A stretch of 64,000 nt of DNA from Hymenobacter tibetensis. Its GTDB lineage: Bacteria; Bacteroidota; Bacteroidia; Cytophagales; Hymenobacteraceae. The stretch is from NCBI RefSeq assembly GCF_022827545.1, contig NZ_CP094669.1, forward strand, positions 5,449,001 to 5,513,000, read 5' to 3'. Shown here piece by piece: positions 1 through 64,000 of this stretch. Under the pieces are notes generated by a model that did not search any database, was not told the origin of the DNA, and was given only the letters and a program-made list of their open reading frames with translations. Positions within the stretch are counted from its first letter, which is position 1; every line of letters starts with the position of its first letter. Position numbers and translations under genes: made by a program.

Positions 1-42
1 GCTTTGTTATGGGTTTATTGCGCTGCGGAGCAGCCGGTAGTA

Positions 43-645
43 TTAGCTCCGCGGGTAGGCAGCTAGCTTTTCCAGAGCGGCTTTGAACTCAGGCGTATCG
101 TAGTCGGCCATGCCCTCGTGGCGGGCCGCAACCTGCCCATTAGGAGCCAGGATAACGGTAGAAGGAATGGAGTTGGAATCGAAGGGCGGCGCCAGCGGAC
201 CGGCGGGAAAGTACACCGGAAACGTGTAGCCTTTCCGCTGAAGCAGCTTGCGGGCCTTCACTGGATTTTCGTCCAGCGAAATCATTACGAAGGCTACTTT
301 GGTTGGGTCCATCTTTTGGTAGAGCGCCTGGATGCCAGGCATTTCAGCCACGCAAGGCGGGCACCAGCTAGCCCACAGATTGACGAACACCACTTTGCCT
401 TTCAACTCACTCAGATTCACTGGCCGGCCAGTTAAGTCCAGCAGTGGCACGTTGTGCGGATAGGCAGCAGCACCCGTCGTAACTATTGGGGCGGTAGCGG
501 GGAGCTGTGGAGCGTCGGCCTGCCATAGGCCCGTGGCCAACAGGCCGCGCTGCAAGCCGCCGAGCACAACGGGCCGCAGATCGGTGAACATAACCACGGC
601 GAAAAGGGCCCAAGGCAACAGCTGTAACAGGTTCTTACGGTTCAT
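43..645 (-). CDS. TlpA-like membrane-anchored thiol-disulfide oxidoreductase
   Basis: 200 aa. Residues about 7-40 hold a hydrophobic N-terminal segment, so the thioredoxin domain (about 65-200) should face the periplasm. The active site reads WCPPC (C95 and C98), with a cis-Pro at about P161 (SIPST). This is the TlpA/ResA/AhpC-TSA pattern used to reduce periplasmic disulfides, for example in cytochrome c maturation; the substrate cannot be told from sequence. It is followed by the window edge and stands apart from the dehydrogenase upstream by about 157 bp, so no operon partner is visible. The ATG at 645 precedes the membrane segment directly, which supports this start. Confidence 0.9.
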   Translation of the reverse strand: MNRKNLLQLLPWALFAVVMFTDLRPVVLGGLQRGLLATGLWQADAPQLPATAPIVTTGAAAYPHNVPLLDLTGRPVNLSELKGKVVFVNLWASWCPPCVAEMPGIQALYQKMDPTKVAFVMISLDENPVKARKLLQRKGYTFPVYFPAGPLAPPFDSNSIPSTVILAPNGQVAARHEGMADYDTPEFKAALEKLAAYPRS

Positions 646-802
646 AGGAGGGGTGTAGCGTCCGGAAGCAACAAAAGAATTGCCTGGCTAACAACACACA
701 AGGTACGGCCGTTTCACTTCCACGGAGCATAGCACCCGCCGCTATCCGGTGGCGGAGTACACAGCCCTTCCCAAACAAGTGGCAGTCGATGCCTTAGCTT
801 CC

Positions 803-1663
803 TTAGCCGTGTTGTAGGTGCTTGAGGATGGCAATAACGTCTTGGTCCCCCAAGGTGGGCTCGGCCTGCTGGAAGGTGTCATGGACTACCGCGCCTAGGG
901 GGGTGTTTAGCCCTTCTGCTTTCGCCAAGCGCAGGTCTTTGGCCAGGTGCTTTAAGGCAAAGGCAGCCTGGTAGTTTTCGCCCATAATGGCTTCACCTTT
1001 GATCTTGGAATACACGTTGCCCATGGCACCGTTGGCAATAATCGTCTGCATATCCTCGAGTTTCAGGCCGTGCTGCTGCGCAAAGAGCAACGTTTCGGCT
1101 AAGCCCTGCGTGTAGAAACCTAGCAACGTGTTGATGGCAAGTTTGGCGCGGTTGCCGCTGCCGATTGAGCCGAGAAGAAGCGCCAGCTTACCTAGGCGCT
1201 CAAACATCGGCTGGGCTCGTTGGAACGCTGGTTCGTCGCCACCCACCATAATGACTAGCTGGCCCGTTTCCGCCTGTTTGACGCTGCCTGAAACCGGTGC
1301 ATCGAGGTAGGTGTGCCCCTTTTGTTGGCTGAGATTTGCCATTTCCTCGCTGATGCCAGGCGAAACCGTGCTCATGTTGACCAGCAGCTTGCCGCTTGCT
1401 TCGGCCTCCAGTATTCCTTGCGGTCCGGTGAATAGGTCGCGTATGGCTTGGTCGTCGGATACCATCAGGAACACCATGTCGGCTTGCTGCACTAAGGCAG
1501 CCGGCGAATCGGCGGTGGTGGCCCCGCTGGCGCGCAAGGCTTCTTCTTTGTCTTTGCTGCGGTTATACACAGCAACTGGGTAGCCCGCCTCGATCAGTCG
1601 GCGCGACATTGGAGTACCCATCGTACCGAGACCTATCCAGCCTAGTTGGAGGTGTGAGTTCAT
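803..1663 (-). CDS. NAD(P)-dependent beta-hydroxyacid dehydrogenase family protein
   Basis: 286 aa, the usual length for the 3-hydroxyisobutyrate dehydrogenase / GLYR1-type family. The N-terminal Rossmann motif GLGTMGTPM is at about 11-19. The substrate-binding stretch DAPVSGS is at about 121-127, and the catalytic lysine lies at about K174 in the GSGNRAKLAINTLLG context, with N178 following. The all-alpha C-terminal dimerisation domain fills the rest. The family oxidises or reduces small beta-hydroxyacids or semialdehydes; which substrate this member uses is not decided by the sequence. No clear operon partner: flanking gaps are 157 and about 590 bp. Confidence 0.9.
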   Translation of the reverse strand: MNSHLQLGWIGLGTMGTPMSRRLIEAGYPVAVYNRSKDKEEALRASGATTADSPAALVQQADMVFLMVSDDQAIRDLFTGPQGILEAEASGKLLVNMSTVSPGISEEMANLSQQKGHTYLDAPVSGSVKQAETGQLVIMVGGDEPAFQRAQPMFERLGKLALLLGSIGSGNRAKLAINTLLGFYTQGLAETLLFAQQHGLKLEDMQTIIANGAMGNVYSKIKGEAIMGENYQAAFALKHLAKDLRLAKAEGLNTPLGAVVHDTFQQAEPTLGDQDVIAILKHLQHG

Positions 1664-1811
1664 GTGCAGTGGTTGGTTGAGTGAAGTAGATAAGAACGCG
1701 GTATGCTATACCACAGAGGCCAGAATTGGTTGGCCGATGCAGCAGGAATACAGCAAGAACAAGGGCTTTTTTGCAGGGCGGCCGAGGGCAGTCTTCTGAA
1801 TCCTTGTCGCA

Positions 1812-2033
1812 GCGTTACGCCGAGTTCAGCCTGGGGCCATTGACTGGGGGACGCGCTTCGGCCTCGAAACCAGCCGCCGCACCGAAAGCACCCTGATGAC
1901 CTTGCCGGTCTAAGCAGAGTGGCCCTACAACTTCGCAGTGCAACTCAAAACTCTCCGGAAGCGGCCACTCAAGCGTGGTTGCACCAAGGCATCGATTGGC
2001 TGAGAGTAGATGCCAGCGGCCCGGTGGTGTGAT
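1812..2033 (+). pseudogene. Possible coding remnant with stop and frameshift
   Basis: In the 594-bp gap 1664-2257 no intact gene is visible. From 1812 one plus-strand frame reads protein-like text (with IDWGTRFGLETSRRTEST) to a TAA at about 1909-1911 and continues open for some codons (EWPYNFAVQL). A second frame then takes over with EAATQAWLHQGIDWLRVDAS and stops at a TGA near 2033. Composition resembles real protein more than random translation, but I do not recognise the family and there is no start codon. It may equally be chance. Confidence 0.25.
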
Positions 2034-2257
2034 GCGGCAACGGGCTTGAAGCTACATTCCTGCTCATACACAGGCTGGTTCGGGCTGGTCCGTCGGCATT
2101 CAACTTGCTGTGTCTGAGTAGCATTAGAGAATGTAATGCTCAGGTATAGAAGGTGCAGCGTATAGCCGTAGCGCGTGGGCACGCATCACCTTCCCGCCAG
2201 TGGCATCGTATGGAGAGAACCAAACCAGTTGATTTTTCATACGTCTTTGCCCGTGCC

Positions 2258-2812
2258 ATGCATACACTTTATCTGGTGGCGGTGCTCCCGCCGGAGCCCG
2301 TATTTTCGCAAACCTGGGCGCTGAAACAAGAGGTACACCACCTCACCGGCAGCAGCAACGCCGTACGCCTGCCGCCGCATATCACGCTGGTTCCGCCGCT
2401 GCGCCAGCCCGATGAGTTTGAGGACCGGTGCGCAACGGCATTAACCGAGTTTGCGGCCACCCAGCCGCCGTTTACTGTTGGGTTACAAGATTTTGCCTGG
2501 TTCGGAAACCGGACCCTGTTTGTATACGTGCGTGAAGCGGCGGCCATCAAGGCATTTCATGCAAGTCTCACGGAGTGGTGTGCCGTTCACTTGCCAGAGG
2601 TACCGCGCGAAAACCGACCTTTTACTCCGCACCTTACCCTCGCCACCCGCGACTTGCCTGCAGCTCAGGTGCCGGAACTACAGCATCTGTTTGAATCTCG
2701 CTCCTACGCCGCCACGTTCGAGGTGCAACACCTCACGATCTTCCGCCATGATGGCCGGCAGTGGCAGCCGCGGGCAACTATTGCGTTGCAAGGTGCTGCC
2801 AGCGGCGCCTAA
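2258..2812 (+). CDS. 2'-5' RNA ligase family protein (2H phosphoesterase)
   Basis: 184 aa from the ATG at 2258, chosen over upstream in-frame ATGs because the family domain begins right there (MHTLYLVAVLPP). The two HxT signatures of 2H phosphoesterases are present: PPHITLVPP at about residue 43-51 and FTPHLTLATR at about 123-132. Members open or form 2'-5' or cyclic phosphate bonds in RNA or nucleotides; in bacteria the physiological substrate is usually unknown. It stands alone between a gene-free region and a convergent aldo/keto reductase, with a hairpin immediately behind it. Confidence 0.85.
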   Translation: MHTLYLVAVLPPEPVFSQTWALKQEVHHLTGSSNAVRLPPHITLVPPLRQPDEFEDRCATALTEFAATQPPFTVGLQDFAWFGNRTLFVYVREAAAIKAFHASLTEWCAVHLPEVPRENRPFTPHLTLATRDLPAAQVPELQHLFESRSYAATFEVQHLTIFRHDGRQWQPRATIALQGAASGA

Positions 2813-2813
2813 T

Positions 2814-2859
2814 AACAACAACGCCCCCACTGAAAATATTCGGTAGGGGCGTTGTTGTT
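2814..2859. terminator. Inverted repeat between convergent genes
   Basis: A perfect 14-bp stem (arms 2814-2827 and 2846-2859) with an 18-nt loop starts directly after the stop of the RNA ligase gene and faces the convergent aldo/keto reductase (stop at 2902). The arms end in AAC/GTT repeats rather than a pure U-tract. Confidence 0.6.
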
Positions 2860-2901
2860 CGAGCTGTTGGGTGTAGCGTGACAGCGGCTTTTGCTGCTAG
2901 C

Positions 2902-3927
2902 TTACACGGGCAGCGGGTTTAGCTGGGGCTGGTTGCGCTGGTGCCAGTATGGGTAAACAGGTGGCGTGTCGCTGGCCTTGTCCAGGCGGGCAACCTGCTC
3001 GGCGGTGAGGTTCCAGCCCACGGCACCCAGGTTCTCGCGAAGCTGCTCTTCGTTGCGCGCGCCAAACACCAAGCTCGTTACGGTTGGACGTTGCAGCAAC
3101 CAGTTAAGCGCCACCTGCGGCACCGATTTGTTGGTTTCGGCGGCTAGTTCGTCCAGCACATCCACAATATTGTATTGCAGTTCATCGGGCACGTCTGGGC
3201 CCTGGCCTCCGCCTTGCTTCAAGCGGCTGCTGTCGGGGATGGGTTGGCCGCGGCGCACCTTGCCGCTGAGGCGGCCACTCGCCAACGGCGACCAAATAAT
3301 GGCGCCTACGCCTTGGTCTATGCCGAGCGGCATTAGCTCCCACTCGTATTCGCGGTTGATGAGGGAGTAGTACACCTGGTGGCCAATGTAGCGCGACCAG
3401 CCGTACCGCTCCGATACCGAGAGCGACTTCATTAAATGCCAGCCCGAGAAGTTGGAGCAGGCAATGTAACGCACCTTGCCGCTCTGCACTAGGTCGTCGA
3501 GCGCGCGGAGCGTTTCTTGAACTGGTGTGCGCCCGTCGAAGCCATGCAGGTAATACACGTCGATGTAGTCGGTTTGGAGGCGGCGCAAACTGTCTTCGCA
3601 GGCTTTGAGCAAGTGCAGCCGCGAAGAGCCGAAGTCGTTGGCGCCTTCGCCCATCGGGAAAGTGGCTTTGGTACCGATCAAGGTCTGGTGGCGCCGGCCT
3701 TCCAGGGCCTTGCCTAGAATTTCCTCAGCCATACCATGGGAGTAGATGTTGGCGGTATCGAAAAAATTGACGCCGGCTTCCAGGCAAATATCCAGCAGGC
3801 GGCTGGCTTCGGCCACGTCTGTGCTGCCCCAGGCTTTAAAGAACTCGTTGCCCCCGCCGAAAGTGGCTGTGCCAAAGCTTAGTACGGGCACATGCAAGCC
3901 CGATGCTCCTAGCTGTCTGTATTCCAT
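2902..3927 (-). CDS. Aldo/keto reductase
   Basis: 341 aa from the ATG at 3927 (MEYRQLGASG). An extra 15 codons upstream are possible, but this is where the family normally begins. The catalytic tetrad context is visible: D/Y in DTANIYSHG, K in IGTKATF, and H in YYLHGFD. The C-terminal half has the NADPH-binding region GARNEEQLRENLGA typical of the Kv-beta/AKR6-like group that also includes YghZ-like reductases. It would reduce aldehydes or ketones with NADPH in the cytoplasm; the substrate is unknown. Monocistronic by position. Confidence 0.9.
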   Translation of the reverse strand: MEYRQLGASGLHVPVLSFGTATFGGGNEFFKAWGSTDVAEASRLLDICLEAGVNFFDTANIYSHGMAEEILGKALEGRRHQTLIGTKATFPMGEGANDFGSSRLHLLKACEDSLRRLQTDYIDVYYLHGFDGRTPVQETLRALDDLVQSGKVRYIACSNFSGWHLMKSLSVSERYGWSRYIGHQVYYSLINREYEWELMPLGIDQGVGAIIWSPLASGRLSGKVRRGQPIPDSSRLKQGGGQGPDVPDELQYNIVDVLDELAAETNKSVPQVALNWLLQRPTVTSLVFGARNEEQLRENLGAVGWNLTAEQVARLDKASDTPPVYPYWHQRNQPQLNPLPV

Positions 3928-4079
3928 GAGTTGTCTTGAAAAGAGGTTGAGACTACAAACAGCTAAAACCACCCTTGGTTATGCCCACGGCCAACCTCAA
4001 CCACTACCTAAGAGAGTATAATGCGTTGCGGTAAGCGTGGTGCTCGGGCTGCTAGCTGTGTGTCCCATGCACTACGCCT

Positions 4080-4291
4080 CTAGCGCACCTTCAGTTGAAA
4101 TAAGCTTTCCACAGAGGTATTGAACACCTGAGCCAGCCGGAGCGCAATGACTGTGGACGGCACAAATTTGCCGACCTCGATGGTGTTGATGTTTTGCGCG
4201 AAACCTTGATCAGGAACGCAAGCTCGGCGTGCGACATATTGCGCTTGGCCCTTTCCTCTTTGAGCGTGTTACTTAACTGCCCTTCTTCCAT
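4080..4291 (-). pseudogene. Frameshifted XRE-family transcriptional regulator
   Basis: The minus-strand frame from the ATG at 4291 starts as a Cro/C1 helix-turn-helix protein (KEERAKRNMSHAELAFLIKVSR) and then derails near 4190-4200. A second frame continues the family exactly (NINTIEVGKFVPSTVIALRLAQ, then VFNTSVESLF) to a TAG at 4080-4082. One missing base restores a product of about 70 aa, the normal size for this small YozG-like regulator. Because the gene before it carries two independent nonsense codons, real decay is more likely than a sequencing slip. It lies 8 nt downstream of that membrane-protein remnant, the usual two-gene arrangement of such regulators. Confidence 0.75.
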
Positions 4292-4299
4292 ACAACTGC

Positions 4300-4602
4300 C
4301 TAGCGGTGATACACAAGGAAGGCTACGAACGTGGAAATCACGCCTACATATAAAGGCAGTTCGGCGCTTAGCAACGAGGAAAACGGATAGAACCCCGACA
4401 CCACTTGAATGAGTGCTTGGGTGAACAACAGCATCTAAAAGCCAACGTTCAGGGCCTTCAGGCGGTAGGATACCATCAATTCGTCGTTCAGCATCTCCTG
4501 CACCTCCGGATTCGCCTTCATAGTCTTCGACAACCGTCTAATGTTGATCAAGCTAAGCAGTCAAAGAGCGGCTCCTACCAAAATCAGCGGGGTCAGACTC
4601 AT
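4300..4602 (-). pseudogene. Small membrane protein disrupted by two in-frame stops
   Basis: One frame of 101 codons from an ATG at 4602 to a TAG at 4300-4302 reads as a three-helix membrane protein, with the soluble stretch MKANPEVQEMLNDEL between helices 1 and 2. It is broken by TGA at 4561-4563 and TAG at 4435-4437. Both sit where tryptophan would fit inside a membrane helix (AL-stop-LLSL and GF-stop-MLLF), so two G-to-A changes of TGG explain them. Such proteins commonly precede a small XRE regulator in Bacteroidota, as seen here. Confidence 0.7.
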
Positions 4603-4921
4603 CTCGTAGCTACCAGATACTACGTGTTTCTGTAGCAGACACAATCCGCCCCACGGCGCAAAGCCCGCTAGGTTCCACTTCATTCAAGTAAGGCATCTTA
4701 CTTCTGCTCACTCAAGATTGTACCATAACAAGTATTTGTGTTCCAGAATTGATGCAAATAGTACTGGGGCAAGAATTCAGGATTTATACCATTTCCGTTC
4801 AACTCGTGTAGGTACCTGCTTCAACCGTGCACTATCGTGTTTCATCGAAAAGCCAAACTCGGCTGTAGGGGCGAAAGGTAAGTTTGCACCTCAATTATCA
4901 ATGCACCCTTCGCACACCTCT
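4603..4921. other. Intergenic region upstream of the TonB receptor
   Basis: About 320 bp without a convincing gene. The long frame that extends the TonB receptor upstream through this region (to 4718) has no family similarity and no signal peptide, and I read it as non-coding. A likely promoter -7 element lies at 4879-4886. I saw no riboswitch-like structure. Confidence 0.5.
4879..4886 (+). promoter_or_regulatory. Candidate Bacteroidota -7 element (TAnnTTTG)
   Basis: TAAGTTTG followed by C, a perfect match to the Bacteroidota -7 consensus, 36 bp before the chosen ATG of the TonB receptor. No TTG is found at the expected -33 distance. Its position supports a start at 4901 or 4922 and argues against the longer frame from 4718. 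Confidence 0.5.
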
Positions 4922-7681
4922 ATGAAGCCTTTTTACCCGCCAGTTCTGGCGGCTTTGCTGTTGCCAACACTGGCTACATCCGCTCCTTTTGTTAGTACTA
5001 TCACCCTTCCAACACCGCGTACCACCACTCCTACTCCCGCCGAAGGCTCGTTGGCCGGGACTGTTCTTACTGATACGGGTGAACCTCTACCGGGCGCCAC
5101 CGTCTTCATCAAAGGCAGCTTCATTGGCACAAGCACCGACCAGTTCGGCAAGTTTACCCTCAACGCCAGCTTCGAGAAAGGTCCCGTTACGCTGGCTGTG
5201 TCCTACGTAGGCTACGACACCCGGGAAGTGGTGTTGGACGCCCCGCAGCTTACCATCAATGTGGCCTTGCCGCCTAGCGCTACTCTGCTCAACGAAACGG
5301 TAGTATCCGCTTCGCGCATCGAGGAAAACATTTTGCGGGCGCCGGTTACCATCGAGAAAATTTCAACTCGCCAAATCGAGCGCATCACTACGCCGGAGGT
5401 GCTGAGCGGCCTGGGCCAGCTCAAAGGCTTGGATGTGAGTTCTGCCTCCATGCTGTTCACCAGCGTAAGTACGCGCGGCTTCAATACCGCCAAGTCGGAG
5501 CGGGTGGTGCAGATGGTGGACTATATGGATACGCAGCTGCCTTCCCTGAACCTGAGCCCCGGCAACCTGGTGGGCATCCCGGAGCTGGACATGGAGAGCA
5601 TCGAAATTATTCACGGCCCGGCCTCGGCGCTGTACGGCTCGAATGCCTTGAGCGGCGTAATTCTATTTAATTCCAAAGACCCGTTCGTGTACGAGGGGTT
5701 GAGCGTCCGATTGCGGGGCGGCGAGCGGGACTTGCTAGACGGACAGATTCGCTACGCCAAAAAGCTAACCGACAAGCTAGCCATCAAGATCAACGCCAGC
5801 GCTTTCCGTGCCGACGACTGGGTTGCCAACAACATGGATGCTGTGCGCACCTCTGTTAACCCAGCTGGCTCGCCCTTAGGCTACAGCGCCGTGAACCGCT
5901 ACGGCGACTACAACTACTCTTTCAACGCAGGCATACCCGGCACCCACCCCGAGCTGGCTGGCCGCACGGCGTACATGCCCGGGTTTACAGAAAAAGAGTT
6001 GCTAGTCAACGACACCAACACCTCGTCGTACCGCGCGCAGGGCGCTATTTCTTATTTGCTACGTGACGATTTGAAACTGACCGTGGAAGCCAAACACGCC
6101 GAGGGCACTTCCACGTACCAAAACGTGAGCCGCTTCCGGGTGAAAGGTTTGGGCACCAACCAGTACCGCGCCGAGCTTAAGAGCGGCAAAGGCTTCCTTC
6201 GCCTGTATTCAACCGAAGATTTCACAGGTAACTCCTACGAGCTAAACCAACTGGGCAACCTCATTCAGGAATCGCCGACTGCGGAAGGGGGCAGCTTAAG
6301 CTACGTGCAGCAACACTACGGTGTCTATAATGCGGCGTATACGCAGGCGCGCCGGGCCGGGCAGCCCATGGATGCAGCGCTAGCCATTGCCCAGAAGGCT
6401 GCTGATGCCACGCAATTGCAGACGTCGGACCCGCGTTTTGCTTTGTTGCGCACCACCATTTCCGAAGACGGGCAGCCGGGCCGGGGCGCCAAGGCGTACT
6501 TCAACTCTTTCCTCAACGACGTCAGCGGGCAGCGCAGCTTCCATTTGTCGGATGCTGGCACCGACCTGACCGTGGGTGCCGCTTACCGGGAATACCGCCT
6601 CGGCTCCAAGGGGTTGTTGTTTGCCGACAAAGACGGGAAGCGCATCCGCAACTACGAGTACGGTGCGTACAGCCAACTCACCCAAACGTTGCTCGACGAA
6701 CGCCTGAAGCTAGCCTTAGCCGGCCGGGTAGACGAGTTCAAAAACTTCAAACCTGCTTTCTCGCCCCGGGCTGCGGTGGTGTATTCATTGGGTAAAGACA
6801 AGCAGCATAACTTCCGCGCCAGCTACGGTCAAGCGTTCCGCTCGCCTTCCCAAACCGAGCAGTATCTCTACAACGACATTCGGTCGGGCGTGCTTATTGG
6901 CAACGTTGGCAACGGATTCCAGGGCTACAACCTGAATTTGTTTAGATCCCCGCAGCTGCTGGCCGCGGCACAAACCAACCCCGCCGTATTGCAGCCCTAT
7001 GAGTACAACATCAACTCGCTGAACCTGGAGCGCGTGAACACCGTGGAGGTGGGGTATAAAGGAGCCCTCATCAGCAACCTCTACGCCGATGTAAGCTACT
7101 TCCGTAGCCGCTACAACGACTTCATTGGTGCCCAAACCTTCGTTGGCAACTTGGATGGCAGCCGCCCAACGCCCCAGCAGCTAGCCACCGGCTACAGCAG
7201 CGCCTATTCCGACCAAAGCAAGCCGACGCGCGTGCTGTATGCTTACTACAACAACAACCAGCAGGTTCGGACCCAGGGTGTTACGGCTGGCATGACCTAC
7301 TACATCCGCAAAGCCTTCAACCTGACCGGCAACTACTCGCTGAACGTGCTGGACCGCAGCAACCTGCCAGAGGGCTTCCAGACTTTCTTCAACACGCCCA
7401 AGCACAAGTACAACGTAGGCGCCAACGGCCAGATAGGTAACCTGAGCTACTCCGTGAACTACCGCTGGGTGCAGGGCCACTTGCAGGAAATGCCCTTCGC
7501 GACGGGTAGCATAGGCGACTATAAAACCACGGATGCGTACCTAGGATATACGGTGCCCAAGCTGGGCAGCACGTTCCAGGCAGGCGTTTCCAATGCCTTC
7601 AACACCAACAATGTACAGCTATTCGGTGGGCCACAGGTCGGTCGCCTGGCGTACCTAGGGCTGCGGTTCGACGTGAAATAG
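4922..7681 (+). CDS. TonB-dependent outer-membrane receptor
   Basis: 919 aa from the ATG at 4922, which begins a good signal peptide (MKPFYPPVLAALLLPTLATS); an ATG at 4901 is the alternative. After the signal comes a carboxypeptidase-regulatory-like domain at about 40-120 (GTVLTDTGEPLPGATVFIKG), then the TonB plug at about 130-250 (SASRIEENILRAPVTIEKIS, HGPASALYGSNALSGVI), and a 22-strand barrel ending in aromatic residues (YLGLRFDVK). The CarboxypepD_reg-plug-barrel order is typical of Bacteroidota receptors; there is no SusD partner, so siderophore, cobalamin or another small ligand is more likely than glycan, but the ligand is not readable. Single-gene unit with its own long hairpin terminator. 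Confidence 0.93.
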   Translation: MKPFYPPVLAALLLPTLATSAPFVSTITLPTPRTTTPTPAEGSLAGTVLTDTGEPLPGATVFIKGSFIGTSTDQFGKFTLNASFEKGPVTLAVSYVGYDTREVVLDAPQLTINVALPPSATLLNETVVSASRIEENILRAPVTIEKISTRQIERITTPEVLSGLGQLKGLDVSSASMLFTSVSTRGFNTAKSERVVQMVDYMDTQLPSLNLSPGNLVGIPELDMESIEIIHGPASALYGSNALSGVILFNSKDPFVYEGLSVRLRGGERDLLDGQIRYAKKLTDKLAIKINASAFRADDWVANNMDAVRTSVNPAGSPLGYSAVNRYGDYNYSFNAGIPGTHPELAGRTAYMPGFTEKELLVNDTNTSSYRAQGAISYLLRDDLKLTVEAKHAEGTSTYQNVSRFRVKGLGTNQYRAELKSGKGFLRLYSTEDFTGNSYELNQLGNLIQESPTAEGGSLSYVQQHYGVYNAAYTQARRAGQPMDAALAIAQKAADATQLQTSDPRFALLRTTISEDGQPGRGAKAYFNSFLNDVSGQRSFHLSDAGTDLTVGAAYREYRLGSKGLLFADKDGKRIRNYEYGAYSQLTQTLLDERLKLALAGRVDEFKNFKPAFSPRAAVVYSLGKDKQHNFRASYGQAFRSPSQTEQYLYNDIRSGVLIGNVGNGFQGYNLNLFRSPQLLAAAQTNPAVLQPYEYNINSLNLERVNTVEVGYKGALISNLYADVSYFRSRYNDFIGAQTFVGNLDGSRPTPQQLATGYSSAYSDQSKPTRVLYAYYNNNQQVRTQGVTAGMTYYIRKAFNLTGNYSLNVLDRSNLPEGFQTFFNTPKHKYNVGANGQIGNLSYSVNYRWVQGHLQEMPFATGSIGDYKTTDAYLGYTVPKLGSTFQAGVSNAFNTNNVQLFGGPQVGRLAYLGLRFDVK

Positions 7682-7724
7682 GTTTTGGTCGCTCAAGCCG
7701 CTACCCAGTTCTTGTGGTTAGCGC

Positions 7725-7779
7725 AACGTGAAAGAAGCCTTACAGAAGCAGCATGCTTTTGTAAGGCTTCTTTCACGTT
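7725..7779 (+). terminator. Long perfect hairpin behind the TonB receptor
   Basis: A perfect 20-bp stem (7725-7744 with 7760-7779) and a 15-nt loop, 44 bp after the receptor stop codon. The AAAG-rich 5' arm and CTTT-rich 3' arm make it much longer than an ordinary intrinsic terminator. Confidence 0.65.
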
Positions 7780-8595
7780 ATGCCCAGCGAAGAAACGAGC
7801 CTACCAGCAGCGCAAAACAGAGAGACTTTTGCCGAGGATGGAACCGTACTTGTGCGGCTTGCAAGCAGACAGCGGGCGTTGGTGTCTTTGCTCCCGGCAG
7901 TTTTAAGCTCCCCCGTTCGCCTGCAATTCTTACGTACTCATGCAAAGCGGCTTCTTTCAGCTGATTTTTAGCTGTTTGGGTTCGAGTGGATCTCTGCTTT
8001 ATATTGTACTAGGGTGATATTGATTGCTTGGCCCCTCATCTGAGCAGCAACTTATTGCTATCCACTTGATGCAAGCGCATGTGTGTAGCCATTATGGGTA
8101 CGCGCGAGCGACAAGAATAAACTCACCAGCAGCCATGCTACCCTAATAGCATGGCTGTGCACCAGTAAAAAGTTGATTAATAAGGGATGCAACAAGAGCT
8201 AACAACTCAACTTAAGCTCAACCACACTGGCCCCAAATGTCTCTTCTGGAACTATGTTCCTGCCATCTACTCTACTTAGAATAGCTTAAATTAATACTTT
8301 AATTGTTCAATGCAAACAAATATTAAGCTTTATTAATAACAGACCAGTCGCATGTACTTGCCGCTTCAATCAACATGCAACTATTTTAATAACAACCTAT
8401 AATACAGCAATTTACAGGCACAAATGATTAAGATATCTTACTCGCATCTGCAATAACACTTGGCAAACATTAGCTGTTATAACTCAACTTTAGGCTGGGG
8501 ATAACGACCATTTTAGATTGGTTTCCGCGCGTCTGCTGTAAGCAGAACAGTGGCTTGTTCGACAGGGTATGCTACACGCCCAGTGTAACTAGTAA

Positions 8596-8654
8596 CAGCG
8601 CCCTATCCCTCCGTCAGTCGTCTGGTGGACGCTGGGCGTTGGGGTAGGGCGCTG
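8596..8654 (-). terminator. Inverted repeat downstream of the export operon
   Basis: Arms 8596-8609 and 8641-8654 pair at 13 of 14 positions (one G-T wobble) around a 31-nt loop that can itself fold. It lies about 30 bp past the stop of the adaptor gene at 8686. The U-tract is poor, so function as terminator is likely but not certain. Confidence 0.45.
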
Positions 8655-8685
8655 GTACAACCTAACTCTGCCGGATAGTGTGAGA

Positions 8686-9798
8686 CTAACTTTTCTTTTC
8701 GCCCTCGGCGGGCGGCCCGAGTACTTTCACTTTGTCGGACTTGGTTAGGCCCGACGTGACTTCCACGTTGATGCCGTCGGAGAGGCCAGTTTTCACCAGG
8801 CGCTTTTGGAACTGCTGCGGGCCGGTTTCCACCTCCACGAATACGCTGTCCTTGTTTTTCTTACCGAACTGGAGCAGGCTCTCCCGGATGGCTAGCACCT
8901 GCGTCCGGCGGCCTAGCACGATGTCACCGTTGGCCGAGTAGTTGGCTCGCAGGAATTGTCCGGGCTTGAGTTTCAGTCGGGCCCGCACCTGAAACTTGAT
9001 GGCGCCTTCCTCGGCAATGCCTTTGGGTGCAATATATTCGAGCGTAGCCGGGAACGACTCGTTTTCGAGGGCGCCAATGGTTAGGTTGAGGTCCATGCCT
9101 TCGCGCACTTTGCCTACTTCGCTTTCGTCTATTTTACCCTCAAAAACCAGGCTCTGCATGTCGGCAATAGAAGCAATAGTGGTGCCCTCGTTGAAGTTGT
9201 TGCGCTCTACCACCGACGAACCCACTTTAATCGGTACATCCAGCAACAGCCCGGTGATGGTGGAGCGGACCAGGTTGGAGGCGCCGCCGGTGTTGCGAGA
9301 AGCGCCACGCTGGGCAATCTGAAGGTCGTTTTCGGCAGCATTCAGCGCCTGCTTCTTGGCTCGGTAGTCAGCGAGCAGGCGGTTGAACTCCTGCGCCGCA
9401 ATTACTTTCTGCTCGAACAGGGGGCGCTGGCGTTCTAGCTCTATCTCGCTGGTTTCCAGTGCTACGCGGGCGGCTTGGATGCTGTTCTGGGCATTGTTCA
9501 CGTTACCGGCGTTGGCTACCGTTCGGATGCGCGCGAGTAGCTGCCCTTCTTTCACTGGCTGGCCAGCTTCCACGTACAGTTCTTCTACGATACCCGAAAC
9601 CTGCGGCTTGATGAGCACCTCGCGGCGAGGAACAATGCTGCCCGTTGCCACCGTCTTCTTCACGATATCCGCCACGAAGGGCTCCTCCGTTTTGTACACG
9701 ATAGGGTCGGTGTGGGCTTGCTTCCAGAAGTAATAGCCCAGCCAGCCGAACCCGGCCAGCAAGAGCAACAGCAGCAGTGAAAGAAATACGCGTTTCAT
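8686..9798 (-). CDS. Periplasmic adaptor of an ABC/RND-type exporter (MacA/HlyD family)
   Basis: 370 aa. An N-terminal anchor helix (about 4-25) is followed by the lipoyl/barrel-sandwich half-motif (VSGIVEELYVEAGQPVKEGQ, about 68-87), an alpha-hairpin (about 95-170), the second half-motif and a beta-barrel domain. The protein bridges an inner-membrane transporter and an outer-membrane channel. It is the last gene of the minus-strand cluster with two MacB-like permeases and an ATPase, so it most likely serves that ABC exporter. The outer-membrane factor is not in the cluster. Confidence 0.9.
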   Translation of the reverse strand: MKRVFLSLLLLLLLAGFGWLGYYFWKQAHTDPIVYKTEEPFVADIVKKTVATGSIVPRREVLIKPQVSGIVEELYVEAGQPVKEGQLLARIRTVANAGNVNNAQNSIQAARVALETSEIELERQRPLFEQKVIAAQEFNRLLADYRAKKQALNAAENDLQIAQRGASRNTGGASNLVRSTITGLLLDVPIKVGSSVVERNNFNEGTTIASIADMQSLVFEGKIDESEVGKVREGMDLNLTIGALENESFPATLEYIAPKGIAEEGAIKFQVRARLKLKPGQFLRANYSANGDIVLGRRTQVLAIRESLLQFGKKNKDSVFVEVETGPQQFQKRLVKTGLSDGINVEVTSGLTKSDKVKVLGPPAEGEKKS

Positions 9799-9884
9799 AG
9801 GGGTGTCTTAGGGCCTTAACTTCTTAGCAACTAGGGTGTATCGTATGCTTATGCCAGCAGCGTTTGACTTGCCGCCGCTCGAAC

Positions 9885-11126
9885 TCATTCGTCTTTCAAC
9901 GCTACTACGGGTTGCACTTGGGCGGCTTTGAGGGCCGGCACCAGTCCGGCCACCGCGCCAGCCACCACCAATAGCGCTACGGCGGTACTGGCCACTCCCA
10001 CATCCACTCGTGGGTTGGCAAAAAACCCAACGTCCTGGCCGTCAATCATGGCGCTGATACCAGCCATGAGGGCGGTGCCAAACAGCAGCCCAAGCAGCCC
10101 AGCCGCGGCCGTAATGACTATACTTTCCTGCACAATCAAGCTCACGATGCTCCAGGGGGTGGCGCCCAGCGCCTTCCGAATCCCGATTTCCTTGGTGCGC
10201 TCTTTCACCACAATAAGCATGATGTTGCTGACCCCAATAATGCCCGCCAGAATGGTACCGATACTTACCAGCCAGCTGAAGCCCGATATACCCGTAAACA
10301 AGCCTTGTACCCGGGCGTACTCTTCTTCCACATTGGCCGAGCCGAAAGCCCGGTCGTCGGTGGGAGCTACCTTATGCTGCCGGGCCAAAATCTGCTTCAC
10401 CTTGGTTTCAACAATGGCCGCCGGAATACCGGTGCGCGGAATGAAGGCAAAGTAGCCTACTTGGTTTACCTGGTTGAAGGTGACTTGCAACGCGGTGAGC
10501 GGAATCATGATGGTCTGGGCTTCTTCCTGCGCATTTTCGGGTTTGCCCTCGGCCTTGAATTTGCCAACCACCTGAAAGAAAATGCCTTTGATGCGAATTT
10601 CCTGGCCCAGCGGGTCGGCAGTGCCGAACAACACTTCTGCCACCCGGTCGCCAATGACAGCCACTTTGCGCCGTTCCTCGATGTCGATGTCGTTGAGGAA
10701 GCGTCCACCGGTCAGGTTCACGGCGCGCACTGCCGGGTAGCCTGGATACTCCCCGTTCACTGAAAACGACGAGCTTTTGGTGCCATACTGCACCGTGAAC
10801 GTCCCGTCAAGGGAGCTACGCGGCAGAATAACCGCCGCTTCTGGCACCTCCCGCTTCAGCGTTGCTACATCGTCGTTGGTGAACCGCACGAAGCGGCCCA
10901 CTTTCAGCCCGGCGTAGGGTACGCTGGTGCGCTGGCTCCACACAAATACGGCATTCTTGGCCACGTTGAACTCCTTCTCTACCCCGTTGCGGAATCCTTT
11001 GCCTGCTCCTAGCAGCACTACCAACATGAAGATGCCCCAAAACACCCCGAACGCCGTGAGGCCCGTGCGCAGCTTATGCCGCCGCACCGTGCCTAAGATT
11101 TCCTGCCATTTATCTACGTCGAACAT
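9885..11126 (-). CDS. MacB-like ABC transporter permease, copy 2
   Basis: 413 aa. One N-terminal helix (about 16-42, LTAFGVFWGIFMLVVLLGAG), a large periplasmic MacB-type core domain (about 45-275), then three C-terminal helices of the FtsX domain (SIGTILAGIIGVSNIMLIVV; VITAAAGLLGLLFG; ALLVVAGAVAGLVPALKAAQ). No ATPase domain, so it depends on the separate ATPase at 13083-13751. It is the same length as the permease upstream and shares its N-terminal and C-terminal blocks, so the two are tandem duplicates that probably form a heterodimer. MacB-type machines act as mechanotransmitters driving periplasmic extrusion. Confidence 0.9.
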   Translation of the reverse strand: MFDVDKWQEILGTVRRHKLRTGLTAFGVFWGIFMLVVLLGAGKGFRNGVEKEFNVAKNAVFVWSQRTSVPYAGLKVGRFVRFTNDDVATLKREVPEAAVILPRSSLDGTFTVQYGTKSSSFSVNGEYPGYPAVRAVNLTGGRFLNDIDIEERRKVAVIGDRVAEVLFGTADPLGQEIRIKGIFFQVVGKFKAEGKPENAQEEAQTIMIPLTALQVTFNQVNQVGYFAFIPRTGIPAAIVETKVKQILARQHKVAPTDDRAFGSANVEEEYARVQGLFTGISGFSWLVSIGTILAGIIGVSNIMLIVVKERTKEIGIRKALGATPWSIVSLIVQESIVITAAAGLLGLLFGTALMAGISAMIDGQDVGFFANPRVDVGVASTAVALLVVAGAVAGLVPALKAAQVQPVVALKDE

Positions 11127-11214
11127 AGGGCCGAGTGAGGCTAGAGTTGGGGTTCAGGGTTTCTGCTCCCTTGCAGCAGAAGTACCAGGCGCAGGGTGTT
11201 TATGTACTTCATTG

Positions 11215-12456
11215 TTAGTCAGCGCGCAAGGCTTCTATCGGTTTCACGTTGGCGGCTTTCATGGCAGGTACCAGCCCCGCTATGGCACCCGCTACTACCA
11301 GTAGCGCCGTGGCACTAAGCGCCACGCCAATATTCACTTCCGGGTGGTCGAAGTAGGACGTGGTGCCGCCGGCTTGCTCCAAGGCATAGCGGGCCGCATC
11401 CAGTAAAGCCACCCCAGCCAGCAGCCCCAAGTAGCCTGACACGCTGGTAATAACCACCGACTCCTGCACAATCATACTGACAATGCTCCAGGGGGTGGCC
11501 CCGAGCGCCTTCCGTACCCCTATCTCGCGGGTGCGCTCCTGCACAATGATGAGCATGATGTTGCTGACGCCCACCACACCTGCTACCAGCGTCAGTACCC
11601 CAATCACGCTCACAAACAGCTTGATACCCGTGAACAAGCCCTCGAAGCGCTGCACTTCTTCCTCGTTGTTTTCAAGGTAGATGGCCTGCTTGTCGGCGGG
11701 GTCGAACTTGTGGCGGCGAGCCATCAGCAGCCGCACTTGCTCTTCCAGCACCTTCACCGGCGTGCCTTTGCGGCTGCTCATCACAAAGTTCTGCACTTGG
11801 TTGTACTGGTTGAAGGTGGTTTGGAACGTGCTGAACGGTACAAAGGCACGTTCCTCATTGCGGCCGTTGTTGCCGGTGGACGTGAACGTACCTACCACTT
11901 TGAAAAACACGCCTTTCACTTGCACATATTTCCCAATGCCGCTGCTGTCACCAAATAGCACCTTGTGCACTTTCTCGCCAAGCAGCATCACCTTCCGTTG
12001 CTCTACCCCGTCGAGCGGGTTGAGCAAGCGGCCCCGCATCAGCTTCTCGCCGTTAAGCTGAAAGAACTCAGCGCTGGCCCCAAACACCTGATACGAACCG
12101 TTTTTTGTACCGTTGATGATGGTATACTCGCCGTAGAGCCGGTTGCGAGAACCCAGCAGTTCCACCCCATCCACCTGCTGCCGAATAGCCGCTAAGTCGT
12201 CGTTGGCGAACTTGATTTCGCGGCCGGGCTTCATGCCTTGCCAGGGCAACGACGTTTTGCCGGCTCCCACAAACAAGCTGTTGAGCGCACCGCCGCCAAA
12301 TTCTTTCCAGATACCGTTTTCAATGCCTTTGCCCGCGCCAAGCAACAGCACCAGCATGAAAATGCCCCAGAACACCCCGAATGCAGTCAGGAACGTGCGC
12401 AGCTTGTTGCGGCGCATGGTGCCTAGTATTTCCTGCCATTTATCGAGGTCGAACAT
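11215..12456 (-). CDS. MacB-like ABC transporter permease, copy 1
   Basis: 413 aa with the MacB/FtsX layout: N-terminal helix (about 16-42), periplasmic core domain (about 45-280), three C-terminal helices with NIMLIIVQERTREIGVRKALG, the coupling segment that touches the ATPase. It is a paralogue of the permease at 9885-11126, 88 bp away. The periplasmic domains differ more than the membrane parts, as expected if the two copies have split roles in one asymmetric exporter. The pair lies in one operon with ATPase and adaptor. Confidence 0.9.
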   Translation of the reverse strand: MFDLDKWQEILGTMRRNKLRTFLTAFGVFWGIFMLVLLLGAGKGIENGIWKEFGGGALNSLFVGAGKTSLPWQGMKPGREIKFANDDLAAIRQQVDGVELLGSRNRLYGEYTIINGTKNGSYQVFGASAEFFQLNGEKLMRGRLLNPLDGVEQRKVMLLGEKVHKVLFGDSSGIGKYVQVKGVFFKVVGTFTSTGNNGRNEERAFVPFSTFQTTFNQYNQVQNFVMSSRKGTPVKVLEEQVRLLMARRHKFDPADKQAIYLENNEEEVQRFEGLFTGIKLFVSVIGVLTLVAGVVGVSNIMLIIVQERTREIGVRKALGATPWSIVSMIVQESVVITSVSGYLGLLAGVALLDAARYALEQAGGTTSYFDHPEVNIGVALSATALLVVAGAIAGLVPAMKAANVKPIEALRAD

Positions 12457-12520
12457 GAAGCGCTACGTCTGCGGTTGGAATGAATATCATGGGGTTTTTA
12501 AAGGCGCCGTGCTTGAGAGG

Positions 12521-13033
12521 CTATTCGCCGCCGCAGCTGCGCCGTACTTTTTCCAGGCGCCGGACCACGTCCTTCACTGTGGCCTCGTTGGTGGTGTGGA
12601 GGGGTAAGTTGAAGCTGGTGTTGCTGCTGCTGCCCTTCTTGTGCTTTTTGATGTTGATCTGAAAGTGCTTCCGCCCATCATCACCGGTGGTGGGCTCGTA
12701 AGTCAGCGGGCTCACATCGGCCCACTCGAAGCTCATTCTCATTTCAAACATGCCGTTGTCCATCTTCACTGCCCAGCCGGAGTTGCCGCTACCGTAGCTG
12801 ACGGCCAGCGGTTTAGGCATTTGCACGTCGGCATCCCGGTCGCGGATAATCTGCTCGGCCTGGCAGCCGCTCATCGTCAGGATTACGTCTTGCTTCGGCT
12901 TTTCAGGGTCGCGCATCAGTTGGGCCAGCTGTTTGGTCAGCGCTTGTTTTTCGGCGACGGACACTTGGGCGTGCGCATCATAGCTGAAGCAACTGGCGGC
13001 AAGCAGCGCAAGAAAGAAAAAATGCTTTTTCAT
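12521..13033 (-). CDS. Small secreted protein inside the MacB operon
   Basis: 170 aa with a clear signal peptide (MKKHFFFLALLAASCFSYDAHAQ). The mature part has no family I recognise; it contains C and W residues, a mid region of beta character (GWAVKMDNGMFEMRMSFEWADV) and ends in VRRLEKVRRSCGGE. It lies between the ATPase gene (49 bp) and permease copy 1 (64 bp) on the same strand, so it is probably co-transcribed. It could be a periplasmic accessory or a passenger of the export system; the sequence does not decide. Confidence 0.75.
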   Translation of the reverse strand: MKKHFFFLALLAASCFSYDAHAQVSVAEKQALTKQLAQLMRDPEKPKQDVILTMSGCQAEQIIRDRDADVQMPKPLAVSYGSGNSGWAVKMDNGMFEMRMSFEWADVSPLTYEPTTGDDGRKHFQINIKKHKKGSSSNTSFNLPLHTTNEATVKDVVRRLEKVRRSCGGE

Positions 13034-13082
13034 CGTGAGCTAAGGCAAAAGTGAAAGGATATCTAAAGGCCGGCAAGGCCGT

Positions 13083-13751
13083 TTACTCGTTCACAATCAA
13101 GCCGTCGCGCACCCGAATCATGCGCTGGGTTTGGTCGGCAATGTCGTTTTCGTGCGTCACAATGACTACCGTCATTCCCTCCCGGTGTACTTGCTTGAAG
13201 ATGTCCATCACCTCCTGCGTGGTTTGGGTGTCGAGGGCGCCGGTGGGCTCATCAGCCAGAATCAGCTTGGGCTTGCTGATTAGGGCCCGCGCAATGGCCA
13301 CACGCTGCTTCTGCCCCCCCGAAAGTTCGCTGGGCAGGTGGTCGGCGCGGTCGGCAAGGCCTACCCGGTCGAGGTACTCCAGGGCCAAACGGTTCCGCTC
13401 ACGGCGGCTCACTTTCTGATAGTACAGCGGCAGGGCCACGTTTTCCAGCGCATTCTTGAAGCTCAGCAGGTTGAACGACTGAAAGACGAACCCCAAAAAC
13501 TTGTTGCGGTAGTGCGCCGCCCGGGTCTGCGACAGGTTGCGGTCGATGCGGGTACCAGCCAACGTGTAGTCGCCTTGGTCGAAGTCGTCGAGGATGCCCA
13601 GAATATTGAGGAGCGTGCTTTTCCCTGACCCCGACGAGCCCATGATACTTACCAGCTCACCTTCTCGGATGTGCAGATCGATGCCCTTGAGCACCTCTAG
13701 CCGATTGGTACCCACCTCGTAGCTCTTCCGAATGTTGTGCAACTGAATCAT
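13083..13751 (-). CDS. ABC exporter ATPase (MacB/LolD type)
   Basis: 222 aa, the size of stand-alone LolD/MacB-type ATPases. Walker [10 protein letters not shown] (about 38-46), signature [15 protein letters not shown] (about 141-155), Walker [13 protein letters not shown] (about 161-172) and the switch histidine in VIVTHEND (about 195-202) are all intact. It energises the two FtsX-type permeases encoded downstream. First gene of a five-gene minus-strand operon (ATPase, secreted protein, permease, permease, adaptor), with a candidate promoter at 13805-13834. Confidence 0.93.
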
Positions 13752-14092
13752 GAGCGGCTGATAGCTACGTATGGCTTATATGCATCACCAAGTAGTATGC
13801 AATGCAAAGTAGGCGTTAGTTGTCGGGAAATCAAAGTAGCAACGCGAATATTTTCGCCGTGCCATATAGTTCTACCTCTGTCTGAAACACCGGCAATCGA
13901 ATAGATGCGGTAGTTGCTACAACGGTTGCCTGCGTTTGGCTAACTCTCGAACGAGTTCCTTTTCCGAGGCTTTGCACCCACCATCCGGAGGCAACGGTAG
14001 GCCAGTTGCCCCGCAGTGTTATACCCCAGCTAGCGGGGCACTTTGCTGGCGGGGATGCGCCAGTGTGGGAAGTGCTGCGTATTTTTGGGCCG
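13752..14092. other. Divergent intergenic region, export operon and metal locus
   Basis: About 340 bp separating the minus-strand MacB operon from the plus-strand metal efflux genes. A promoter candidate for the export operon is at 13805-13834. No metal-responsive operator that I can name is obvious for the efflux side, and no regulator gene is next to it. Confidence 0.4.
13805..13834 (-). promoter_or_regulatory. Candidate promoter of the MacB operon
   Basis: Minus strand: TTG (13832-13834), 20 nt, then TACTTTGC (-7 region 13805-13811), a near-consensus Bacteroidota promoter, about 55 bp upstream of the ATPase ATG. Confidence 0.45.
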
Positions 14093-14425
14093 ATGAGGCT
14101 GCTAGCTCTACTCTTCTCGCTTTACTTTTTGGTGCTGTCCTGCCAGGCTTGCGCCGATGACGCAGGGTGCGCTGCCTCGGTGGAAACGTACGCTACGGCG
14201 GGCCCTGCCAGCCACTCTCCCAAGGGTGTAGCCGACGACGACTGGTGCTCGCCTTTGTGCCAGTGCCATTGCTGCCCCGGTTTCGCGCTGCCCGCACCGC
14301 AGTTGGCGCCTGTAATGGTAACGCCACTCGTTGCTGCCTCGCCTGCGTATGCCGCAACGCCGGTTCCGGCTATGCCGGCGGGCTTACGTGCCGTGCTGTG
14401 GCAACCTCCCCAACTAGCTGGCTAG
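14093..14425 (+). CDS. Small Cys-rich exported protein (DUF6660-like)
   Basis: 110 aa from the ATG at 14093, where a hydrophobic export signal begins (MRLLALLFSLYFLVLSC). C17 could be a lipidated cysteine. A cluster CSPLCQCHCCPG at about residues 52-63 holds five cysteines and a histidine, a plausible soft-metal binding site. The C-terminal third is Ala/Pro-rich. Similar small Cys-rich proteins sit before CusA-type pumps in Bacteroidota; I recall them as DUF6660, function unassigned. It starts 480 bp before the CusA fusion on the same strand, so co-regulation with metal efflux is likely. A role as metal sensor or chaperone is inference. Confidence 0.75.
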   Translation: MRLLALLFSLYFLVLSCQACADDAGCAASVETYATAGPASHSPKGVADDDWCSPLCQCHCCPGFALPAPQLAPVMVTPLVAASPAYAATPVPAMPAGLRAVLWQPPQLAG

Positions 14426-14573
14426 GTTCATTTTAATTTTACGGCATTCGCTGGCTGGCTTCGTATCTACACGGAGTTCAGTTGCTGCTACTTGCCTGTT
14501 GCGGGTTGAAATGCTGGTATGTGCTGCTACCCGTCTGTTTTTGTTGTTACCGCTTTAAACTTCCAGCCAATTT

Positions 14574-17500
14574 ATGTTCGACCGGCTGATCTACTTTTCC
14601 ATTCATAACAAACTGATTATCGGGTTGTTGACCCTGACCTTGGTGGTCTGGGGCAGCTACTCGCTGATGCGGCTGCCCATTGATGCCGTGCCCGACATCA
14701 CCACCAACCAGGTGGTGGTGTACACCGTGGCTCCCTCATTAGCCGCCACCGACATCGAGCGGCTGGTGTCGTTTCCGGTGGAGCAAAGCGTGGCTACTAT
14801 TCCAGGCCGAGAGCAAGTGCGCTCGTTTTCGCGCTTCGGTCTTTCGGTGGTTACCATCGTTTTCGCCGACGACGTGGACGTGTACTGGGCTCGGCAGCAG
14901 GTGGCCGAGCGGTTGCGTGAGGCCGAAAGCCAGATACCCGCCGGCATCGGGCGGCCCGAGTTGGCGCCCGTTAGCACCGGCCTCGGCGAAATCTACCAGT
15001 ATGTAGTGCGGGTGAAACCGGGCTATAAAGACAAGTACTCGGCCTCCGATCTGCGTACCCTCCAAGACTGGATAGTGCGGCGCCAGTTGCTTGGTACGCC
15101 GGGCGTGGCCGAGGTCAGCAGCTTCGGCGGCCACCTCAAGCAATACGAAGTAGCCCTGGACCCCGAGCGCCTCCGCTCCCTCAACGTCACGGTAGAGGAA
15201 GTGTACCAGGCCGTGGCCCGCAACAACCAAAACACGGGCGGCGCCTACCTCGACCGTAATCCCACGGCCTACTTTATCCGCACCGAAGGCCTCGTTGGTT
15301 CGCCCGCCGACATCGGCAATATTGTGGTGCGCAGCACCAGCAACGGCCTACCCATCTTGGTGCGGGATGTGGCGCAGGTGGGCCTCGGGTCGGCGGTCCG
15401 CTACGGTGCCCTGACCCGCAACGACGAAGGCGAGGTAACCGGCGGACTGGTGCTCATGCTCAAGGGGGCCAATGCCAACGAAGTAATCAAGGCTGTGAAG
15501 GAGCGCATGGTGTCCATTCAAAAGAGCCTACCCGCCGGCGTAGTAGTGGAGCCATTTCTGGACCGCTCTACGCTGGTCAACCGGGCTATTGCCACCGTTA
15601 GTCGCAACCTGGCCGAGGGGGCACTGATTGTAGTGTTTGTCTTGGTCTTGTTTCTTGGCAACTGGCGCGCCGGGCTGGTGGTGGCTTCCGTCATTCCGCT
15701 GGCTATGCTATTTGCTATCAGCATGATGCGTCTATTTGGCGTAACCGGCAACCTGATGAGCCTAGGCGCCATCGACTTCGGATTGATTGTGGATGGGGCC
15801 GTTATCATCGTGGAAGCCATTGTGCACCGACTGGCCTTGCACAAGCTCGCCACCGATGCCGACAAACTGGCCACCGACGCCATGGACGAGGAAACGTATC
15901 AGGCCGCGTCGCGCATCCGTTCGTCGGCGGCGTTCGGCGAAATCATCATCCTGATTGTGTACCTGCCCTTGCTGGCGCTCGGGGGCATTGAGGGTAAGAT
16001 GTTCCGCCCCATGGCCGAAACGGTGGCCTTCGCCATCCTCGGTGCCTTTATCCTTTCCCTGACCTATGTGCCTATGATGTCGGCGCTGGCGTTGAGCCGG
16101 AAGGCAGACACTGGCCCCAACTTTTCCGACCGGATGATGACTTTTTTCCAGCGGCTTTACGAACCAGTGCTCGGCTGGGCGTTGCGGGCACGGGCCGTAG
16201 TGCTGCTGGCGGCGGTGGCGTTGCTGGTAGGTGCGGGCTTACTGTTTCGTACCCTAGGTGGCGAGTTCATTCCGCAGCTATGGGAGGGCGACTTCGCCGT
16301 GGAAAGCCGAACCCTGACGGGCAGCTCGCTGAGTTACACCGTCGAGAAGGCCCAGCAGGCGGCCGGCATTCTGAAGCGGCAATTTCCGGAGGTGAAGCAG
16401 GTGGTCACCAAAATCGGGTCCGCTGAAATTCCCACCGACCCCATGCCCGTAGAAAGTGCCGATTTGATAGTGGTGATGCAAGACAAAGCGGAATGGACCA
16501 GTGCGGAAAGCCACGAGGAAATGGCCGCCAAGATGGCTAAGGCCGTCAGCGTCATTCCGGGGATGTCGTTCAGCTTTCAGCAGCCCATTCAGATGCGCTT
16601 CAACGAGTTAATTAGCGGCGCTAAGCAGGATGTGGTAGTGAAAATTTACGGCGAAGACCTTGACCTACTAGCCGACTACGCCCAACGGGCAGGGCGGCTG
16701 GCGCGCCGCGTGGCCGGGGCCGAAGATGTGTACGTGGAACGCGTAACGGGCCTAACCCAAATAGTGGTGGACCTGAACCGCAACCGCCTCGCGCAGTTCG
16801 GCCTCAACATCGATGATGTGAACCGCACCGTGCAAACCGCCTTCGCCGGCCAGACTGCCGGGCAGGTATTCGAGCAGGAGCGGCGCTTTGACTTGGTGCT
16901 GCGCCTGCGACAAGACTTGCGCACCGACATTAATAGTGTACGGCGGCTGTTTATTGCCGCGCCCGGCGGGCAGCAAGTCCCGCTGGAGCAGGTAGCCACC
17001 GTGGAGCTGCGTGAAGGGCCAAACCAAATCCAGCGCGACGATGCCAAGCGCTACATCACCGTGGCCTTCAACGTACGCGGCCGCGATGTGGAAACTGTGG
17101 TGCACGAGTTGCAGAACACGATAGGCCAGCACCTGAAGCTGGCACCCGGCTACTATGCCACCTATGGCGGCCAATTCGAGAACCTACGGCAAGCCACGGA
17201 GCGCCTGAGCATTGCGGTACCGGTGGCCTTGCTCTTGATTTTGGTGTTGCTCTATTTCACGTTCAGGTCGGTGAGCGAGGCACTGCTCATTTTCACGGCT
17301 ATACCGCTGTCGGCTATTGGCGGGGTGGTGGCGCTGTGGCTGCGCGACATGCCGTTCAGTATTTCGGCGGGCGTTGGGTTTATTGCCTTGTTTGGGGTGG
17401 CCGTGCTCAATGGTATCGTGCTCCTCGGTCAGTTCAATCAGCTCAAAGCCGACGGTGTTACGGACTTGCTGGAACGAATCAAGCAGGGCACCGAAGCCCG

Positions 17501-18968
17501 CCTGCGGCCGGTGCTGATGACGGCCACCGTGGCATCGTTGGGCTTCCTGCCGATGGCGCTGGCTACCTCGGCGGGGGCAGAGGTGCAACGGCCTTTGGCT
17601 ACGGTGGTTATTGGTGGGCTGGTGTCGGCCACGGTGCTTACACTGCTGGTGTTGCCGGTGCTGTATTACCTGCTTGAGAACCGCAAGCAGCACCGCACCC
17701 CCAAACCCGTCCCGACCCGAGTTGCTACGTTGGGTGCCAGTGCGCTGTTGGCTGTGTTGGCTGGCGCTAGCCAGGCGCAGCAAATTCCGGGTTTGTCGGC
17801 GGGGCAAGCGGTGCAGCAGGCCTTACAGGCCAATGGCACGGTGCAGGCCGCAGAGCGAGCCTTGGAAGCCCAACGGGCAGTGCGCCGCGCTGCGTATGAC
17901 GTGGGCCGCACCACCATCCAAGCTGGCTACGGCCAAGTCAACTCTCCTCTCCGCGACAACGTGTTCAGTGTCAGCCAATCCGTTGCCCTACCCAGCTATT
18001 ACCGCTCCCAGGCACAGTTGGCAGAAACTCAAATTGTAAACCGGGAGTTGCAGCTCGCGCAGGCGCAAGCCGAGCTACGACGGCAGGTGCGCCTGAGCTA
18101 CCAAGCGGCCCTGCATGCCCGGCACCGGCTCCGCATTCTACGCAGTCAAGACAGCGTTTACACCGAGTTTCTGCGGGCCGCCCAGCTCCGGTTCAAAACC
18201 GGCGAAACCGCCCGCATCGAACCCGCCACGGCCCTCATTCAGCAAGGCGAAACGCAAAACCAACTTTCCCAAGCCCGCGCCGACTACCGCATAGCCGAGC
18301 GTCAGCTTCAGGCCCTGTTGCAAAGCGCTCAGCCGGTAGGCATAGCCGATAGCACTCTGCTCCCGTTGCCGCTGGCCACGCCCGCCGCCGATACCGCCGC
18401 CCTAGCAGCTACGCCGGAAGGCCGGGTGTTGCAGCAGCAACTAGCAGAGCGCCAAGCCGAAACCAAGTTAGAGCAAGCCCGCGGCCTGCCTGATGTGGTG
18501 CTCGGCTACACCAACCAGTCGTTGCGCGGCACTTACACTGAAAGCGGCACTCCGCGCACCTACGGCCCCTCTGACCGGTTTCACAGCGTACACGCCGGCA
18601 TAGCGGTGCCCATTCTGCGCGGCCCCCAACGGGCCCGGGTGCAAGCGGCTCGCCTGCAAGAGCAGACAGCTTCCGTTTCCTACCAACGCTACCGCGCTGA
18701 AATAGCGGCCCGCCTCGACGAGCTACAGATTCGGCGGACTGAGCAGCAGCGGCAACTCGCCTTCTTCGAGCAAGTGGGCCTGCCGCAAGCCACCGTCATC
18801 ACCCGTTTGGCTATCCGCGCCTACAAAGCCGGCGAAGCCACCTACTCCGACTATCTTCTCAACCTGGAACGCGCCCAGCGCGTGCGCACCGACCACTTAG
18901 ACCTCGTACTTCAACACAACCAAACCGTAGTGGAGCTAGAGTATCTGCTGGGTGAAAACGGGAGATAA
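14574..18968 (+). CDS. cusA: CusA/CzcA heavy-metal RND pump fused to an outer-membrane factor
   Basis: 1464 aa. Residues 1 to about 1040 are a full heavy-metal-efflux RND transporter: first helix, large periplasmic porter domain, and the proton-relay helix with GAIDFGLIVDGAVIIVEA typical of CusA/CzcA, twelve predicted helices in all. From about 1070 to the end it is a TolC-like outer-membrane factor with two alpha-hairpin repeats (LQAQ-, LERAQRV-rich). Between them, 1050-1068 (VATLGASALLAVLAGASQA) looks like a signal peptide with an S-Q-A cleavage site. CusA alone is about 1050 aa and CusC-type factors about 420, so this is a true fusion. Such fused pumps occur in Bacteroidota. Substrate is probably Cu(I)/Ag(I) or Zn/Co/Cd; the adaptor follows 28 nt downstream. 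Confidence 0.93.
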   Translation: MFDRLIYFSIHNKLIIGLLTLTLVVWGSYSLMRLPIDAVPDITTNQVVVYTVAPSLAATDIERLVSFPVEQSVATIPGREQVRSFSRFGLSVVTIVFADDVDVYWARQQVAERLREAESQIPAGIGRPELAPVSTGLGEIYQYVVRVKPGYKDKYSASDLRTLQDWIVRRQLLGTPGVAEVSSFGGHLKQYEVALDPERLRSLNVTVEEVYQAVARNNQNTGGAYLDRNPTAYFIRTEGLVGSPADIGNIVVRSTSNGLPILVRDVAQVGLGSAVRYGALTRNDEGEVTGGLVLMLKGANANEVIKAVKERMVSIQKSLPAGVVVEPFLDRSTLVNRAIATVSRNLAEGALIVVFVLVLFLGNWRAGLVVASVIPLAMLFAISMMRLFGVTGNLMSLGAIDFGLIVDGAVIIVEAIVHRLALHKLATDADKLATDAMDEETYQAASRIRSSAAFGEIIILIVYLPLLALGGIEGKMFRPMAETVAFAILGAFILSLTYVPMMSALALSRKADTGPNFSDRMMTFFQRLYEPVLGWALRARAVVLLAAVALLVGAGLLFRTLGGEFIPQLWEGDFAVESRTLTGSSLSYTVEKAQQAAGILKRQFPEVKQVVTKIGSAEIPTDPMPVESADLIVVMQDKAEWTSAESHEEMAAKMAKAVSVIPGMSFSFQQPIQMRFNELISGAKQDVVVKIYGEDLDLLADYAQRAGRLARRVAGAEDVYVERVTGLTQIVVDLNRNRLAQFGLNIDDVNRTVQTAFAGQTAGQVFEQERRFDLVLRLRQDLRTDINSVRRLFIAAPGGQQVPLEQVATVELREGPNQIQRDDAKRYITVAFNVRGRDVETVVHELQNTIGQHLKLAPGYYATYGGQFENLRQATERLSIAVPVALLLILVLLYFTFRSVSEALLIFTAIPLSAIGGVVALWLRDMPFSISAGVGFIALFGVAVLNGIVLLGQFNQLKADGVTDLLERIKQGTEARLRPVLMTATVASLGFLPMALATSAGAEVQRPLATVVIGGLVSATVLTLLVLPVLYYLLENRKQHRTPKPVPTRVATLGASALLAVLAGASQAQQIPGLSAGQAVQQALQANGTVQAAERALEAQRAVRRAAYDVGRTTIQAGYGQVNSPLRDNVFSVSQSVALPSYYRSQAQLAETQIVNRELQLAQAQAELRRQVRLSYQAALHARHRLRILRSQDSVYTEFLRAAQLRFKTGETARIEPATALIQQGETQNQLSQARADYRIAERQLQALLQSAQPVGIADSTLLPLPLATPAADTAALAATPEGRVLQQQLAERQAETKLEQARGLPDVVLGYTNQSLRGTYTESGTPRTYGPSDRFHSVHAGIAVPILRGPQRARVQAARLQEQTASVSYQRYRAEIAARLDELQIRRTEQQRQLAFFEQVGLPQATVITRLAIRAYKAGEATYSDYLLNLERAQRVRTDHLDLVLQHNQTVVELEYLLGENGR

Positions 18969-18996
18969 CGCCGGTCAATTCGATAAACTATCCTTC

Positions 18997-20175
18997 ATGA
19001 AATACCCAACCATGCTGCTGCTGGTTCTACTAGCCAGCAGTTGCGGAAAAAAGCCGGAAGCAGCTTCCGAAACCACAGACTCTCCCGGCGCCCTGGCCGA
19101 AACAACTGAGAAGGCGCAAGCTCCTGCAAGCGCCCCGAATGAGGTCATCTTGTCTGCCGAAGAGCAGCGGCTAGGCGGCATACAGGTGGGAGCTATCAGC
19201 CGGCGGGCTTTAGGTCAGGGCTTGAAAGTGAACGGCGTGCTAGATGTGCCGCCCGACCAGCTAGCTTCCGTTAGCACTCCGCTTGGCGGATTTGTTGATC
19301 GGACAGCTTTGCTTCAAGGCACCCGCGTTCGGAAAGGCGAGGTGCTAGCCACCATCCGCAACCCCGACTTCGCGCAATTGCAACAAGACTACCTCGAAAC
19401 GCGCAGCCAGCTCACGTACGCCAAAGCCGAATACGAACGGCAAGCCGAACTCTACCGCCAGGAAGTAGCTCCCCAGAAAAACTTCCAACGCGCCCAAGCC
19501 GAATATCAAGGCTTGCAAGCCAAGTCAGAGGCCCAGGCAGCGCGGCTACGGGCCAGTGGCCTGCCCGTAGGAGGCACCATCGTCACGACGGCCGCGTTGC
19601 GGGCCCCCGTGAGTGGCTTCGTGAAGAGCGTTAATGTAACGGTGGGACAAAGCGTGACTCCTACGGATGTGCTGTTTGAAATCGTAGACCCAGAGCACTT
19701 GCACGTTGAGCTTACTGTTTTCGAGAAAGACGTACCACAACTCCACAAAAACCAACTGGTTCGTTTCACCCTTAGCAACGACCCGCCCGGCACCGAGCGT
19801 ACCGCTCGTGTCTACCTGATCAGCCGGGCCATCAGCGACGAACGCACCGTGCGCGTCCACGCCCACCTCGACCAGGAAGACCACGCCTTGCTACCAGGCA
19901 CCTTTGTGCGCGCCATCATTGAAACCAACCGGGCCACAGTGCCCACTGTACCCGAGAAAGCGGTGGTTCAGTTTGAGGGGCGCCACTACATATACATGGC
20001 CAACAAACAAGCCGGCCGCTACCGCATGGTGGAAGTGCAGCCCGGCGTAAGCGAAGATGGCTACACGGCTATTCAGCTCCCCGCAAACGCCATGGCAGAC
20101 TCCGCACGCTTGGTACTGGAAGGAGCGTATTCTTTGCTGGCCAAAATGAAAAACAACGAGGCAGAAGAAGAATAA
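18997..20175 (+). CDS. cusB: Metal efflux periplasmic adaptor lipoprotein (CusB/CzcB type)
   Basis: 392 aa from the ATG at 18997, which begins a lipoprotein signal with lipobox LASSC (C16); the longer frame from 18952 overlaps the cusA end and lacks this logic. Then come an acidic linker, the barrel-sandwich halves (about 85-110 and 205-225, APVSGFVKSVNVTVGQSV), a coiled hairpin (about 125-190), the beta-barrel and membrane-proximal domains. It links the fused pump to its outer-membrane part. No N-terminal Met/His-rich metal chaperone region is seen. Only 28 nt from cusA, hence the same operon; ended by an exceptional 33-bp hairpin. Confidence 0.92.
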   Translation: MKYPTMLLLVLLASSCGKKPEAASETTDSPGALAETTEKAQAPASAPNEVILSAEEQRLGGIQVGAISRRALGQGLKVNGVLDVPPDQLASVSTPLGGFVDRTALLQGTRVRKGEVLATIRNPDFAQLQQDYLETRSQLTYAKAEYERQAELYRQEVAPQKNFQRAQAEYQGLQAKSEAQAARLRASGLPVGGTIVTTAALRAPVSGFVKSVNVTVGQSVTPTDVLFEIVDPEHLHVELTVFEKDVPQLHKNQLVRFTLSNDPPGTERTARVYLISRAISDERTVRVHAHLDQEDHALLPGTFVRAIIETNRATVPTVPEKAVVQFEGRHYIYMANKQAGRYRMVEVQPGVSEDGYTAIQLPANAMADSARLVLEGAYSLLAKMKNNEAEEE

Positions 20176-20210
20176 ACAACCCAAGCGCCGAGTACTACTG
20201 CACCCCACAC

Positions 20211-20280
20211 TGCTAGCTTTCTACACACGAAAGGCGCGCCACAGTATTGTGGCGCGCCTTTCGTGTGTAGAAAGCTAGCA
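20211..20280. terminator. 33-bp perfect inverted repeat between convergent genes
   Basis: Arms 20211-20243 and 20248-20280 are perfectly complementary over 33 bp around a 4-nt loop (GTAT). It lies between the ends of cusB (20175) and the convergent gene ending at 20327, the position of a bidirectional terminator, but there is no U-tract and the stem is three times the usual length. Confidence 0.6.
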
Positions 20281-20326
20281 GCAACGGTTGTAGAAGCGAC
20301 ATATAGCGCCCTAAAATCAGTTGTTG

Positions 20327-20683
20327 CTACTTTTTAGTTGCTTTCATTATCCAGTTGGCCACTGCGGCCACGGTTACGGTGCTGGCTGCCGCTACGGCTG
20401 CTACCACCTTGTGCCCGTCTGGTGTAGCAGGCGAATTCACTAGGTCCTGGTAGCGCTTGAGCGGGTTGGTTTCCGTGGATTCCTCGGTCGAAGAAGTTGC
20501 CGACTGCTCGGGGCTCGGGGCCTGTATGTCGGTGGTTTGCTGGGTGTTGTCGGTGGTGGAAGACTCGTTCATGGGATATGGGGAGGTTTGAGGTTGTTGG
20601 GGCGCGGCGCTTGCGTCTCTCACTAAGCGCGAAGCCAGCAGCAGCAGTCCGCCGCCTAGCATTGCCACTACTACATACTTCAC
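20327..20683 (-). CDS. Small hypothetical membrane protein
   Basis: 118 aa. A hydrophobic segment at 2-17 and a second one at about 88-108 (HKVVAAVAAASTVTVAAVAN) flank a Ser/Thr/Gln/Glu-rich, presumably disordered linker; the C-terminus is basic (MKATKK). Start at 20683; an internal ATG at about codon 38 (MNESSTT) is an alternative that would leave only the C-terminal helix. No family recognised. Its single-gene position next to a convergent metal efflux operon gives no functional hint. Confidence 0.55.
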   Translation of the reverse strand: MKYVVVAMLGGGLLLLASRLVRDASAAPQQPQTSPYPMNESSTTDNTQQTTDIQAPSPEQSATSSTEESTETNPLKRYQDLVNSPATPDGHKVVAAVAAASTVTVAAVANWIMKATKK

Positions 20684-20817
20684 GTCAGTACCAATGGTGA
20701 TGTAGCAAACAAACGCGGCTACAGCATCTAGGGTTGTTGGTTATCAAGAGGATAACGGGAATTATGACGCAAGCTGAAGTGTTACCTACCTGAACCTCAA
20801 GCGTATGTTGGGCAACA

Positions 20818-20852
20818 AAAAACCCCGCTCCTGCTGTAGGAACGGGGTTTTT
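20818..20852 (-). terminator. tRNA-Phe terminator
   Basis: AAAAACCCCG (20818-20827) pairs with CGGGGTTTTT (20843-20852), with a small inner stem in the loop. It lies directly 3' of tRNA-Phe on the minus strand and has a T-run, a classical intrinsic terminator. Confidence 0.75.
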
Positions 20853-20853
20853 G

Positions 20854-20926
<73 letters not shown>

Positions 20927-20968
20927 AGCTCTTGTTGTCCCCGGAGGCGTGTTAGCCATTGGGGAGCA

Positions 20969-20998
20969 CAAAAGTAGTAAACCAAAATCAACCCGCAA
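20969..20998 (-). promoter_or_regulatory. tRNA-Phe promoter, full Bacteroidota consensus
   Basis: On the minus strand TTG (20996-20998), exactly 19 nt, then TACTTTTG (20969-20976): a perfect TTG-N19-TAnnTTTG. Predicted transcription start is around 20962, about 36 nt before the mature tRNA 5' end. Confidence 0.75.
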
Positions 20999-21094
20999 CA
21001 CTTATCATAAAAAAATCTTTCCCGTGGAAAAGCCGTAAATTGTTATGCATACCGAGTATATTTCCACCTGAATTCCAACTCTACTTCCCATCCC

Positions 21095-22495
21095 GTGCAT
21101 TTTTCCATCCAAAACATTCTTTTCCTGCTAGTTGCCATAGCGGGCTTCGGCCTGTTTGCGTGGCAGGCCCGGAAGATTCGCGCCAACATCCTGGTGGGGC
21201 GCGACCGGGATATGAGCGGCAATGTAAGCGAACGGCTCAACAAGACGCTGCTGGTTGCCTTCGGTCAGTCCAAGATGTTCAAGCGCCTCACCCCGGCCTT
21301 CTTGCACCTGATTGTATACGTGGGCTTCCTGGTAATCAATGTCGAGGTGATAGAAATTATGGTGGATGGCATCTTTGGCACCCACCGTTTCCTGCAGTTC
21401 CTCGGCCCCGTGTACGACGCACTTATGGCTACCAACGAGATACTAGGAGCCTTGGTTATTGTGGCTGTCGTGGCCTTTTGGTGGCGCCGCAACCGCAAGC
21501 CGCCGGTCCGCCGCTTTCAGGGGCCCGAGCTGCGCATGTGGCCCAAGCTCGACGCCAACATCATTCTTTATGTGGAAGTGATACTGATGGCGGCGCTGTT
21601 CACCATGAACACCGCCGACTTGAAGCTGCATCAGTTGCGCGGCGCTGATATGCCGGGCACTTTCCCCATCAGCAGCCTACTCGTAGGCTTGTTTCCAACC
21701 AGCGAAACCGCCTTGCATGTACTGGAGCGCGTGGGCTGGTGGGCGCACATTGTGGGTATTCTGTGCTTCCTGAATTACTTGCCTAGCTCCAAGCACTTCC
21801 ACATCATTATGGCTTTCCCGAACGTGTATTACTCGCGTTTGGTACCTCAGGGTCAGTTTTCCAACGTGGAAAGCATCACCCACGAGGTGAAGGCCATGAT
21901 GGACCCGAGCTACGAAGTGCCTGCTCCCGCTACGGCCCCTGATGGGTCGGCGCTGGCGCCTACGCCCTTCGGAGCCAAGGACGTGAACGACCTGGCCTGG
22001 ACCAACTTGCTGAACGCCTACTCCTGCACCGAGTGTGGCCGTTGCACTTCGGTGTGCCCCGCCAACATCACCGGCAAGCTGCTCTCCCCGCGCAAAATCA
22101 TCATGGACACGCGCGACCGGATGGAGGAGAAATACAACTCGCCGCTGATTTTCAGCCCCAACCTCTACGGTCAGGAAGCCAAGCACGAGTCGCAGGAAGT
22201 GCTAGACAAAGAAAACCACACCCTGCTGCGCGGCTACGTAACGCCCGAGGAATTGTGGGCTTGCACCACCTGCAACGCCTGCGTGGAAGCCTGCCCCGTG
22301 AACATCAACCCACTGGAAAGCATCGTAGAAATGCGCCGCTTCCTGGTATTGGAAGAGTCTGCTGCTCCAAATTCGTTGAACGTGATGTTCAGCAACATCG
22401 AGAACAACGGTGCTCCGTGGGCCTTCTCCCCTTCCGACCGTTTCAACTGGGCTGATGATTTGTTCGTGGCAGACAAAGAGGCTGTAACCGCTTAG
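21095..22495 (+). CDS. Membrane Fe-S oxidoreductase subunit (NarI-like + two 4Fe-4S)
   Basis: 466 aa from a GTG at 21095 (residues MHFSIQNILFLL), just before the first helix. About five N-terminal helices (to about 250) resemble the cytochrome-b-like NarI/DsrM domain and hold histidines in helices that could bind heme. The cytoplasmic C-terminal part has two 4Fe-4S motifs: C311, C314, C317, C321 (CTECGRCTSVCP) and C390, C393, C396, C400 (CTTCNACVEACP). This is the HdrE/HdrC-like layout for passing electrons between the quinone pool and a catalytic partner, probably the CCG protein encoded 86 nt downstream. Physiological donor or acceptor unknown. Confidence 0.88.
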   Translation: MHFSIQNILFLLVAIAGFGLFAWQARKIRANILVGRDRDMSGNVSERLNKTLLVAFGQSKMFKRLTPAFLHLIVYVGFLVINVEVIEIMVDGIFGTHRFLQFLGPVYDALMATNEILGALVIVAVVAFWWRRNRKPPVRRFQGPELRMWPKLDANIILYVEVILMAALFTMNTADLKLHQLRGADMPGTFPISSLLVGLFPTSETALHVLERVGWWAHIVGILCFLNYLPSSKHFHIIMAFPNVYYSRLVPQGQFSNVESITHEVKAMMDPSYEVPAPATAPDGSALAPTPFGAKDVNDLAWTNLLNAYSCTECGRCTSVCPANITGKLLSPRKIIMDTRDRMEEKYNSPLIFSPNLYGQEAKHESQEVLDKENHTLLRGYVTPEELWACTTCNACVEACPVNINPLESIVEMRRFLVLEESAAPNSLNVMFSNIENNGAPWAFSPSDRFNWADDLFVADKEAVTA

Positions 22496-22581
22496 CAGCA
22501 AGTGCCACGCCCGACCTAGCAGAAGCTAGCCGTAGCGCAGCATCAGTAGTACAACGACACGCTATAACCCCACCGACTATA

Positions 22582-23484
22582 ATGGCTGAGCTAACTGCCA
22601 AAAGACAAATAAACGTGCCCCTCATGGCCGATCTGGCCGCCCAAGGCGAAACCCCTGAAATTCTGTTTTGGGTGGGCTGCGCTGGTGCTTTCGATGACCG
22701 GTACAAGCGCGTAACCCGGGCTTTTGTGCGCATTCTAGAGCACGTAGGAGTGAAGTACGCCGTATTAGGGATGGAAGAATCGTGCACTGGCGACCCAGCC
22801 AAGCGCGCCGGCAACGAGTTTCTATTCCAGATGCAGGCCATGCAGAATATCACCACCCTCAATGGCTACGGCATCAAGAAGGTGGTAACGGCGTGCCCCC
22901 ATTGCTTCAATACCATTAAAAATGAGTACCCCGCATTGGGTGGCGAGTATGAAGTAATCCACCACAGCACTTTCCTGCAGCAGCTCATCAACGATGGCCG
23001 CGTGAAGATAGAAGGAGGCGAGTCGTATAAAGGCCGCCGCATCACGTTCCACGACTCGTGCTACCTCGGCCGCTCCAACAACATCTATGAGGCCCCACGC
23101 GCTGTGCTGGAAGCCCTGGATGCCGACCTGGTGGAGATGAAGCGCAGCAAAGCCAATGGCCTATGCTGCGGTGCGGGTGGTGCCCAAATGTGGAAAGAGC
23201 CCGAGCCGGGCAAGAAAGACGTCAACATCGAGCGGACCGAGGAGGCGTTGGCTACTCTTGATGGCAATGCAGCGGCACTCGACAACCTGTACGGGGTGGA
23301 AAGTGGCAACGCAGGTGCTACTCCAGCGCCGAAGGCCAATGCCCAGAGCAGCATCATTGCTGTGGGCTGCCCCTTCTGCATGACCATGATGAGCGACGGA
23401 GTGAAAAACAAAGAGCGCGAAAACAACGTGCAGGTCTTCGACTTGGCCGAGTTGGTAGCTTCCGCCGAAGGCTTGAATGCCTAG
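22582..23484 (+). CDS. Fe-S oxidoreductase with CCG domains (HdrB/GlpC-like)
   Basis: 300 aa with two cysteine-rich CCG domains: first CPHC at C105/C108 and CCG at C195/C196 (GLCCGAGGAQMW), then GCPFCMTMM near residue 262. CCG domains bind non-cubane or cubane Fe-S clusters in heterodisulfide reductase HdrB/HdrD, GlpC, LutA and succinate:quinone reductase SdhE. Here the CCG protein is separate from the ferredoxin-membrane subunit encoded directly upstream, and together they look like a split HdrDE. A menaquinone-linked oxidoreductase role is inference. Terminated by a hairpin at 23551-23580. Confidence 0.88.
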   Translation: MAELTAKRQINVPLMADLAAQGETPEILFWVGCAGAFDDRYKRVTRAFVRILEHVGVKYAVLGMEESCTGDPAKRAGNEFLFQMQAMQNITTLNGYGIKKVVTACPHCFNTIKNEYPALGGEYEVIHHSTFLQQLINDGRVKIEGGESYKGRRITFHDSCYLGRSNNIYEAPRAVLEALDADLVEMKRSKANGLCCGAGGAQMWKEPEPGKKDVNIERTEEALATLDGNAAALDNLYGVESGNAGATPAPKANAQSSIIAVGCPFCMTMMSDGVKNKERENNVQVFDLAELVASAEGLNA

Positions 23485-23550
23485 TTCGGTTGCCCGTTAT
23501 GTTGGGCTATCAGTACTCGTAGCTGGCTGCTCGTAACGCCTAATTCATAT

Positions 23551-23587
23551 CAACCCCGCTGGAACTTACCGGCGGGGTTGTTCTTTT
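23551..23587 (+). terminator. Terminator after the Fe-S operon
   Basis: Stem of 12 bp with one wobble (23551-23562 with 23569-23580), 6-nt loop, followed by TTCTTTTAT. It separates the Fe-S pair from the next gene at 23661, which may still be reached by readthrough. Confidence 0.65.
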
Positions 23588-23660
23588 ATATAGAAAATAA
23601 ACCAGTTTGCCTTGTCGTTTAACTAGAACGGCAGCCTACCTGACTACCGACCTTCTTCGT

Positions 23661-24146
23661 ATGTACGTTCCCTTCAACGACTTACCTGACTCAGCACGCA
23701 TTTGGATCTACCAGGCTGATAGGCCCCTGACCGATACCGAGGTAGCTACGATACAGCCAGCGCTTCGTCATTTTGCCGACGAGTGGACCAGTCACGGCCG
23801 TTCTTTGCAGGCCTCAGCCGCTATTTTACACAACCAATTTCTGGTGGTCGGGCTTGATGAGGCGGTAGCAGATGCCAGCGGCTGCTCTATTGACGCTTCG
23901 GTGCGGTTTGTACGCGCTATAGAAGAAGCCCTGGACGTGTCGTTGCTGGAGAAGTCGCGGTTGGCGTTTCTGGTAGACGGGCAGGTGGAACTACTAGACC
24001 GGCGCGAACTGAAACCCGCAGTGGCGGCCGGTCGGCTGGTGTCTAGCACTCCGTATTTCGACGCAACAGTGGCTCGCAAAGATGCGTTGCAAAAGTCTTT
24101 TCCAACGGCAGCCAACCAAACGTGGCTAGCCCGGTACTTTAACTAA
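23661..24146 (+). CDS. Conserved protein of unknown function, often mislabelled ABC ATPase
   Basis: 161 aa from the ATG at 23661 (MYVPFNDLPDSARIWIYQAD), where the conserved family begins; an 18-codon upstream extension has no support. No Walker A, Walker B or signature motif is present, although proteins of this type are, as I recall, often labelled ABC transporter ATPase in Bacteroidota. The centre has a conserved-looking block GCSIDASVRFVRAIEEALDV with one cysteine. It follows the Fe-S oxidoreductase pair, an arrangement I recall as frequent in the phylum, so a link to that complex (assembly or partner) is possible but unproven. Confidence 0.75.
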   Translation: MYVPFNDLPDSARIWIYQADRPLTDTEVATIQPALRHFADEWTSHGRSLQASAAILHNQFLVVGLDEAVADASGCSIDASVRFVRAIEEALDVSLLEKSRLAFLVDGQVELLDRRELKPAVAAGRLVSSTPYFDATVARKDALQKSFPTAANQTWLARYFN

Positions 24147-24254
24147 GCCAAGGAAAATGATGCTTTTACAATTATCCTCTTCAAACTTAGTATTATTAGG
24201 CTTGAGTAGCCTCCTGTAGCCATGGCTCGTCTTCACTCCCATCCTTCATCCCCA

Positions 24255-26183
24255 ATGAGGAAAATTCTACTTGTTTGTGTTACAGCTGGCTCTGCTGCTT
24301 TGCTGAGTGGCTGCGCAACCACTGGCAGCATGAGCAAAGCCGACAAGCGTTTCGCCCGTGGCGAGTACGAAACTGCTATCGAGCTATACAAAGCAGACGT
24401 AACCCGCGGCAAGAACGCGGCCATGAGCAACTACCGTATTGGGGAATCTTACCGCCTCTCCAACCGAGCTGAGCAGGCAGAAAGTTACTACAAAGCTGCT
24501 ATTGACGGCGGGGTAAAAGCCCCCGACGTGGTGTTCTACTACGGCCAGGCCCTGAAGGCCAACGGCAAGTTCGATGAAGCCGCGGCCCAGTTTGATTCCT
24601 ACTTAGAAAAGAATGCTGGCCGAGTATTAGCGCCCCGTGCCGAAATGGAGTCGAGGAACGCCAAAATGGCCAATACCATTGTGGCCATGCGTTCCAACAA
24701 CGAGGTTATGGCCCTCGACCAGGTGAATACCCCAGCGGCTGAGTTTGGCTCCACCCTCATTCCTGACACCAAAGAACTGGTTTTCGCTTCCGGCCGCGAA
24801 GGCAAAAAGTACCTCGGAAACGGTGAGAATTTCAACGACCTGTACGCTGTCAAGTTCGATGACGCCGACAAGATGACCGGCGGCACGGTGCGCAAACTAG
24901 AGCCAATTTTCAATACTGAAAACAAGCACGAAGCCAGCGCCACCTACACTCCAGACGGCAAAACAATGGTGTTTGCCCGCTCCAACGACGGCACCAAAAA
25001 AGGCCTGCTAAGCGTAGACCTCTGGATTTCGTATTACAAGAACGGCGCTTGGTCGGAGCCGGTGTTGGCCAACATCAACGACCGCACAACCGACGATTTC
25101 GCCCCGGCTTTTGCGCCCGATGGCCAAACGCTGTACTTCACTTCCAGCCGGCGCGGCGGCCTTGGTGGCAACGACCTGTACAAGGCTACGCTTGGGCCTA
25201 ATGGCCGTTTCTCGCCAGCCGAAAACCTGGGCGACCAGGTGAACACGCCGGGCAACGACAACTTCCCGGCCGTGGCGCCCGACAACACGCTGTACTTCTC
25301 TTCTGACGGGCAGCCGGGCTTGGGCAAGCTCGATATTTTCATGGTCGAGAAAGGCAAAGCCGTCAACGTAGGCTCTCCCATCAATAGCGCCGGCGACGAC
25401 TTCGCACCCTACTTCACCAGCAAAGATGTGGGCGTTTTCTCTTCGAACCGCGCTGGTGGCAAAGGGTCCGACGACCTGTACATGTTCCGCAAAAAGCCCA
25501 TCAAGCTGGTTACATTCTTTGTTGATGGCACGCTGGTGGAGCGCAACGACCGAACCGGCGAGACCCTGCCCGTAAGTGGCGAAACGGTCACGCTGAATGG
25601 TAGGAACGGCCAGAAACTGCAGGAAGTAACTACTACCGCCAACGGCAAATTCACCATGAAGCTGGACTCCGCAGCATCCACCTACTCCTTGGTTGCCGAC
25701 CGCCCAGGCTACTTCGTGGCCCGCAACTCGTTGAGCACCATCGGGCGCAGGCCCCCTCAAGATCAGCTGCCCAACGACGTGAATGAAATTGGGGTGCCGG
25801 TGACCTTGACGCTAACCAAAATCGTGAAGAACAAAGCCATTGTGGTGGACAACATCTTCTACGATTACGACAAAGCAGAAATCCGGACGGATGCCGCAGC
25901 GGAACTAGACAAGCTGGTGGAAACCCTGAACGACAACCCGAAAATCACTATCGAGCTTAGCTCGCACACCGATGCTCGTGGTAAGGATGCCTACAACCAG
26001 TCTCTGTCGCAGAAACGCGCGCAGTCAGCCGTGGATTACATAATCTCTAAGGGCATCGACAAGAGTCGCATTACGGCCAAAGGCTACGGCGAAACGCAGC
26101 CAGTAATCAAGAACGCCAAAACCGAAGACGAATTCCAGCGCAACCGTCGCACAGAGTTTAAGGTGACCAAGATTGCTGAGTAA
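24255..26183 (+). CDS. PorE-like OmpA lipoprotein (TPR, PD40 propeller, CRD, OmpA)
   Basis: 642 aa from the ATG at 24255; lipobox LLSGC with C20. Then TPR-like repeats (about 25-125), a WD40-like PD40 propeller (about 165-410; TPDGKTMVFARS, APDGQTLYFTSSRRGGLGGN), a carboxypeptidase-regulatory-like beta domain (about 415-500), and a C-terminal OmpA domain (about 525-640) with peptidoglycan-binding residues in LSSHTDARG and the following R. This order matches PorE of the Porphyromonas gingivalis type IX secretion system, which ties the apparatus to peptidoglycan. Paralogues with this layout are common in the phylum, so a T9SS role is likely but not certain. Strong terminator behind. Confidence 0.88.
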   Translation: MRKILLVCVTAGSAALLSGCATTGSMSKADKRFARGEYETAIELYKADVTRGKNAAMSNYRIGESYRLSNRAEQAESYYKAAIDGGVKAPDVVFYYGQALKANGKFDEAAAQFDSYLEKNAGRVLAPRAEMESRNAKMANTIVAMRSNNEVMALDQVNTPAAEFGSTLIPDTKELVFASGREGKKYLGNGENFNDLYAVKFDDADKMTGGTVRKLEPIFNTENKHEASATYTPDGKTMVFARSNDGTKKGLLSVDLWISYYKNGAWSEPVLANINDRTTDDFAPAFAPDGQTLYFTSSRRGGLGGNDLYKATLGPNGRFSPAENLGDQVNTPGNDNFPAVAPDNTLYFSSDGQPGLGKLDIFMVEKGKAVNVGSPINSAGDDFAPYFTSKDVGVFSSNRAGGKGSDDLYMFRKKPIKLVTFFVDGTLVERNDRTGETLPVSGETVTLNGRNGQKLQEVTTTANGKFTMKLDSAASTYSLVADRPGYFVARNSLSTIGRRPPQDQLPNDVNEIGVPVTLTLTKIVKNKAIVVDNIFYDYDKAEIRTDAAAELDKLVETLNDNPKITIELSSHTDARGKDAYNQSLSQKRAQSAVDYIISKGIDKSRITAKGYGETQPVIKNAKTEDEFQRNRRTEFKVTKIAE

Positions 26184-26205
26184 GCACGCTTGCTATCCGA
26201 CTTGC

Positions 26206-26240
26206 AAAGCCCCCGCACCTTCCAGGTGCGGGGGCTTTTT
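26206..26240 (+). terminator. Intrinsic terminator of the OmpA lipoprotein gene
   Basis: Perfect 15-bp GC-rich stem (26206-26220 with 26224-26238), 3-nt loop, ending in five T. Ends 57 bp after the stop codon. Confidence 0.85.
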
Positions 26241-26507
26241 GTTGTTCACCTCTGCACAAGGTTTCTGCGAGTAGCGGCAACAGAAAAACTGCACCGATTT
26301 TGCAGGCGACAAGCAGCCCTGCGAACTACCGCGCAAGTAGCTAACCAGCTCATGTACAAGGCTCATGCGCTGAATTGCAATGCAGAATTCGCACGTTCCA
26401 TATGCCTATTGGCAGCCTTAGAACCGTGCTTGTAAGAAGTGGCACAATGATTGAATTTGTAGGACGCAAGGAGCAGATTGGCTGCCTCCTTCCAACGTAC
26501 TACTGCC

Positions 26508-27392
26508 ATGAAAAAGGCGCTACTCTTTTGCCTTAGCCTGTTTTTGCTGGCTTCAGCGCAACTTCTGGCCGCTCCGGCCAACGTTAATTTCACCTCCGAA
26601 CGCGGCGTCCCCTTCAACTTACGCTTTGATGGGCGCGCGCTGACCCGTGGCGGCGCGCGCCAAGTACACATCGACCGGATTGCGCCCGGCGTGCATTGGG
26701 CGGAATTCGCTATTCCAGTCGGCTACGGACGCTTCATCAACTACCGCACCCGCATCTTCCTCGACCCCGGCCTGGAATCCAGCTACGTGCTGCTAACCCG
26801 GCCAGGCTTTGCGCCGGAGTTGCGCAAAGTAGCCGCCGTGCCGCTCCGCGGTGGCTACGGCCCCGGCTATGGCGGTTATTCCAATGGTGTCCCCCGTGGC
26901 AGCCAGGGTGGCTACCAAAACCAAGGCAACAACGATGACTATTACGAGGAAGATGACTACGACAACCAGCCTCCTACCGGCAACAACGGGGGCTACAACA
27001 ACGGTGGGCGCTATCCTAACGGCAACAACGGCAGCTACTCCAATGACAACAATGGCAGCGGATACAATGACGGGGGCAGCGTGAGCTACAACCGCACCAT
27101 GACCCCCCAGGATGTGGATGGCTTGGTATCCGCCCTGCACCGGCAGTCGTTCGACAAGGATCGGTTGCCGATTGCCCGGCAGGCACTCAGCGAAACCTCC
27201 ATTCAGGCACAGGACCTGACCCGGCTGATGAAAGAACTAAGCTTCGAAGACTCGAAGCTGGAATTGGCCAAGTACGGCTCGGTCCGCGTCACTGACCGCC
27301 AGAACTTGTATCGCCTCAATGAAGGCTTCACCTTTTCCTCCTCGGCAAGCAAGCTGCAAGACTACTTAGCGCAGCAGCAACCCCAGCGCTAG
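26508..27392 (+). CDS. Secreted DUF4476 protein with Gly/Asn/Tyr-rich linker
   Basis: 294 aa from the ATG at 26508, start of a signal peptide (MKKALLFCLSLFLLASAQLLA). Mature residues about 25-110 form a small beta domain (INYRTRIFLDPG). About 115-195 are low-complexity, rich in Gly, Asn, Tyr and Asp. The last 90 residues (from about MTPQDVDGLVSALHRQSFD) match the DUF4476 helical domain. DUF4476 proteins are secreted and uncharacterised. The linker probably spaces two folded units at the cell surface or in the periplasm. Convergent with the DUF4293 gene and separated from it by a bidirectional hairpin. Confidence 0.85.
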   Translation: MKKALLFCLSLFLLASAQLLAAPANVNFTSERGVPFNLRFDGRALTRGGARQVHIDRIAPGVHWAEFAIPVGYGRFINYRTRIFLDPGLESSYVLLTRPGFAPELRKVAAVPLRGGYGPGYGGYSNGVPRGSQGGYQNQGNNDDYYEEDDYDNQPPTGNNGGYNNGGRYPNGNNGSYSNDNNGSGYNDGGSVSYNRTMTPQDVDGLVSALHRQSFDKDRLPIARQALSETSIQAQDLTRLMKELSFEDSKLELAKYGSVRVTDRQNLYRLNEGFTFSSSASKLQDYLAQQQPQR

Positions 27393-27411
27393 CCAACAGA
27401 TTTCATGAAAT

Positions 27412-27445
27412 AAAAAAGGCTTCCGTGCGAACGGAAGCCTTTTTT
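27412..27445. terminator. Bidirectional terminator
   Basis: Perfect 15-bp stem (27412-27426 with 27431-27445), GCGA loop, with A6 on the left and T6 on the right, so it works for the DUF4476 gene on plus and the DUF4293 gene on minus. Confidence 0.85.
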
Positions 27446-27474
27446 GTGTGTTAGGAAGCAGGTGAATCAACCAC

Positions 27475-27951
27475 TTACCGCAGCCGGTCCATGCTGCGTA
27501 CCAACTGCTCGTCGCGACGAATAAAGCGGTTGGCTAGCACGTTCAAAAGCAATGCTAGGGTAGGCAGGTAGAACCCGGCCTGGTAGGTGCCCAGCATTTT
27601 AATGTTGAGCATTTGCTCTCCCAGATTGGAAAAATAAAAACCCGCCCCGATAGTGCAGAGGATAAGCAGCAGGTTGAGCATACCGAGCTTGAGCTGCAAA
27701 AAGCGGTTGCGGAATTGAAAAATTTCAAACAGCGCCACAGCGGCTGAAGCCACTGCAAACACGGCAATAAGCCATACGTTTGCGGGTGCTGTCAAGCCTG
27801 CGCCGGGCTTGTTGTAAGCGTAGCTGGTAGCCGTAAGAACCAACTCCTGCCCAGTGTTTGGGTCGGCTTTGTGCCAAAGGGGAAGGAAAAGTACGGCAAT
27901 CATGCACAGCGCCAGCAACAGCAGGAATACGCTTTGGATTCTTTGTATCAT
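27475..27951 (-). CDS. DUF4293 family integral membrane protein
   Basis: 158 aa with four hydrophobic helices (about 5-27, 58-80, 88-108, 120-145) and the family's N-terminal sequence MIQRIQSVFLLLLALCMIAVLF. DUF4293 proteins are small four-helix membrane proteins found across Bacteroidota; function unknown. A -7-like TACTTTTG (27998-28005, minus) lies about 45 bp upstream, without a clear -33. Divergent from the thiolase gene. Confidence 0.85.
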   Translation of the reverse strand: MIQRIQSVFLLLLALCMIAVLFLPLWHKADPNTGQELVLTATSYAYNKPGAGLTAPANVWLIAVFAVASAAVALFEIFQFRNRFLQLKLGMLNLLLILCTIGAGFYFSNLGEQMLNIKMLGTYQAGFYLPTLALLLNVLANRFIRRDEQLVRSMDRLR

Positions 27952-28043
27952 CTTTGTGTTTTGACTGTTTACGCCACCTTTGCGGGTGGAAGACCGGCAA
28001 AAGTAGCCAACAACGACTGGAATAACCGCATTCTAACTAGACA

Positions 28044-29246
28044 ATGCCCACTGCTTATATAGTTGACGCCGTCCGTACCCCGATCGGCAAATTTGGGGGT
28101 GCGCTGAGCAGCGTCCGCCCCGATGACTTAGCCGCGCACGTTCTGCGCGAGCTACTACGCCGCAACCCTACCGTAGACAAAGCGGCCGTTGAAGACGTGA
28201 TAATGGGAGCTGCCAATCAGGCCGGCGAAGACAACCGCAACGTGGCCCGCATGGCGGCCCTGCTGGCGGGCCTCCCGACTACGGTGCCCGGCGTTACGGT
28301 GAACCGCTTGTGCGCTTCCGGCTTGCAAAGCATTATGGATGCCTCCCGCGCTATTATGGCGGGCGAAGGCGACGTATATCTGGCGGGCGGAGCCGAAAGC
28401 ATGACCCGTGCGCCCTTCGTCATGGCGAAGTCGGAAACGGCCTTCGGGCGTGAGCTGACCGCCCACGACACCACGCTGGGCTGGCGCTTCACGAACCCCA
28501 AACTGAGCAAGCTGCACCACCCTTACGCCATGGGCGAAACCGCCGAAAACGTGGTGCGCAAGTACGGCATCAGCCGGTTGGAGCAGGACGAGTTTGCGTT
28601 CGAGTCGCAGCGCAAGTACCACCGGGCCGCAGAAAAGGGACGTTTCCGCAAGGAGATTGTGCCCGTGTTCGTGGCCATTCCGAAAGGCGACGCCGCCTTG
28701 TTTGACACCGACGAGCCACCGCGCCTGAGCACGTTGGAGAAGCTAGGTACGCTAAAGCCAGCCTTCCAACCCGTTGATGGCACCGTGACAGCCGGCAACT
28801 CAGCCGGCATCAACGATGGCGCGGCCGCGGTCATGGTGGTGAGCGAAGAAGCGGTGAAGCGCTACAACCTGAAGCCTCTGGCCCGGGTAGTAGCCTCGGC
28901 CGTGGCGGGTGTCGACCCGGCGTACATGGGCCTCGGTCCGGTACCTGCTACCCGCAAGGTGCTGCAGCGTGCCGGCCTGACACTGAAAGACATCGGCCTG
29001 ATCGAGTTGAACGAAGCCTTTGCCGCCCAGTGCATTGCCTGCATCCGCGACTTGGAGCTGAATCCTGAAATCGTGAACGTGAACGGCGGCGCTATTGCCA
29101 TCGGGCATCCGCTCGGAACCAGCGGTTCGCGCCTCACGGCCACGCTTCTGCACGAAATGCAGCGCCGCCAGGATGTGCGCTACGGCCTCGTGACGATGTG
29201 CGTAGGAGTAGGGCAAGGAGCCGCTGCCATCTACGAGCGGCTCTAA
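28044..29246 (+). CDS. Thiolase, 3-oxoadipyl-CoA/acetyl-CoA acyltransferase
   Basis: 400 aa. Nucleophilic cysteine C90 in VNRLCASGLQ, with the other active-site elements NGGAIAIGHPLGTSG and CVGVGQG near the C-terminus. The stretch ANQAGEDNRNVARMAALLAG, the region around GWRFTNPKL and the 400-residue length fit PcaF/PaaJ (3-oxoadipyl-CoA thiolase), but no other aromatic-degradation gene is next to it. Fatty-acid beta-oxidation or another 3-ketoacyl-CoA substrate is equally possible. It would split a 3-ketoacyl-CoA with CoA, or run in the Claisen direction. First gene of a plus-strand series with loose spacing. Confidence 0.92.
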   Translation: MPTAYIVDAVRTPIGKFGGALSSVRPDDLAAHVLRELLRRNPTVDKAAVEDVIMGAANQAGEDNRNVARMAALLAGLPTTVPGVTVNRLCASGLQSIMDASRAIMAGEGDVYLAGGAESMTRAPFVMAKSETAFGRELTAHDTTLGWRFTNPKLSKLHHPYAMGETAENVVRKYGISRLEQDEFAFESQRKYHRAAEKGRFRKEIVPVFVAIPKGDAALFDTDEPPRLSTLEKLGTLKPAFQPVDGTVTAGNSAGINDGAAAVMVVSEEAVKRYNLKPLARVVASAVAGVDPAYMGLGPVPATRKVLQRAGLTLKDIGLIELNEAFAAQCIACIRDLELNPEIVNVNGGAIAIGHPLGTSGSRLTATLLHEMQRRQDVRYGLVTMCVGVGQGAAAIYERL

Positions 29247-29334
29247 CTGCAGCTTGGTGTACCAATGCAGCAAGTGCCATCAAACGCTTGCTACATTGGC
29301 ACACCGGACGGACTAGACTTTGCAGTACCTGCTT

Positions 29335-29880
29335 ATGATGGACGCTCTGCTTACGCCCACTCTCGAACTGCCGCTGCAAGAGGCGCGTTTGCGGCCCTGG
29401 TGCTTTGCCGATGCGCCCGCCTTGGTGGAATACGCCAACGACCAACGAGTCGCGCAAAACCTGCGCGACTCGTTTCCGCATCCGTACACGCAGCAGGACG
29501 CCGAGTTTTACCTCTGCCTCATGGCCGATCAGCAGCGCGACTTGCACTTGGCAGTTGAGGTTAAGGGGGAGGCCGTTGGTAGTGTGGGAGTGCACTTCAA
29601 AACCGATGTGCGTCGTCACTCCGCCGAAATAGGCTATTGGCTGGGTCAAGCACATTGGGGGCGGGGGCTGGCTACGGCCGCCGTGCAAGCGGTGTCGGAT
29701 TACGTGTTTGCGCATTTCGAGGTGTGCCGGCTCTATGCAGTGGTATTCGAGACCAATCGGGCTTCCGCGCGGGTGTTGGAGAAAGCCGGCTATGTGCTGG
29801 AAGCCGTCATGCGCAAGAGCGTGGTAAAGGAAGTTCGTATACTTGATTCCTTGCTGTACGCGAAAGTCAAAGAGTATTAA
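29335..29880 (+). CDS. GNAT family N-acetyltransferase (RimJ/RimL type)
   Basis: 181 aa from the ATG at 29335 (a second ATG directly follows; a TTG at 29320 is a weaker option). The N-terminal sequence EARLRPWCFADAPALVEYAN and the acetyl-CoA loop region GYWLGQAHWGRGLATAAVQA (about 102-121), then the ARVLEKAGYVLEA block, are typical of RimJ/RimL-like acetyltransferases. These acetylate N-termini of ribosomal proteins or small amines. The substrate cannot be predicted. Unrelated in function to the flanking thiolase and truA. Confidence 0.88.
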   Translation: MMDALLTPTLELPLQEARLRPWCFADAPALVEYANDQRVAQNLRDSFPHPYTQQDAEFYLCLMADQQRDLHLAVEVKGEAVGSVGVHFKTDVRRHSAEIGYWLGQAHWGRGLATAAVQAVSDYVFAHFEVCRLYAVVFETNRASARVLEKAGYVLEAVMRKSVVKEVRILDSLLYAKVKEY

Positions 29881-29959
29881 GCACGTATCGTAGCGGCATC
29901 ATTACTGGCTCTGGCAAGGAGCTTCGTGCCTGTTCTTTCTGCCTGTTTCACGTTTGTTT

Positions 29960-30751
29960 ATGCGCTATTTTCTTCACCTCGCCTACGACGGTACGCGCTA
30001 CCACGGCTGGCAGGTGCAGCCCAACACACTTACGGTGCAGCAAGAGTTGGACCGTTGCCTTTCTCAGGTGCTGCGCCAGCCGGTGTACTCGTTAGGCAGT
30101 GGCCGCACCGATACGGGTGTACACGCCAGCCACCAAGTGGCCCACTTCGAGGCCGAATTTCCGGAAGCGCTGGACTTGGAAACAGCCCTTTACCGCTTCA
30201 ACCGGGCCCTACCGCCAGACATTGCAGCCTATGCGTTGCACCCAGTACCCGAGCACGCCCACGCCCGCTTCTCGGCTGATGCGCGCACCTACGAGTACTA
30301 CGTGCGCCTCGTGCCCGACCCCTTCAGCGTCGACCGGGTTCTGTACCTCGACCGCGCCCCGGATGTGGACGCCATGAATCGGGCCGCGGCTTTCTTGTTG
30401 GGTTCTCGCGACTACACGGCGTTTTCGAAAGTGAAGGGCGGCGAGAACCACTACGTGTGTGTGGTGTACGAAGCAGGCTGGCACGTGATGCCCGGCGGGC
30501 TGGTGTTCCGGATTCGGGCCAACCGGTTTGTGCGGGGCATGGTCCGGCTGGTGGTAGGTACGCTGCTCACGGTGGGCCGTGGTAAAATCACGCCAGCCCA
30601 GTTTCAGCAGATTCTGCACGCCCAAAGCCGGGTGGATGCCAGCGGCGCCGCCCCGGCGCAAGGGCTGTACCTGAGCCGGGTGGAGTACACGCCCGATGTG
30701 GTGCCACCCGAACTACTCCCCCCTGGTTTGCCGTACTTTGTAGGCCGGTAA
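29960..30751 (+). CDS. truA: tRNA pseudouridine(38-40) synthase TruA
   Basis: 263 aa from the ATG at 29960 (MRYFLHLAYDGTRYHGWQVQ). The catalytic aspartate is D51 in GSGRTDTGVHA. The family blocks SRDYTAFSK and RIRANRFVRGMVRLVVGTLL (RNA-binding and core region) are present. It isomerises uridines at positions 38-40 of tRNA anticodon arms. Length is typical (about 250-270). The gene stands 79 bp after the GNAT gene, possibly co-transcribed, and about 216 bp before the ABC exporter. Confidence 0.95.
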   Translation: MRYFLHLAYDGTRYHGWQVQPNTLTVQQELDRCLSQVLRQPVYSLGSGRTDTGVHASHQVAHFEAEFPEALDLETALYRFNRALPPDIAAYALHPVPEHAHARFSADARTYEYYVRLVPDPFSVDRVLYLDRAPDVDAMNRAAAFLLGSRDYTAFSKVKGGENHYVCVVYEAGWHVMPGGLVFRIRANRFVRGMVRLVVGTLLTVGRGKITPAQFQQILHAQSRVDASGAAPAQGLYLSRVEYTPDVVPPELLPPGLPYFVGR

Positions 30752-30967
30752 CCAGGGGCGCCTTACGAAGGTATTCCTATCAGTGGCTTCCTACCTCATA
30801 ACCTTGTATCCAAGGTACCAGCAACAAAGGCTAAGCTGTGGGCTGATGCGGTAAAACGTATCCGCCACTGCAACGTCAGCTTACGGTCTGGTTCTTTCGC
30901 GTAACGTACTCTATCACACTTGCCAGACGCTCTCGTACACCTGCTGGTACATTAAGCTTGCAACTTC

Positions 30968-32803
30968 GTGCCCGTGGTACTGGTTACAGCTTCTCAAATC
31001 CCATCTACTTTGGACCCAACTACCACTGCTACCAAATCCGGCAACATCTTCGACTGGCAGGTGCTGCGTCGGCTTATGGTGTACGTACGGCCTTACCAAC
31101 GCATCTTTTATCTGCTGGTGTTTCTGACGCTGGCGGCAGCCGTATTAGGCACCTTGCGGCCCTTTCTTATTCAGCGTATGGTTGATGTGACCATCGAGGA
31201 AAACGATTGGCTGGGGCTGAACAAGATGTTTGGCTTGCTGCTGGTGCTGCTCGTCGCGCACGCGCTGGTGAGTTACCTCCAAACCTACTTCGGCGGCTGG
31301 CTGGGTCAGTACATCGTCCGCGACATCCGGGTGGACCTGTACAAGCATATTCTGAACCTGCGCCTCAAATTTTTTGACCGGACGCCAATCGGGGTGCTTA
31401 CCACCCGCAATATCTCTGATGTTGAAACCCTCTCCGATGTGTTCAGCGAAGGATTGGCCGCCATGCTCGGCGACATCCTGCAGTTGGTCTTCATCATGGC
31501 CTTCATGTTTTACATCGACTGGCGGCTTACGCTGGTGAGTTTGTCGGTGATTCCGCCGTTGCTCTTCAGCACGTATGTGTTCAAGGAGAAGGTGAAGAAG
31601 TCGTTCCAGGAAGTGCGCACGGCCGTGGCCAACCTGAATGCCTTTGTGCAGGAGCACCTGACCGGCATGAACGTGGTGCAGATTTTCAACAACGAGCAGC
31701 GCGAATACCGTAAGTTCGAGGCGCTCAACCAAGAGCACACCCGCGCCAATATCCGGTCGGTGCTGTATTATTCCATCTACTTTCCGGTAGCCGAAGTGTT
31801 GGGTGCTGTGGGCGTTGGCTTGTTGGTATGGTATGCCGCCCAAGGGCAGATTGAAGGCACTATTTCCAAAGGCGCCCTCATTGCTTTTATCATGTACAAC
31901 GCCCTATTCTTTCGGCCCATCCGCCAGATAGCCGACCGGTTCAACACCCTGCAGCTTGGCCTAGTGAGCACGGAGCGTTTGTTGAAACTGCTCGACAGCC
32001 AGGAGTACATTCCTAATAACGGTACGCTGGCCCCGGCCACGCTGCGCGGAGAAGTGGAATTCGAGAAGGTATGGTTTGCATACAACGAGGAAGAATGGGT
32101 GCTGCGCGACATCAGCTTCAAAGTGGAGCCTGGCCAAACTGTGGCGTTTGTGGGCGCTACTGGTGCCGGCAAAACCAGCATCATCAATTTGCTCAGCCGG
32201 TTCTACGATATCAACAAAGGCCATATTAAAGTGGATGGGCACGACTTACAGGAGTACGATTTGAGCGCCCTTCGGCGGCGCATTGGCGTGGTGTTGCAAG
32301 ACGTGTTTCTCTTTGCCGGTACCATCCGCGACAATATCACACTGGGCAGCAAGGACATCACCGACGAGCAAATTTGGGAAGCAGCCGATCTGGTGGGTGC
32401 CCGCCGCTTTATCGAACGCCTTCCCGGCTCCCTCGACTACCCCGTGATGGAGCGCGGCGCTACACTGTCGGTAGGGCAGCGGCAGCTCATCAGCTTCGTG
32501 CGGGCCATGGTGTACCAGCCCGCCGTTATCATCCTCGACGAGGCCACTTCATCAGTCGATTCCGAAACCGAGGAGTTGATTCAGGCGGCCATTGAGAAGC
32601 TTATGCAAGGCCGTACGGCGTTGGTCATTGCCCACCGCCTAAGCACCATCCAGAAAGCCGACCGGATTATCGTGATGGATCGGGGCGAAATCAAAGAATC
32701 AGGCCGCCACGACGAGTTGCTGCGCCAGAGTGGCTACTACGCCCAGCTCTACCAAATGCAGTACCGCGACGTGCTGAACGCTGACCTTAAAAACGAGAAG
32801 TAG
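30968..32803 (+). CDS. ABC exporter, fused permease-ATPase (MsbA type)
   Basis: 611 aa if started at the GTG at 30968. A TTG at 31010 (MDPTTTATKSGNIFDW) is an equally good start; no ATG precedes the first conserved block GNIFDWQVLRRL. Six membrane helices (about 40-325) form an ABC_membrane domain. The nucleotide-binding domain has Walker A GATGAGKTS, signature LSVGQRQLISFVRAM, Walker B VIILDEATSSVD and switch H in VIAHRLST. These half-transporters homodimerise or pair with a similar protein and export lipids, peptides or drugs. No partner half-transporter is adjacent. Confidence 0.92.
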   Translation: MPVVLVTASQIPSTLDPTTTATKSGNIFDWQVLRRLMVYVRPYQRIFYLLVFLTLAAAVLGTLRPFLIQRMVDVTIEENDWLGLNKMFGLLLVLLVAHALVSYLQTYFGGWLGQYIVRDIRVDLYKHILNLRLKFFDRTPIGVLTTRNISDVETLSDVFSEGLAAMLGDILQLVFIMAFMFYIDWRLTLVSLSVIPPLLFSTYVFKEKVKKSFQEVRTAVANLNAFVQEHLTGMNVVQIFNNEQREYRKFEALNQEHTRANIRSVLYYSIYFPVAEVLGAVGVGLLVWYAAQGQIEGTISKGALIAFIMYNALFFRPIRQIADRFNTLQLGLVSTERLLKLLDSQEYIPNNGTLAPATLRGEVEFEKVWFAYNEEEWVLRDISFKVEPGQTVAFVGATGAGKTSIINLLSRFYDINKGHIKVDGHDLQEYDLSALRRRIGVVLQDVFLFAGTIRDNITLGSKDITDEQIWEAADLVGARRFIERLPGSLDYPVMERGATLSVGQRQLISFVRAMVYQPAVIILDEATSSVDSETEELIQAAIEKLMQGRTALVIAHRLSTIQKADRIIVMDRGEIKESGRHDELLRQSGYYAQLYQMQYRDVLNADLKNEK

Positions 32804-32928
32804 CACACTGGCTTGCACAAGAGCGCTCAGCGTCCCACATACTTTCGGTCGCCGTTTCTCGCTAGGTTCTGCCTTCGCATTTCTATTCTTAATCTCCGTT
32901 CCGAGACTCCCTTCTCAACCTTTGTTTC

Positions 32929-33453
32929 ATGAACCGTATTTTCCTGATTCTCTCCTTGTTTCTCATAGTTGCCGTTGGGGTTGCTTACTACTTCGTTGGC
33001 GGCTTCAAACAAGCCGAAGTGAAGCTGGAAACCACCGCCCAACCCATATTCCTAGCCGGCAGCTATTATGAGGGCGCTGGCAATAGTGAAGCCTTCGGCG
33101 ACCTGACGCGGAAAGCCTACGAAATCCGTAGTTCTGGCAAGCTGCGGGGTACTTTCGGCAACATTTTCTACAACGACCCTGCTACTTCCAGTGAGGCGGC
33201 CAAAGTATTCGTTGGCCTTATCGTTGACGATACCGTGTCGCAGCAGCTCCCGGCTGGGTACCGGTATCGGGTGTTTCCGGCCGGGCAGCGGGTGCTCCAT
33301 GCCCGCATTGAAGCCAGCTACTTGGTAGCGCCAGGCAAACTTTACTCGGGCGTGAAAGACCAAGCCAAACAAAACAGCCTGGCACTACAAAACCTGTACC
33401 TAGAGCGCTTCCCGAACACTGGCCCAGTAGAGGTATGGGCGGTAGTGAAGTAA
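32929..33453 (+). CDS. Membrane-anchored GyrI-like domain protein
   Basis: 174 aa. A single N-terminal helix (about 5-24) anchors a soluble domain of about 145 residues with GyrI-like features: a central GTFGNIFYNDP, a pair of strands GYRYRVFPAGQRVLHARIE and the end RFPNTGPVEVWAVVK. GyrI-like domains bind small molecules or, in SbmC, gyrase. A single membrane anchor before a GyrI-like domain is also the layout of the eukaryotic TEX264 family. The family call rests on pattern recall only. It starts 125 bp after the ABC exporter on the same strand. Confidence 0.6.
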   Translation: MNRIFLILSLFLIVAVGVAYYFVGGFKQAEVKLETTAQPIFLAGSYYEGAGNSEAFGDLTRKAYEIRSSGKLRGTFGNIFYNDPATSSEAAKVFVGLIVDDTVSQQLPAGYRYRVFPAGQRVLHARIEASYLVAPGKLYSGVKDQAKQNSLALQNLYLERFPNTGPVEVWAVVK

Positions 33454-33466
33454 ATTAAAAAGTAAA

Positions 33467-33497
33467 CGAGCCTTTCCATCTGCAGTGGAAAGGCTCG
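33467..33497. terminator. Hairpin between convergent genes
   Basis: Perfect 12-bp stem (33467-33478 with 33486-33497), 7-nt loop, between the GyrI-like gene (ends 33453) and the outer-membrane protein gene on the opposite strand (ends 33525). No long T-run. Confidence 0.6.
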
Positions 33498-33524
33498 TGG
33501 CGTAAAAGGTAGTTGCTTCTTTAG

Positions 33525-34253
33525 TTAGTTACCCAGATAAAGAGAGGCTCCTACACTTACATATTGAATGCCGAAGTTCGCTGCAAGACTGCTACCCGTG
33601 TTTGTAGAACTTCCTTGCCCGGCAGAATCATAATGCGTTTCGCTCTTGCTTTTATTATAAGTAAAGCCGCCCATAGCGAGGTCTATACCAAACTTCTTAC
33701 TTGGGAAGTACACGAAGCCTGGACTAAACGAGGCGTAGCCGCCACGCGTCTCTGTTTCATTGCTATAATCATTGCTGGGGTTTCCAACGTATTCACTTCT
33801 TTGCTTTTCCAGCCGCCGCAGGTACCCTCCCGTCAGTTGGCCATATAGCCCGGCTTTCTCTCCTAGCATCTTGTAGTAGCGTACGAAAGGGCCAAGGTTT
33901 ATCTGCCTACTAGTCTGCTTGATGTTATAGGATAAGAACGTATTGTCGGTGTTGTTATATTCAGTTCGGTTGTCTTGCCGGCTGCCTGTACCGCCCCCTA
34001 AATCAAGGCCAACTGCTAAATTATCCGCCACGAACAGCCCCACTTTGGGGCTAAAATTGAAGTTGAACCCGCTGTAGTCATTATCTACATTCGTTGGATA
34101 AGCAACTGAACCCGTCGTATTAGATTCATTGTTGAAACGAGAATAATTTATAGTGCTGTTGAGCAGCACTTTACCTGACTCGGTCTGTGCCTGTGCTACC
34201 CCCATGGTTGCACCCAACAACAGGATGCTTAGCATCAATTTTCGCGTTTTCAT
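33525..34253 (-). CDS. Outer-membrane beta-barrel protein
   Basis: 242 aa with signal peptide MKTRKLMLSILLLGATMGVAQAQ. The mature part alternates polar and hydrophobic residues in strands typical of an 8- to 10-stranded barrel (SGFNFNFSPKVGLFVADNLAVG; FGIDLAMGGFTYN) and ends with ASLYLGN. This is the small OmpW/OMP_b-brl-type group. Base composition looks lower in GC than its neighbours. Function not readable. Divergent from the zinc dehydrogenase, separated by 530 bp that hold an orphan terminator. Confidence 0.8.
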   Translation of the reverse strand: MKTRKLMLSILLLGATMGVAQAQTESGKVLLNSTINYSRFNNESNTTGSVAYPTNVDNDYSGFNFNFSPKVGLFVADNLAVGLDLGGGTGSRQDNRTEYNNTDNTFLSYNIKQTSRQINLGPFVRYYKMLGEKAGLYGQLTGGYLRRLEKQRSEYVGNPSNDYSNETETRGGYASFSPGFVYFPSKKFGIDLAMGGFTYNKSKSETHYDSAGQGSSTNTGSSLAANFGIQYVSVGASLYLGN

Positions 34254-34785
34254 TTACTGGAATATAAAAAGTAAAACAAGGAAGATAGCCCCTGAACGGC
34301 ACCTTGCATAGGATTATTTGGCGCCAAGGAATAATTATATTTTTTAATTTATGTATAATAATAGATGAATAACTGAGTTGTAGCTGGTCGACACCTATAG
34401 TCGTTGTGCTTGCTAGACCCAGTATCTCGGAGCTACACTGCTAGTAGCTCAACCATTAGCTGAACTATTTCGCCCATCCAGAGAAAGCCCGCCTGATATA
34501 GTTTTTCAGGCGGGCTTTTGCTGTGTTTGCTACGGCATGACGTTATGCTAAACCTATCTGTTCGCGAGTGAACTTGGTTAGGTATTAATACGGATCGGCT
34601 CGAAAAGTGCTGGTGTATAAATGCGTATTTCTTCCCTAATATGCTCGTACAAAAAACCTTAAGACAGGAGCTAAGTACAGTCTAGCACCTTTCGCAAACA
34701 ACTTCTCAAGGCATTGCTCACGGAGAGCTATGGGAAGCGTTTGCAACTGCTGCCACTTTACTTCCCACCTCCAAAACAAACTCCT
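34254..34785. other. Divergent intergenic region with an orphan terminator
   Basis: About 530 bp, AT-rich at 34320-34380. It carries a terminator-like hairpin at 34484-34518 that cannot serve either flanking gene, because both are transcribed away from it. No gene or tRNA was found. Confidence 0.5.
34484..34519 (+). terminator. Orphan intrinsic terminator
   Basis: Perfect 13-bp stem (34484-34496 with 34506-34518), 9-nt loop, then TTTTG counted with the stem end. On the plus strand no gene ends before it, so it may terminate a small RNA starting around 34380-34450. Confidence 0.6.
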
Positions 34786-35943
34786 ATGTTAGCAATGGAT
34801 TATAGAGGCCCGAAAAGGGTCCGTGCCACGCAGAAACCGATGCCTGAAATCAAGCATCCACAAGACGCCATTGTTCGGGTTACGCGCTCTTGCATCTGTG
34901 GCTCTGACTTGCACTTATATAATGGCAACGTACCAGACACCCGCGTAGGCATGACCTTCGGGCACGAGTTTACGGGCATCGTAGAGGAAGTTGGTCCAGA
35001 TGTAACCAAAATCAAGGTTGGAGACCATGTATTGGTGCCCTTCAACGTAGCCTGCGGGGAGTGCCACTTCTGTAAGCAAGGCATGTTTGGCAACTGCCAC
35101 GAGTCCAACACCCAAGCCAGCGCGGTAGGTGGCATCTTCGGCTACTCGCACACAGCTGGCGGCTACAATGGCGGCCAGGCCGAATACGCCCGCGTACCTT
35201 ACGCCAACGTAGGCCCCACGGTAATTCCAGAAGGCATGGACCCCGATGATGCTGTATTGCTCACCGACGTAGTACCTACCGGCTACCAAGCCGCTGAAAT
35301 GGCTGGCATCCAAACCGGCGACACCGTGGTAGTATTCGGGGCGGGCCCAGTGGGCATTATGGCGGCGCGGTGCTGCTGGCTGTTCGGTGCTGGGCGCGTT
35401 ATCATTATCGACAAAGAAGACTACCGCCTGGAATTTGCCCGCAACTACGCCAACTGCGAGGCCTACAACTTCGAGAAAGATATGGACGACCCGGTGGTAT
35501 TCATTAAGAAAATCACTGATTATATGGGAGCCGACTGCGTGATTGACGCCGTGGGCGCTGAGGCGGCCGGCAATGCCATGCAAACTATCACAGGCCGCAA
35601 GCTGCTGTTGCAGGCTGGCTCCGCTACGGCACTCCACTGGGCCGTTAACTCGGTGAAGAAAGGCGGCGTGGTGTCCATTGTAGGAGTGTATGGCCCAACT
35701 GATAACCTCGTGCCTATGGGCAACGTGTTGAACAAGGGCCTTACCATTAGGGGCAATCAATCTTCCGTAAAGCGCCTATTGCCGCGTCTGATCGAGCACG
35801 TGCAGAATGGGGTTATCAATCCGAAAGCATTGATTACGCACCGGATTCCGCTGGAAGAGGTTGCCGATGGCTACCGTATGTTCTCGGCCAAGCTCGACAA
35901 CTGCATCAAGCCCCTGATCGTTTTCCCTTCTGCCAACATCTAA
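34786..35943 (+). CDS. Zinc-dependent alcohol dehydrogenase (formaldehyde dehydrogenase-like)
   Basis: 385 aa from the ATG at 34786 (MLAMDYRGPKRVR); the frame upstream to 34714 has no family similarity. Catalytic zinc site in CICGSDLHLYNG and GHEFTG; structural zinc site in CGECHFCKQGMFGNC; NAD-binding GAGPVGIMAARCC. The insertion and the region NANAM-like GNAMQTITGRKLLLQ fit the PFDH/glutathione-independent formaldehyde dehydrogenase-like branch of the MDR superfamily. It oxidises small alcohols or aldehydes with NAD+. A tail-anchored partner gene follows after 12 bp. Confidence 0.92.
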   Translation: MLAMDYRGPKRVRATQKPMPEIKHPQDAIVRVTRSCICGSDLHLYNGNVPDTRVGMTFGHEFTGIVEEVGPDVTKIKVGDHVLVPFNVACGECHFCKQGMFGNCHESNTQASAVGGIFGYSHTAGGYNGGQAEYARVPYANVGPTVIPEGMDPDDAVLLTDVVPTGYQAAEMAGIQTGDTVVVFGAGPVGIMAARCCWLFGAGRVIIIDKEDYRLEFARNYANCEAYNFEKDMDDPVVFIKKITDYMGADCVIDAVGAEAAGNAMQTITGRKLLLQAGSATALHWAVNSVKKGGVVSIVGVYGPTDNLVPMGNVLNKGLTIRGNQSSVKRLLPRLIEHVQNGVINPKALITHRIPLEEVADGYRMFSAKLDNCIKPLIVFPSANI

Positions 35944-35955
35944 CGCCGACTACCC

Positions 35956-36483
35956 ATGGAAAATACCCTCAAAGATCCGCAGAAGCTACCCGGTTGGGGG
36001 ATTGATGCGAACCCCGAAAACGACCCTACATACCCCATGCGGGAGCCTCGCTTGAACGTATCGCAGGATCCTGATAGCAAGCATCGTCCGGCCTCTTTAC
36101 AGCCAGTGGATATAGAAGTACTGCAGTCCATTGAACGCCCCAATGTGTCAGCTGTTTTCGGCGAGTCGTCGCCTCCGGTTGGGCTAAGCGGCATGATCCG
36201 CCGGTTTGCCTTCAAATACAGTGAATCGCATTACGGCCACTGGCTGCCTTTGCTACTAGCCGACCGGGTGAACGTAGTGGAAGGCATTATTGAAGATATT
36301 GTTCATGGTAAAGTGCCCAATATCTTCGCCGAGAAAGGCTACGCAGTGGAGTGGAAGCATAACCGCACTGCCTTTGTTACAAAGATGGCCACCATTGCCG
36401 TTCTAACAGCCGGCACAGTGTTGCTACTAACTTCTGGCAACAAAAAATCAGGCAAGCCCAAGCGCGGCTATTACTACAAGTAG
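35956..36483 (+). CDS. Tail-anchored protein co-encoded with the dehydrogenase
   Basis: 175 aa. A Pro-rich N-terminal half (DPTYPMREPRLNVSQDPDSK), a middle helical part (ESHYGHWLPLLLADRVNVVE), and a C-terminal membrane helix at about 141-158 (KMATIAVLTAGTVLLLTSG) followed by a basic tail (KKSGKPKRGYYYK). No enzyme motif. It starts 12 bp after the dehydrogenase stop and must be co-transcribed with it, so it may tether or modulate that enzyme at the membrane. The family is unknown to me. Confidence 0.75.
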   Translation: MENTLKDPQKLPGWGIDANPENDPTYPMREPRLNVSQDPDSKHRPASLQPVDIEVLQSIERPNVSAVFGESSPPVGLSGMIRRFAFKYSESHYGHWLPLLLADRVNVVEGIIEDIVHGKVPNIFAEKGYAVEWKHNRTAFVTKMATIAVLTAGTVLLLTSGNKKSGKPKRGYYYK

Positions 36484-36500
36484 ACCTAACGTAGTCCGCT

Positions 36501-36556
36501 TTCACAAAAGTAAAAGCCCGCTGAACATACATTCAGCGGGCTTTTACTTTTGTGAA
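36501..36556. terminator. 25-bp perfect inverted repeat
   Basis: Arms 36501-36525 and 36532-36556 pair perfectly over 25 bp around a 6-nt loop. It follows the dehydrogenase operon; the GC core is flanked by A-rich and T-rich parts, so it can terminate in both directions. Confidence 0.7.
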
Positions 36557-36563
36557 GTAGGTA

Positions 36564-36627
36564 TCGGGGCGGCAGGAATCAAACCTCCAGCCTCGCCGTC
36601 TCGCATTAACGAGCGTGCTACTCCCGA
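36564..36627 (-). other. Degenerate tRNA-Pro-like sequence
   Basis: On the minus strand the 3' part resembles the T-arm and acceptor of the nearby tRNA-Pro (GGAGG-TTTGATT-CCTGC, then CGCCCCGA against CACTCCGA), and a 5' end TCGGGAG can pair with five of seven acceptor positions. No proper D-arm or anticodon arm fits in the 64 nt. Probably a decayed tRNA copy; chance similarity is possible. Confidence 0.3.
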
Positions 36628-36678
36628 GAGGTTCCAGCAAATCAGCTTACAAGAGAAACCAAAGGAGTAATAACTGAA

Positions 36679-36711
36679 AAGAGCCTCCAGGTGGGGTACC
36701 TAGAGGCTCTT
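36679..36711 (-). terminator. tRNA-Pro terminator
   Basis: AAGAGCCTC (36679-36687) pairs with GAGGCTCTT (36703-36711); read on minus it ends in TTTTC. It lies 18 bp 3' of tRNA-Pro. Confidence 0.7.
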
Positions 36712-36729
36712 CGTACAGTAATTCTTCAG

Positions 36730-36803
36730 TCGGAGTGGCAGGATTCGAACCTACGACCTCCAGCACCCCATGCTGGCGCGATACCAGGCTACGCTACACC
36801 CCG
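36730..36803 (-). tRNA. tRNA-Pro (GGG)
   Basis: 74 nt without encoded CCA. Acceptor CGGGGTG/CACTCCG (one G-T), anticodon stem CCAGC/GCTGG with loop ATGGGGT (anticodon GGG), T-arm GTAGG-TTCGAAT-CCTGC. Promoter at 36817-36848 and terminator at 36679-36711 complete the unit. Confidence 0.95.
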
Positions 36804-37267
36804 AGGAATTATGAAGCAAAGGTAAGCCAGAATCTGAAAGCCGCGCAATTTCTATCCATAAAAATTCCAGCCCGCATAGGTCCCTACAGTTCCAAGATCC
36901 GCATTCACTACCACATGGAGAAAAGCTAAGCAGCGACAGGTAGCTCACTTTCTGTGGGTTGAATTAGCACGAACTGGAATGCAGTAGGGTCGAGAGTTGA
37001 AAACGAACTCCTGAATATTTGTTGAGTACAACGCTATTCTGGCGCGATTTTCGAAGTGAAGCTCAACCTCAGACTTCTAGTTTTTCTCACTGCTAATTGA
37101 GAAAAGTGGAGCCTTTAGAGCCTGTCTTGCGCATTTTTTTAGCAATTATAATGTGCGCAGGAAAATGTTGATTATTATAATATTCGGTGCAAAACCCCAT
37201 TTACCCCCTCGTTTTTAATTACTTTTACAAGAAACCACAGCAGCTCACTTTAACGTTAGGTGTGCAT
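36804..37267. other. Intergenic region before the T9SS cargo gene
   Basis: About 460 bp. Holds the tRNA-Pro promoter at its left end. A short hairpin (TTTTCTCA with TGAGAAAA, near 37082-37105) and a T7 run near 37135 are the only other structures. It becomes AT-rich from 37130 towards the next gene. Confidence 0.4.
36817..36848 (-). promoter_or_regulatory. tRNA-Pro promoter
   Basis: Minus strand TTG (36846-36848), 21 nt, then TACCTTTG (36817-36824), a full TAnnTTTG match, 14 bp upstream of the mature tRNA 5' end. Confidence 0.65.
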
Positions 37268-37801
37268 ATGAAAGCTTTATTTACCAGTATTATCTTGTTG
37301 GCGGCGTTGCTGGGTAGTACTCCTACGCAGGCACAAACCAAAGCTGTCCCAAAACCAGTTGCGAAACCTGCCGCTAAGCCTCCCGTCAAAGCCGCAGCGC
37401 CTGCTGCTAAAGTGCCTGCTTCGACCGTTGTGAAAAAGCCTGCTACTGTAGCTACTGCGGCAGTAACTAAGTCTGCTGCCGCTGCTCCGGTGGCGGCGCC
37501 AACTCCACCAGTGGCACTCGTTACCGATAAGATGGAGCCACCAGCAGCCAACACCTCCTTGTTGAAAGTGGTGGCTAGTTCCAACCCGATAACCGGGCGC
37601 CTCACGGTGCGCACCAACTCGCCTAACCCTACCCGGGTTGAGATAAATGGCCCCGATGGCCGGCCGGTCATAACCAGCGACTTGCTTAGCAGCAGCGACG
37701 TGGCGGTTCTTGATGTAAGCAACTTGCCGCCCGGGGCATACATTGTGCAGTGCACTTCCGGCGAGCGGCGCGGGATAAAACGCGTCATGGTAGGCCAATA
37801 A
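37268..37801 (+). CDS. Small Ala/Pro/Lys-rich protein with T9SS C-terminal signal
   Basis: 177 aa from the ATG at 37268, start of signal peptide MKALFTSIILLAALLGSTPTQAQ. Residues about 25-90 are repetitive Ala-Lys-Pro-Val (disordered, histone H1-like in feel). The last 75 residues resemble the type A sorting domain of type IX secretion (NPITGRLTVRTNSPNPTRVE, then LPPGAYIVQC and the K-V end). Such cargo is carried to the surface or released. The adhesive or structural role of the basic linker is inference. Monocistronic, with a 16-bp hairpin behind. Confidence 0.75.
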   Translation: MKALFTSIILLAALLGSTPTQAQTKAVPKPVAKPAAKPPVKAAAPAAKVPASTVVKKPATVATAAVTKSAAAAPVAAPTPPVALVTDKMEPPAANTSLLKVVASSNPITGRLTVRTNSPNPTRVEINGPDGRPVITSDLLSSSDVAVLDVSNLPPGAYIVQCTSGERRGIKRVMVGQ

Positions 37802-37827
37802 CACTAGCGCATTTGTAATACAGAGTA

Positions 37828-37865
37828 CAGAGCGCCCATCTGAAATGTGTCAGATGGGCGCTCTG
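37828..37865 (+). terminator. Terminator of the cargo gene
   Basis: Perfect 16-bp stem (37828-37843 with 37850-37865) and 6-nt loop, 27 bp after the stop; short T-run (CGTTT). Confidence 0.65.
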
Positions 37866-38000
37866 CGTTTACCTGATGTAGGGTGAAAGCGTGGTATTGA
37901 CTACCAGCTTAATGGCGCCCCATATACACAAAAGCTTGTTGAGCTGTGTAGCCAGTTGTTGGATGCGGAAGTTGTTGCTTACTGCTGTACCTTGAGCGAG

Positions 38001-39137
38001 ATGGTTACGCCCTTATTTTCTTATTGGGAGCATCAGACTTTCCTGCGAGGCTACGATGTGGTGATTGTAGGTGCTGGCCTAGTGGGTCTTACTGCCGCGC
38101 TGCATACGCGGCGGCTCCGGCCCCGCGCACGAGTGTTGGTGCTGGAGCGAGATGCACTGCCCAATGGCGCCAGCACCAAAAACGCTGGTTTCGCGTGCTT
38201 TGGCAGTGTCTCGGAATTGCTGGAGCAGGAAGCGCGCGGCGGCACAGACGCCTTGCTGCGCGTGGTGCAAGCTCGCTGGGAAGGCCTAGCAGAGCTGCGG
38301 CATCTCGTATCCGACGAAAGCCTACACTACCAGCCAACAGGTGGCTACGAGCTATTTCGGCCTGCCGAAGCACAACTGGCCCAGACTTGCCGCGACGCCA
38401 TTCCTTATTACAACGAGCTATTAGCTCCGGTCATCGGCACAAACGACATTTTCCGAGATGCAAGCAGTCAGCTTGCACGCCTGGGCTTTGTGGGGGTAGA
38501 TGTGATGTTGGAAAACAAAGCAGAAGGAGCCTTGCACACCGGACGAATGATGGAAGCATTGCTACGACAAGCATGGCAGACAGGCATCATGGTGCTACAT
38601 GGCTGCGCGGTGCAAGCCGTGGAGCCAGGCACTGGCTTAGTCCGTTTGCAAACAACACTGGGGGCCATTGAGGCAGAACAAGTGGTATTGGCTACTAATG
38701 CCTTCAGCCGTCAGTTCTTCCCCGACCTCGACCTACAACCCGGCCGCGGCCAGGTGCTTGTGACGGAGCCCATAGCAGGCCTGCACCTACCCGGCACGTT
38801 CCACTACGACAAGGGCTACTACTATTTCCGGCAGGTGGAAAATCGCATTTTGCTCGGGGGAGGGCGCCACCTCGATTTCGAGGCCGAAGCAACCACTGAA
38901 CCGGGCTTGACTCCGTTGGTGCAGCAGCAGCTAGAGCAATTATTGCACGACGTGATTCTGCCCGGCCGCGCCCTGCGCATCGACTACCGTTGGAGCGGAG
39001 TAATGGCGTTCGGTACGGCATTGGAGCCGTTCGTTGGTTTGCTGGCGCCCGGTGTATTCGGTGCGTTGCGCTGCAACGGCATGGGTGTAGCGCTTGGGGC
39101 GGGCGTTGGAAAACGAGTGGTAGAAATAATGATGTGA
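38001..39137 (+). CDS. FAD-dependent oxidoreductase (DAO family)
   Basis: 378 aa from the ATG at 38001. The FAD/NAD-type dinucleotide fold is at about 17-45 (YDVVIVGAGLVGLTAALH). A GASTKNAGFACFGS region follows (family block around the flavin), then ATNAFSR and, near the C-terminus, RWSGVMAFGTALEPFVG and GALRCNGMGVALGAGVGKRV. It belongs with DadA/ThiO/glycine-oxidase-like D-amino-acid oxidases that oxidise amines or hydroxy acids; the substrate is unknown. It sits alone before the thr operon. Confidence 0.9.
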   Translation: MVTPLFSYWEHQTFLRGYDVVIVGAGLVGLTAALHTRRLRPRARVLVLERDALPNGASTKNAGFACFGSVSELLEQEARGGTDALLRVVQARWEGLAELRHLVSDESLHYQPTGGYELFRPAEAQLAQTCRDAIPYYNELLAPVIGTNDIFRDASSQLARLGFVGVDVMLENKAEGALHTGRMMEALLRQAWQTGIMVLHGCAVQAVEPGTGLVRLQTTLGAIEAEQVVLATNAFSRQFFPDLDLQPGRGQVLVTEPIAGLHLPGTFHYDKGYYYFRQVENRILLGGGRHLDFEAEATTEPGLTPLVQQQLEQLLHDVILPGRALRIDYRWSGVMAFGTALEPFVGLLAPGVFGALRCNGMGVALGAGVGKRVVEIMM

Positions 39138-39263
39138 GACACCCGCAAGGCCGAGCCTTTTCTCTTTCTATTGCCCGGCAAAGTGCGTTTTACCGGCACA
39201 AATGTCAGCGTACTACTTGATGGAGTGCGGAGTAAGACGTTGTATTATCTGTTTTAAAAGATA

Positions 39264-39293
39264 TTGCGATTTCCAAAAAATGGTCTACTTTAC
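39264..39293 (+). promoter_or_regulatory. Candidate thr operon promoter
   Basis: TTG (39264-39266), 19 nt, then TACTTTAC (39286-39293), close to the Bacteroidota -7 element (two mismatches at the 3' end). It would start transcription about 10-15 nt before the leader peptide ATG. Confidence 0.4.
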
Positions 39294-39311
39294 GGCCAGA
39301 AGTACGCACTC

Positions 39312-39410
39312 ATGGCCTTTCCTTCGTTTCAATTTTCAACTATTTCCGCTCCCACCGGCGTCTTTATGACGACCGGCACAGGCATTATTACAGGTATTAC
39401 AACCCGCTAG
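39312..39410 (+). CDS. thrL: Threonine operon leader peptide
   Basis: 32 codons from ATG 39312 to TAG 39408-39410; an internal in-frame ATG at 39366 would give 14 codons. The last 14 residues read MTTGTGIITGITTR: six Thr and three Ile, the two amino acids whose shortage should induce threonine biosynthesis (threonine is the precursor of isoleucine). It plays the part of E. coli ThrL but is unrelated in sequence. Translation state of this ORF should decide the fold of the RNA that follows. Coding by function rather than by product; too short for ordinary gene finders. Confidence 0.8.
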   Translation: MAFPSFQFSTISAPTGVFMTTGTGIITGITTR

Positions 39411-39503
39411 ACGGGCTGCGCTACCTCTCTTTCCTTTGATGTTTCGCAGCCCGTCGCCGGCCGCTTCCTAACCAGAAGCCAAGCCGGTCCCGACGGGCTT
39501 TTT
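39410..39503 (+). promoter_or_regulatory. Three-segment transcription attenuator of thrABC
   Basis: Segment 1 GACGGGCTGCG (39410-39420) begins at the last base of the leader stop codon. Segment 2 CGCAGCCCGTC (39445-39455) is its perfect 11-bp complement. Segment 3 GACGGGCT (39492-39499) complements AGCCCGTC (39448-39455) of segment 2, with an inner GCCGGC/GCCGGT helix, and runs into T5. So 1:2 excludes 2:3, and 2:3 is an intrinsic terminator. A ribosome stalled on the Thr/Ile codons leaves segment 1 free (antitermination); one that reaches the stop codon covers it (termination). Confidence 0.8.
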
Positions 39504-39528
39504 CATGCCCACTCACCTCTTACTCTTT

Positions 39529-41973
39529 ATGCAGGTTCTGAAATTTGGTGGTTCTTCGGTGGCTACGGCACCCAATCTCCAGCGTGTGGCGCAGCTCGTG
39601 GAAGCGGCTGCCCAACAAACGCCCACAGTGGTAGTAGTGTCGGCGCTGGGCGGCACCACCGATGCGCTGATTGAAGCCGGCCGCCTCGCCGCCGCTGGCT
39701 CCGATGAGTACCGCTCTCGGCTCACCCGCTTGGAAGAGCGCCATCTAGAAGCCGTGCGCGGCCTGCTCCCTATTCCCGACCAAAGCGCCGTGCTGAGTTT
39801 GGTGAAAACGTATTGCAACGAGCTGGACAGCTTGTGTGACGGTATATTTTCACTGGGTGAGCTCTCGAACCGAACGTTGGACCGGCTGGTCAGCTTTGGG
39901 GAGTTGCTTTCGTCGCGGCTACTGGCCGCCTGCTTGAAAGCCCACGGCGTACCCCACGTCTGGCATGACAGCCGCACGCTGATTCGCACCAACTCGCAGC
40001 ACGGCTTTGCAGCCGTAGACACGGCCGTTACCAACCAGCAGATTCAGGACTTTGTGTTGGAGCATCCAAGTTCGGTGTATGTGGTGCCGGGCTTTATTGG
40101 CAGTGATGCGCAAGGCATCACCACTACCCTGGGCCGCGGCGGCTCCGACTACACGGCGGCCATCTTCGCGGGTGCCTTGACGGCCAATCAATTGGAAATC
40201 TGGACGGATGTGAGCGGTATGATGACGGCTGATCCGCGTCTCGTGACGCTGGCTCGCCCGATTCCGCGCATCTCGTATCAAGAGGCGATGGAACTGTCGC
40301 ACTTTGGAGCCAAGGTATTGTATCCGCCTACTATTCAGCCAGTCATGAGCCAGGGCATTCCGCTTTGGATCAAAAACACCTTTGCGCCCGAAGACGAAGG
40401 CACGCTTGTAGAAGTAAGTCCGCCAGCCAATCGGGACGTAGTACGGGGGCTGTCCAGTATCTCGCACCTGGCCTTGCTGAACCTGGAAGGCAGCGGCATG
40501 GTGGGCATACCGGGGTTTTCGCGGCGGCTGTTCGGCGCTTTAGCGGTGTTGCGCATCAACGTTATTCTTATCACCCAAAGCTCTTCCGAGCACTCTATCT
40601 GCGTGGCTGTGCAAGCTGCCGACGCGGGCGCAGCGCAAGCCGCCGTGGATGAAGAGTTCAGCACGGAAATAGCGGCCGGTAAAGTGGCACCGCTACGCTG
40701 CGAAATGGATTTGGCCATTGTGGCCCTGGTGGGCGAACAGATGCGCAACCACCCAGGCATCAGCGGACGGATGTTTGGAGCGCTTGGCCAGAACGGTGTC
40801 AACATCCGGGCTATTGCGCAGGGCTCATCGGAGCGCAACATATCGGTGGTGATACGGGCGGCGGATGTGCGCAAAGCCATCAACGTGCTTCATGAGGAGT
40901 TTTTCGAGGAGACCACCAAGCAAGTGAACCTGTTTGTGGCCGGCGTGGGCAACGTGGGCCGGAAACTACTTGAACAAATGGCGCGGCAGCAGCAGTGGTT
41001 ACGCGAGAAGCTACGTCTCAACTTGCGGGTAGTAGGGCTGGCCAACAGCCAGCGGTTTGTGCTAAGTGAAGACGGTATCGAGCTAAACGACTGGCAAATC
41101 GCCTTAGAGCAGGGGCAGCAACTGAATTTGAGTGAGTTAGTGGAGCAACTGAATGCCCGCAACCTGCGCAACACTGTGTTTGTGGACGTAACGGCCAGCG
41201 CCGACGTAGCTAAAATCTATGCGGCCCTGCTGGAAAAAAGTGTGGCGGTGGTGGCCTGCAACAAGGTAGCTTGCTCCTCAGAGTACGTAAACTACGCTCG
41301 TTTGAAGTCTTTGGCTCGAGAGTTCAACGCTGAGTTTCTGTTTGAAACCAACGTAGGCGCCGGCCTGCCCGTTATCGGCTCGCTCAACGATTTGCTGCGC
41401 AGTGGCGACCAGGTACACCGCATCGAGGCGGTGCTGTCGGGCACGCTCAACTTCGTGTTCAACCACTACGATGGCACTGTTCCTTTCGCCGATGTAGTGC
41501 GGCAGGCGCAAGCCGAAGGCTACACCGAGCCAGACCCACGCCTCGACTTGAGCGGCACCGACGTAGCCCGCAAAATCCTGATTTTGGCCCGCGAAGCCGG
41601 TCAGGAAATGGAACTGGCTGATATTCACAACGAATCTTTCCTACCGGCCTCCTGCCTGGAAGGCGATGTGGAAGCTTTCTATGAACAACTGGCGGTGCAC
41701 GAAGCCCACTTCCGCAGCCTCTTTGATGCCGCGGCTGCCCAAGGCCAACGCCTGAAGTTCGTGGCGCGGTATGCTGATGGGCAAGCCAGCGTGGGGCTGC
41801 AAGGCGTGGCGCCGGGCCACGACTTTTATGTGCTGCAAGGCAAGGACAACGCGGTGCTGTTCTTCACCAACCGCTACCCCGAGCAGCCCTTGGTAGTGAA
41901 AGGAGCCGGCGCAGGGGCTGATGTTACGGCCTCCGGTGTTTTTGCCGATGTCATCCGGGCGGCACGGGCATAG
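39529..41973 (+). CDS. thrA: Bifunctional aspartokinase/homoserine dehydrogenase I
   Basis: 814 aa from the ATG at 39529 ([12 protein letters not shown]); an ATG eight codons upstream sits right after the terminator T-run and is less likely. The aspartokinase domain (about 1-285) has KFGGSS and the GRGGSDYTA block; two ACT regulatory domains follow (about 310-460, with [14 protein letters not shown] and NVRAIAQ-like [14 protein letters not shown]). The homoserine dehydrogenase domain (about 465-814) starts with [15 protein letters not shown] and includes [15 protein letters not shown]. It performs the first and third steps of the pathway from aspartate to threonine and is expected to be feedback-inhibited by threonine. 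Confidence 0.96.
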
Positions 41974-42086
41974 CACTATGCGCTGCTGTAGTAAGCAGCC
42001 CCAAGCAAGCGAGCTATCCAAGCTGTTGGGCTCCAACTTCTTATTGAACGGTCACCTAGCCAACGCGCGGTGCTACATTCCACTTT

Positions 42087-43010
42087 ATGTCTGATTTCCT
42101 AACGCTGTACTCCCCGGCAACGGTGGCCAATGTGGTTTGCGGGTTCGATGTGCTCGGCTTTGCCCTGGAAGCACCCTATGATACCATGCACCTCCGCTTA
42201 AGAGACGAGCCGGGCGTAAGCATCGTGCACGAAGACGACTTCAACCTGCCCACGGAGCCGAAACGCAACGTGGCGGGGGCCGCCTTGCTGGCCTTGCTAC
42301 GGGCCGCCCCGGCTGGTACCGGCTTCGAGATGCGCATTCAGAAAGCTATTCTACCAGGTAGTGGCATTGGCAGCAGTGCGGCCAGTGCCGCCGGCGCCGT
42401 AGTGGGAGCCAACCAGTTGCTAGGCAACATCTTCACGAAAGAAGAGCTGGTACGCTTCGCCATGTTTGGGGAAGAAGTAGCATCGGGCGCGCAGCACGCC
42501 GACAACATTGCCCCGGCTATTTATGGTGGCGTTACGCTCATCCGCTCGGCCGAGCCGCTGGATGTCGTGCCGCTGTCGGCGCCGCCGCTACACGTAACGG
42601 TGGTACACCCGCAGATTGAGGTACGCACCGCCGATGCCCGCCAGATTCTCAAGCAGCAAGTCACGCTGAAAGCAGCCATCCGGCAGTGGGGCAATGTGGC
42701 CGGACTGGTAGCGGGCCTGTTGCAGTCAGATTACAAGCTGATTGGCCGCTCCCTAGAGGACGTTATCGTAGAGCCCGTACGCAGCATTCTGATTCCGGGG
42801 TTTGCGGCGGTGAAAGCCCGAAGCCTGGAAGCTGGCGCCTTGGGGGGAGGTATATCAGGTTCTGGCCCGTCCATTTTCATGCTCAGCGAAACCGAGGCCA
42901 CGGCGCAGGCTGTAGCGGCGGCCATGCGGGAAGTGTATCAGCAGCTAGGCGTTGACTTCCACATTCACGTCAGCACCATCAACTCCACCGGCGTACGCTT
43001 TGCCTCCTAG
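42087..43010 (+). CDS. thrB: Homoserine kinase
   Basis: 307 aa, a typical GHMP kinase length. The ATP loop PGSGIGSSAASAAGAVVGAN is at about 92-111, preceded by the N-terminal YSPATVANVVCGFDVLGFAL block and followed by the C-terminal glycine-rich GGGISGSGPSIFML. It phosphorylates homoserine in the cytoplasm for the threonine synthase encoded next. It lies 113 bp after thrA and 62 bp before thrC, so all three are one operon under the attenuator. Confidence 0.96.
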   Translation: MSDFLTLYSPATVANVVCGFDVLGFALEAPYDTMHLRLRDEPGVSIVHEDDFNLPTEPKRNVAGAALLALLRAAPAGTGFEMRIQKAILPGSGIGSSAASAAGAVVGANQLLGNIFTKEELVRFAMFGEEVASGAQHADNIAPAIYGGVTLIRSAEPLDVVPLSAPPLHVTVVHPQIEVRTADARQILKQQVTLKAAIRQWGNVAGLVAGLLQSDYKLIGRSLEDVIVEPVRSILIPGFAAVKARSLEAGALGGGISGSGPSIFMLSETEATAQAVAAAMREVYQQLGVDFHIHVSTINSTGVRFAS

Positions 43011-43072
43011 CGCGGCAAGCTCGCCGTGCCATTCAGTAAGAACGGCCGTGACTGGCTACACAACTCAACTTC

Positions 43073-44365
43073 ATGCGCTACTATAGTCTCAATCAGCAAG
43101 CTCCACCCGTTGACTTCCAGGCCGCTAGCATTGCGGGCCAGGCCCCAGATGGTGGCCTCTACTTTCCCGAGCAGATTCCTAAGTTTTCCAAGGAATTGCT
43201 TCACAACCTGAACACCATCCCCCGCGCCGAACTAGCTTTCGAGGTGATTCGGCCATACGTCGGCGACGCTATTCCGGACGACGTCCTGCGCGGCATCTGC
43301 GCCGAAACTGTGGCGTTCGAATTTCCGCTAGTACCCGTCACTAGTCAGATAGCCGCCTTGGAGCTGTTTCATGGGCCTACGCTGGCGTTTAAGGACGTGG
43401 GGGCGCGGTTCATGAGCCGCTGCCTTGGCTACTTCTCTCGGCAGCAAACGGCCCCCGTTACGGTGCTGGTCGCTACATCCGGTGATACCGGAGGAGCCGT
43501 AGCCGACGGATTTTTGGGCGTGGAGGGGGTTGAGGTGGTTATCCTGTATCCGTCGGGCAAGGTCAGCCCGCTGCAAGAGTTACAGCTAACTACGCTCGGT
43601 CAGAACATCACGGCACTGGAAGTGCGCGGCAACTTCGACGACTGCCAGCGGCTGGTCAAGCAGGCGTTCCTTGACCCGCGCGTGACCAGCCACCGGCAGC
43701 TCACCTCGGCCAATTCTATTAATGTGGCCCGTTGGCTGCCCCAGCAGTTCTACTATTGCTTCGCGCTGCAACAATGGGAGCAGCCGGCACCACCGGTAGT
43801 AGCGGTACCAAGCGGCAACTTCGGCAATATTTGCGCGGGGCTGATGGCCCATGCCTCAGGCCTCCCCATTGGGCATTTTGTGGCGGCTTGCAATGCTAAT
43901 TCCGCTGTGGCGGACTACCTGCGGACCGGTACTTTCGAGGCGCGGCAGGCCATTGCCACCCTCTCCAATGCTATGGATGTCGGCAACCCCAGCAACTTCG
44001 GGCGCATTCTGGAGCTGTTCGGAAAGCGCCACGCAGACATCAGCCGCTTGGTGAGCGGAGCAGTGGTTTCCGACGCCGATACCACGGCAACCATCGGGCG
44101 GGTGCACCAGGAAACAGGGTACTTGCTCGATCCACACGGCGCGGTGGCCCTGTGGGCGCTAGAACAGTATCTGAGTGAGCACCCAACGGAGCACGGTATT
44201 TTCCTGGAAACAGCGCACCCAGTGAAGTTTCCGGAAGTAGTGGAACCCGTAATTGGCACCACGGTGCCGGTGCCGGTAGCTGTGCAGGGGCTCCTAAGCC
44301 GTACCAAGCAAAGCGTGCTGCTGGAACCTTCGTATGAGGCGTTGCAAGAGTTTTTGCTACGATAG
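43073..44365 (+). CDS. thrC: Threonine synthase
   Basis: 430 aa. PLP-binding lysine in HGPTLAFKDVGARFM (about K104), phosphate-binding ATSGDTGGAV and SGNFGNICAG loops, and the N-terminal MRYYSLNQQAPPVDFQAASI block typical of the bacterial (class II, E. coli ThrC-like) enzyme. It converts O-phosphohomoserine to threonine and phosphate. Last gene of the thr operon; the next gene starts 97 bp further on the same strand. Confidence 0.96.
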   Translation: MRYYSLNQQAPPVDFQAASIAGQAPDGGLYFPEQIPKFSKELLHNLNTIPRAELAFEVIRPYVGDAIPDDVLRGICAETVAFEFPLVPVTSQIAALELFHGPTLAFKDVGARFMSRCLGYFSRQQTAPVTVLVATSGDTGGAVADGFLGVEGVEVVILYPSGKVSPLQELQLTTLGQNITALEVRGNFDDCQRLVKQAFLDPRVTSHRQLTSANSINVARWLPQQFYYCFALQQWEQPAPPVVAVPSGNFGNICAGLMAHASGLPIGHFVAACNANSAVADYLRTGTFEARQAIATLSNAMDVGNPSNFGRILELFGKRHADISRLVSGAVVSDADTTATIGRVHQETGYLLDPHGAVALWALEQYLSEHPTEHGIFLETAHPVKFPEVVEPVIGTTVPVPVAVQGLLSRTKQSVLLEPSYEALQEFLLR

Positions 44366-44462
44366 TTTTTTGTCTGGCACCGAAACTTGCGGGCGGGGCA
44401 GCGGGTAGTTGGGGAAGTGCGGCCGTTGTCGTCTCTTTGTTTTGTTGATTTGCTTTTCTGTC

Positions 44463-45149
44463 ATGCCTCACTTTCTCCGCTCACTTGCCGGACTTCTCTT
44501 GCTTTCCAGCCTGCTAGCTGCTTGTAGCTCCGACCAAATTGAGCACATCAAAGACGGCAAGAAAATCGCCATTACCCTCGACAAAATGGTGGTGAAGCGC
44601 ATCCTGCCCGTGGACTTACTCCGCGCTACGCGCTGGGCCGGCGATTCACTGACGGGCCACGCTGACCAGGAGCTACGACGCGTTCTGGCCGAGAAGTTGC
44701 AAGCCGGGGGCGTAGCAGCCGCTCTCCCCTACTGCCGTCCCGAAACGTTCGCCTCCGTCGATTCAATAGAAAAAGACCTGCAAGCTGTTGCCCAACGGCG
44801 GAGTACGCGGCCCCGCAACCGTGCAAATCAAGCAAGCCTTGCTCCTCCTGACATGCAGCCTGACACCGTCCGGCGCGTGGCGCGTCTTAGCGGCGAGGTA
44901 TTCACGTACCAGCGGCCTATTACCCTCAGTGATGCACTCTGCCTGCGATGCCACGGAGAAGTGGGCAAAGACATTACGGCTCCTGACTACGCACTTATTC
45001 AAAAGCAATACCCTCAAGACCAGGCCACTGGCTACCGAGTAGGTCAGCCCATGGGAGTTTGGCAAGTCACTTTACAGCGGGCCGGCATAGCTGAGTTTTA
45101 CACGATGAAGACCCGGAAAATTATGAAGCCCCGCAAAAAGCTATTTTAG
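44463..45149 (+). CDS. Exported c-type heme lipoprotein (Tll0287/DUF3365-like)
   Basis: 228 aa from the ATG at 44463, with lipoprotein signal and lipobox LLAAC (C21). A single CxxCH heme site is in LCLRCHGEVG (about residue 160). The surrounding layout (AALPYCRPETF early, a VRRVARLSG block, and the end GQPMGVWQVT) fits the Tll0287-like/DUF3365 heme sensor domain, which in other bacteria senses gases or redox state. A soluble lipoprotein form without a kinase suggests electron transfer or sensing at the membrane. One bp-scale gap to the MORN gene (36 bp) suggests a two-gene unit. Confidence 0.82.
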   Translation: MPHFLRSLAGLLLLSSLLAACSSDQIEHIKDGKKIAITLDKMVVKRILPVDLLRATRWAGDSLTGHADQELRRVLAEKLQAGGVAAALPYCRPETFASVDSIEKDLQAVAQRRSTRPRNRANQASLAPPDMQPDTVRRVARLSGEVFTYQRPITLSDALCLRCHGEVGKDITAPDYALIQKQYPQDQATGYRVGQPMGVWQVTLQRAGIAEFYTMKTRKIMKPRKKLF

Positions 45150-45185
45150 TTGAACCGCTATCTATCCCCCTTCTTTCCGTTGTCG

Positions 45186-45959
45186 ATGCTATTCTCTGCG
45201 AAGCGCTCTGGGTTGTTCTGGCTATGCCTCGTATTGCTTGCCAGTAGTTCAGGTTGGGCGCAACGTCCAGCTGTGCAGAAGGCGAAGTTCGACGAGTGTT
45301 ATCGGGTGGTTGGCAAAGACAGTGTGGTATTCTTCTACTCCGCCGACTATGTGCTTACTCCACTCGGTTGCGCAACCATCCGCCGGCATGCGCGGATAGA
45401 TAGTGCCGGCCGCTTTTTAGGGTTTGTCCACGACTACAACTTAGCCAACAACTTGCCGCTATTGAAAGGCGCTTTTCGGGAGGGGTTGATGGAAGGGCAA
45501 TTTGAAGTGTATCATACCACTGGCGAGTTGGCAGCCCGCGGCCACTACCGCCAAGGCCGCCAGGTGGGCGACTGGGGGTACTGGTACCCGTCGGGTAGGC
45601 GGCGGCAGATTCTGAGCTTCCGCAATGGCCTCGACCCACTGGTGCAGCAGTTTTGGGACGAAGCAGGCCAGCAGTTGGTTAAAGATGGCAACGGCGCTTG
45701 GTACTGCCAAGAAGACGGCCTGCAGCTCCAGGGCAACGTAGTGGGCGGTATTCCGGACGGGCGCTGGCAGCTACGCCGGATAGCCGATGAAAGCTTGGTG
45801 GCAAGGGAAACGTTTGTAAAAGGAAATTTTCGGAACGGGGTTTCCATTGACAGAATGGAATCCTACCGCGACCAGTCGCGCTTCAGCATAGGTGACTGGG
45901 AAAGCTATAGGCAAGCCGAGAAGTATGTACTAGGAACTTCTTGTCCGCCAGTAAAATAA
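45186..45959 (+). CDS. Secreted MORN/YwqK-repeat protein
   Basis: 257 aa from the ATG at 45186; the frame opens at a TTG at 45150, but the signal peptide (MLFSAKRSGLFWLCLVLLAS) begins here. Mature residues carry MORN-like/YwqK repeats: GAFREGLMEGQFEVYHTTGE, GHYRQGRQVGDWGYWYPSG, NVVGGIPDGRWQL. These beta-hairpin repeats are common in exported Bacteroidota proteins. A name as antitoxin is often attached to YwqK-type proteins but has no support here. Encoded directly after the heme lipoprotein. Confidence 0.78.
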   Translation: MLFSAKRSGLFWLCLVLLASSSGWAQRPAVQKAKFDECYRVVGKDSVVFFYSADYVLTPLGCATIRRHARIDSAGRFLGFVHDYNLANNLPLLKGAFREGLMEGQFEVYHTTGELAARGHYRQGRQVGDWGYWYPSGRRRQILSFRNGLDPLVQQFWDEAGQQLVKDGNGAWYCQEDGLQLQGNVVGGIPDGRWQLRRIADESLVARETFVKGNFRNGVSIDRMESYRDQSRFSIGDWESYRQAEKYVLGTSCPPVK

Positions 45960-46016
45960 AAGATCAAACAGGTTGTTTACCCAACCTTACAGCGAATTTT
46001 ACAGTTTCGGGATACT

Positions 46017-47285
46017 ATGAATGTTCCTGCATCCGCACAATTGCCCATCGTCGTGGTTGGCGCTGGTATGGCCGGCCTGACTTGTGCCAACTACCTCCAC
46101 CGCGCTGGCTGCCCCGTAGTGGTACTGGAAGCCGCCGAGGCCGTAGGGGGCCGCGTCCGGACCGACGTTACGTCTGACGGTTTTCGCCTCGACCATGGCT
46201 TTCAAGTGCTGCTTACCAAGTACCCGGAAGTGCAGCGCATGATGGACTACGGCGCTTTGAACCTGCGGGCGTTCCGCTCCGGTGCTGTTATCCGCCTGCC
46301 CGATGGCCGCGAAACCACCTTGCGCAACCCGCTGCAGCAACCTCTGGCCGCGTTTCCAGCCCTCACGGCTCCTATTGGCACCCTAGCCGATAAGCTGCGC
46401 ATTCTGAGTTTGGTGCAGCACGTGCGCAGCCACAGCGCCGAGGAGCTGCTAGCGCATCCCGCCACCGACACGCTAACCTTTCTGCGGCGCTACGGCTGGA
46501 GCGAGCAAATAATTGACAGCTTTTTCCGGCCCTTCTTCGGGGGGGTATTTCTGGACCGTAGTCTGACCACGGCCAGCAACTTCTTCGAGTTTGTATTTCA
46601 GCAGTTTGTTGAAGGGGAAGCAACAGTGCCCGCTCTAGGTATGCAGCAGATTCCGGAGCAGCTCGCCAACCGCCTACCAGCCGGCGCTGTGCGCCTCAAT
46701 ACCCCGGTCGAGGCGGTGGAGGGTACCACGGTGCATTTGCGCGGTGGCACCACTATAGCCGCATCTGCCGTCGTGTTGGCCACCGACGGTGATACTACCG
46801 CTCGGTTGCTGCCTCACTTACCGCAACTGCATGCTACCACGTGGCGGCGGACCACCTGCACCTATTTCTCGGCTCCAGCCTCACCCGGCCGGCAAGACAA
46901 GCTGCTCCGGCTCAACGCCGCCCACGGCCAGATGGCGCACAACGTCTGCTTTCCCTCAGATGTCTCACCCGATTACGCCCCGGCGGGCCGGACGCTGGTA
47001 TCCGTGAGCACGCATGGCGAGCATCATTTGCCTGAAACCACTCTGGTGGCCATGCTGCACGCAGAATTGATGGTGTGGTTTGGCAACGAAGTAGCAGACT
47101 GGCACCATCTGCGCACTTACCATATCCCCCATGCCCTCCCAGTTTATGCCAACGGCCAGGCGCAACACCAAGATCTGAAGCTTAGCAGCACACTCTACCG
47201 TTGCGGCGACTACACCGCATATCCGTCGTTGAATGCCGCTATGGCTTCCGGCCGACAAGTGGCTGAAATGATCCTTACCTCTTAA
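46017..47285 (+). CDS. FAD-dependent amine oxidase/desaturase family protein
   Basis: 422 aa. N-terminal FAD motif VVVGAGMAGLTCANYLHRAG (about 12-31), then VLEAAEAVGGRVRTDVTSDG, the GG-R-type flavin motif of the amine oxidase/protoporphyrinogen oxidase/phytoene desaturase superfamily, and a C-terminal GDYTAYPSLNAAMASGRQVA block. It resembles the plant-like or cyanobacterial desaturase/PPO group more than HemG. The substrate is undetermined: heme precursor and carotenoid oxidations are both possible, and no carotenoid or heme gene is adjacent. Convergent with exonuclease III over an 18-bp hairpin. Confidence 0.85.
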   Translation: MNVPASAQLPIVVVGAGMAGLTCANYLHRAGCPVVVLEAAEAVGGRVRTDVTSDGFRLDHGFQVLLTKYPEVQRMMDYGALNLRAFRSGAVIRLPDGRETTLRNPLQQPLAAFPALTAPIGTLADKLRILSLVQHVRSHSAEELLAHPATDTLTFLRRYGWSEQIIDSFFRPFFGGVFLDRSLTTASNFFEFVFQQFVEGEATVPALGMQQIPEQLANRLPAGAVRLNTPVEAVEGTTVHLRGGTTIAASAVVLATDGDTTARLLPHLPQLHATTWRRTTCTYFSAPASPGRQDKLLRLNAAHGQMAHNVCFPSDVSPDYAPAGRTLVSVSTHGEHHLPETTLVAMLHAELMVWFGNEVADWHHLRTYHIPHALPVYANGQAQHQDLKLSSTLYRCGDYTAYPSLNAAMASGRQVAEMILTS

Positions 47286-47302
47286 TTAAACGAGCCTGTT
47301 GG

Positions 47303-47348
47303 TTTTCAGCAGTGGCGCTTTCTAGGCGCTAAGCGCCACTGCTGAAAA
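47303..47348. terminator. Bidirectional hairpin between convergent genes
   Basis: Perfect 18-bp stem (47303-47320 with 47331-47348) and a 10-nt loop, between the flavoprotein gene (ends 47285) and xth (ends 47356). Starts TTTT on the left and ends AAAA on the right, so the T-run is only weak on either strand. Confidence 0.65.
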
Positions 47349-47355
47349 CTACCCA

Positions 47356-48117
47356 TCAGAAAGACAGATAAGCCGGACAGTGGTCTGAGTGCACTACATC
47401 TGGCAGAAGGCCCGCTTCCTGAATACGAGGCTCTAATTCTTTGTCAACCAGCAAGTGGTCGAGGCGCCAGCCTACATTGCGCTTGCGCGAGCCAGCTCGG
47501 TAGCTCCACCAAGAGTAGTGCCCCGTAGCCTCGCCGTGGTGGTGACGGAACGAGTCGGTATAGCCGTCGGCCAGCAAATCCTTGAACCATTGCCGCTCTT
47601 CCGGAGTGTACCCAGGGCTGTTCTGGTTTGCTTTAGGGTTGTGCAGGTCGATGGGGGTCTGGCAGCAGTTGTAATCCCCTCCAATGATAAGGCGACGACC
47701 CTCGGCTCGGAGCTGGCGCACATAGTCGCGGAAGAAATGCAGCCACGCCACCTTGAACGTCTGCCGCTCCGGGCCGCTGGTACCGGAAGGCATATACACG
47801 TTTAGGATCGAGTAGTCTTCAAAGTCCAGCCGTAGCACGCGCCCTTCGGCATCGTAAAGCGCGGTTCCGCAGCCCACTTCCACGTGCAGTGGCAAGTGCT
47901 TAGTGAACGTAGCAACGCCACTGTAGCCAGGCTTCTCGGCGGGGTGCAGATACGCGTGGTACCCGAGAGCAATGAATCCCGTCACGTCTAGCTCTTCCCG
48001 TCCAGCTTTGATTTCCTGCAAGCATAATACGTCTGGCTGTGCTTCTCGCACCCAGTCTAGCAGCCCTTTGCTCAGCGCCGAGCGTAAGCCATTGACGTTG
48101 TAGCTGATAATGTTCAT
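47356..48117 (-). CDS. xth: Exodeoxyribonuclease III
   Basis: 253 aa. Endonuclease/exonuclease/phosphatase fold with the ExoIII catalytic blocks: LCLQEIKAG (metal-binding E), YSGVATFTK, GGDYNCCQ (D and N), and the C-terminal HSDHCPAY (D-H pair). The N-terminal MNIISYNVNGLRSA is typical of bacterial XthA/ExoA. It cleaves at abasic sites and degrades 3' ends in base-excision repair. The start at 48117 is the only sensible one. Separated by a hairpin from the next minus-strand genes upstream. Confidence 0.95.
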   Translation of the reverse strand: MNIISYNVNGLRSALSKGLLDWVREAQPDVLCLQEIKAGREELDVTGFIALGYHAYLHPAEKPGYSGVATFTKHLPLHVEVGCGTALYDAEGRVLRLDFEDYSILNVYMPSGTSGPERQTFKVAWLHFFRDYVRQLRAEGRRLIIGGDYNCCQTPIDLHNPKANQNSPGYTPEERQWFKDLLADGYTDSFRHHHGEATGHYSWWSYRAGSRKRNVGWRLDHLLVDKELEPRIQEAGLLPDVVHSDHCPAYLSF

Positions 48118-48140
48118 CTAAGTACTTGAGGATTGCTAGA

Positions 48141-48182
48141 TGGCTGCTTGTGGGAGGTTGGTCACCACCCAACAAGCAGCCA
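48141..48182 (-). terminator. Hairpin upstream of xth
   Basis: Arms 48141-48151 and 48172-48182 form an 11-bp stem with further GGG/CCC pairing inside. It follows the stop of the 48191-48550 gene on the minus strand; no T-run. Confidence 0.45.
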
Positions 48183-48190
48183 CCCAACTG

Positions 48191-48550
48191 TCAGTTATCT
48201 GAATCAAAATATTCCAGCATGTGCCATTTCAGCATGCGCTCTTGCTCTTTCAAACTAGCAAAGGGTACAGCCTGCACCAAGCGGTAGTGAGGCCAGCCTT
48301 CTTCGTCCACTCTTTCCAGCTCGTAGTGCCCTGACAGGCTGAAGAGCTTGCAGGTGGCAATGTGCATGAGGTCTTGCTTTTGCTCTTTGGTGAACGGACC
48401 GGCACCCTGCCCAAGTTCCTGTACGCCAATAAGCAGGAGCAACGCATTCAAATCAGGCTTTTTACCGAACCGCTCACGCATCTCGTTCATGAGCTGCCAC
48501 CAACGGGCCTCAAACTCGGCTTCTGTTTCTTGCGGATCTAGGTAGCTCAT
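48191..48550 (-). CDS. Conserved hypothetical, coupled to the AhpD-like gene
   Basis: 119 aa from the ATG at 48550 (MSYLDPQETEAEFEARWWQL). This ATG overlaps the TGA of the upstream gene in the form ATGA, so translation is coupled; a longer frame to 48766 runs through that gene and is not used. The protein is soluble and helical, with an E-rich N-terminus and the block HIATCKLFSLSGHYELER. I do not recall a named domain. The coupling ties it to the AhpD-like protein. Confidence 0.8.
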   Translation of the reverse strand: MSYLDPQETEAEFEARWWQLMNEMRERFGKKPDLNALLLLIGVQELGQGAGPFTKEQKQDLMHIATCKLFSLSGHYELERVDEEGWPHYRLVQAVPFASLKEQERMLKWHMLEYFDSDN

Positions 48551-48924
48551 GCGTCGTGGGAGTGCAGCGGGGCGGGCGTGGTAGCCTCCTCTTTCAAGAT
48601 TTCCCAATACTCCACGGCGCGCCGGAAGTGCGGAATCACAATGCTGCCCCCAATCAGGTTGGCAATGGCAAACACCTCGTAGATTTCCTCGTCGGTTAGC
48701 TTCTCTTCGTAACACTTCCCGAGATGGTACTTGATGCAGTCGTCGCAGCGCAGCACCATGCTGCACGCCAAGCCAAGCATTTCCTTGGTTTTCACGTCTA
48801 GGGCGCCCGCCTGATAAGTGTTGGTATCAAGGTTGAAGAAGCGCTTAATTACTTTATTATCAGCCGCCATGATCTTCTCGTTCATGCGCTGGCGATACTC
48901 GTTGAATTCGGTTACCTGAGACAT
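48547..48924 (-). CDS. Carboxymuconolactone decarboxylase/AhpD-like protein
   Basis: 125 aa, the usual small CMD size. The CxxC redox site is in MVLRCDDCIKYHLGKC (about 56-71), with a downstream histidine and a helical fold (TDEEIYEVFAIANLIGGSIV). AhpD-like members act as disulfide reductases for peroxidases; others are decarboxylases. With CDDC intact, redox is more likely here. Overlaps the following gene by 4 bp (ATGA). Confidence 0.88.
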   Translation of the reverse strand: MSQVTEFNEYRQRMNEKIMAADNKVIKRFFNLDTNTYQAGALDVKTKEMLGLACSMVLRCDDCIKYHLGKCYEEKLTDEEIYEVFAIANLIGGSIVIPHFRRAVEYWEILKEEATTPAPLHSHDA

Positions 48925-48990
48925 ATAGAATGTGTGCTAGGAGGTTCAGAAATAAGGAAACACGAAAGTAGGCACAAATGCTCCGGCGGC

Positions 48991-49021
48991 TTGTATTCTC
49001 CGTTACCAGGGCCTACTTTAC
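48991..49021 (+). promoter_or_regulatory. Candidate promoter of doxX-comF
   Basis: TTG (48991-48993), 20 nt, then TACTTTAC (49014-49021), the same -7 variant as seen before thrL. It lies inside the frame that extends doxX upstream, which supports the later ATG at 49059. Confidence 0.4.
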
Positions 49022-49058
49022 TTGTGCTTATCTCTATCCTTTGTCTTTTCTATCTAGT

Positions 49059-49661
49059 ATGGGCGTTATTCGATTTTGGCGCACGGCGCTGACGCTGCTT
49101 TTAGGCATTACTTTCTTCACTTCCGGTATGGCCAAGCTCTACTACAATCACCTGTTCTGGGGATGGATTGGTCCTGTATGGTTGGCTGAGCGCTTGCAGC
49201 CTTTTCAGTTAGGTCTTTACGTAGCCTTTATTGCGGCCAGTCAGCTAGTTACAGGCTTCCTCTTGCTTACGCGTCGCTTTTGGTTGCTGGGCGCAGTGCT
49301 TCTCGTACCAATGCTAGCCAACATCCTGCTTGTGACTATCTCCTTGCAGTGGCCAGGCACCCCTTACATAGTAGCGGTATTGCTGCTAATGAATCTGGCC
49401 TTACTGTTTTCCGAGCATCAGCGGTTGCGGGTGCTATGGTCACGGGCAGCGTATGTGCCCGCATCAGCAGGACCAGCGCGTACTGTTACCGGCCATGTAG
49501 TTTGGGTGGCGGGGCTTCTTCTGAGCGTTTCAGCCGCTCCAATATCATATGTGTTGTTGCCGTTAAGCTATTGGCTGGCTATTGGTGGCGTTGTGCTAGC
49601 ATGCTGCAGTTTCTTGGCTGATTCCTACTCTCCTCGCCGCCTTCGGGCCACCATGCCATGA
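49059..49661 (+). CDS. DoxX/MauE-like integral membrane protein
   Basis: 200 aa from the ATG at 49059, directly before the first helix; the candidate promoter at 48991-49021 excludes the longer frame. Four to six helices (about 10-30, 45-70, 75-95, 100-120, 145-165, 170-190). The N-terminal TLLLGITFFTSGMAKLYYN is DoxX-like. Such proteins take part in redox or sulfur reactions in some species, but most are uncharacterised. The TGA overlaps the comF start (ATGA), so the two are translationally coupled. Confidence 0.78.
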   Translation: MGVIRFWRTALTLLLGITFFTSGMAKLYYNHLFWGWIGPVWLAERLQPFQLGLYVAFIAASQLVTGFLLLTRRFWLLGAVLLVPMLANILLVTISLQWPGTPYIVAVLLLMNLALLFSEHQRLRVLWSRAAYVPASAGPARTVTGHVVWVAGLLLSVSAAPISYVLLPLSYWLAIGGVVLACCSFLADSYSPRRLRATMP

Positions 49662-50353
49662 TGCCCAGCTTTCTAGCCGATTTTATTGGCTTAGTTTTCC
49701 CAAAGGTGTGTTTGGCTTGCGAGCAGGCCTTAAGCCGGGGCGAAGACCATCTATGTACCACTTGCCGGGTCCAACTGCCTTACACAGATTATCATCTGCT
49801 GGCTGCTACCGACAATCCAGTGGCTCGCCGTTTTTGGGGCCGCGTGCCGGTATGCCACGCCCTGAGCTATCTGCGGTTCTTGCGCCGTGGGCGAGTTCAA
49901 CACCTGTTACACCAGCTCAAGTACAAAGGGCAGCGCGACGTCGGCTTAGTACTTGGTCGGTGGTATGGTCATGACCTAGCTCTTCACAACTTCCATTTCG
50001 ACTTGATTGTACCGGTACCGCTTCACCCTAAAAAGCTTGCCAAGCGCGGATACAACCAATCCGACCCGTTTGCGGAAGGCTTAGCGGAAAGCTTGCACAT
50101 TCCGTGGGACGCCAACGGGCTACGCCGGCTAGAGCACACCGACTCGCAAACGCAGAAGAACCGCGTTGAACGATGGCAGAACGTGGCCGAAGTATTTGAA
50201 GTAGCCACCCCAGCTAGCATCCAAGGCAAACACGTTCTGGTAGTTGACGATGTACTGACCACTGGAGCCACACTCGAAGCGTGTGCAGCAGCGCTGTTAG
50301 CAGCAGGTGCCACCGAAGTAAGCATAGCCACCATTGCTTGCGCAGATAGATGA
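49658..50353 (+). CDS. comF: ComF family phosphoribosyltransferase-like protein
   Basis: 231 aa. N-terminal zinc ribbon with CLACEQ and CTTC (about 14-34), then a type I PRTase fold with the PRPP motif VLVVDDVLTTGATLEAC (about 190-206). ComF is needed for DNA uptake in naturally competent bacteria, but members occur widely without known competence. Starts with ATGATG overlapping the doxX stop. Convergent with gldJ over a 21-bp hairpin. Confidence 0.92.
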   Translation: MMPSFLADFIGLVFPKVCLACEQALSRGEDHLCTTCRVQLPYTDYHLLAATDNPVARRFWGRVPVCHALSYLRFLRRGRVQHLLHQLKYKGQRDVGLVLGRWYGHDLALHNFHFDLIVPVPLHPKKLAKRGYNQSDPFAEGLAESLHIPWDANGLRRLEHTDSQTQKNRVERWQNVAEVFEVATPASIQGKHVLVVDDVLTTGATLEACAAALLAAGATEVSIATIACADR

Positions 50354-50410
50354 CTTAAACTTGACTGCGGGCATCTAGCGAGTAGTATTCCCCCCAGCAC
50401 AGCCCTATAC

Positions 50411-50456
50411 ACAAAACAAGAGCGGCTTGCCAGTTGGCAAGCCGCTCTTGTTTTGT
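50411..50456. terminator. Bidirectional 21-bp hairpin between comF and gldJ
   Basis: Arms 50411-50432 and 50435-50456 are fully complementary; with a realistic AGTT loop the stem is 21 bp. Its ends are rich in A and T (AAAACAAG / CTTGTTTT), so it serves both converging genes. Confidence 0.7.
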
Positions 50457-50492
50457 AGCCATTATCGAATTCAACGAATCCGATTACGATGC

Positions 50493-51731
50493 TTACTTGT
50501 TGGAACCGGCGTTGATCATGGCGCAGCGGAAACCAATGGTAGCCGTAGCAGAGTCTTCGCCCATGAAACGACGGGTACCTGGCGAGAGCCAGTAAGCTAC
50601 GTCGCGCCACGAACCACCTTTGTACACACGAACGTGGTCGTCGATGAGCGACTGGTAACCTTTCTTGTCATACTTCTCAGCTGGGTCAAGGAAGCCGTTC
50701 CGACGGAAGGGGTTCAAGTCTTCCACATCTTCAAACGAGAGCGGACGATAGATGTCCTGTACCCACTCGTTCACGTTGCCAGCCATGTTGTATAGGCCGT
50801 AGTCGTTCGGGGGATAGGCGTAGATGTATTCAGTAATCATGGCGCCGTCGTTCAGCGAGCCAGCAATACCGGCATAGTCACCGCGGCCACGCTTGAAGTT
50901 AGCCAGGAACTGGCCCATCTTGCCGCCATATGGGTTCCGCACTTGGCGGCCGTCCCATGGGTAAATGCGCTTGTTTTCCTGGTTTTCGTTGCCGGTTTCC
51001 TGGGTACCAATCAGGGCTTGAGCAGCATATTCCCACTCGGCCTCCGTAGGCAGGCGGTAGTTCGGTAGGGTGTTACCGTTTTCAATGGCAATGGCCGTGC
51101 CTTCTCCGTCGGTACCTTCAGCAGCTTCGCCACCTTTGTTCTTTTTCTTGAACAGGCCACCGCCGCCACCGCCGCCGCTTGCATTAGACGCAAGGGTTTC
51201 GTTCACCTTCGACGTCCGCCACGTGCAGTAGTCGTTGGCTTGCAACCAGCTTACACCCACCACTGGGAAGTAGCGGAAGCCGGGGTAGCGCAGATAGTAG
51301 TCTACGTACGGGTCGTTGAACGACAGCTCACGAGCCCACACAGTAGTGTCAGGCAAAGCCGACTGATAGAATTCCTCTGACGAGTCTTTCCGAACAAAGT
51401 GCAAATACTCCAACCAGTGAATGTTAGCTACCTCGGCTTCGTCCATGTAGAAAGAGGCGATGGTAACGGTACGCTCCACGTTGTCGTGGGTCATCGTTAC
51501 ATCTTCTTCCTGGGAGCCCAGCACCGTGCGGCCACCTTCAATGAAGACCAGGCCTGGACCTTCCGGAATGCCCTGATAATCGGCAACCTTCATGCCCTCT
51601 TCGGTATTGTACTCTATGCCCGTAGTTGAGCTGTACTTACCGGGTTTGGTAGCGGTGGGCGGACCGCCCTTGCAGGAAGCCAGAGCGCAGGCTCCTAAGA
51701 CCGCAAAACGCAGGTACTTGGAAAAATTCAT
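50493..51731 (-). CDS. gldJ: Gliding motility/T9SS lipoprotein GldJ
   Basis: 412 aa, lipobox ALASC with C20. The body is a formylglycine-generating-enzyme-like (sulfatase-modifying) domain: IPEGPGLVFIEGG, FYMDEAEVANIHWLEYLHF, ALPDTTVW, VVGVSWLQANDYCTWRT, YRLPTEAEWEYAA, MAGNVNEWVQD and the closing GFRCAMIN. The blocks around ALPDTTVW and DYYLRYPG fit GldJ rather than GldK, and no gldL-gldM-gldN genes follow, which also argues against GldK. A poly-Gly/Lys insert (about 180-200) splits the domain. GldJ is needed for gliding and stability of the secretion machine in Flavobacterium; whether this organism glides is unknown. It follows a PorP/SprF gene by 67 bp. Confidence 0.88.
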   Translation of the reverse strand: MNFSKYLRFAVLGACALASCKGGPPTATKPGKYSSTTGIEYNTEEGMKVADYQGIPEGPGLVFIEGGRTVLGSQEEDVTMTHDNVERTVTIASFYMDEAEVANIHWLEYLHFVRKDSSEEFYQSALPDTTVWARELSFNDPYVDYYLRYPGFRYFPVVGVSWLQANDYCTWRTSKVNETLASNASGGGGGGGLFKKKNKGGEAAEGTDGEGTAIAIENGNTLPNYRLPTEAEWEYAAQALIGTQETGNENQENKRIYPWDGRQVRNPYGGKMGQFLANFKRGRGDYAGIAGSLNDGAMITEYIYAYPPNDYGLYNMAGNVNEWVQDIYRPLSFEDVEDLNPFRRNGFLDPAEKYDKKGYQSLIDDHVRVYKGGSWRDVAYWLSPGTRRFMGEDSATATIGFRCAMINAGSNK

Positions 51732-51798
51732 GATTTAGTTTAAACTACCTGTAAAAAAAGACTTAGGACAAGGTAAGCTGCTGCAATAATACAAAAAT

Positions 51799-52845
51799 TC
51801 AAAATGCCGGACAAGGTGCCACCGGGTAATTCCGGCGTTTTAATCGGCGCCATGCGGCATCAAGCGAATCAAACGCACGAAGGGCCAAAGAAATTTCGTG
51901 CGCTCCACCTAATTCAGCACTTAACGCACTCAAACCAACGTCATACGCATAGCCCAAGCGAAAACTGCCTACGCTAACGCCCGCAATGGCCGTCAGAATC
52001 TGCTGGGGATTAGGAGCACCAGGCAACGGAATGCCGCGGTATACCACCCCGAGAGTAAGGGGCGTAATAGTACCATAAAGTCCAGCTTCCACCCGCTCTG
52101 AACCACCTTGCCGCACGTAATGCATGGTAGGAGTCAGGCTCACTTCTCGCTCTTGCTGCTTCTCGCTAGTACGCAGAAAATAATGCTTGTAGCCGGTGCT
52201 CAACTCGTAGCGCAATGGCAAACTGGCTTGCGTATTGAATCCCAAGTCGGGCTGATTGAGATGCTGCCCAGCCACCGATACCCAAAACCGCTCACTGTAA
52301 AGCAATAAGCCTACCCCCACACTGGCGTAGCTGACGGGCCTGAAGTCGTTGATTTCACGCGTAGGCATGCTCGTTGAACCATCTTCTGAAAGCTGGTCGC
52401 CAAAAACCAAGTTGTCGTAGCTGACACGCTGGTTGCCGTAGCTAGCCCGCACACCCCCGCTGAATGCCAACTCTTTGGTTAGCCGGGTGTGATAGGCGTA
52501 AATACCTCCTACCTCGAAGCGGGTGTACCCAATGCCACCGGTCCGGTCGTGGTTGATCAACAAGCCAGCCGCATTGTGCTGATCCTTAAACCGGTAATCA
52601 GCAGCCAATTGACTGGTTTGGAAAGTGCCGGCTAAGGTTGGAAATTGGTTGCGGTAGCTCAACGTAACGCTGGCATCATCTAGCAGGCCAGCAAATGCTG
52701 GGTTCTGAAACAGACGATTGGCATAAGGCTGAGCGAAATACAAGTCTTGTGCAACGCCGGGCAACGACAGCGCCATAGCACCGGCTAGCAACGGCTGCCG
52801 AAGCGTACACTTCCTTGATTTCCTCCTTCCGATTGGCCCCATCAT
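51799..52845 (-). CDS. PorP/SprF family type IX secretion membrane protein
   Basis: 348 aa from the ATG at 52845, which opens a signal sequence ending near LLAGAMALSLPGVAQ; the longer frame to 52929 is less likely. The mature start DLYFAQPYANRLFQNPAFAG is the hallmark of PorP/SprF proteins, followed by about 14 barrel strands (SYRNQFPTLAG; GVRASYGNQRVSYDNLVFG). PorP/SprF are outer-membrane proteins linked to type IX secretion and adhesin display; many paralogues per genome exist, so the exact partner is open. Encoded directly before gldJ on the same strand. Confidence 0.88.
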   Translation of the reverse strand: MMGPIGRRKSRKCTLRQPLLAGAMALSLPGVAQDLYFAQPYANRLFQNPAFAGLLDDASVTLSYRNQFPTLAGTFQTSQLAADYRFKDQHNAAGLLINHDRTGGIGYTRFEVGGIYAYHTRLTKELAFSGGVRASYGNQRVSYDNLVFGDQLSEDGSTSMPTREINDFRPVSYASVGVGLLLYSERFWVSVAGQHLNQPDLGFNTQASLPLRYELSTGYKHYFLRTSEKQQEREVSLTPTMHYVRQGGSERVEAGLYGTITPLTLGVVYRGIPLPGAPNPQQILTAIAGVSVGSFRLGYAYDVGLSALSAELGGAHEISLALRAFDSLDAAWRRLKRRNYPVAPCPAF

Positions 52846-53267
52846 CAGCGTAATAAACGCACAACCGGCGGCGCGTAGTGCGTCGCCGGACTTGTTTGCA
52901 GAAACTAAATTGCTGAATTCCTTACGCATTAACAGAAAGTCGAGGTTCTAAATCGATGAGTGGGCTGGTTTTCTGGCCCAGCACCCCAGGCTTACAAGCC
53001 TGAGGCTGCTACTTTTGTATGGTTGCTCAGGGCTTTAGCGCGTGGTCTAAGGTAGGATGGCACCTGCTGTGTACCAAGTTTGTTCCGCAGACTGGCCGCT
53101 ACCCTTGTGGGTGGGAAGCACCGCTATACTACGGGCTGGCTCTTCACTCGTTGTATGGCTTAAATCCGTTCGTGAGCTGATAGCAGTTCTCCAATGGGCT
53201 TCCACCACCTGCTTTAGCTCGGTAGCTACTTCGCTGCAAAGCTCCAATAATTAAGTACTGAAAGTAT
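52846..53267. other. Intergenic region before the AsmA-like gene
   Basis: About 420 bp, divergent. No gene supported. A perfect TAnnTTTG element (TACTTTTG, 53010-53017, plus) without a matching -33 and a small palindrome CAGGCTT-AC-AAGCCTG (about 52987-53002) just before it are the only signals seen; they could regulate the AsmA-like gene. Confidence 0.4.
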
Positions 53268-56200
53268 ATGCGCAAATTCTGGATTGGACTGTTAGTTTTT
53301 CTGGTGGTGCTGGTGGCTGGTGTGGCCCTCACTCCCATTCTGTTCAAAGACAAAATCAAGCAGGCCCTCGATAAGCAGTTAGCTGAACGAGTGAATGCCA
53401 AGGTTCAGTACGACCCCAAGAACGTCAGTCTTAGCCTGTTCAGTAGCTTCCCCGACTTGGCTTTGGGCATTGATGAGCTGCGCGTGATTGGGCAAGACTC
53501 GTTTGCGCGCGACACACTGGCTTACCTGCCTTCCTTTCGGGTGGGCCTAGACTTGATGAGCGTGGTGCGGGGCAGTACCATCAAAATCAACAGCGTAGCC
53601 TTAGACCAGCCCGACATCAGCGTGAAAGTGCTGAAGAGCGGCCTGGCCAACTACGATATTATGGTTTCCGACTCGGCAGCAGCGGCCAAAGGCCAGGATA
53701 CCAGCCAGGTGAGTTTGGCCATCAAGGGGTGGGAAGTGAAGGATGGGCACGTGCGCTACGAGGACCGGACGCTGCCCTTTAGCATGGAGCTACGGAGCCT
53801 CAACCACACAGGCTCCGGCGACTTTGCCCGCAATGTGTTCGACATGGAAAGTGCAACCCGTGCCGAGCAATTCTCCATGACGTATGCCGGCACCGAGTAT
53901 GTAAGCAAAAAGAAGCTAACGGCCGACGTAACCATGGCCATGGACCTCGATAAAATGTTGTTCACCTTCAAGGACAACAAGGTGCAGCTCAATGACTTCC
54001 CTGCCTCGTTCCAAGGTTCTATCGGGCTGCCCAACGCTACCGATATCACCTATGACCTGACGTTCAAGGCTCTGGAAACCGACTTCAAGAACATTCTAAG
54101 CTTGGTTCCGGGAGTGTACACTGCGCAGTTTAAAGATGTGGAAGCAGGCGGCTTGGTAGCTTTTGATGGCTACTACAAAGGCGTGCAGAACGACGTGAAA
54201 ATGCCCGGCTACGGCGTGAACCTGCAAGTGAAAAACGGCATGTTCCACTATCCGCAGCTGCCGCAGGCGGCCAAGAACATCAACGTAAATATGGTGGTGG
54301 ACAACCCTTCTGGCTTCACCAACAACGTGAAGGTGAACGTAAAGCAGTTCCACCTAGACTTGGGCCCCAACCCTGTTGACGGCAACGTGGCTATTGACGG
54401 CTTGGAGCCCATGAAAGTGGATGGCCGCGTGAAAGCCAACGTAGATCTGGCCGAGATGATGAAGGTGTATCCGGTGCAAGACCTAGCCCTCCGGGGCAAG
54501 CTGTTTGTAGATGGCACGGCCAAAGGCACTTACTCCAGCACGCAGATGCCGGTGGTGCAAGCCAAAATGAACCTGACCAACGGCTACGTGAAGTCCAAGC
54601 AGTTTCCGGCTCCCATCGAGAACCTGGCTGTAACGGGCACAGTGCTCAACCCTACCGGCCAGCTCAACGACACGCGCGTAGATATTTCCAATTTCCGCAT
54701 GCTGCTGGATGGTGAGCCGTTGGAGGGCCGTGTGGCTACCCAGGGCGTAGACAAGCTGCGCTTCGACGCCGATGTGAAAGGCATAGTAGACCTAACCAAG
54801 CTCACCAAAATATTCCCGCTGGAAGGCATGACCGTAACGGGCCGCCTCAACGGCAACGTGGCCGCCAGAGGCAACATGGCTGACATTGAAGCTGGCCGCT
54901 ACCAAACGGTGGTGGCCTCAGGTACGGTGAATGCGCAGAACATCACCTACAAGAGCCCCGACTTGCCACAGGGTATGAAGGTAACCAAGGCCACTGCCAC
55001 CTTCAACAACGACAAGATTGTGTTGGAAGACATGAATGGGTTTGTGGGCTCATCCGACATAGCGGCGGCAGGTACTATCTCTAATTATATGGGCTACCTG
55101 TTCGTGCCAGGTCAGCCATTGCGCGGCAACCTCACGGTGAATTCGCAGCGGTTCAACATGAACGAGTGGATGGTGGATGAAGTGAGTGAAAAGCCTACTC
55201 CGGGTGCTACTGCCGCCACCAAAGCTCCCGCTACTACCACCAAGGCCGACGGTGTACTGCAAATTCCGAAAGAGTTCGACCTGACCCTGAACACTAGCGT
55301 GGGCCAAGTGATTTACGACAACCTGAAGCTAGAGAACGTGAAGGGCACGGTCGGCGTGCGCAACGAAACGGCCACGTTGCAGGGGCTTACCTTCAACACG
55401 TTAGGCGGCTCGTTTGCCACCAACGGCTCGTATAGCAGCAAGGACTTGGCGCATCCAAAGTTTGATTTCGGGCTTAATATCAAGAACCTGAACTTCCAAA
55501 ACGCCTTCAATGCCTTCAACTCCGTGCGCGCCATGGTGCCGCTGGCCGACAACTTGGAAGGTATTTTCTCGACCAATTTCAACGTGAGCGGCGAAATGGG
55601 ACCCGATATGATGCCCAACTACAGCACCCTTACCGGCAAAGGGCTATTTGAAGTTGTACGGGCGGCAGTGAGTGGCTCGCCAGTACTCACTAAAATCAGC
55701 AGCCTCACCCAATTTCAGGAGTTGAAGAATTTCGCTGTGAACAACAAAGATGTGGCGGCGGAAATCATCAACGGCAACTTTATCGTGAAGCCGTTTGAGG
55801 TGAACGTAGGCGAAATCAAGATGACCGTGGGTGGCTCCAACAACATCAGTAGCGGCGGGCTGGAGTACGTGACGGCCCTGAACGTGCCCACGGGCAAGCT
55901 TGGTAACCAGCTCAATAGCCAACTTACGCGCCTTACCGGTGTGCAAAATCTGCAAGGCACCGAACGGGTAACCCTTGGCCTCAACATTGGGGGTACCGCC
56001 AGCAGCCCCATCGTCAAGCTGGCGTCCGGCAGCGTGAAGGCGCAGGCCAAAGACTTGGTAACCAACATTGTTCAGGCCAAAGTAGATGGCGCCAAATTGC
56101 AGTTGCAAGCTCGCGCCAAAGTGGCGCAAGACAGCCTCCAACGCGAGGTGCAGCGCAAACAGCTAGAACTACAGGCCAAGGCGCAGCAGGAAGTGGAGAA

Positions 56201-56336
56201 GAAAAGACTGGAACTGGAATCCAAGGCGAAGCAAGGGCTCAACAACTTACTTTTTGGCAAACCGAAAGCAAAACCGGCCCCAACTCCTGTGGAGCCAACC
56301 CCTACTCCGACGGATAGCACAAAATCCAGTCAATAG
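53268..56336 (+). CDS. Large AsmA-like (TamB/AsmA superfamily) protein
   Basis: 1022 aa. One N-terminal helix (about 4-24) is followed by the AsmA signature region (KIKQALDKQLAERVNAKVQY; LSLFSSFPDLALGIDELRV) and several hundred residues of beta-rich repeats (LEGRVATQGVDKLRFDADVKG and similar), the expected long beta-groove that moves or organises lipids between membranes. The C-terminal 100 residues are a charged coiled coil (AKVAQDSLQREVQRKQLELQ) and a Pro/Thr tail. It should be anchored in the inner membrane and extend into the periplasm, acting in outer-membrane lipid homeostasis; this is family knowledge. Unusually for the family, the coiled-coil tail is prominent. Confidence 0.88.
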   Translation: MRKFWIGLLVFLVVLVAGVALTPILFKDKIKQALDKQLAERVNAKVQYDPKNVSLSLFSSFPDLALGIDELRVIGQDSFARDTLAYLPSFRVGLDLMSVVRGSTIKINSVALDQPDISVKVLKSGLANYDIMVSDSAAAAKGQDTSQVSLAIKGWEVKDGHVRYEDRTLPFSMELRSLNHTGSGDFARNVFDMESATRAEQFSMTYAGTEYVSKKKLTADVTMAMDLDKMLFTFKDNKVQLNDFPASFQGSIGLPNATDITYDLTFKALETDFKNILSLVPGVYTAQFKDVEAGGLVAFDGYYKGVQNDVKMPGYGVNLQVKNGMFHYPQLPQAAKNINVNMVVDNPSGFTNNVKVNVKQFHLDLGPNPVDGNVAIDGLEPMKVDGRVKANVDLAEMMKVYPVQDLALRGKLFVDGTAKGTYSSTQMPVVQAKMNLTNGYVKSKQFPAPIENLAVTGTVLNPTGQLNDTRVDISNFRMLLDGEPLEGRVATQGVDKLRFDADVKGIVDLTKLTKIFPLEGMTVTGRLNGNVAARGNMADIEAGRYQTVVASGTVNAQNITYKSPDLPQGMKVTKATATFNNDKIVLEDMNGFVGSSDIAAAGTISNYMGYLFVPGQPLRGNLTVNSQRFNMNEWMVDEVSEKPTPGATAATKAPATTTKADGVLQIPKEFDLTLNTSVGQVIYDNLKLENVKGTVGVRNETATLQGLTFNTLGGSFATNGSYSSKDLAHPKFDFGLNIKNLNFQNAFNAFNSVRAMVPLADNLEGIFSTNFNVSGEMGPDMMPNYSTLTGKGLFEVVRAAVSGSPVLTKISSLTQFQELKNFAVNNKDVAAEIINGNFIVKPFEVNVGEIKMTVGGSNNISSGGLEYVTALNVPTGKLGNQLNSQLTRLTGVQNLQGTERVTLGLNIGGTASSPIVKLASGSVKAQAKDLVTNIVQAKVDGAKLQLQARAKVAQDSLQREVQRKQLELQAKAQQEVEKKRLELESKAKQGLNNLLFGKPKAKPAPTPVEPTPTPTDSTKSSQ

Positions 56337-56346
56337 AATTTTTTCG

Positions 56347-56354
56347 TAATTTTG
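56347..56354 (+). promoter_or_regulatory. Candidate -7 element for the DUF4382 gene
   Basis: TAATTTTG, a full match to TAnnTTTG, 97 bp before the DUF4382 ATG; no TTG at the -33 distance. Confidence 0.35.
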
Positions 56355-56384
56355 AGAGGCATATAGGCACGCTTGTTGCGTGTT

Positions 56385-56435
56385 GCGGAGTAGCTCGACT
56401 GCCTACCTAGGCACTCAGTTACTCCGCTTCCTTTT
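56385..56435 (+). terminator. Leader hairpin with T-run (terminator or attenuator)
   Basis: GCGGAGTA (56385-56392) pairs with TACTCCGC (56420-56427) and encloses a second palindrome TGCCTA-CC-TAGGCA. A TTCCTTTTT run follows. It could end the AsmA-like transcript or, since a -7 element lies upstream of it, act inside the DUF4382 leader. Confidence 0.5.
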
Positions 56436-56450
56436 TCTCATTTATATTTT

Positions 56451-57284
56451 ATGAAACCGCTTCAATTTTTACCTCTTGCCCTCCTAACTACTTTGGCTTT
56501 TGCAAGCTGCAGCAAAGATGAAGAATCTTCGAAACTGGAAGTGCGGCTTATGGATGCTCCCGGTGACTTCCAGAAAGTGGTGCTCGATGTACAACAGATT
56601 GAAGTTCATTTGAAGGAAGAAAACGATCCTGAAGGGTGGAAGCTGCTTCCTTTCAGCGCCCAGGATATCAACGTATTGGATTATGTAAACGGTCGTTCGG
56701 CGTTATTGGTGAGCACCGATTTCGAGCCTGGCGCCCTCAAGGAAATTCGCTTGAAGCTTGGCCCTAATAGCTACGTTATCGGCCGTGATGAGCAGCGCTA
56801 CGAACTCAAAACACCCAGCGGACAAACCTCGGGCGTTAAGTTGAAGCTCGCTAATGTGGCAGTGCAGGAACATCAGAAATTTCAGTTGCTGCTTGATTTC
56901 GACGTGGCCAAGTCGGTGGTGGAGCGCGGCAACTGGCGCCCCAGCAACGATAAGAAAGAGCGGTACCTGCTGAAGCCCGTCATTCGGGTGGTTACCCAGG
57001 AGTTGCGGGCTGCTCTGCGGGGCTCCGTTACACCGGTAGCGGCCAAGCCACAGGTGCTGGCTATCCGTTCGTCTATCACGCCAGCCGACACCTTCAGCAC
57101 AGCAGCGGATGCAACTACCGGAGCGTTCCTTTTCAGCGGCTTGCCAGCTGGTACCTATCGGGTGGAGTTTTTCCCTACTACCTCGGCCCCAACTGGCCAG
57201 GCACCTTACAAAGTGGTATCCGTGCCTAACAAGTCTGTTGTCAACGACCAGACGCTCGACCTCGGCCAGATCAAGCTCGACTAA
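56451..57284 (+). CDS. DUF4382 domain lipoprotein
   Basis: 277 aa, lipobox FASC (C20). The mature protein starts KLEVRLMDAPGDFQKVVLDVQQIEVHL, the hallmark of DUF4382, with a beta-sandwich of about 150 residues. A C-terminal region about 190-277 is carboxypeptidase-regulatory-like (SGLPAGTYRVEFFPT). DUF4382 proteins are exported and uncharacterised; surface carbohydrate or peptide interaction is often guessed. Ends at a hairpin facing the thioredoxin-like gene. Confidence 0.88.
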   Translation: MKPLQFLPLALLTTLAFASCSKDEESSKLEVRLMDAPGDFQKVVLDVQQIEVHLKEENDPEGWKLLPFSAQDINVLDYVNGRSALLVSTDFEPGALKEIRLKLGPNSYVIGRDEQRYELKTPSGQTSGVKLKLANVAVQEHQKFQLLLDFDVAKSVVERGNWRPSNDKKERYLLKPVIRVVTQELRAALRGSVTPVAAKPQVLAIRSSITPADTFSTAADATTGAFLFSGLPAGTYRVEFFPTTSAPTGQAPYKVVSVPNKSVVNDQTLDLGQIKLD

Positions 57285-57305
57285 TTAGCGCACATGCAGC
57301 CAACC

Positions 57306-57344
57306 AAAAAGCCTCAGCTCTACTGTATAGGCTGGGGCTTTTTT
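57306..57344. terminator. Bidirectional terminator
   Basis: AAAAAGCCTCAGC (57306-57318) pairs with GCTGGGGCTTTTT (57331-57343), one G-T wobble, A5/T6 flanks, between the convergent DUF4382 and thioredoxin-like genes. Confidence 0.8.
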
Positions 57345-57361
57345 ATGTTTGTTAAAGCTGG

Positions 57362-57982
57362 TTATTGCAACCCTTGCACTAGCGCTAAAAGCTCTTGCTG
57401 AGTGGCTTGCGTTTTGTCATGGGCATACCAAGCATGAATCTTCTCAGCATATTCCTCGTGGGTAGCGCCCTTGGCCTTTAGTTCCAGCAGCAGGGTTTGT
57501 GCCTGCGTTGGGCGTGGGCCCCATTGGGCGGCCTCCGTGAACGTATCGGCATGCAACACCACTAGCTTTGGAATAGAGCGGGTACCGTTGGTGAGGTATC
57601 GGTCTATCAAGTCGAGGTTTTCGTCGCGGAGCAGGTAATGGGTTGTGAGTTTGCCGCCACTGGCTTGGGCAGCGGCTTCCAGCACTGGCACAATTTGCGC
57701 AGCGTCGCCGCACCACCCTTCGGTGATAACCAGGCCAATGTACTGCTGGCGCAAATTGGTTAGGGCCGCTTGCAGTTCGGGTAGCACGCGCACCGTTTTG
57801 TCTATGCGCTGCATGCGCTGCACGTTAAGGCGCGTGTATTCAGTTAGCTGATCGGACTGCTGTGGGCCAGTGGTTTTATTCTCTGTAAGCAGGTCGTTTA
57901 TTAATTGGCGGTAGCTAGCGTACGTATAGGCCGCCTGTAGGCGCTCGGGAGTCAGGACGGGGGCAACCAAGGAATTAGGCAT
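57362..57982 (-). CDS. Thioredoxin-fold protein with WCGD active site
   Basis: 206 aa, soluble. The thioredoxin domain holds VITEGWCGDAAQIVPVLEAA at the place of WCGPC, so the resolving cysteine is Asp and only one cysteine remains. The cis-Pro block SIPKLVV is present, followed by a helical C-terminus. Such single-Cys thioredoxin-like proteins are widespread in Bacteroidota; they cannot do ordinary disulfide exchange and may act with a monothiol mechanism or as a binder. No operon partner. Confidence 0.85.
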   Translation of the reverse strand: MPNSLVAPVLTPERLQAAYTYASYRQLINDLLTENKTTGPQQSDQLTEYTRLNVQRMQRIDKTVRVLPELQAALTNLRQQYIGLVITEGWCGDAAQIVPVLEAAAQASGGKLTTHYLLRDENLDLIDRYLTNGTRSIPKLVVLHADTFTEAAQWGPRPTQAQTLLLELKAKGATHEEYAEKIHAWYAHDKTQATQQELLALVQGLQ

Positions 57983-58023
57983 ACGAGTGGAAGTTGTGAA
58001 AACTTGATACAGCTACAACAAAC

Positions 58024-58071
58024 AAAATCCCTTTTCGGTGGCCATTCGAGGCAATACCGAAAAGGGATTTT
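58024..58071 (-). terminator. Hairpin between DinB and thioredoxin-like genes
   Basis: Perfect 16-bp stem (58024-58039 with 58056-58071) and a 16-nt loop. It follows the stop of the DinB gene (58090) on the minus strand and ends in TTTT there. Confidence 0.75.
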
Positions 58072-58089
58072 CCCAAAATATTCAGAGGC

Positions 58090-58593
58090 CTACAAACTCG
58101 GGGCGTCGGCTAAAGCGGCCTTAGCCGACAACTCGCGGCAATACGTAATGAAATCGGTGTTGATGGGCTCTAGGCCCGCCGCTCGCAGCTCTTTGGCTAC
58201 TTGGGCGCGGTGGTAGTTGGCGTGTACCGGCACGTGCGTGAAAATATCAGACACTTGGCTGGTATAGGTTTCGCCAATGGAGTTGGTGTACGAAATCAGG
58301 CGTTGTAACTCCGCTTCATCTGCGTTGATAACGTACTGATGAAACCGGTCGGAAGTCTGTTCGTGCCAGTGGTGTAGCGTGGCGAGGTCGTGCTCCTGCC
58401 ATACTTTCACGGGGCTAGGCGTGGCGGTGAGGCGGCCTAACCAAATGGCTTGCGCATTCAAAACGTGGCTAAACAAACGGAGGGCACCAGTTGGCAGCGT
58501 AGCCCCACCGGCTACAAGGTGGTCGAGGTGGTCGAGCAGGGTGGCGTTGGCCCACACGTTGTAGGCCCCCAGCTTTTCATTGGTGTTGATCAT
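58090..58593 (-). CDS. DinB family protein
   Basis: 167 aa, four-helix bundle type. Metal-binding histidines fit the DinB/YfiT pattern: H48 (LFSHVLNAQAIW), H125 region and H129 (IFTHVPVHANYHRAQV). The family contains metal-dependent thiol transferases such as bacillithiol transferases; members in Bacteroidota are usually unassigned. Begins MINTNEKLGAYNVWANATLL, typical of the family. No operon relation seen. Confidence 0.88.
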   Translation of the reverse strand: MINTNEKLGAYNVWANATLLDHLDHLVAGGATLPTGALRLFSHVLNAQAIWLGRLTATPSPVKVWQEHDLATLHHWHEQTSDRFHQYVINADEAELQRLISYTNSIGETYTSQVSDIFTHVPVHANYHRAQVAKELRAAGLEPINTDFITYCRELSAKAALADAPSL

Positions 58594-58667
58594 GATGCTG
58601 TTATGAATGATAGTAGGTGATATGTGCCGCAGTGCGCCGCAAGATATACTCCATTAGCGTCTGCTCC

Positions 58668-59141
58668 CTATTGGCGGGCGTCTTGCCAGACCAACCGCTC
58701 TTCAGTACGGTGCTTAGTGAAGTACCGGCAGTTTCCGTCGCCTTTGCCCGTGATGCCGCCTTCGGGGTGGCAAATGAGTTTGCCGTTTTTGTCGTAGAGG
58801 TTGGTGTATTGGTCGCAGCAGCCCAGGGTTTCGTAGTACACCACTTGGTCTTCGAAGCGGTACCGCATAATACGAGCCGCCGGATTCTGAGGGGGCTCTG
58901 CTGAAAGCTTTTGGATGCGCTCTTCCAACCAACCAGGGCGGGAAGTGGTGTCAAACTGCACCATTGTGCCGTTGGGTACAGGGGTAGTGGTATTCTTGGC
59001 AACAGGAGTCGGGGTCGACGTAATACCTGTGTTTCCTCCGGCGGGCGTATCCGTGGGGGTGGTTAGTACCACATTTTGCTGGCAAGCCACTCCGCAGAGC
59101 AACACCACTACCGGCACCAACCGAAACAAAGAAGAGCGCAT
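58668..59141 (-). CDS. Small lipoprotein with Cys-rich C-terminus (DUF6970-like)
   Basis: 157 aa from the ATG at 59141; signal with lipobox GVAC (C20). A Thr/Pro-rich linker follows (about 22-55). The C-terminal domain (about 65-157) has the block DQVVYYETLGCCDQYTNLYD, then KLICHPEGGITGKGDGNC, with four cysteines likely forming disulfides. I recall this domain as DUF6970, Bacteroidota-specific and uncharacterised. An upstream frame extension (to 59180) lacks the signal logic. A single-gene unit. Confidence 0.75.
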   Translation of the reverse strand: MRSSLFRLVPVVVLLCGVACQQNVVLTTPTDTPAGGNTGITSTPTPVAKNTTTPVPNGTMVQFDTTSRPGWLEERIQKLSAEPPQNPAARIMRYRFEDQVVYYETLGCCDQYTNLYDKNGKLICHPEGGITGKGDGNCRYFTKHRTEERLVWQDARQ

Positions 59142-59328
59142 AAGGCTAAGGGAAGAAAACGCGAAAGTAAGCAGGCGCACCTAAAGCGGGAGCCCAACCG
59201 TCCGCTTACGTCAGTTGTGAGTTGCCAGTTATGAGCAGCCTGTTACCAGTTGGTGGTAAGGAGTGGCTGATAGATTGCGTCTGCTTGACTGATACCTCGC
59301 ATCTAACTGCTGGCAATCGATAACCGGC

Positions 59329-59724
59329 TTAAAGCAGCGCCCATACGTGCGGCCCAAATATCAATAGCCCAACCACTAATGCTGCCACCGCTCCAACCAG
59401 CACCGCACCGGCGGCTACGTCTTTGGCTCGCCCGGCCAGCGGGTGGTACTCCGGCGACACCAGATTTACCACGGCTTCTACGGCCGTGTTCACCAACTCC
59501 AGGCCCCACACCAAGCCCACCGCCAAGGATACAAGCGCCCATTCCAACCAACTCAGACGGAAGTAAAAGCCAAGCCCTATCACTACCACCGTGGAAATAG
59601 CATGAAACTGCAAGTGCACTTCCGAGCGCAAGGCGGCTACCACGCCCTGAAACGCGTAGCCGAAACTGGCGGCGCGGCGCATCAGGGCCGGAAAGCGGCG
59701 GGGATGCGGGTTAGGCTGACTCAC
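59329..59724 (-). CDS. dgkA: Diacylglycerol kinase family protein (DgkA)
   Basis: 131 aa with three membrane helices. The DgkA core is visible: FGYAFQGVVAALRSEVHLQFH (about 21-41), then GLELVNTAVEAVVNLVSPEYH (about 74-94) with the catalytic glutamates, and AKDVAAGAVLVGAV (about 100-113). In Gram-positive and Bacteroidota branches such proteins often phosphorylate undecaprenol or diacylglycerol. Its start overlaps the end of the GNAT gene by 14 bp, so the two are co-transcribed. Confidence 0.9.
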   Translation of the reverse strand: MSQPNPHPRRFPALMRRAASFGYAFQGVVAALRSEVHLQFHAISTVVVIGLGFYFRLSWLEWALVSLAVGLVWGLELVNTAVEAVVNLVSPEYHPLAGRAKDVAAGAVLVGAVAALVVGLLIFGPHVWALL

Positions 59725-60310
59725 GAGTATCGAATTCGCGGAATGCTCCTTGGCGCAACACGTTCCACTCCGGCTTGATGACGCTGAAAATCACCGTGTC
59801 GCGGCGCCGGCCCCCTTGCGTGTAGCGGTGGCTGCGCAATGTACCTTCCTCGGTAGCTCCCATCCGGCGCATAGCCTCCTGCGACTTGTGGTTGTGGGCA
59901 TCGGTTTCCAGTTCCACCCGCTCACAGCCCAGCACCTCAAATGCGTGGCGAAACAGCAGGTATTTCACTGCTCGGTTCAGGCCCGTCCGCTGAAACTCAC
60001 TACCAATCCAGGTGTAACCAATGGACAGGCGGGCCTCATGCAGGTTGATGTTGTAGTAGCTGGTGCTGCCCGCCACCCGGTCGGTGTCTTTGTCGATGAT
60101 TAGGAAAGGGTAGCGCTGGTGCTGCTCCCGGCCCTGCATGGCAGCCGCAATATAAGCGGCCAGGCTGATGCGGTCATCGGCGCGGGTTAGAGTGTACTGC
60201 CACAGTTCGGGCTCGAATGCTACGGCTTGCAGGCCTTCAAAATCCGCAGTAGCCAATGGTCGTAACAGGGCGCGGTTGCTTTCGAGAATAATGTCCTGAG
60301 AGAAATCCAT
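59711..60310 (-). CDS. GNAT family N-acetyltransferase (RimJ/RimL-like)
   Basis: 199 aa from the ATG at 60310 (MDFSQDIILESNRALLRPL). N-terminal LLRPLATADFEGLQAVAFEP and the acetyl-CoA site region YTWIGSEFQRTGLNRAVKYL, then CERVELETDAHNHKSQEAMR, place it with RimJ/RimL-like acetyltransferases of small proteins or amines. No substrate can be assigned. Its 3' end overlaps dgkA by 14 bp. Confidence 0.88.
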   Translation of the reverse strand: MDFSQDIILESNRALLRPLATADFEGLQAVAFEPELWQYTLTRADDRISLAAYIAAAMQGREQHQRYPFLIIDKDTDRVAGSTSYYNINLHEARLSIGYTWIGSEFQRTGLNRAVKYLLFRHAFEVLGCERVELETDAHNHKSQEAMRRMGATEEGTLRSHRYTQGGRRRDTVIFSVIKPEWNVLRQGAFREFDTRESA

Positions 60311-60374
60311 GGATTGATAACTGAAGGTGAGCACCATCAAATATGCCTAAAATAGCCATTGGTAAACAACCTTC

Positions 60375-61439
60375 CTATGAATAACCTAGGCCTTGCAGCA
60401 GTAAGTCATACTGTGCTGGCGGCAGGTGCCCCCCGCTGGCCTGCGGGTGTCCGTGCGCGAAATTAGCGGGTGGCTCCACTCCTATGCGGGCGAAAGCTGC
60501 GCGTAGCAGGTTTGGAATGTGCAAGTCGCGGCTGGCGGCGCGGCCAGATACAGCCACCACGCCATCGGGTAGATAGCCGAGGTTGGCGCACAGCACCACT
60601 CGGTCGGGAAGGCGTTGTATCCACTGCTGTGCAATCAGCGGGTGAATCTGGCAGGGCGAGTTGATGGTAATAAGGGCAACGGGCGACGCATCGGGACCGG
60701 CTGGAGGAAACTTTGGGGGCAGCTTGCGCGCCACCGCTAGGGCGGCCGCTACTTCGGCACGGTAGCCGGCCAAGGTAGCATCTTGTGCTAGGCCGCGTGG
60801 GTTGTCGTCGTGCAAGAGGTAACGCAGGGGCAGGGCGAGGTCGAAAGAGCCGGCGCGGCGGGCCGCATTGCACATGGCCACGGCTTCTTTCAGCCATTTG
60901 GCGGTGTGTTGCTTTTTGGTTTCTGCTAGTGGCGGCCACGGGGCTTGGTCGCCAAGGTCAGAGAGAATGCCGATGGCAGCCACCCAGTGTAGGTCCGTCA
61001 CCTCAGCCTCGGCAGCCAGCAACTCGTATGCTAGCCACGCCGAACAAGGTACCGGATCGAGGCCGTAGCCGGTGAGCACCGTGCCGCCCGTTGGTGGCAT
61101 GCCTTCCGGAATGTGGTGGTCGACGTACAGCACCGGCACCCCAGCCGTTTCCAGTGTACCATGCGCATGCACTCCCAAATCTGTAACGATGAGCGCATCA
61201 GGTTTTCGCGCCAGCAGCATTTCCTGAACTCCAGGTGTCAAGAAGGCATTCTCTCCCTTGCCAGATGGCACCACTTCCACCTGCCATTGCGGGTTGATTC
61301 GGTTGAGGCCGCGCCCAAATAAGGCGCCAGCGGCCAGTCCGTCGGCATCAAAATGACAGTAGACCACCACGCGTCCCGTCGTCGGAATCTGGTCGAGGAA
61401 GGTCCGGAAGGGCGCCACAAAGTGGGGATAAGCAGCCAT
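60375..61439 (-). CDS. DHH family phosphoesterase
   Basis: 354 aa. The N-terminal DHH domain has the motifs VVYCHFDADGLAAGALFG (D-x-D), LIVTDLGVHAHG and VLYVDHHIPEG (DHH), all metal ligands. The C-terminal part ends with a DHHA1-like glycine/His block NFAHGHPQASGG. This is the RecJ/NrnA superfamily: it hydrolyses nanoRNA, pAp, cyclic dinucleotides or single-stranded DNA. The length and the DHH-DHHA1 order favour NrnA/GdpP-like small-substrate enzymes over RecJ, which is longer. The ATG follows a terminator hairpin immediately. Confidence 0.85.
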   Translation of the reverse strand: MAAYPHFVAPFRTFLDQIPTTGRVVVYCHFDADGLAAGALFGRGLNRINPQWQVEVVPSGKGENAFLTPGVQEMLLARKPDALIVTDLGVHAHGTLETAGVPVLYVDHHIPEGMPPTGGTVLTGYGLDPVPCSAWLAYELLAAEAEVTDLHWVAAIGILSDLGDQAPWPPLAETKKQHTAKWLKEAVAMCNAARRAGSFDLALPLRYLLHDDNPRGLAQDATLAGYRAEVAAALAVARKLPPKFPPAGPDASPVALITINSPCQIHPLIAQQWIQRLPDRVVLCANLGYLPDGVVAVSGRAASRDLHIPNLLRAAFARIGVEPPANFAHGHPQASGGHLPPAQYDLLLQGLGYS

Positions 61440-61442
61440 GAA

Positions 61443-61476
61443 AACGGGCAGCCGGCATAGTAGCCAACTGCCCGTT
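61443..61476 (-). terminator. Terminator abutting the DHH start codon
   Basis: AACGGGCAG (61443-61451) pairs with CTGCCCGTT (61468-61476). On the minus strand it ends in TTTTC and the DHH ATG follows at once (61437-61439). It should end the acyltransferase transcript, so DHH needs another promoter or readthrough. Confidence 0.6.
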
Positions 61477-61521
61477 GTTCGTGAACTACGCTGCTAAGGT
61501 TATAGCACCGCATCTAGCACG

Positions 61522-62646
61522 CTAAGGAGCCTCGTTCTTAGATATCTTCACTGGCTGATTGCTCCATTGAAAATGGCTTGTCAAACTAAATAAATTCTTG
61601 AAGAGCTTTGTCCACATAGGACGCTGCTTTTCCAGCACTACCCCAATCAAAGCAGAGGTAATTAAAACCACCGCAACGCACTGCCACATTTGTGTGATAT
61701 TATACTTTTGGTAGTCAGAAATATAGCGCGACAATATTAATAATGGAGTGTGTAGAATATAAATAGGGAACGTAAGATCCGCAAGCTTGCGAAACCAGCT
61801 CACCCAGCTTTTAGCAGGCACAGAATATGTGCTTAAAGGCAAAAACCAAAGTGCTATCGAAAATAAAAAACCATTAACCCAATCAGTTAAAAATTGATTT
61901 GTGAAATAAAGTGGTGGCGCTCCTATTGTGTAAGGCAGAATTGGAAAATACACCACCGAAAAGCTTGTCGCTACAATCAGTACACCTAGTATCAGCCATG
62001 ACATTGAAGTGCTAATACGTAGCTTAGGCAACCTATAGGCTGCAAATCCGGCCAGCCATATGGGCATCATCAACAAAATTTTGGGGCCGGCAATTACGCA
62101 GGCTGCTATAAGAAGTGCCGTTGATTTCCAGCCTGCGCTACGAAAAAACCAGAGGCCGAAAATCATATAATACCAGAACTCATACCCTAATGACCACAAC
62201 GGGGTGTTCATGGGCGGCGCAGCAGACATAAACCAGATTTCGTTCAAAAAACTGCCTGATAACAAATAACGAGGCAAGGATGCGCCTCTAGAATACATAT
62301 CATGCAATTCTGGGGCAGCAGAGCTTACCACAATTTCTGCTATTCCAGTTATTATAAGAGCAGGAATGACCACAGAATATAAGCGGCTAAAGCGAGCTTG
62401 CATATACTGGTGCAGTCCTCTATTATTAACCGTAGTGGTGTACGCAATAACATAACCCGACAAAGCAAAGAAGACGACAACTGCTGCATGAGCCAAGTTA
62501 TGCAGGGGCGTTGCAGCATTATCCTCGGAAGGAAACCACATGGAATGTGCATGAAAAATTGCAACAAGCAAGGCAGCACCGAGCCTTATGGCATCTAAAA
62601 ACAAACTGGAGTTTGCGTTGATCAAACGGGCAGGTGTTTCAGTCAT
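61522..62646 (-). CDS. Membrane-bound O-acyltransferase (Acyl_transf_3/OafA type)
   Basis: 374 aa with about ten hydrophobic helices. The acyltransferase-3 signature is at the N-terminus: LDAIRLGAALLVAIFHAHSMWF (the catalytic-type histidine in IFHAH), then FFALSGYVIAY, and a PLWSLGYEFWYYM block. These enzymes move acyl groups to sugars of LPS, peptidoglycan or exopolysaccharide at the inner membrane. Base composition is clearly lower in GC than its neighbours (20-30 G+C in sampled 60-base lines), which suggests lateral transfer. No polysaccharide locus next to it. Confidence 0.9.
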   Translation of the reverse strand: MTETPARLINANSSLFLDAIRLGAALLVAIFHAHSMWFPSEDNAATPLHNLAHAAVVVFFALSGYVIAYTTTVNNRGLHQYMQARFSRLYSVVIPALIITGIAEIVVSSAAPELHDMYSRGASLPRYLLSGSFLNEIWFMSAAPPMNTPLWSLGYEFWYYMIFGLWFFRSAGWKSTALLIAACVIAGPKILLMMPIWLAGFAAYRLPKLRISTSMSWLILGVLIVATSFSVVYFPILPYTIGAPPLYFTNQFLTDWVNGFLFSIALWFLPLSTYSVPAKSWVSWFRKLADLTFPIYILHTPLLILSRYISDYQKYNITQMWQCVAVVLITSALIGVVLEKQRPMWTKLFKNLFSLTSHFQWSNQPVKISKNEAP

Positions 62647-63110
62647 ATGGTGTTAATTGTTTTGTGCCATCTTATAGGTTCCTAGAAATGGCGCACCCCT
62701 CACAATATCAGCTTGATAAAAAACAAAAACAGCTGTATTTCAAGCCGCTAAGATAAAACCTTATTACTTAGCGACTAGCAAAAAGCATAGGGAAACTTGT
62801 TATTATTCAAACATCTAGTTATCTGCAAGTAGGTCTTTAACCCCACTGGGCGCAGGTTTGGGCCTATTACCACATGCGGTTGAGAGCCACAAGAACTTGG
62901 CTACACAACTTGATGCTACAGTGCTGAACGCAAGGGAATAGCCAGCAAAAAGGAAGGCGTATGTACTATGCGGCCACTCAATGACCACCATAGTGCATAC
63001 GCCTTCCTATCAACCAACATCACCTGTCAGTGCTTCCCCTTTTCAACCAGGCAGACCAGATGGCACCTAGTAGCGAAACTTAGAAGCACACAGTAGTGCC
63101 AGCTACTATT
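62647..63110. other. Intergenic region between fumC and the acyltransferase
   Basis: About 460 bp. The left half (62690-62830) is AT-rich like the acyltransferase. The right half holds the large fumC terminator hairpin. No gene is supported. Confidence 0.5.
62951..63008 (-). terminator. Long terminator hairpin of fumC
   Basis: Arms 62951-62970 and 62989-63008 pair over 20 bp with one G-T wobble, around an 18-nt loop. On the minus strand it is followed by TTTTTGC, 100 bp after the fumC stop. Confidence 0.75.
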
Positions 63111-64000
63111 TTACTTCTTAATCTCGCCTACCATGTCCTCGGGTTTCAGCCACTCGTTGAACTGCTCCTCGGTGAGGTAGCCGAGTTGGAGCGCCGTTTC
63201 TTTCAGAGTTGAGCCGTTTTTGTGGGCGGTTTGAGCAATTTCGGCCGCTTTGTAGTACCCGATGTGTGGGTTCAGGGCCGTTACTAGCATCAGGCTGCTG
63301 TCTACGTGCTTCTTGATGTTGGCTTCAATCGGCTCGATGCCGGTGGCGCACTTGTCGTTGAAGCTCACGCATACGTCGCCGATGAGGCGGGCGGAGTGCA
63401 GAAAGTTGTAGATCATCACCGGCTTGAACACGTTCAGCTCGAAGTGGCCGTTCATGCCGCCGATGTTGATGGCTACATCGTTGCCCATTACCTGCGCAGC
63501 CACCATGGTCATGGCTTCGGCCTGGGTAGGGTTCACTTTGCCGGGCATGATGCTGGAGCCGGGCTCGTTGTCGGGGATATGCAGCTCCCCAATGCCGGCG
63601 CGCGGGCCCGAGGCCAGCAAACGGGTGTCGTTGGCAATCTTCATCAGGCTGGCAGCCACCGTTTTGAGGGCTCCGTGGGCTTCCACAATGGCATCGTGGG
63701 CAGCCAGGGCCTCGAACTTGTTTTCGGCGGTGATAAACGGCAGGCCCGTAAGGTCGGCAATGTGCTTGGCTACGTTTTCAGAATAGCCGGGAGGCGTGTT
63801 GATGCCCGTACCCACGGCGGTACCACCTAAAGCCAGCTCGGAGAGGTGCGCCAGCGTGTTCTTGATGGCGCGCAAGCCATGATCGAGCTGCGACACGTAG
63901 CCTGAAAACTCCTGCCCTACCGTGAGCGGCGTGGCATCCATGAGGTGGGTGCGGCCAATCTTCACGATGTGCATGAACTGCTCGCTCTTGGCGCGTAGTG
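63111..64000 (-). CDS. fumC: Fumarate hydratase class II (3' part, runs off the window)
   Basis: About 296 C-terminal codons are in the window; the frame stays open through base 64000, so the N-terminus is missing. The superfamily signature [17 protein letters not shown] is present, with [20 protein letters not shown] (substrate-binding H) and the closing block [20 protein letters not shown], all typical of class II fumarases. It hydrates fumarate to malate in the TCA cycle. Aspartase is a less likely alternative; the TALNPHIGY block favours FumC. Confidence 0.95.

Follow-up and report, generated by a model that had tools for sequence, protein, structure and literature searches.

A probable ribosome-mediated attenuator upstream of thrABC in Hymenobacter tibetensis and a possible second leader type in its relatives

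The Escherichia coli thrABC operon is controlled by the ThrL leader, which follows the same logic as the element described here and uses four RNA segments. In the enterobacterial thr leader, the 1:2 hairpin is formed with leader codons, and in the enterobacterial trp leader, the stop codon lies in the 1:2 loop. For the phylum considered here, the abstract of a 2004 paper by Vitreschak in FEMS Microbiol Lett reportedly mentions attenuators in Bacteroidetes/Chlorobi, and an earlier prediction of this kind of attenuator is therefore possible. The Bacteroid-trp RNA (RF01692) is presumably a trp leader-peptide attenuator. Table 1 of Weinberg 2010 (PMC2864571) places it in Bacteroidetes, with "y" for cis-reg and "n" for switch. 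Leader-peptide attenuation upstream of amino-acid operons is reported for Flavobacterium psychrophilum in the main text of PMC9723704, which describes conserved 5' elements, without Rfam hits, upstream of pheA, hisG, and others; the words "threonine" and "thrA" are absent from that main text. A literature search that covered few subscription papers returned neither a thr attenuator from Hymenobacter or the Chitinophagaceae nor any counterpart of the second-type element presented below.

Here, we focus on the thr operon in a window of 64,000 nucleotides, the whole stretch of Hymenobacter tibetensis DNA that was analyzed (contig NZ_CP094669.1, positions 5,449,001 to 5,513,000 of the forward strand). 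The genes thrA, thrB, and thrC lie in that order on the same strand, 3' of the leader (Table 1). The thrA start codon (ATG, MQVLKFGG) agrees with relatives and the mechanical open reading frame start at 39505 does not; by ThrA, the nearest named relatives are Hymenobacter sp. YC55 (93%) and H. norwichensis (90%). A gap of ~0.4 kb separates thrA from an upstream gene that ends at 39137 and that shows, in a family profile search, weak similarity to FAD-dependent oxidoreductases, below all cut-offs. By eye, a small GC hairpin and a T-rich stretch (39140-39175) lie right behind this gene and are perhaps its own terminator. On the basis of sequence, conservation, alternative pairings, and covariation, we consider it very probable that the thrABC leader is a ribosome-mediated transcription attenuator. 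This identification had been proposed from the letters of the window alone (hereafter, the sequence-only reading), and it is supported because leader, stop position, antiterminator, and terminator are conserved in 30 of 53 distinct Hymenobacter ThrA loci.

Table 1. Features of the thr locus, numbered from the first letter of the window.
Feature	Position	Strand	Description	Basis
Probable promoter	39264..39292	+	TTG (39264-39266), 19 nt, TACTTTA (39286-39292)	Read from sequence
Leader peptide ORF	39312..39410	+	32 codons, rich in Thr/Ile towards the 3' end; TAG at 39408-39410	Sequence and relatives
Segment A	39403..39406	+	CCCG in last Thr and Arg codons	Pairing analysis
Segment B	39410..39420	+	GACGGGCTGCG; segment 1 of the sequence-only reading	Sequence, folds, alignment
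Segment C	39445..39456	+	Segment 2 of the sequence-only reading (39445-39455, CGCAGCCCGTC); partner B (antiterminator) or D (terminator)	
Segment D and T run	39491..39503	+	Intrinsic terminator, -32.3 kcal/mol with C	
thrA	39529..41973	+	Bifunctional aspartate kinase/homoserine dehydrogenase I	NF006959, 1023 bits (cut-off 726)
thrB	42087..43010	+	Homoserine kinase	NF002288 and TIGR00191 above cut-off
thrC	43073..44365	+	Threonine synthase	TIGR00260 above cut-off

The leader peptide reads MAFPSFQFSTISAPTGVFMTTGTGIITGITTR. Direct reading confirms what had been singled out in it, namely 32 codons with six Thr and three Ile among the last 14 residues, and a TAG directly against a pairing segment; specifically, the stop codon overlaps segment B by one base. 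Across 30 Hymenobacter leaders, the last 14 codons hold a mean of 7.5 Thr plus Ile in frame versus 0.13 and 0.17 in the other frames, and, since the loci were chosen partly by Thr content, these values give the size of the bias and are no independent test. The peptide had been called new, which holds for its sequence and only for its sequence: several further families, within both the order and the class, also have Thr-rich leaders 5' of thrA. Upstream, the TTG and TACTTTA elements form what we take to resemble a Bacteroidota -33/-7 promoter. By eye, a TACTTT or TAGCTT block begins 25-31 nt 5' of the leader ATG in 30 of 30 distinct Hymenobacter leaders; a stricter scripted promoter pattern counted only 3 of the 30.

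Two mutually exclusive hairpins can form in the leader RNA, one of which is an intrinsic terminator. The coordinates originally given for the three segments (39410-39420, 39445-39455, 39492-39499) are exact, and B pairs with C, as claimed, in a perfect 11-bp helix. Segment D spans 39491-39499 and includes the third of the original segments, GACGGGCT. Its pairing with C was likewise foreseen, with sizes that need correction: in place of 8 bp, an inner 6-bp helix, and T5, there is an outer helix of 9 bp (39448-39456 with 39491-39499) followed by 5-bp inner and 5-bp apical helices, and the last T of the segment is paired, such that four unpaired T (39500-39503) remain of the run T39499-T39503. 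The fold of 39405-39504 consists of B:C and a second hairpin (-44.5 kcal/mol), and the fold without segment B is the C:D terminator (-32.3 kcal/mol). These folds have z values of -4.6 and -5.0, respectively, and 0 of 200 shuffles were as good in each case. Segment A, within the last codons, is a fourth pairing element that the sequence-only reading overlooked. Its partner can be CGGG at 39412-39415, which closes a hairpin over the stop codon, or, when the leader is antiterminated, 39494-39497.

The notion is that transcription would start near 39300, from the putative promoter, and that the 32-codon leader would be translated. When Thr-tRNA and Ile-tRNA are ample, the ribosome would reach the stop codon and cover segment B, C would pair with D, and transcription would end at the T run, near 39503. 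Under Thr or Ile shortage, the ribosome would stall on the upstream Thr/Ile codons and B, left free, would pair with C; D would then form no terminator, and thrABC would be transcribed. The A:B hairpin around the stop codon would be the counterpart of the 1:2 protector/pause hairpin of enterobacterial attenuators. The most likely regulatory response, as predicted from sequence, is that the thr genes are read only when threonine or isoleucine is short. Two other amino-acid operons in the same genome, those of a trpE homologue and of hisG, also have leaders, which counts for the attenuator reading.

A ribosome covers ~15 nt of mRNA beyond the first P-site base. With this footprint, a ribosome at the stop codon reaches ~39420 and covers all of B. 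A ribosome stalled at Thr31 (39402) reaches ~39414, half of B; at Thr30 (39399), ~39411, hardly any of B; and at Thr27 (39390), ~39402, leaving B free. Therefore, most Thr codons and all Ile codons should antiterminate when starved. That stalls at early Thr codons leave segment 1 free had been anticipated; the accompanying idea that the last two Thr codons would mask it has to be narrowed to the last one, which does so in part.

To follow the element in relatives, 110 ThrA loci were fetched, of which 16 were second copies from the same genomes and were removed, leaving 94 (53 Hymenobacter, 41 others). Three further Hymenobacter regions (L191-L193), two of them the same contigs as L007 and L078, stand outside the 53. 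ThrA was present in 51 of 61 Hymenobacter genomes, and the 30 of these that were taken as loci were read. The other 10 show no bifunctional ThrA at E ≤ 1e-100; in addition, genome G010 has ThrA as two overlapping pieces and genome G031 has one TAG inside ThrA. An exact-word search for the three repeated segments missed most relatives and misread some strands, and a frame-based search on oriented loci was used. The leaders of L054 and L073 were chance open reading frames, removed before counting.

A Thr/Ile leader with a terminator precedes thrA in 30 of the 53 distinct Hymenobacter loci; H. roseosalivarius (L007) shares the element. All 30 leaders start with ATG, have 27-32 codons, and carry Thr codons at the end; all 30 are followed, within 130 nt of the stop, by a hairpin of -12 kcal/mol or lower before a T run. 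The position of the stop codon relative to segment B is kept in relatives. The sequence-only reading had proposed to look for conservation of the Thr/Ile codons rather than of the leader sequence. In these leaders, the Thr codons and the stop context are kept, the N-terminal peptide drifts, and length varies by whole codons. Three loci (L018, L104, L106) have a different C with a matching D (GAGCAGC with GCTGCTT). The remaining 23 Hymenobacter loci (L019, L021, L023, L026, and 19 more) have no leader before thrA, which we count against the attenuator reading. On the ThrA tree, these loci form two groups, and the label needs 2 changes. The opposite strand upstream of many leaderless thrA genes reads like what is presumably the start of a divergent release-factor gene (prfA); therefore, the leader was probably lost when the operon moved.

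Outside Hymenobacter, a Thr leader is present in 35 of 41 ThrA loci, including Chitinophagaceae (Niastella, Puia, Sediminibacterium, Segetibacter, Terrimonas) and MAGs labelled only Bacteroidetes. When 80 more upstream regions from the order and class were screened, 21 scored at least 5 for a Thr leader, two of them (L132, L170) probably spurious, and 59 scored lower; L118, L119, L121, and L186 scored below 5 and are still read as leader candidates. In four loci of family f61 (L175, L177, L179, L186), the antiterminator arm seems, by eye, to lie inside the last leader codons.

Helices were compared in an alignment of 29 distinct Hymenobacter sequences. For B:C, 93.1% of cells are paired, 0 of 500 shuffles were as high, and 7 cells are changed on both sides. 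The covariation expected across segments 1-3 is thus found for B:C and is not found for C:D, for which 83.8% of cells are paired in this alignment and 477 of 500 shuffles were as high, owing in part to three out-of-register rows, each of which carries a C and a matching D of its own. RNAalifold on alignment A1 predicts the B:C helix alone.

The stop-codon hairpin tells against the proposal of a shorter, three-segment version of the ThrL plan. Specifically, the last leader codons, mostly ACA ACC CGN, can form a hairpin that has the stop codon in its loop and in which the last two codons pair with the 5' half of B, the original segment 1. In the same 29 sequences, 89.0% of A:B cells are paired, compared with 22-54% in slid controls, 1 of 500 shuffles was as high, and five cells are changed on both sides, all C-G to G-C swaps at the inner pair. 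Locus by locus, the Hymenobacter A:B hairpin has 3-5 bp (only 3 bp in L103 and in the L018 group) and outdoes its shuffles at p ≤ 0.05 in 14 of 30; in the window, it has 4 bp and -4.4 kcal/mol (p = 0.087). The stop hairpin outside Hymenobacter has 5-9 bp and reaches p ≤ 0.05 in 35 of 35, duplicates not counted. MAFFT shifts this hairpin by one base in the mixed alignment, for which RNAalifold gives only 3 pairs there, and per-locus stems and a covariance model were used instead. Pairing of A with B around the stop can restore the classic four-segment plan, with a weak first hairpin, as far as sequence comparison goes.

In a true three-segment switch, segment 1 would pair with segment 2 by default, nothing would protect it, and an untranslated leader would always read through. 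This we regard as unlikely, notwithstanding the 11 bp of B:C against the 4 bp of A:B and the four f61 loci, which have strong terminators without a clear stop hairpin, since A:B is kept in relatives with the swaps described above. The folding energies speak on both sides. Each fold state was enforced on the 29 sequences, with L018, L104, and L106 left out of a set of 26 (their terminator columns are out of register). With A barred from D, the terminated fold is lower in 19 of 26 and the antiterminated fold in 7 (19 and 10 of all 29), a result that disfavors the three-segment switch; with A free to pair with D, the antiterminated fold is lower in 23 of 26 and the terminated fold in 3 (26 and 3 of all 29). 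In the window, which on this point sides with the three-segment switch, the antiterminated fold is ahead by 1.5 kcal/mol with A unpaired or by 4.4 kcal/mol with A paired with D. In these models, the energies are close; an untranslated leader may read through, and species may differ.

Two other explanations set leader translation aside. The terminator could be constitutive and the leader an untranslated chance open reading frame, with partial readthrough giving a basal level and no amino acid sensed. The terminator is indeed strong in all 30 leaders, and leader translation is itself a prediction; nonetheless, the frame bias in Thr plus Ile (7.5 of 14 codons), the kept ATG, the whole-codon length changes, and the covariation of B:C render a constitutive terminator very unlikely. 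A structured leader before a biosynthetic operon could also suggest a metabolite- or tRNA-binding riboswitch, either a threonine-sensing RNA or a T-box, before thrA. We assign this only a slight chance: at gathering score, Rfam matches in the whole window are two tRNAs only, with no riboswitch or T-box; matches in 39150-39600 are at chance level (RybB, 18.5 bits; bxd_5, 14.9 bits); and the only helix that RNAalifold recovers is B:C. Ribosome-mediated attenuation is by far the best of these explanations.

The potential for a different arrangement emerged from the relatives. The 35 Chitinophagaceae-like thr leaders (among L024-L083) lie ~70-150 nt before thrA and have a stop-codon hairpin stronger than that in Hymenobacter. 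In the 130 nt that follow the stop, 0 of the 35 have a hairpin of -12 kcal/mol or lower before a T run, and 5 of the 35 reach -8 kcal/mol. They have instead a conserved CATATYRYC-N3-5-GGG, mostly 5-9 nt behind the stop hairpin. The second-type layout would be a hairpin of the last codons around the stop, ~7 nt, CATATYRYC-N3-5-GGG, and then the operon. We speculate, at somewhat less than an even chance, that Bacteroidota possess their own second, undescribed attenuator type that needs no intrinsic terminator and is not tied to one amino acid (thr in Chitinophagaceae-like genomes and in some members of the window's own order, his in Hymenobacter), with the types swapped between operons. Its action could be transcriptional, translational, or factor-bound; candidate mechanisms are Rho-dependent termination next to the leader stop and binding of an RNA-binding factor.

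A covariance model trained on 11 second-type thr loci recovered the other 24. Weak matches (E 0.003-0.04) are L116 and L124, from the same order as Hymenobacter, and L166; a handful of matches at E 0.18-1 were antisense, chance, or doubtful and were set aside. In the model alignment (38 rows, 34 distinct), which is fitted to its own structure and leans towards it, 92.7% of stem cells are paired and 0 of 500 shuffles were as high. Five stem cells are changed on both sides; in four, Thr ACC becomes Ile ATC and the 3' arm follows. Model R2 has a match at E ≤ 0.02 in 68 of 395 genomes of the class. Among the 16 best R2 loci, 15 were read (L204 omitted), of which six (the five best and L201) lie before thrA and nine are chance-like. 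Against the second type, three loci outside the 35 have hairpins before T-rich stretches despite a stop hairpin (L130 and L131, -18 and -17 kcal/mol; L116, -11.4 kcal/mol), and L176 (genome G206, family f56) lacks a stop hairpin and carries a strong terminator of the ordinary kind. Rfam gave one chance match at E ≤ 1 across 11 thr loci, nine of the second type.

Three further ideas about the element were dropped. A hairpin beginning at the GGG (H2) was convincing by eye in several his loci and, in an ungapped test, reached p ≤ 0.05 in only 6 of the 35 thr rows and 1 of the 15 his rows. By eye, neither base pairing between CATAT and the ATATG where thrA begins nor a repeat of CATAT near the N-terminus of the leader is universal.

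The element also occurs before his operons. In the window's own genome, a His-rich leader lies upstream of hisG (L228:1290-1345, G000:C1 ~2846430-2846485). A perfect hairpin of 8 bp, formed by its last codons, encloses the stop, and 7 nt behind it comes CATATTGCC-CCGT-TGGG. In Hymenobacter, the second-type his element is found in 14 of 30 his loci read and in one more from a pattern scan, which makes 15 with the locus of the window's own genome included. The other 16 of the 30 have a different sequence behind the stop. Two more his arrangements were seen, ...HHHL-TAG and ...HHH(L/R)W..C-TAG (L312, L313, L316-L320, and L323 versus L314, L327-L330, and L333). When the 60 nt downstream were shuffled by dinucleotides, the combination of spacing and motif arose in 27 of 20,400 trials; since the rows of any one group are related, the independent events are the groups, and hisG and ilvD were the two operons under inspection when the element was met. 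For ilvD in the window's genome, no leader was seen, and the gene lies closely behind another open frame and so is uninformative.

No consistent terminator follows the Hymenobacter his element: 2 of 14 loci have none, and the rest differ in sequence and position, with hairpins of -5.5 to -25.6 kcal/mol before T-rich stretches. Such loci may harbor a terminator that has gone unrecognised. The thr-trained model does not recover the his elements, and Rfam gave no match at gathering score in 7 his loci, four of the second type. A scan of six genomes with the element pattern produced 90 matches versus 47 for a reversed control pattern; among 82 places read (three known thr places omitted), a strong stop hairpin occurs only at the his loci of the window's genome and of G002. 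By eye, six his leaders of family f56, from Chitinophagaceae (L341, L343, L344, L351, L356, L360), have ordinary T-run terminators. The two types thus seem, from these sequences, to sit on opposite operons, with Hymenobacter thr classic and his second type, and Chitinophagaceae thr mostly second type and his classic.

The trpE homologue in the window's genome (L380, G000:C1 ~2195900-2196083) is preceded by a Trp-Trp-Trp leader, a GC hairpin, and a T run, which together make a probable trp attenuator. By eye, 12 of 12 trpE homologues examined, all of which score below the family's curated cut-off, have a Trp-Trp-Trp leader with a hairpin and a T run behind it. Among 59 genomes of the order, the RF01692 model is above cut-off in 2; it has no match in the 4 Hymenobacter among the 59, in the window's genome, or in the window. 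Thus, trpE homologues in Hymenobacter have their own WWW leader and terminator although RF01692 has no match there.

These analyses extend threonine leader-peptide attenuation to a phylum in which, by the literature found, it is hardly described. The relatives suggest two interchangeable solutions before the same operons, one of which lacks the strong terminator called for by textbook attenuation. The window element shares with the ThrL leader (RF00506) its Thr/Ile codons before thrABC and the choice between antiterminator and terminator. It differs in its A:B hairpin of only 4 bp and in its Bacteroidota-type promoter, and the RF00506 Thr_leader covariance model finds nothing in 39150-39600 at E values up to 10; the leader peptide itself we take to be unlike ThrL. 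Bacteroid-trp, by its entry in Weinberg 2010, is a cis-regulatory RNA candidate from the phylum of the window element and, unlike that element, is named for trp. The attenuation put forward for F. psychrophilum, in the text of PMC9723704, involves the same phylum and the same proposed mechanism. The kind of switch is already known; the leader is new in sequence and its logic is the same. The second type is a lead worth following, and the window element is a sound example of known attenuation.
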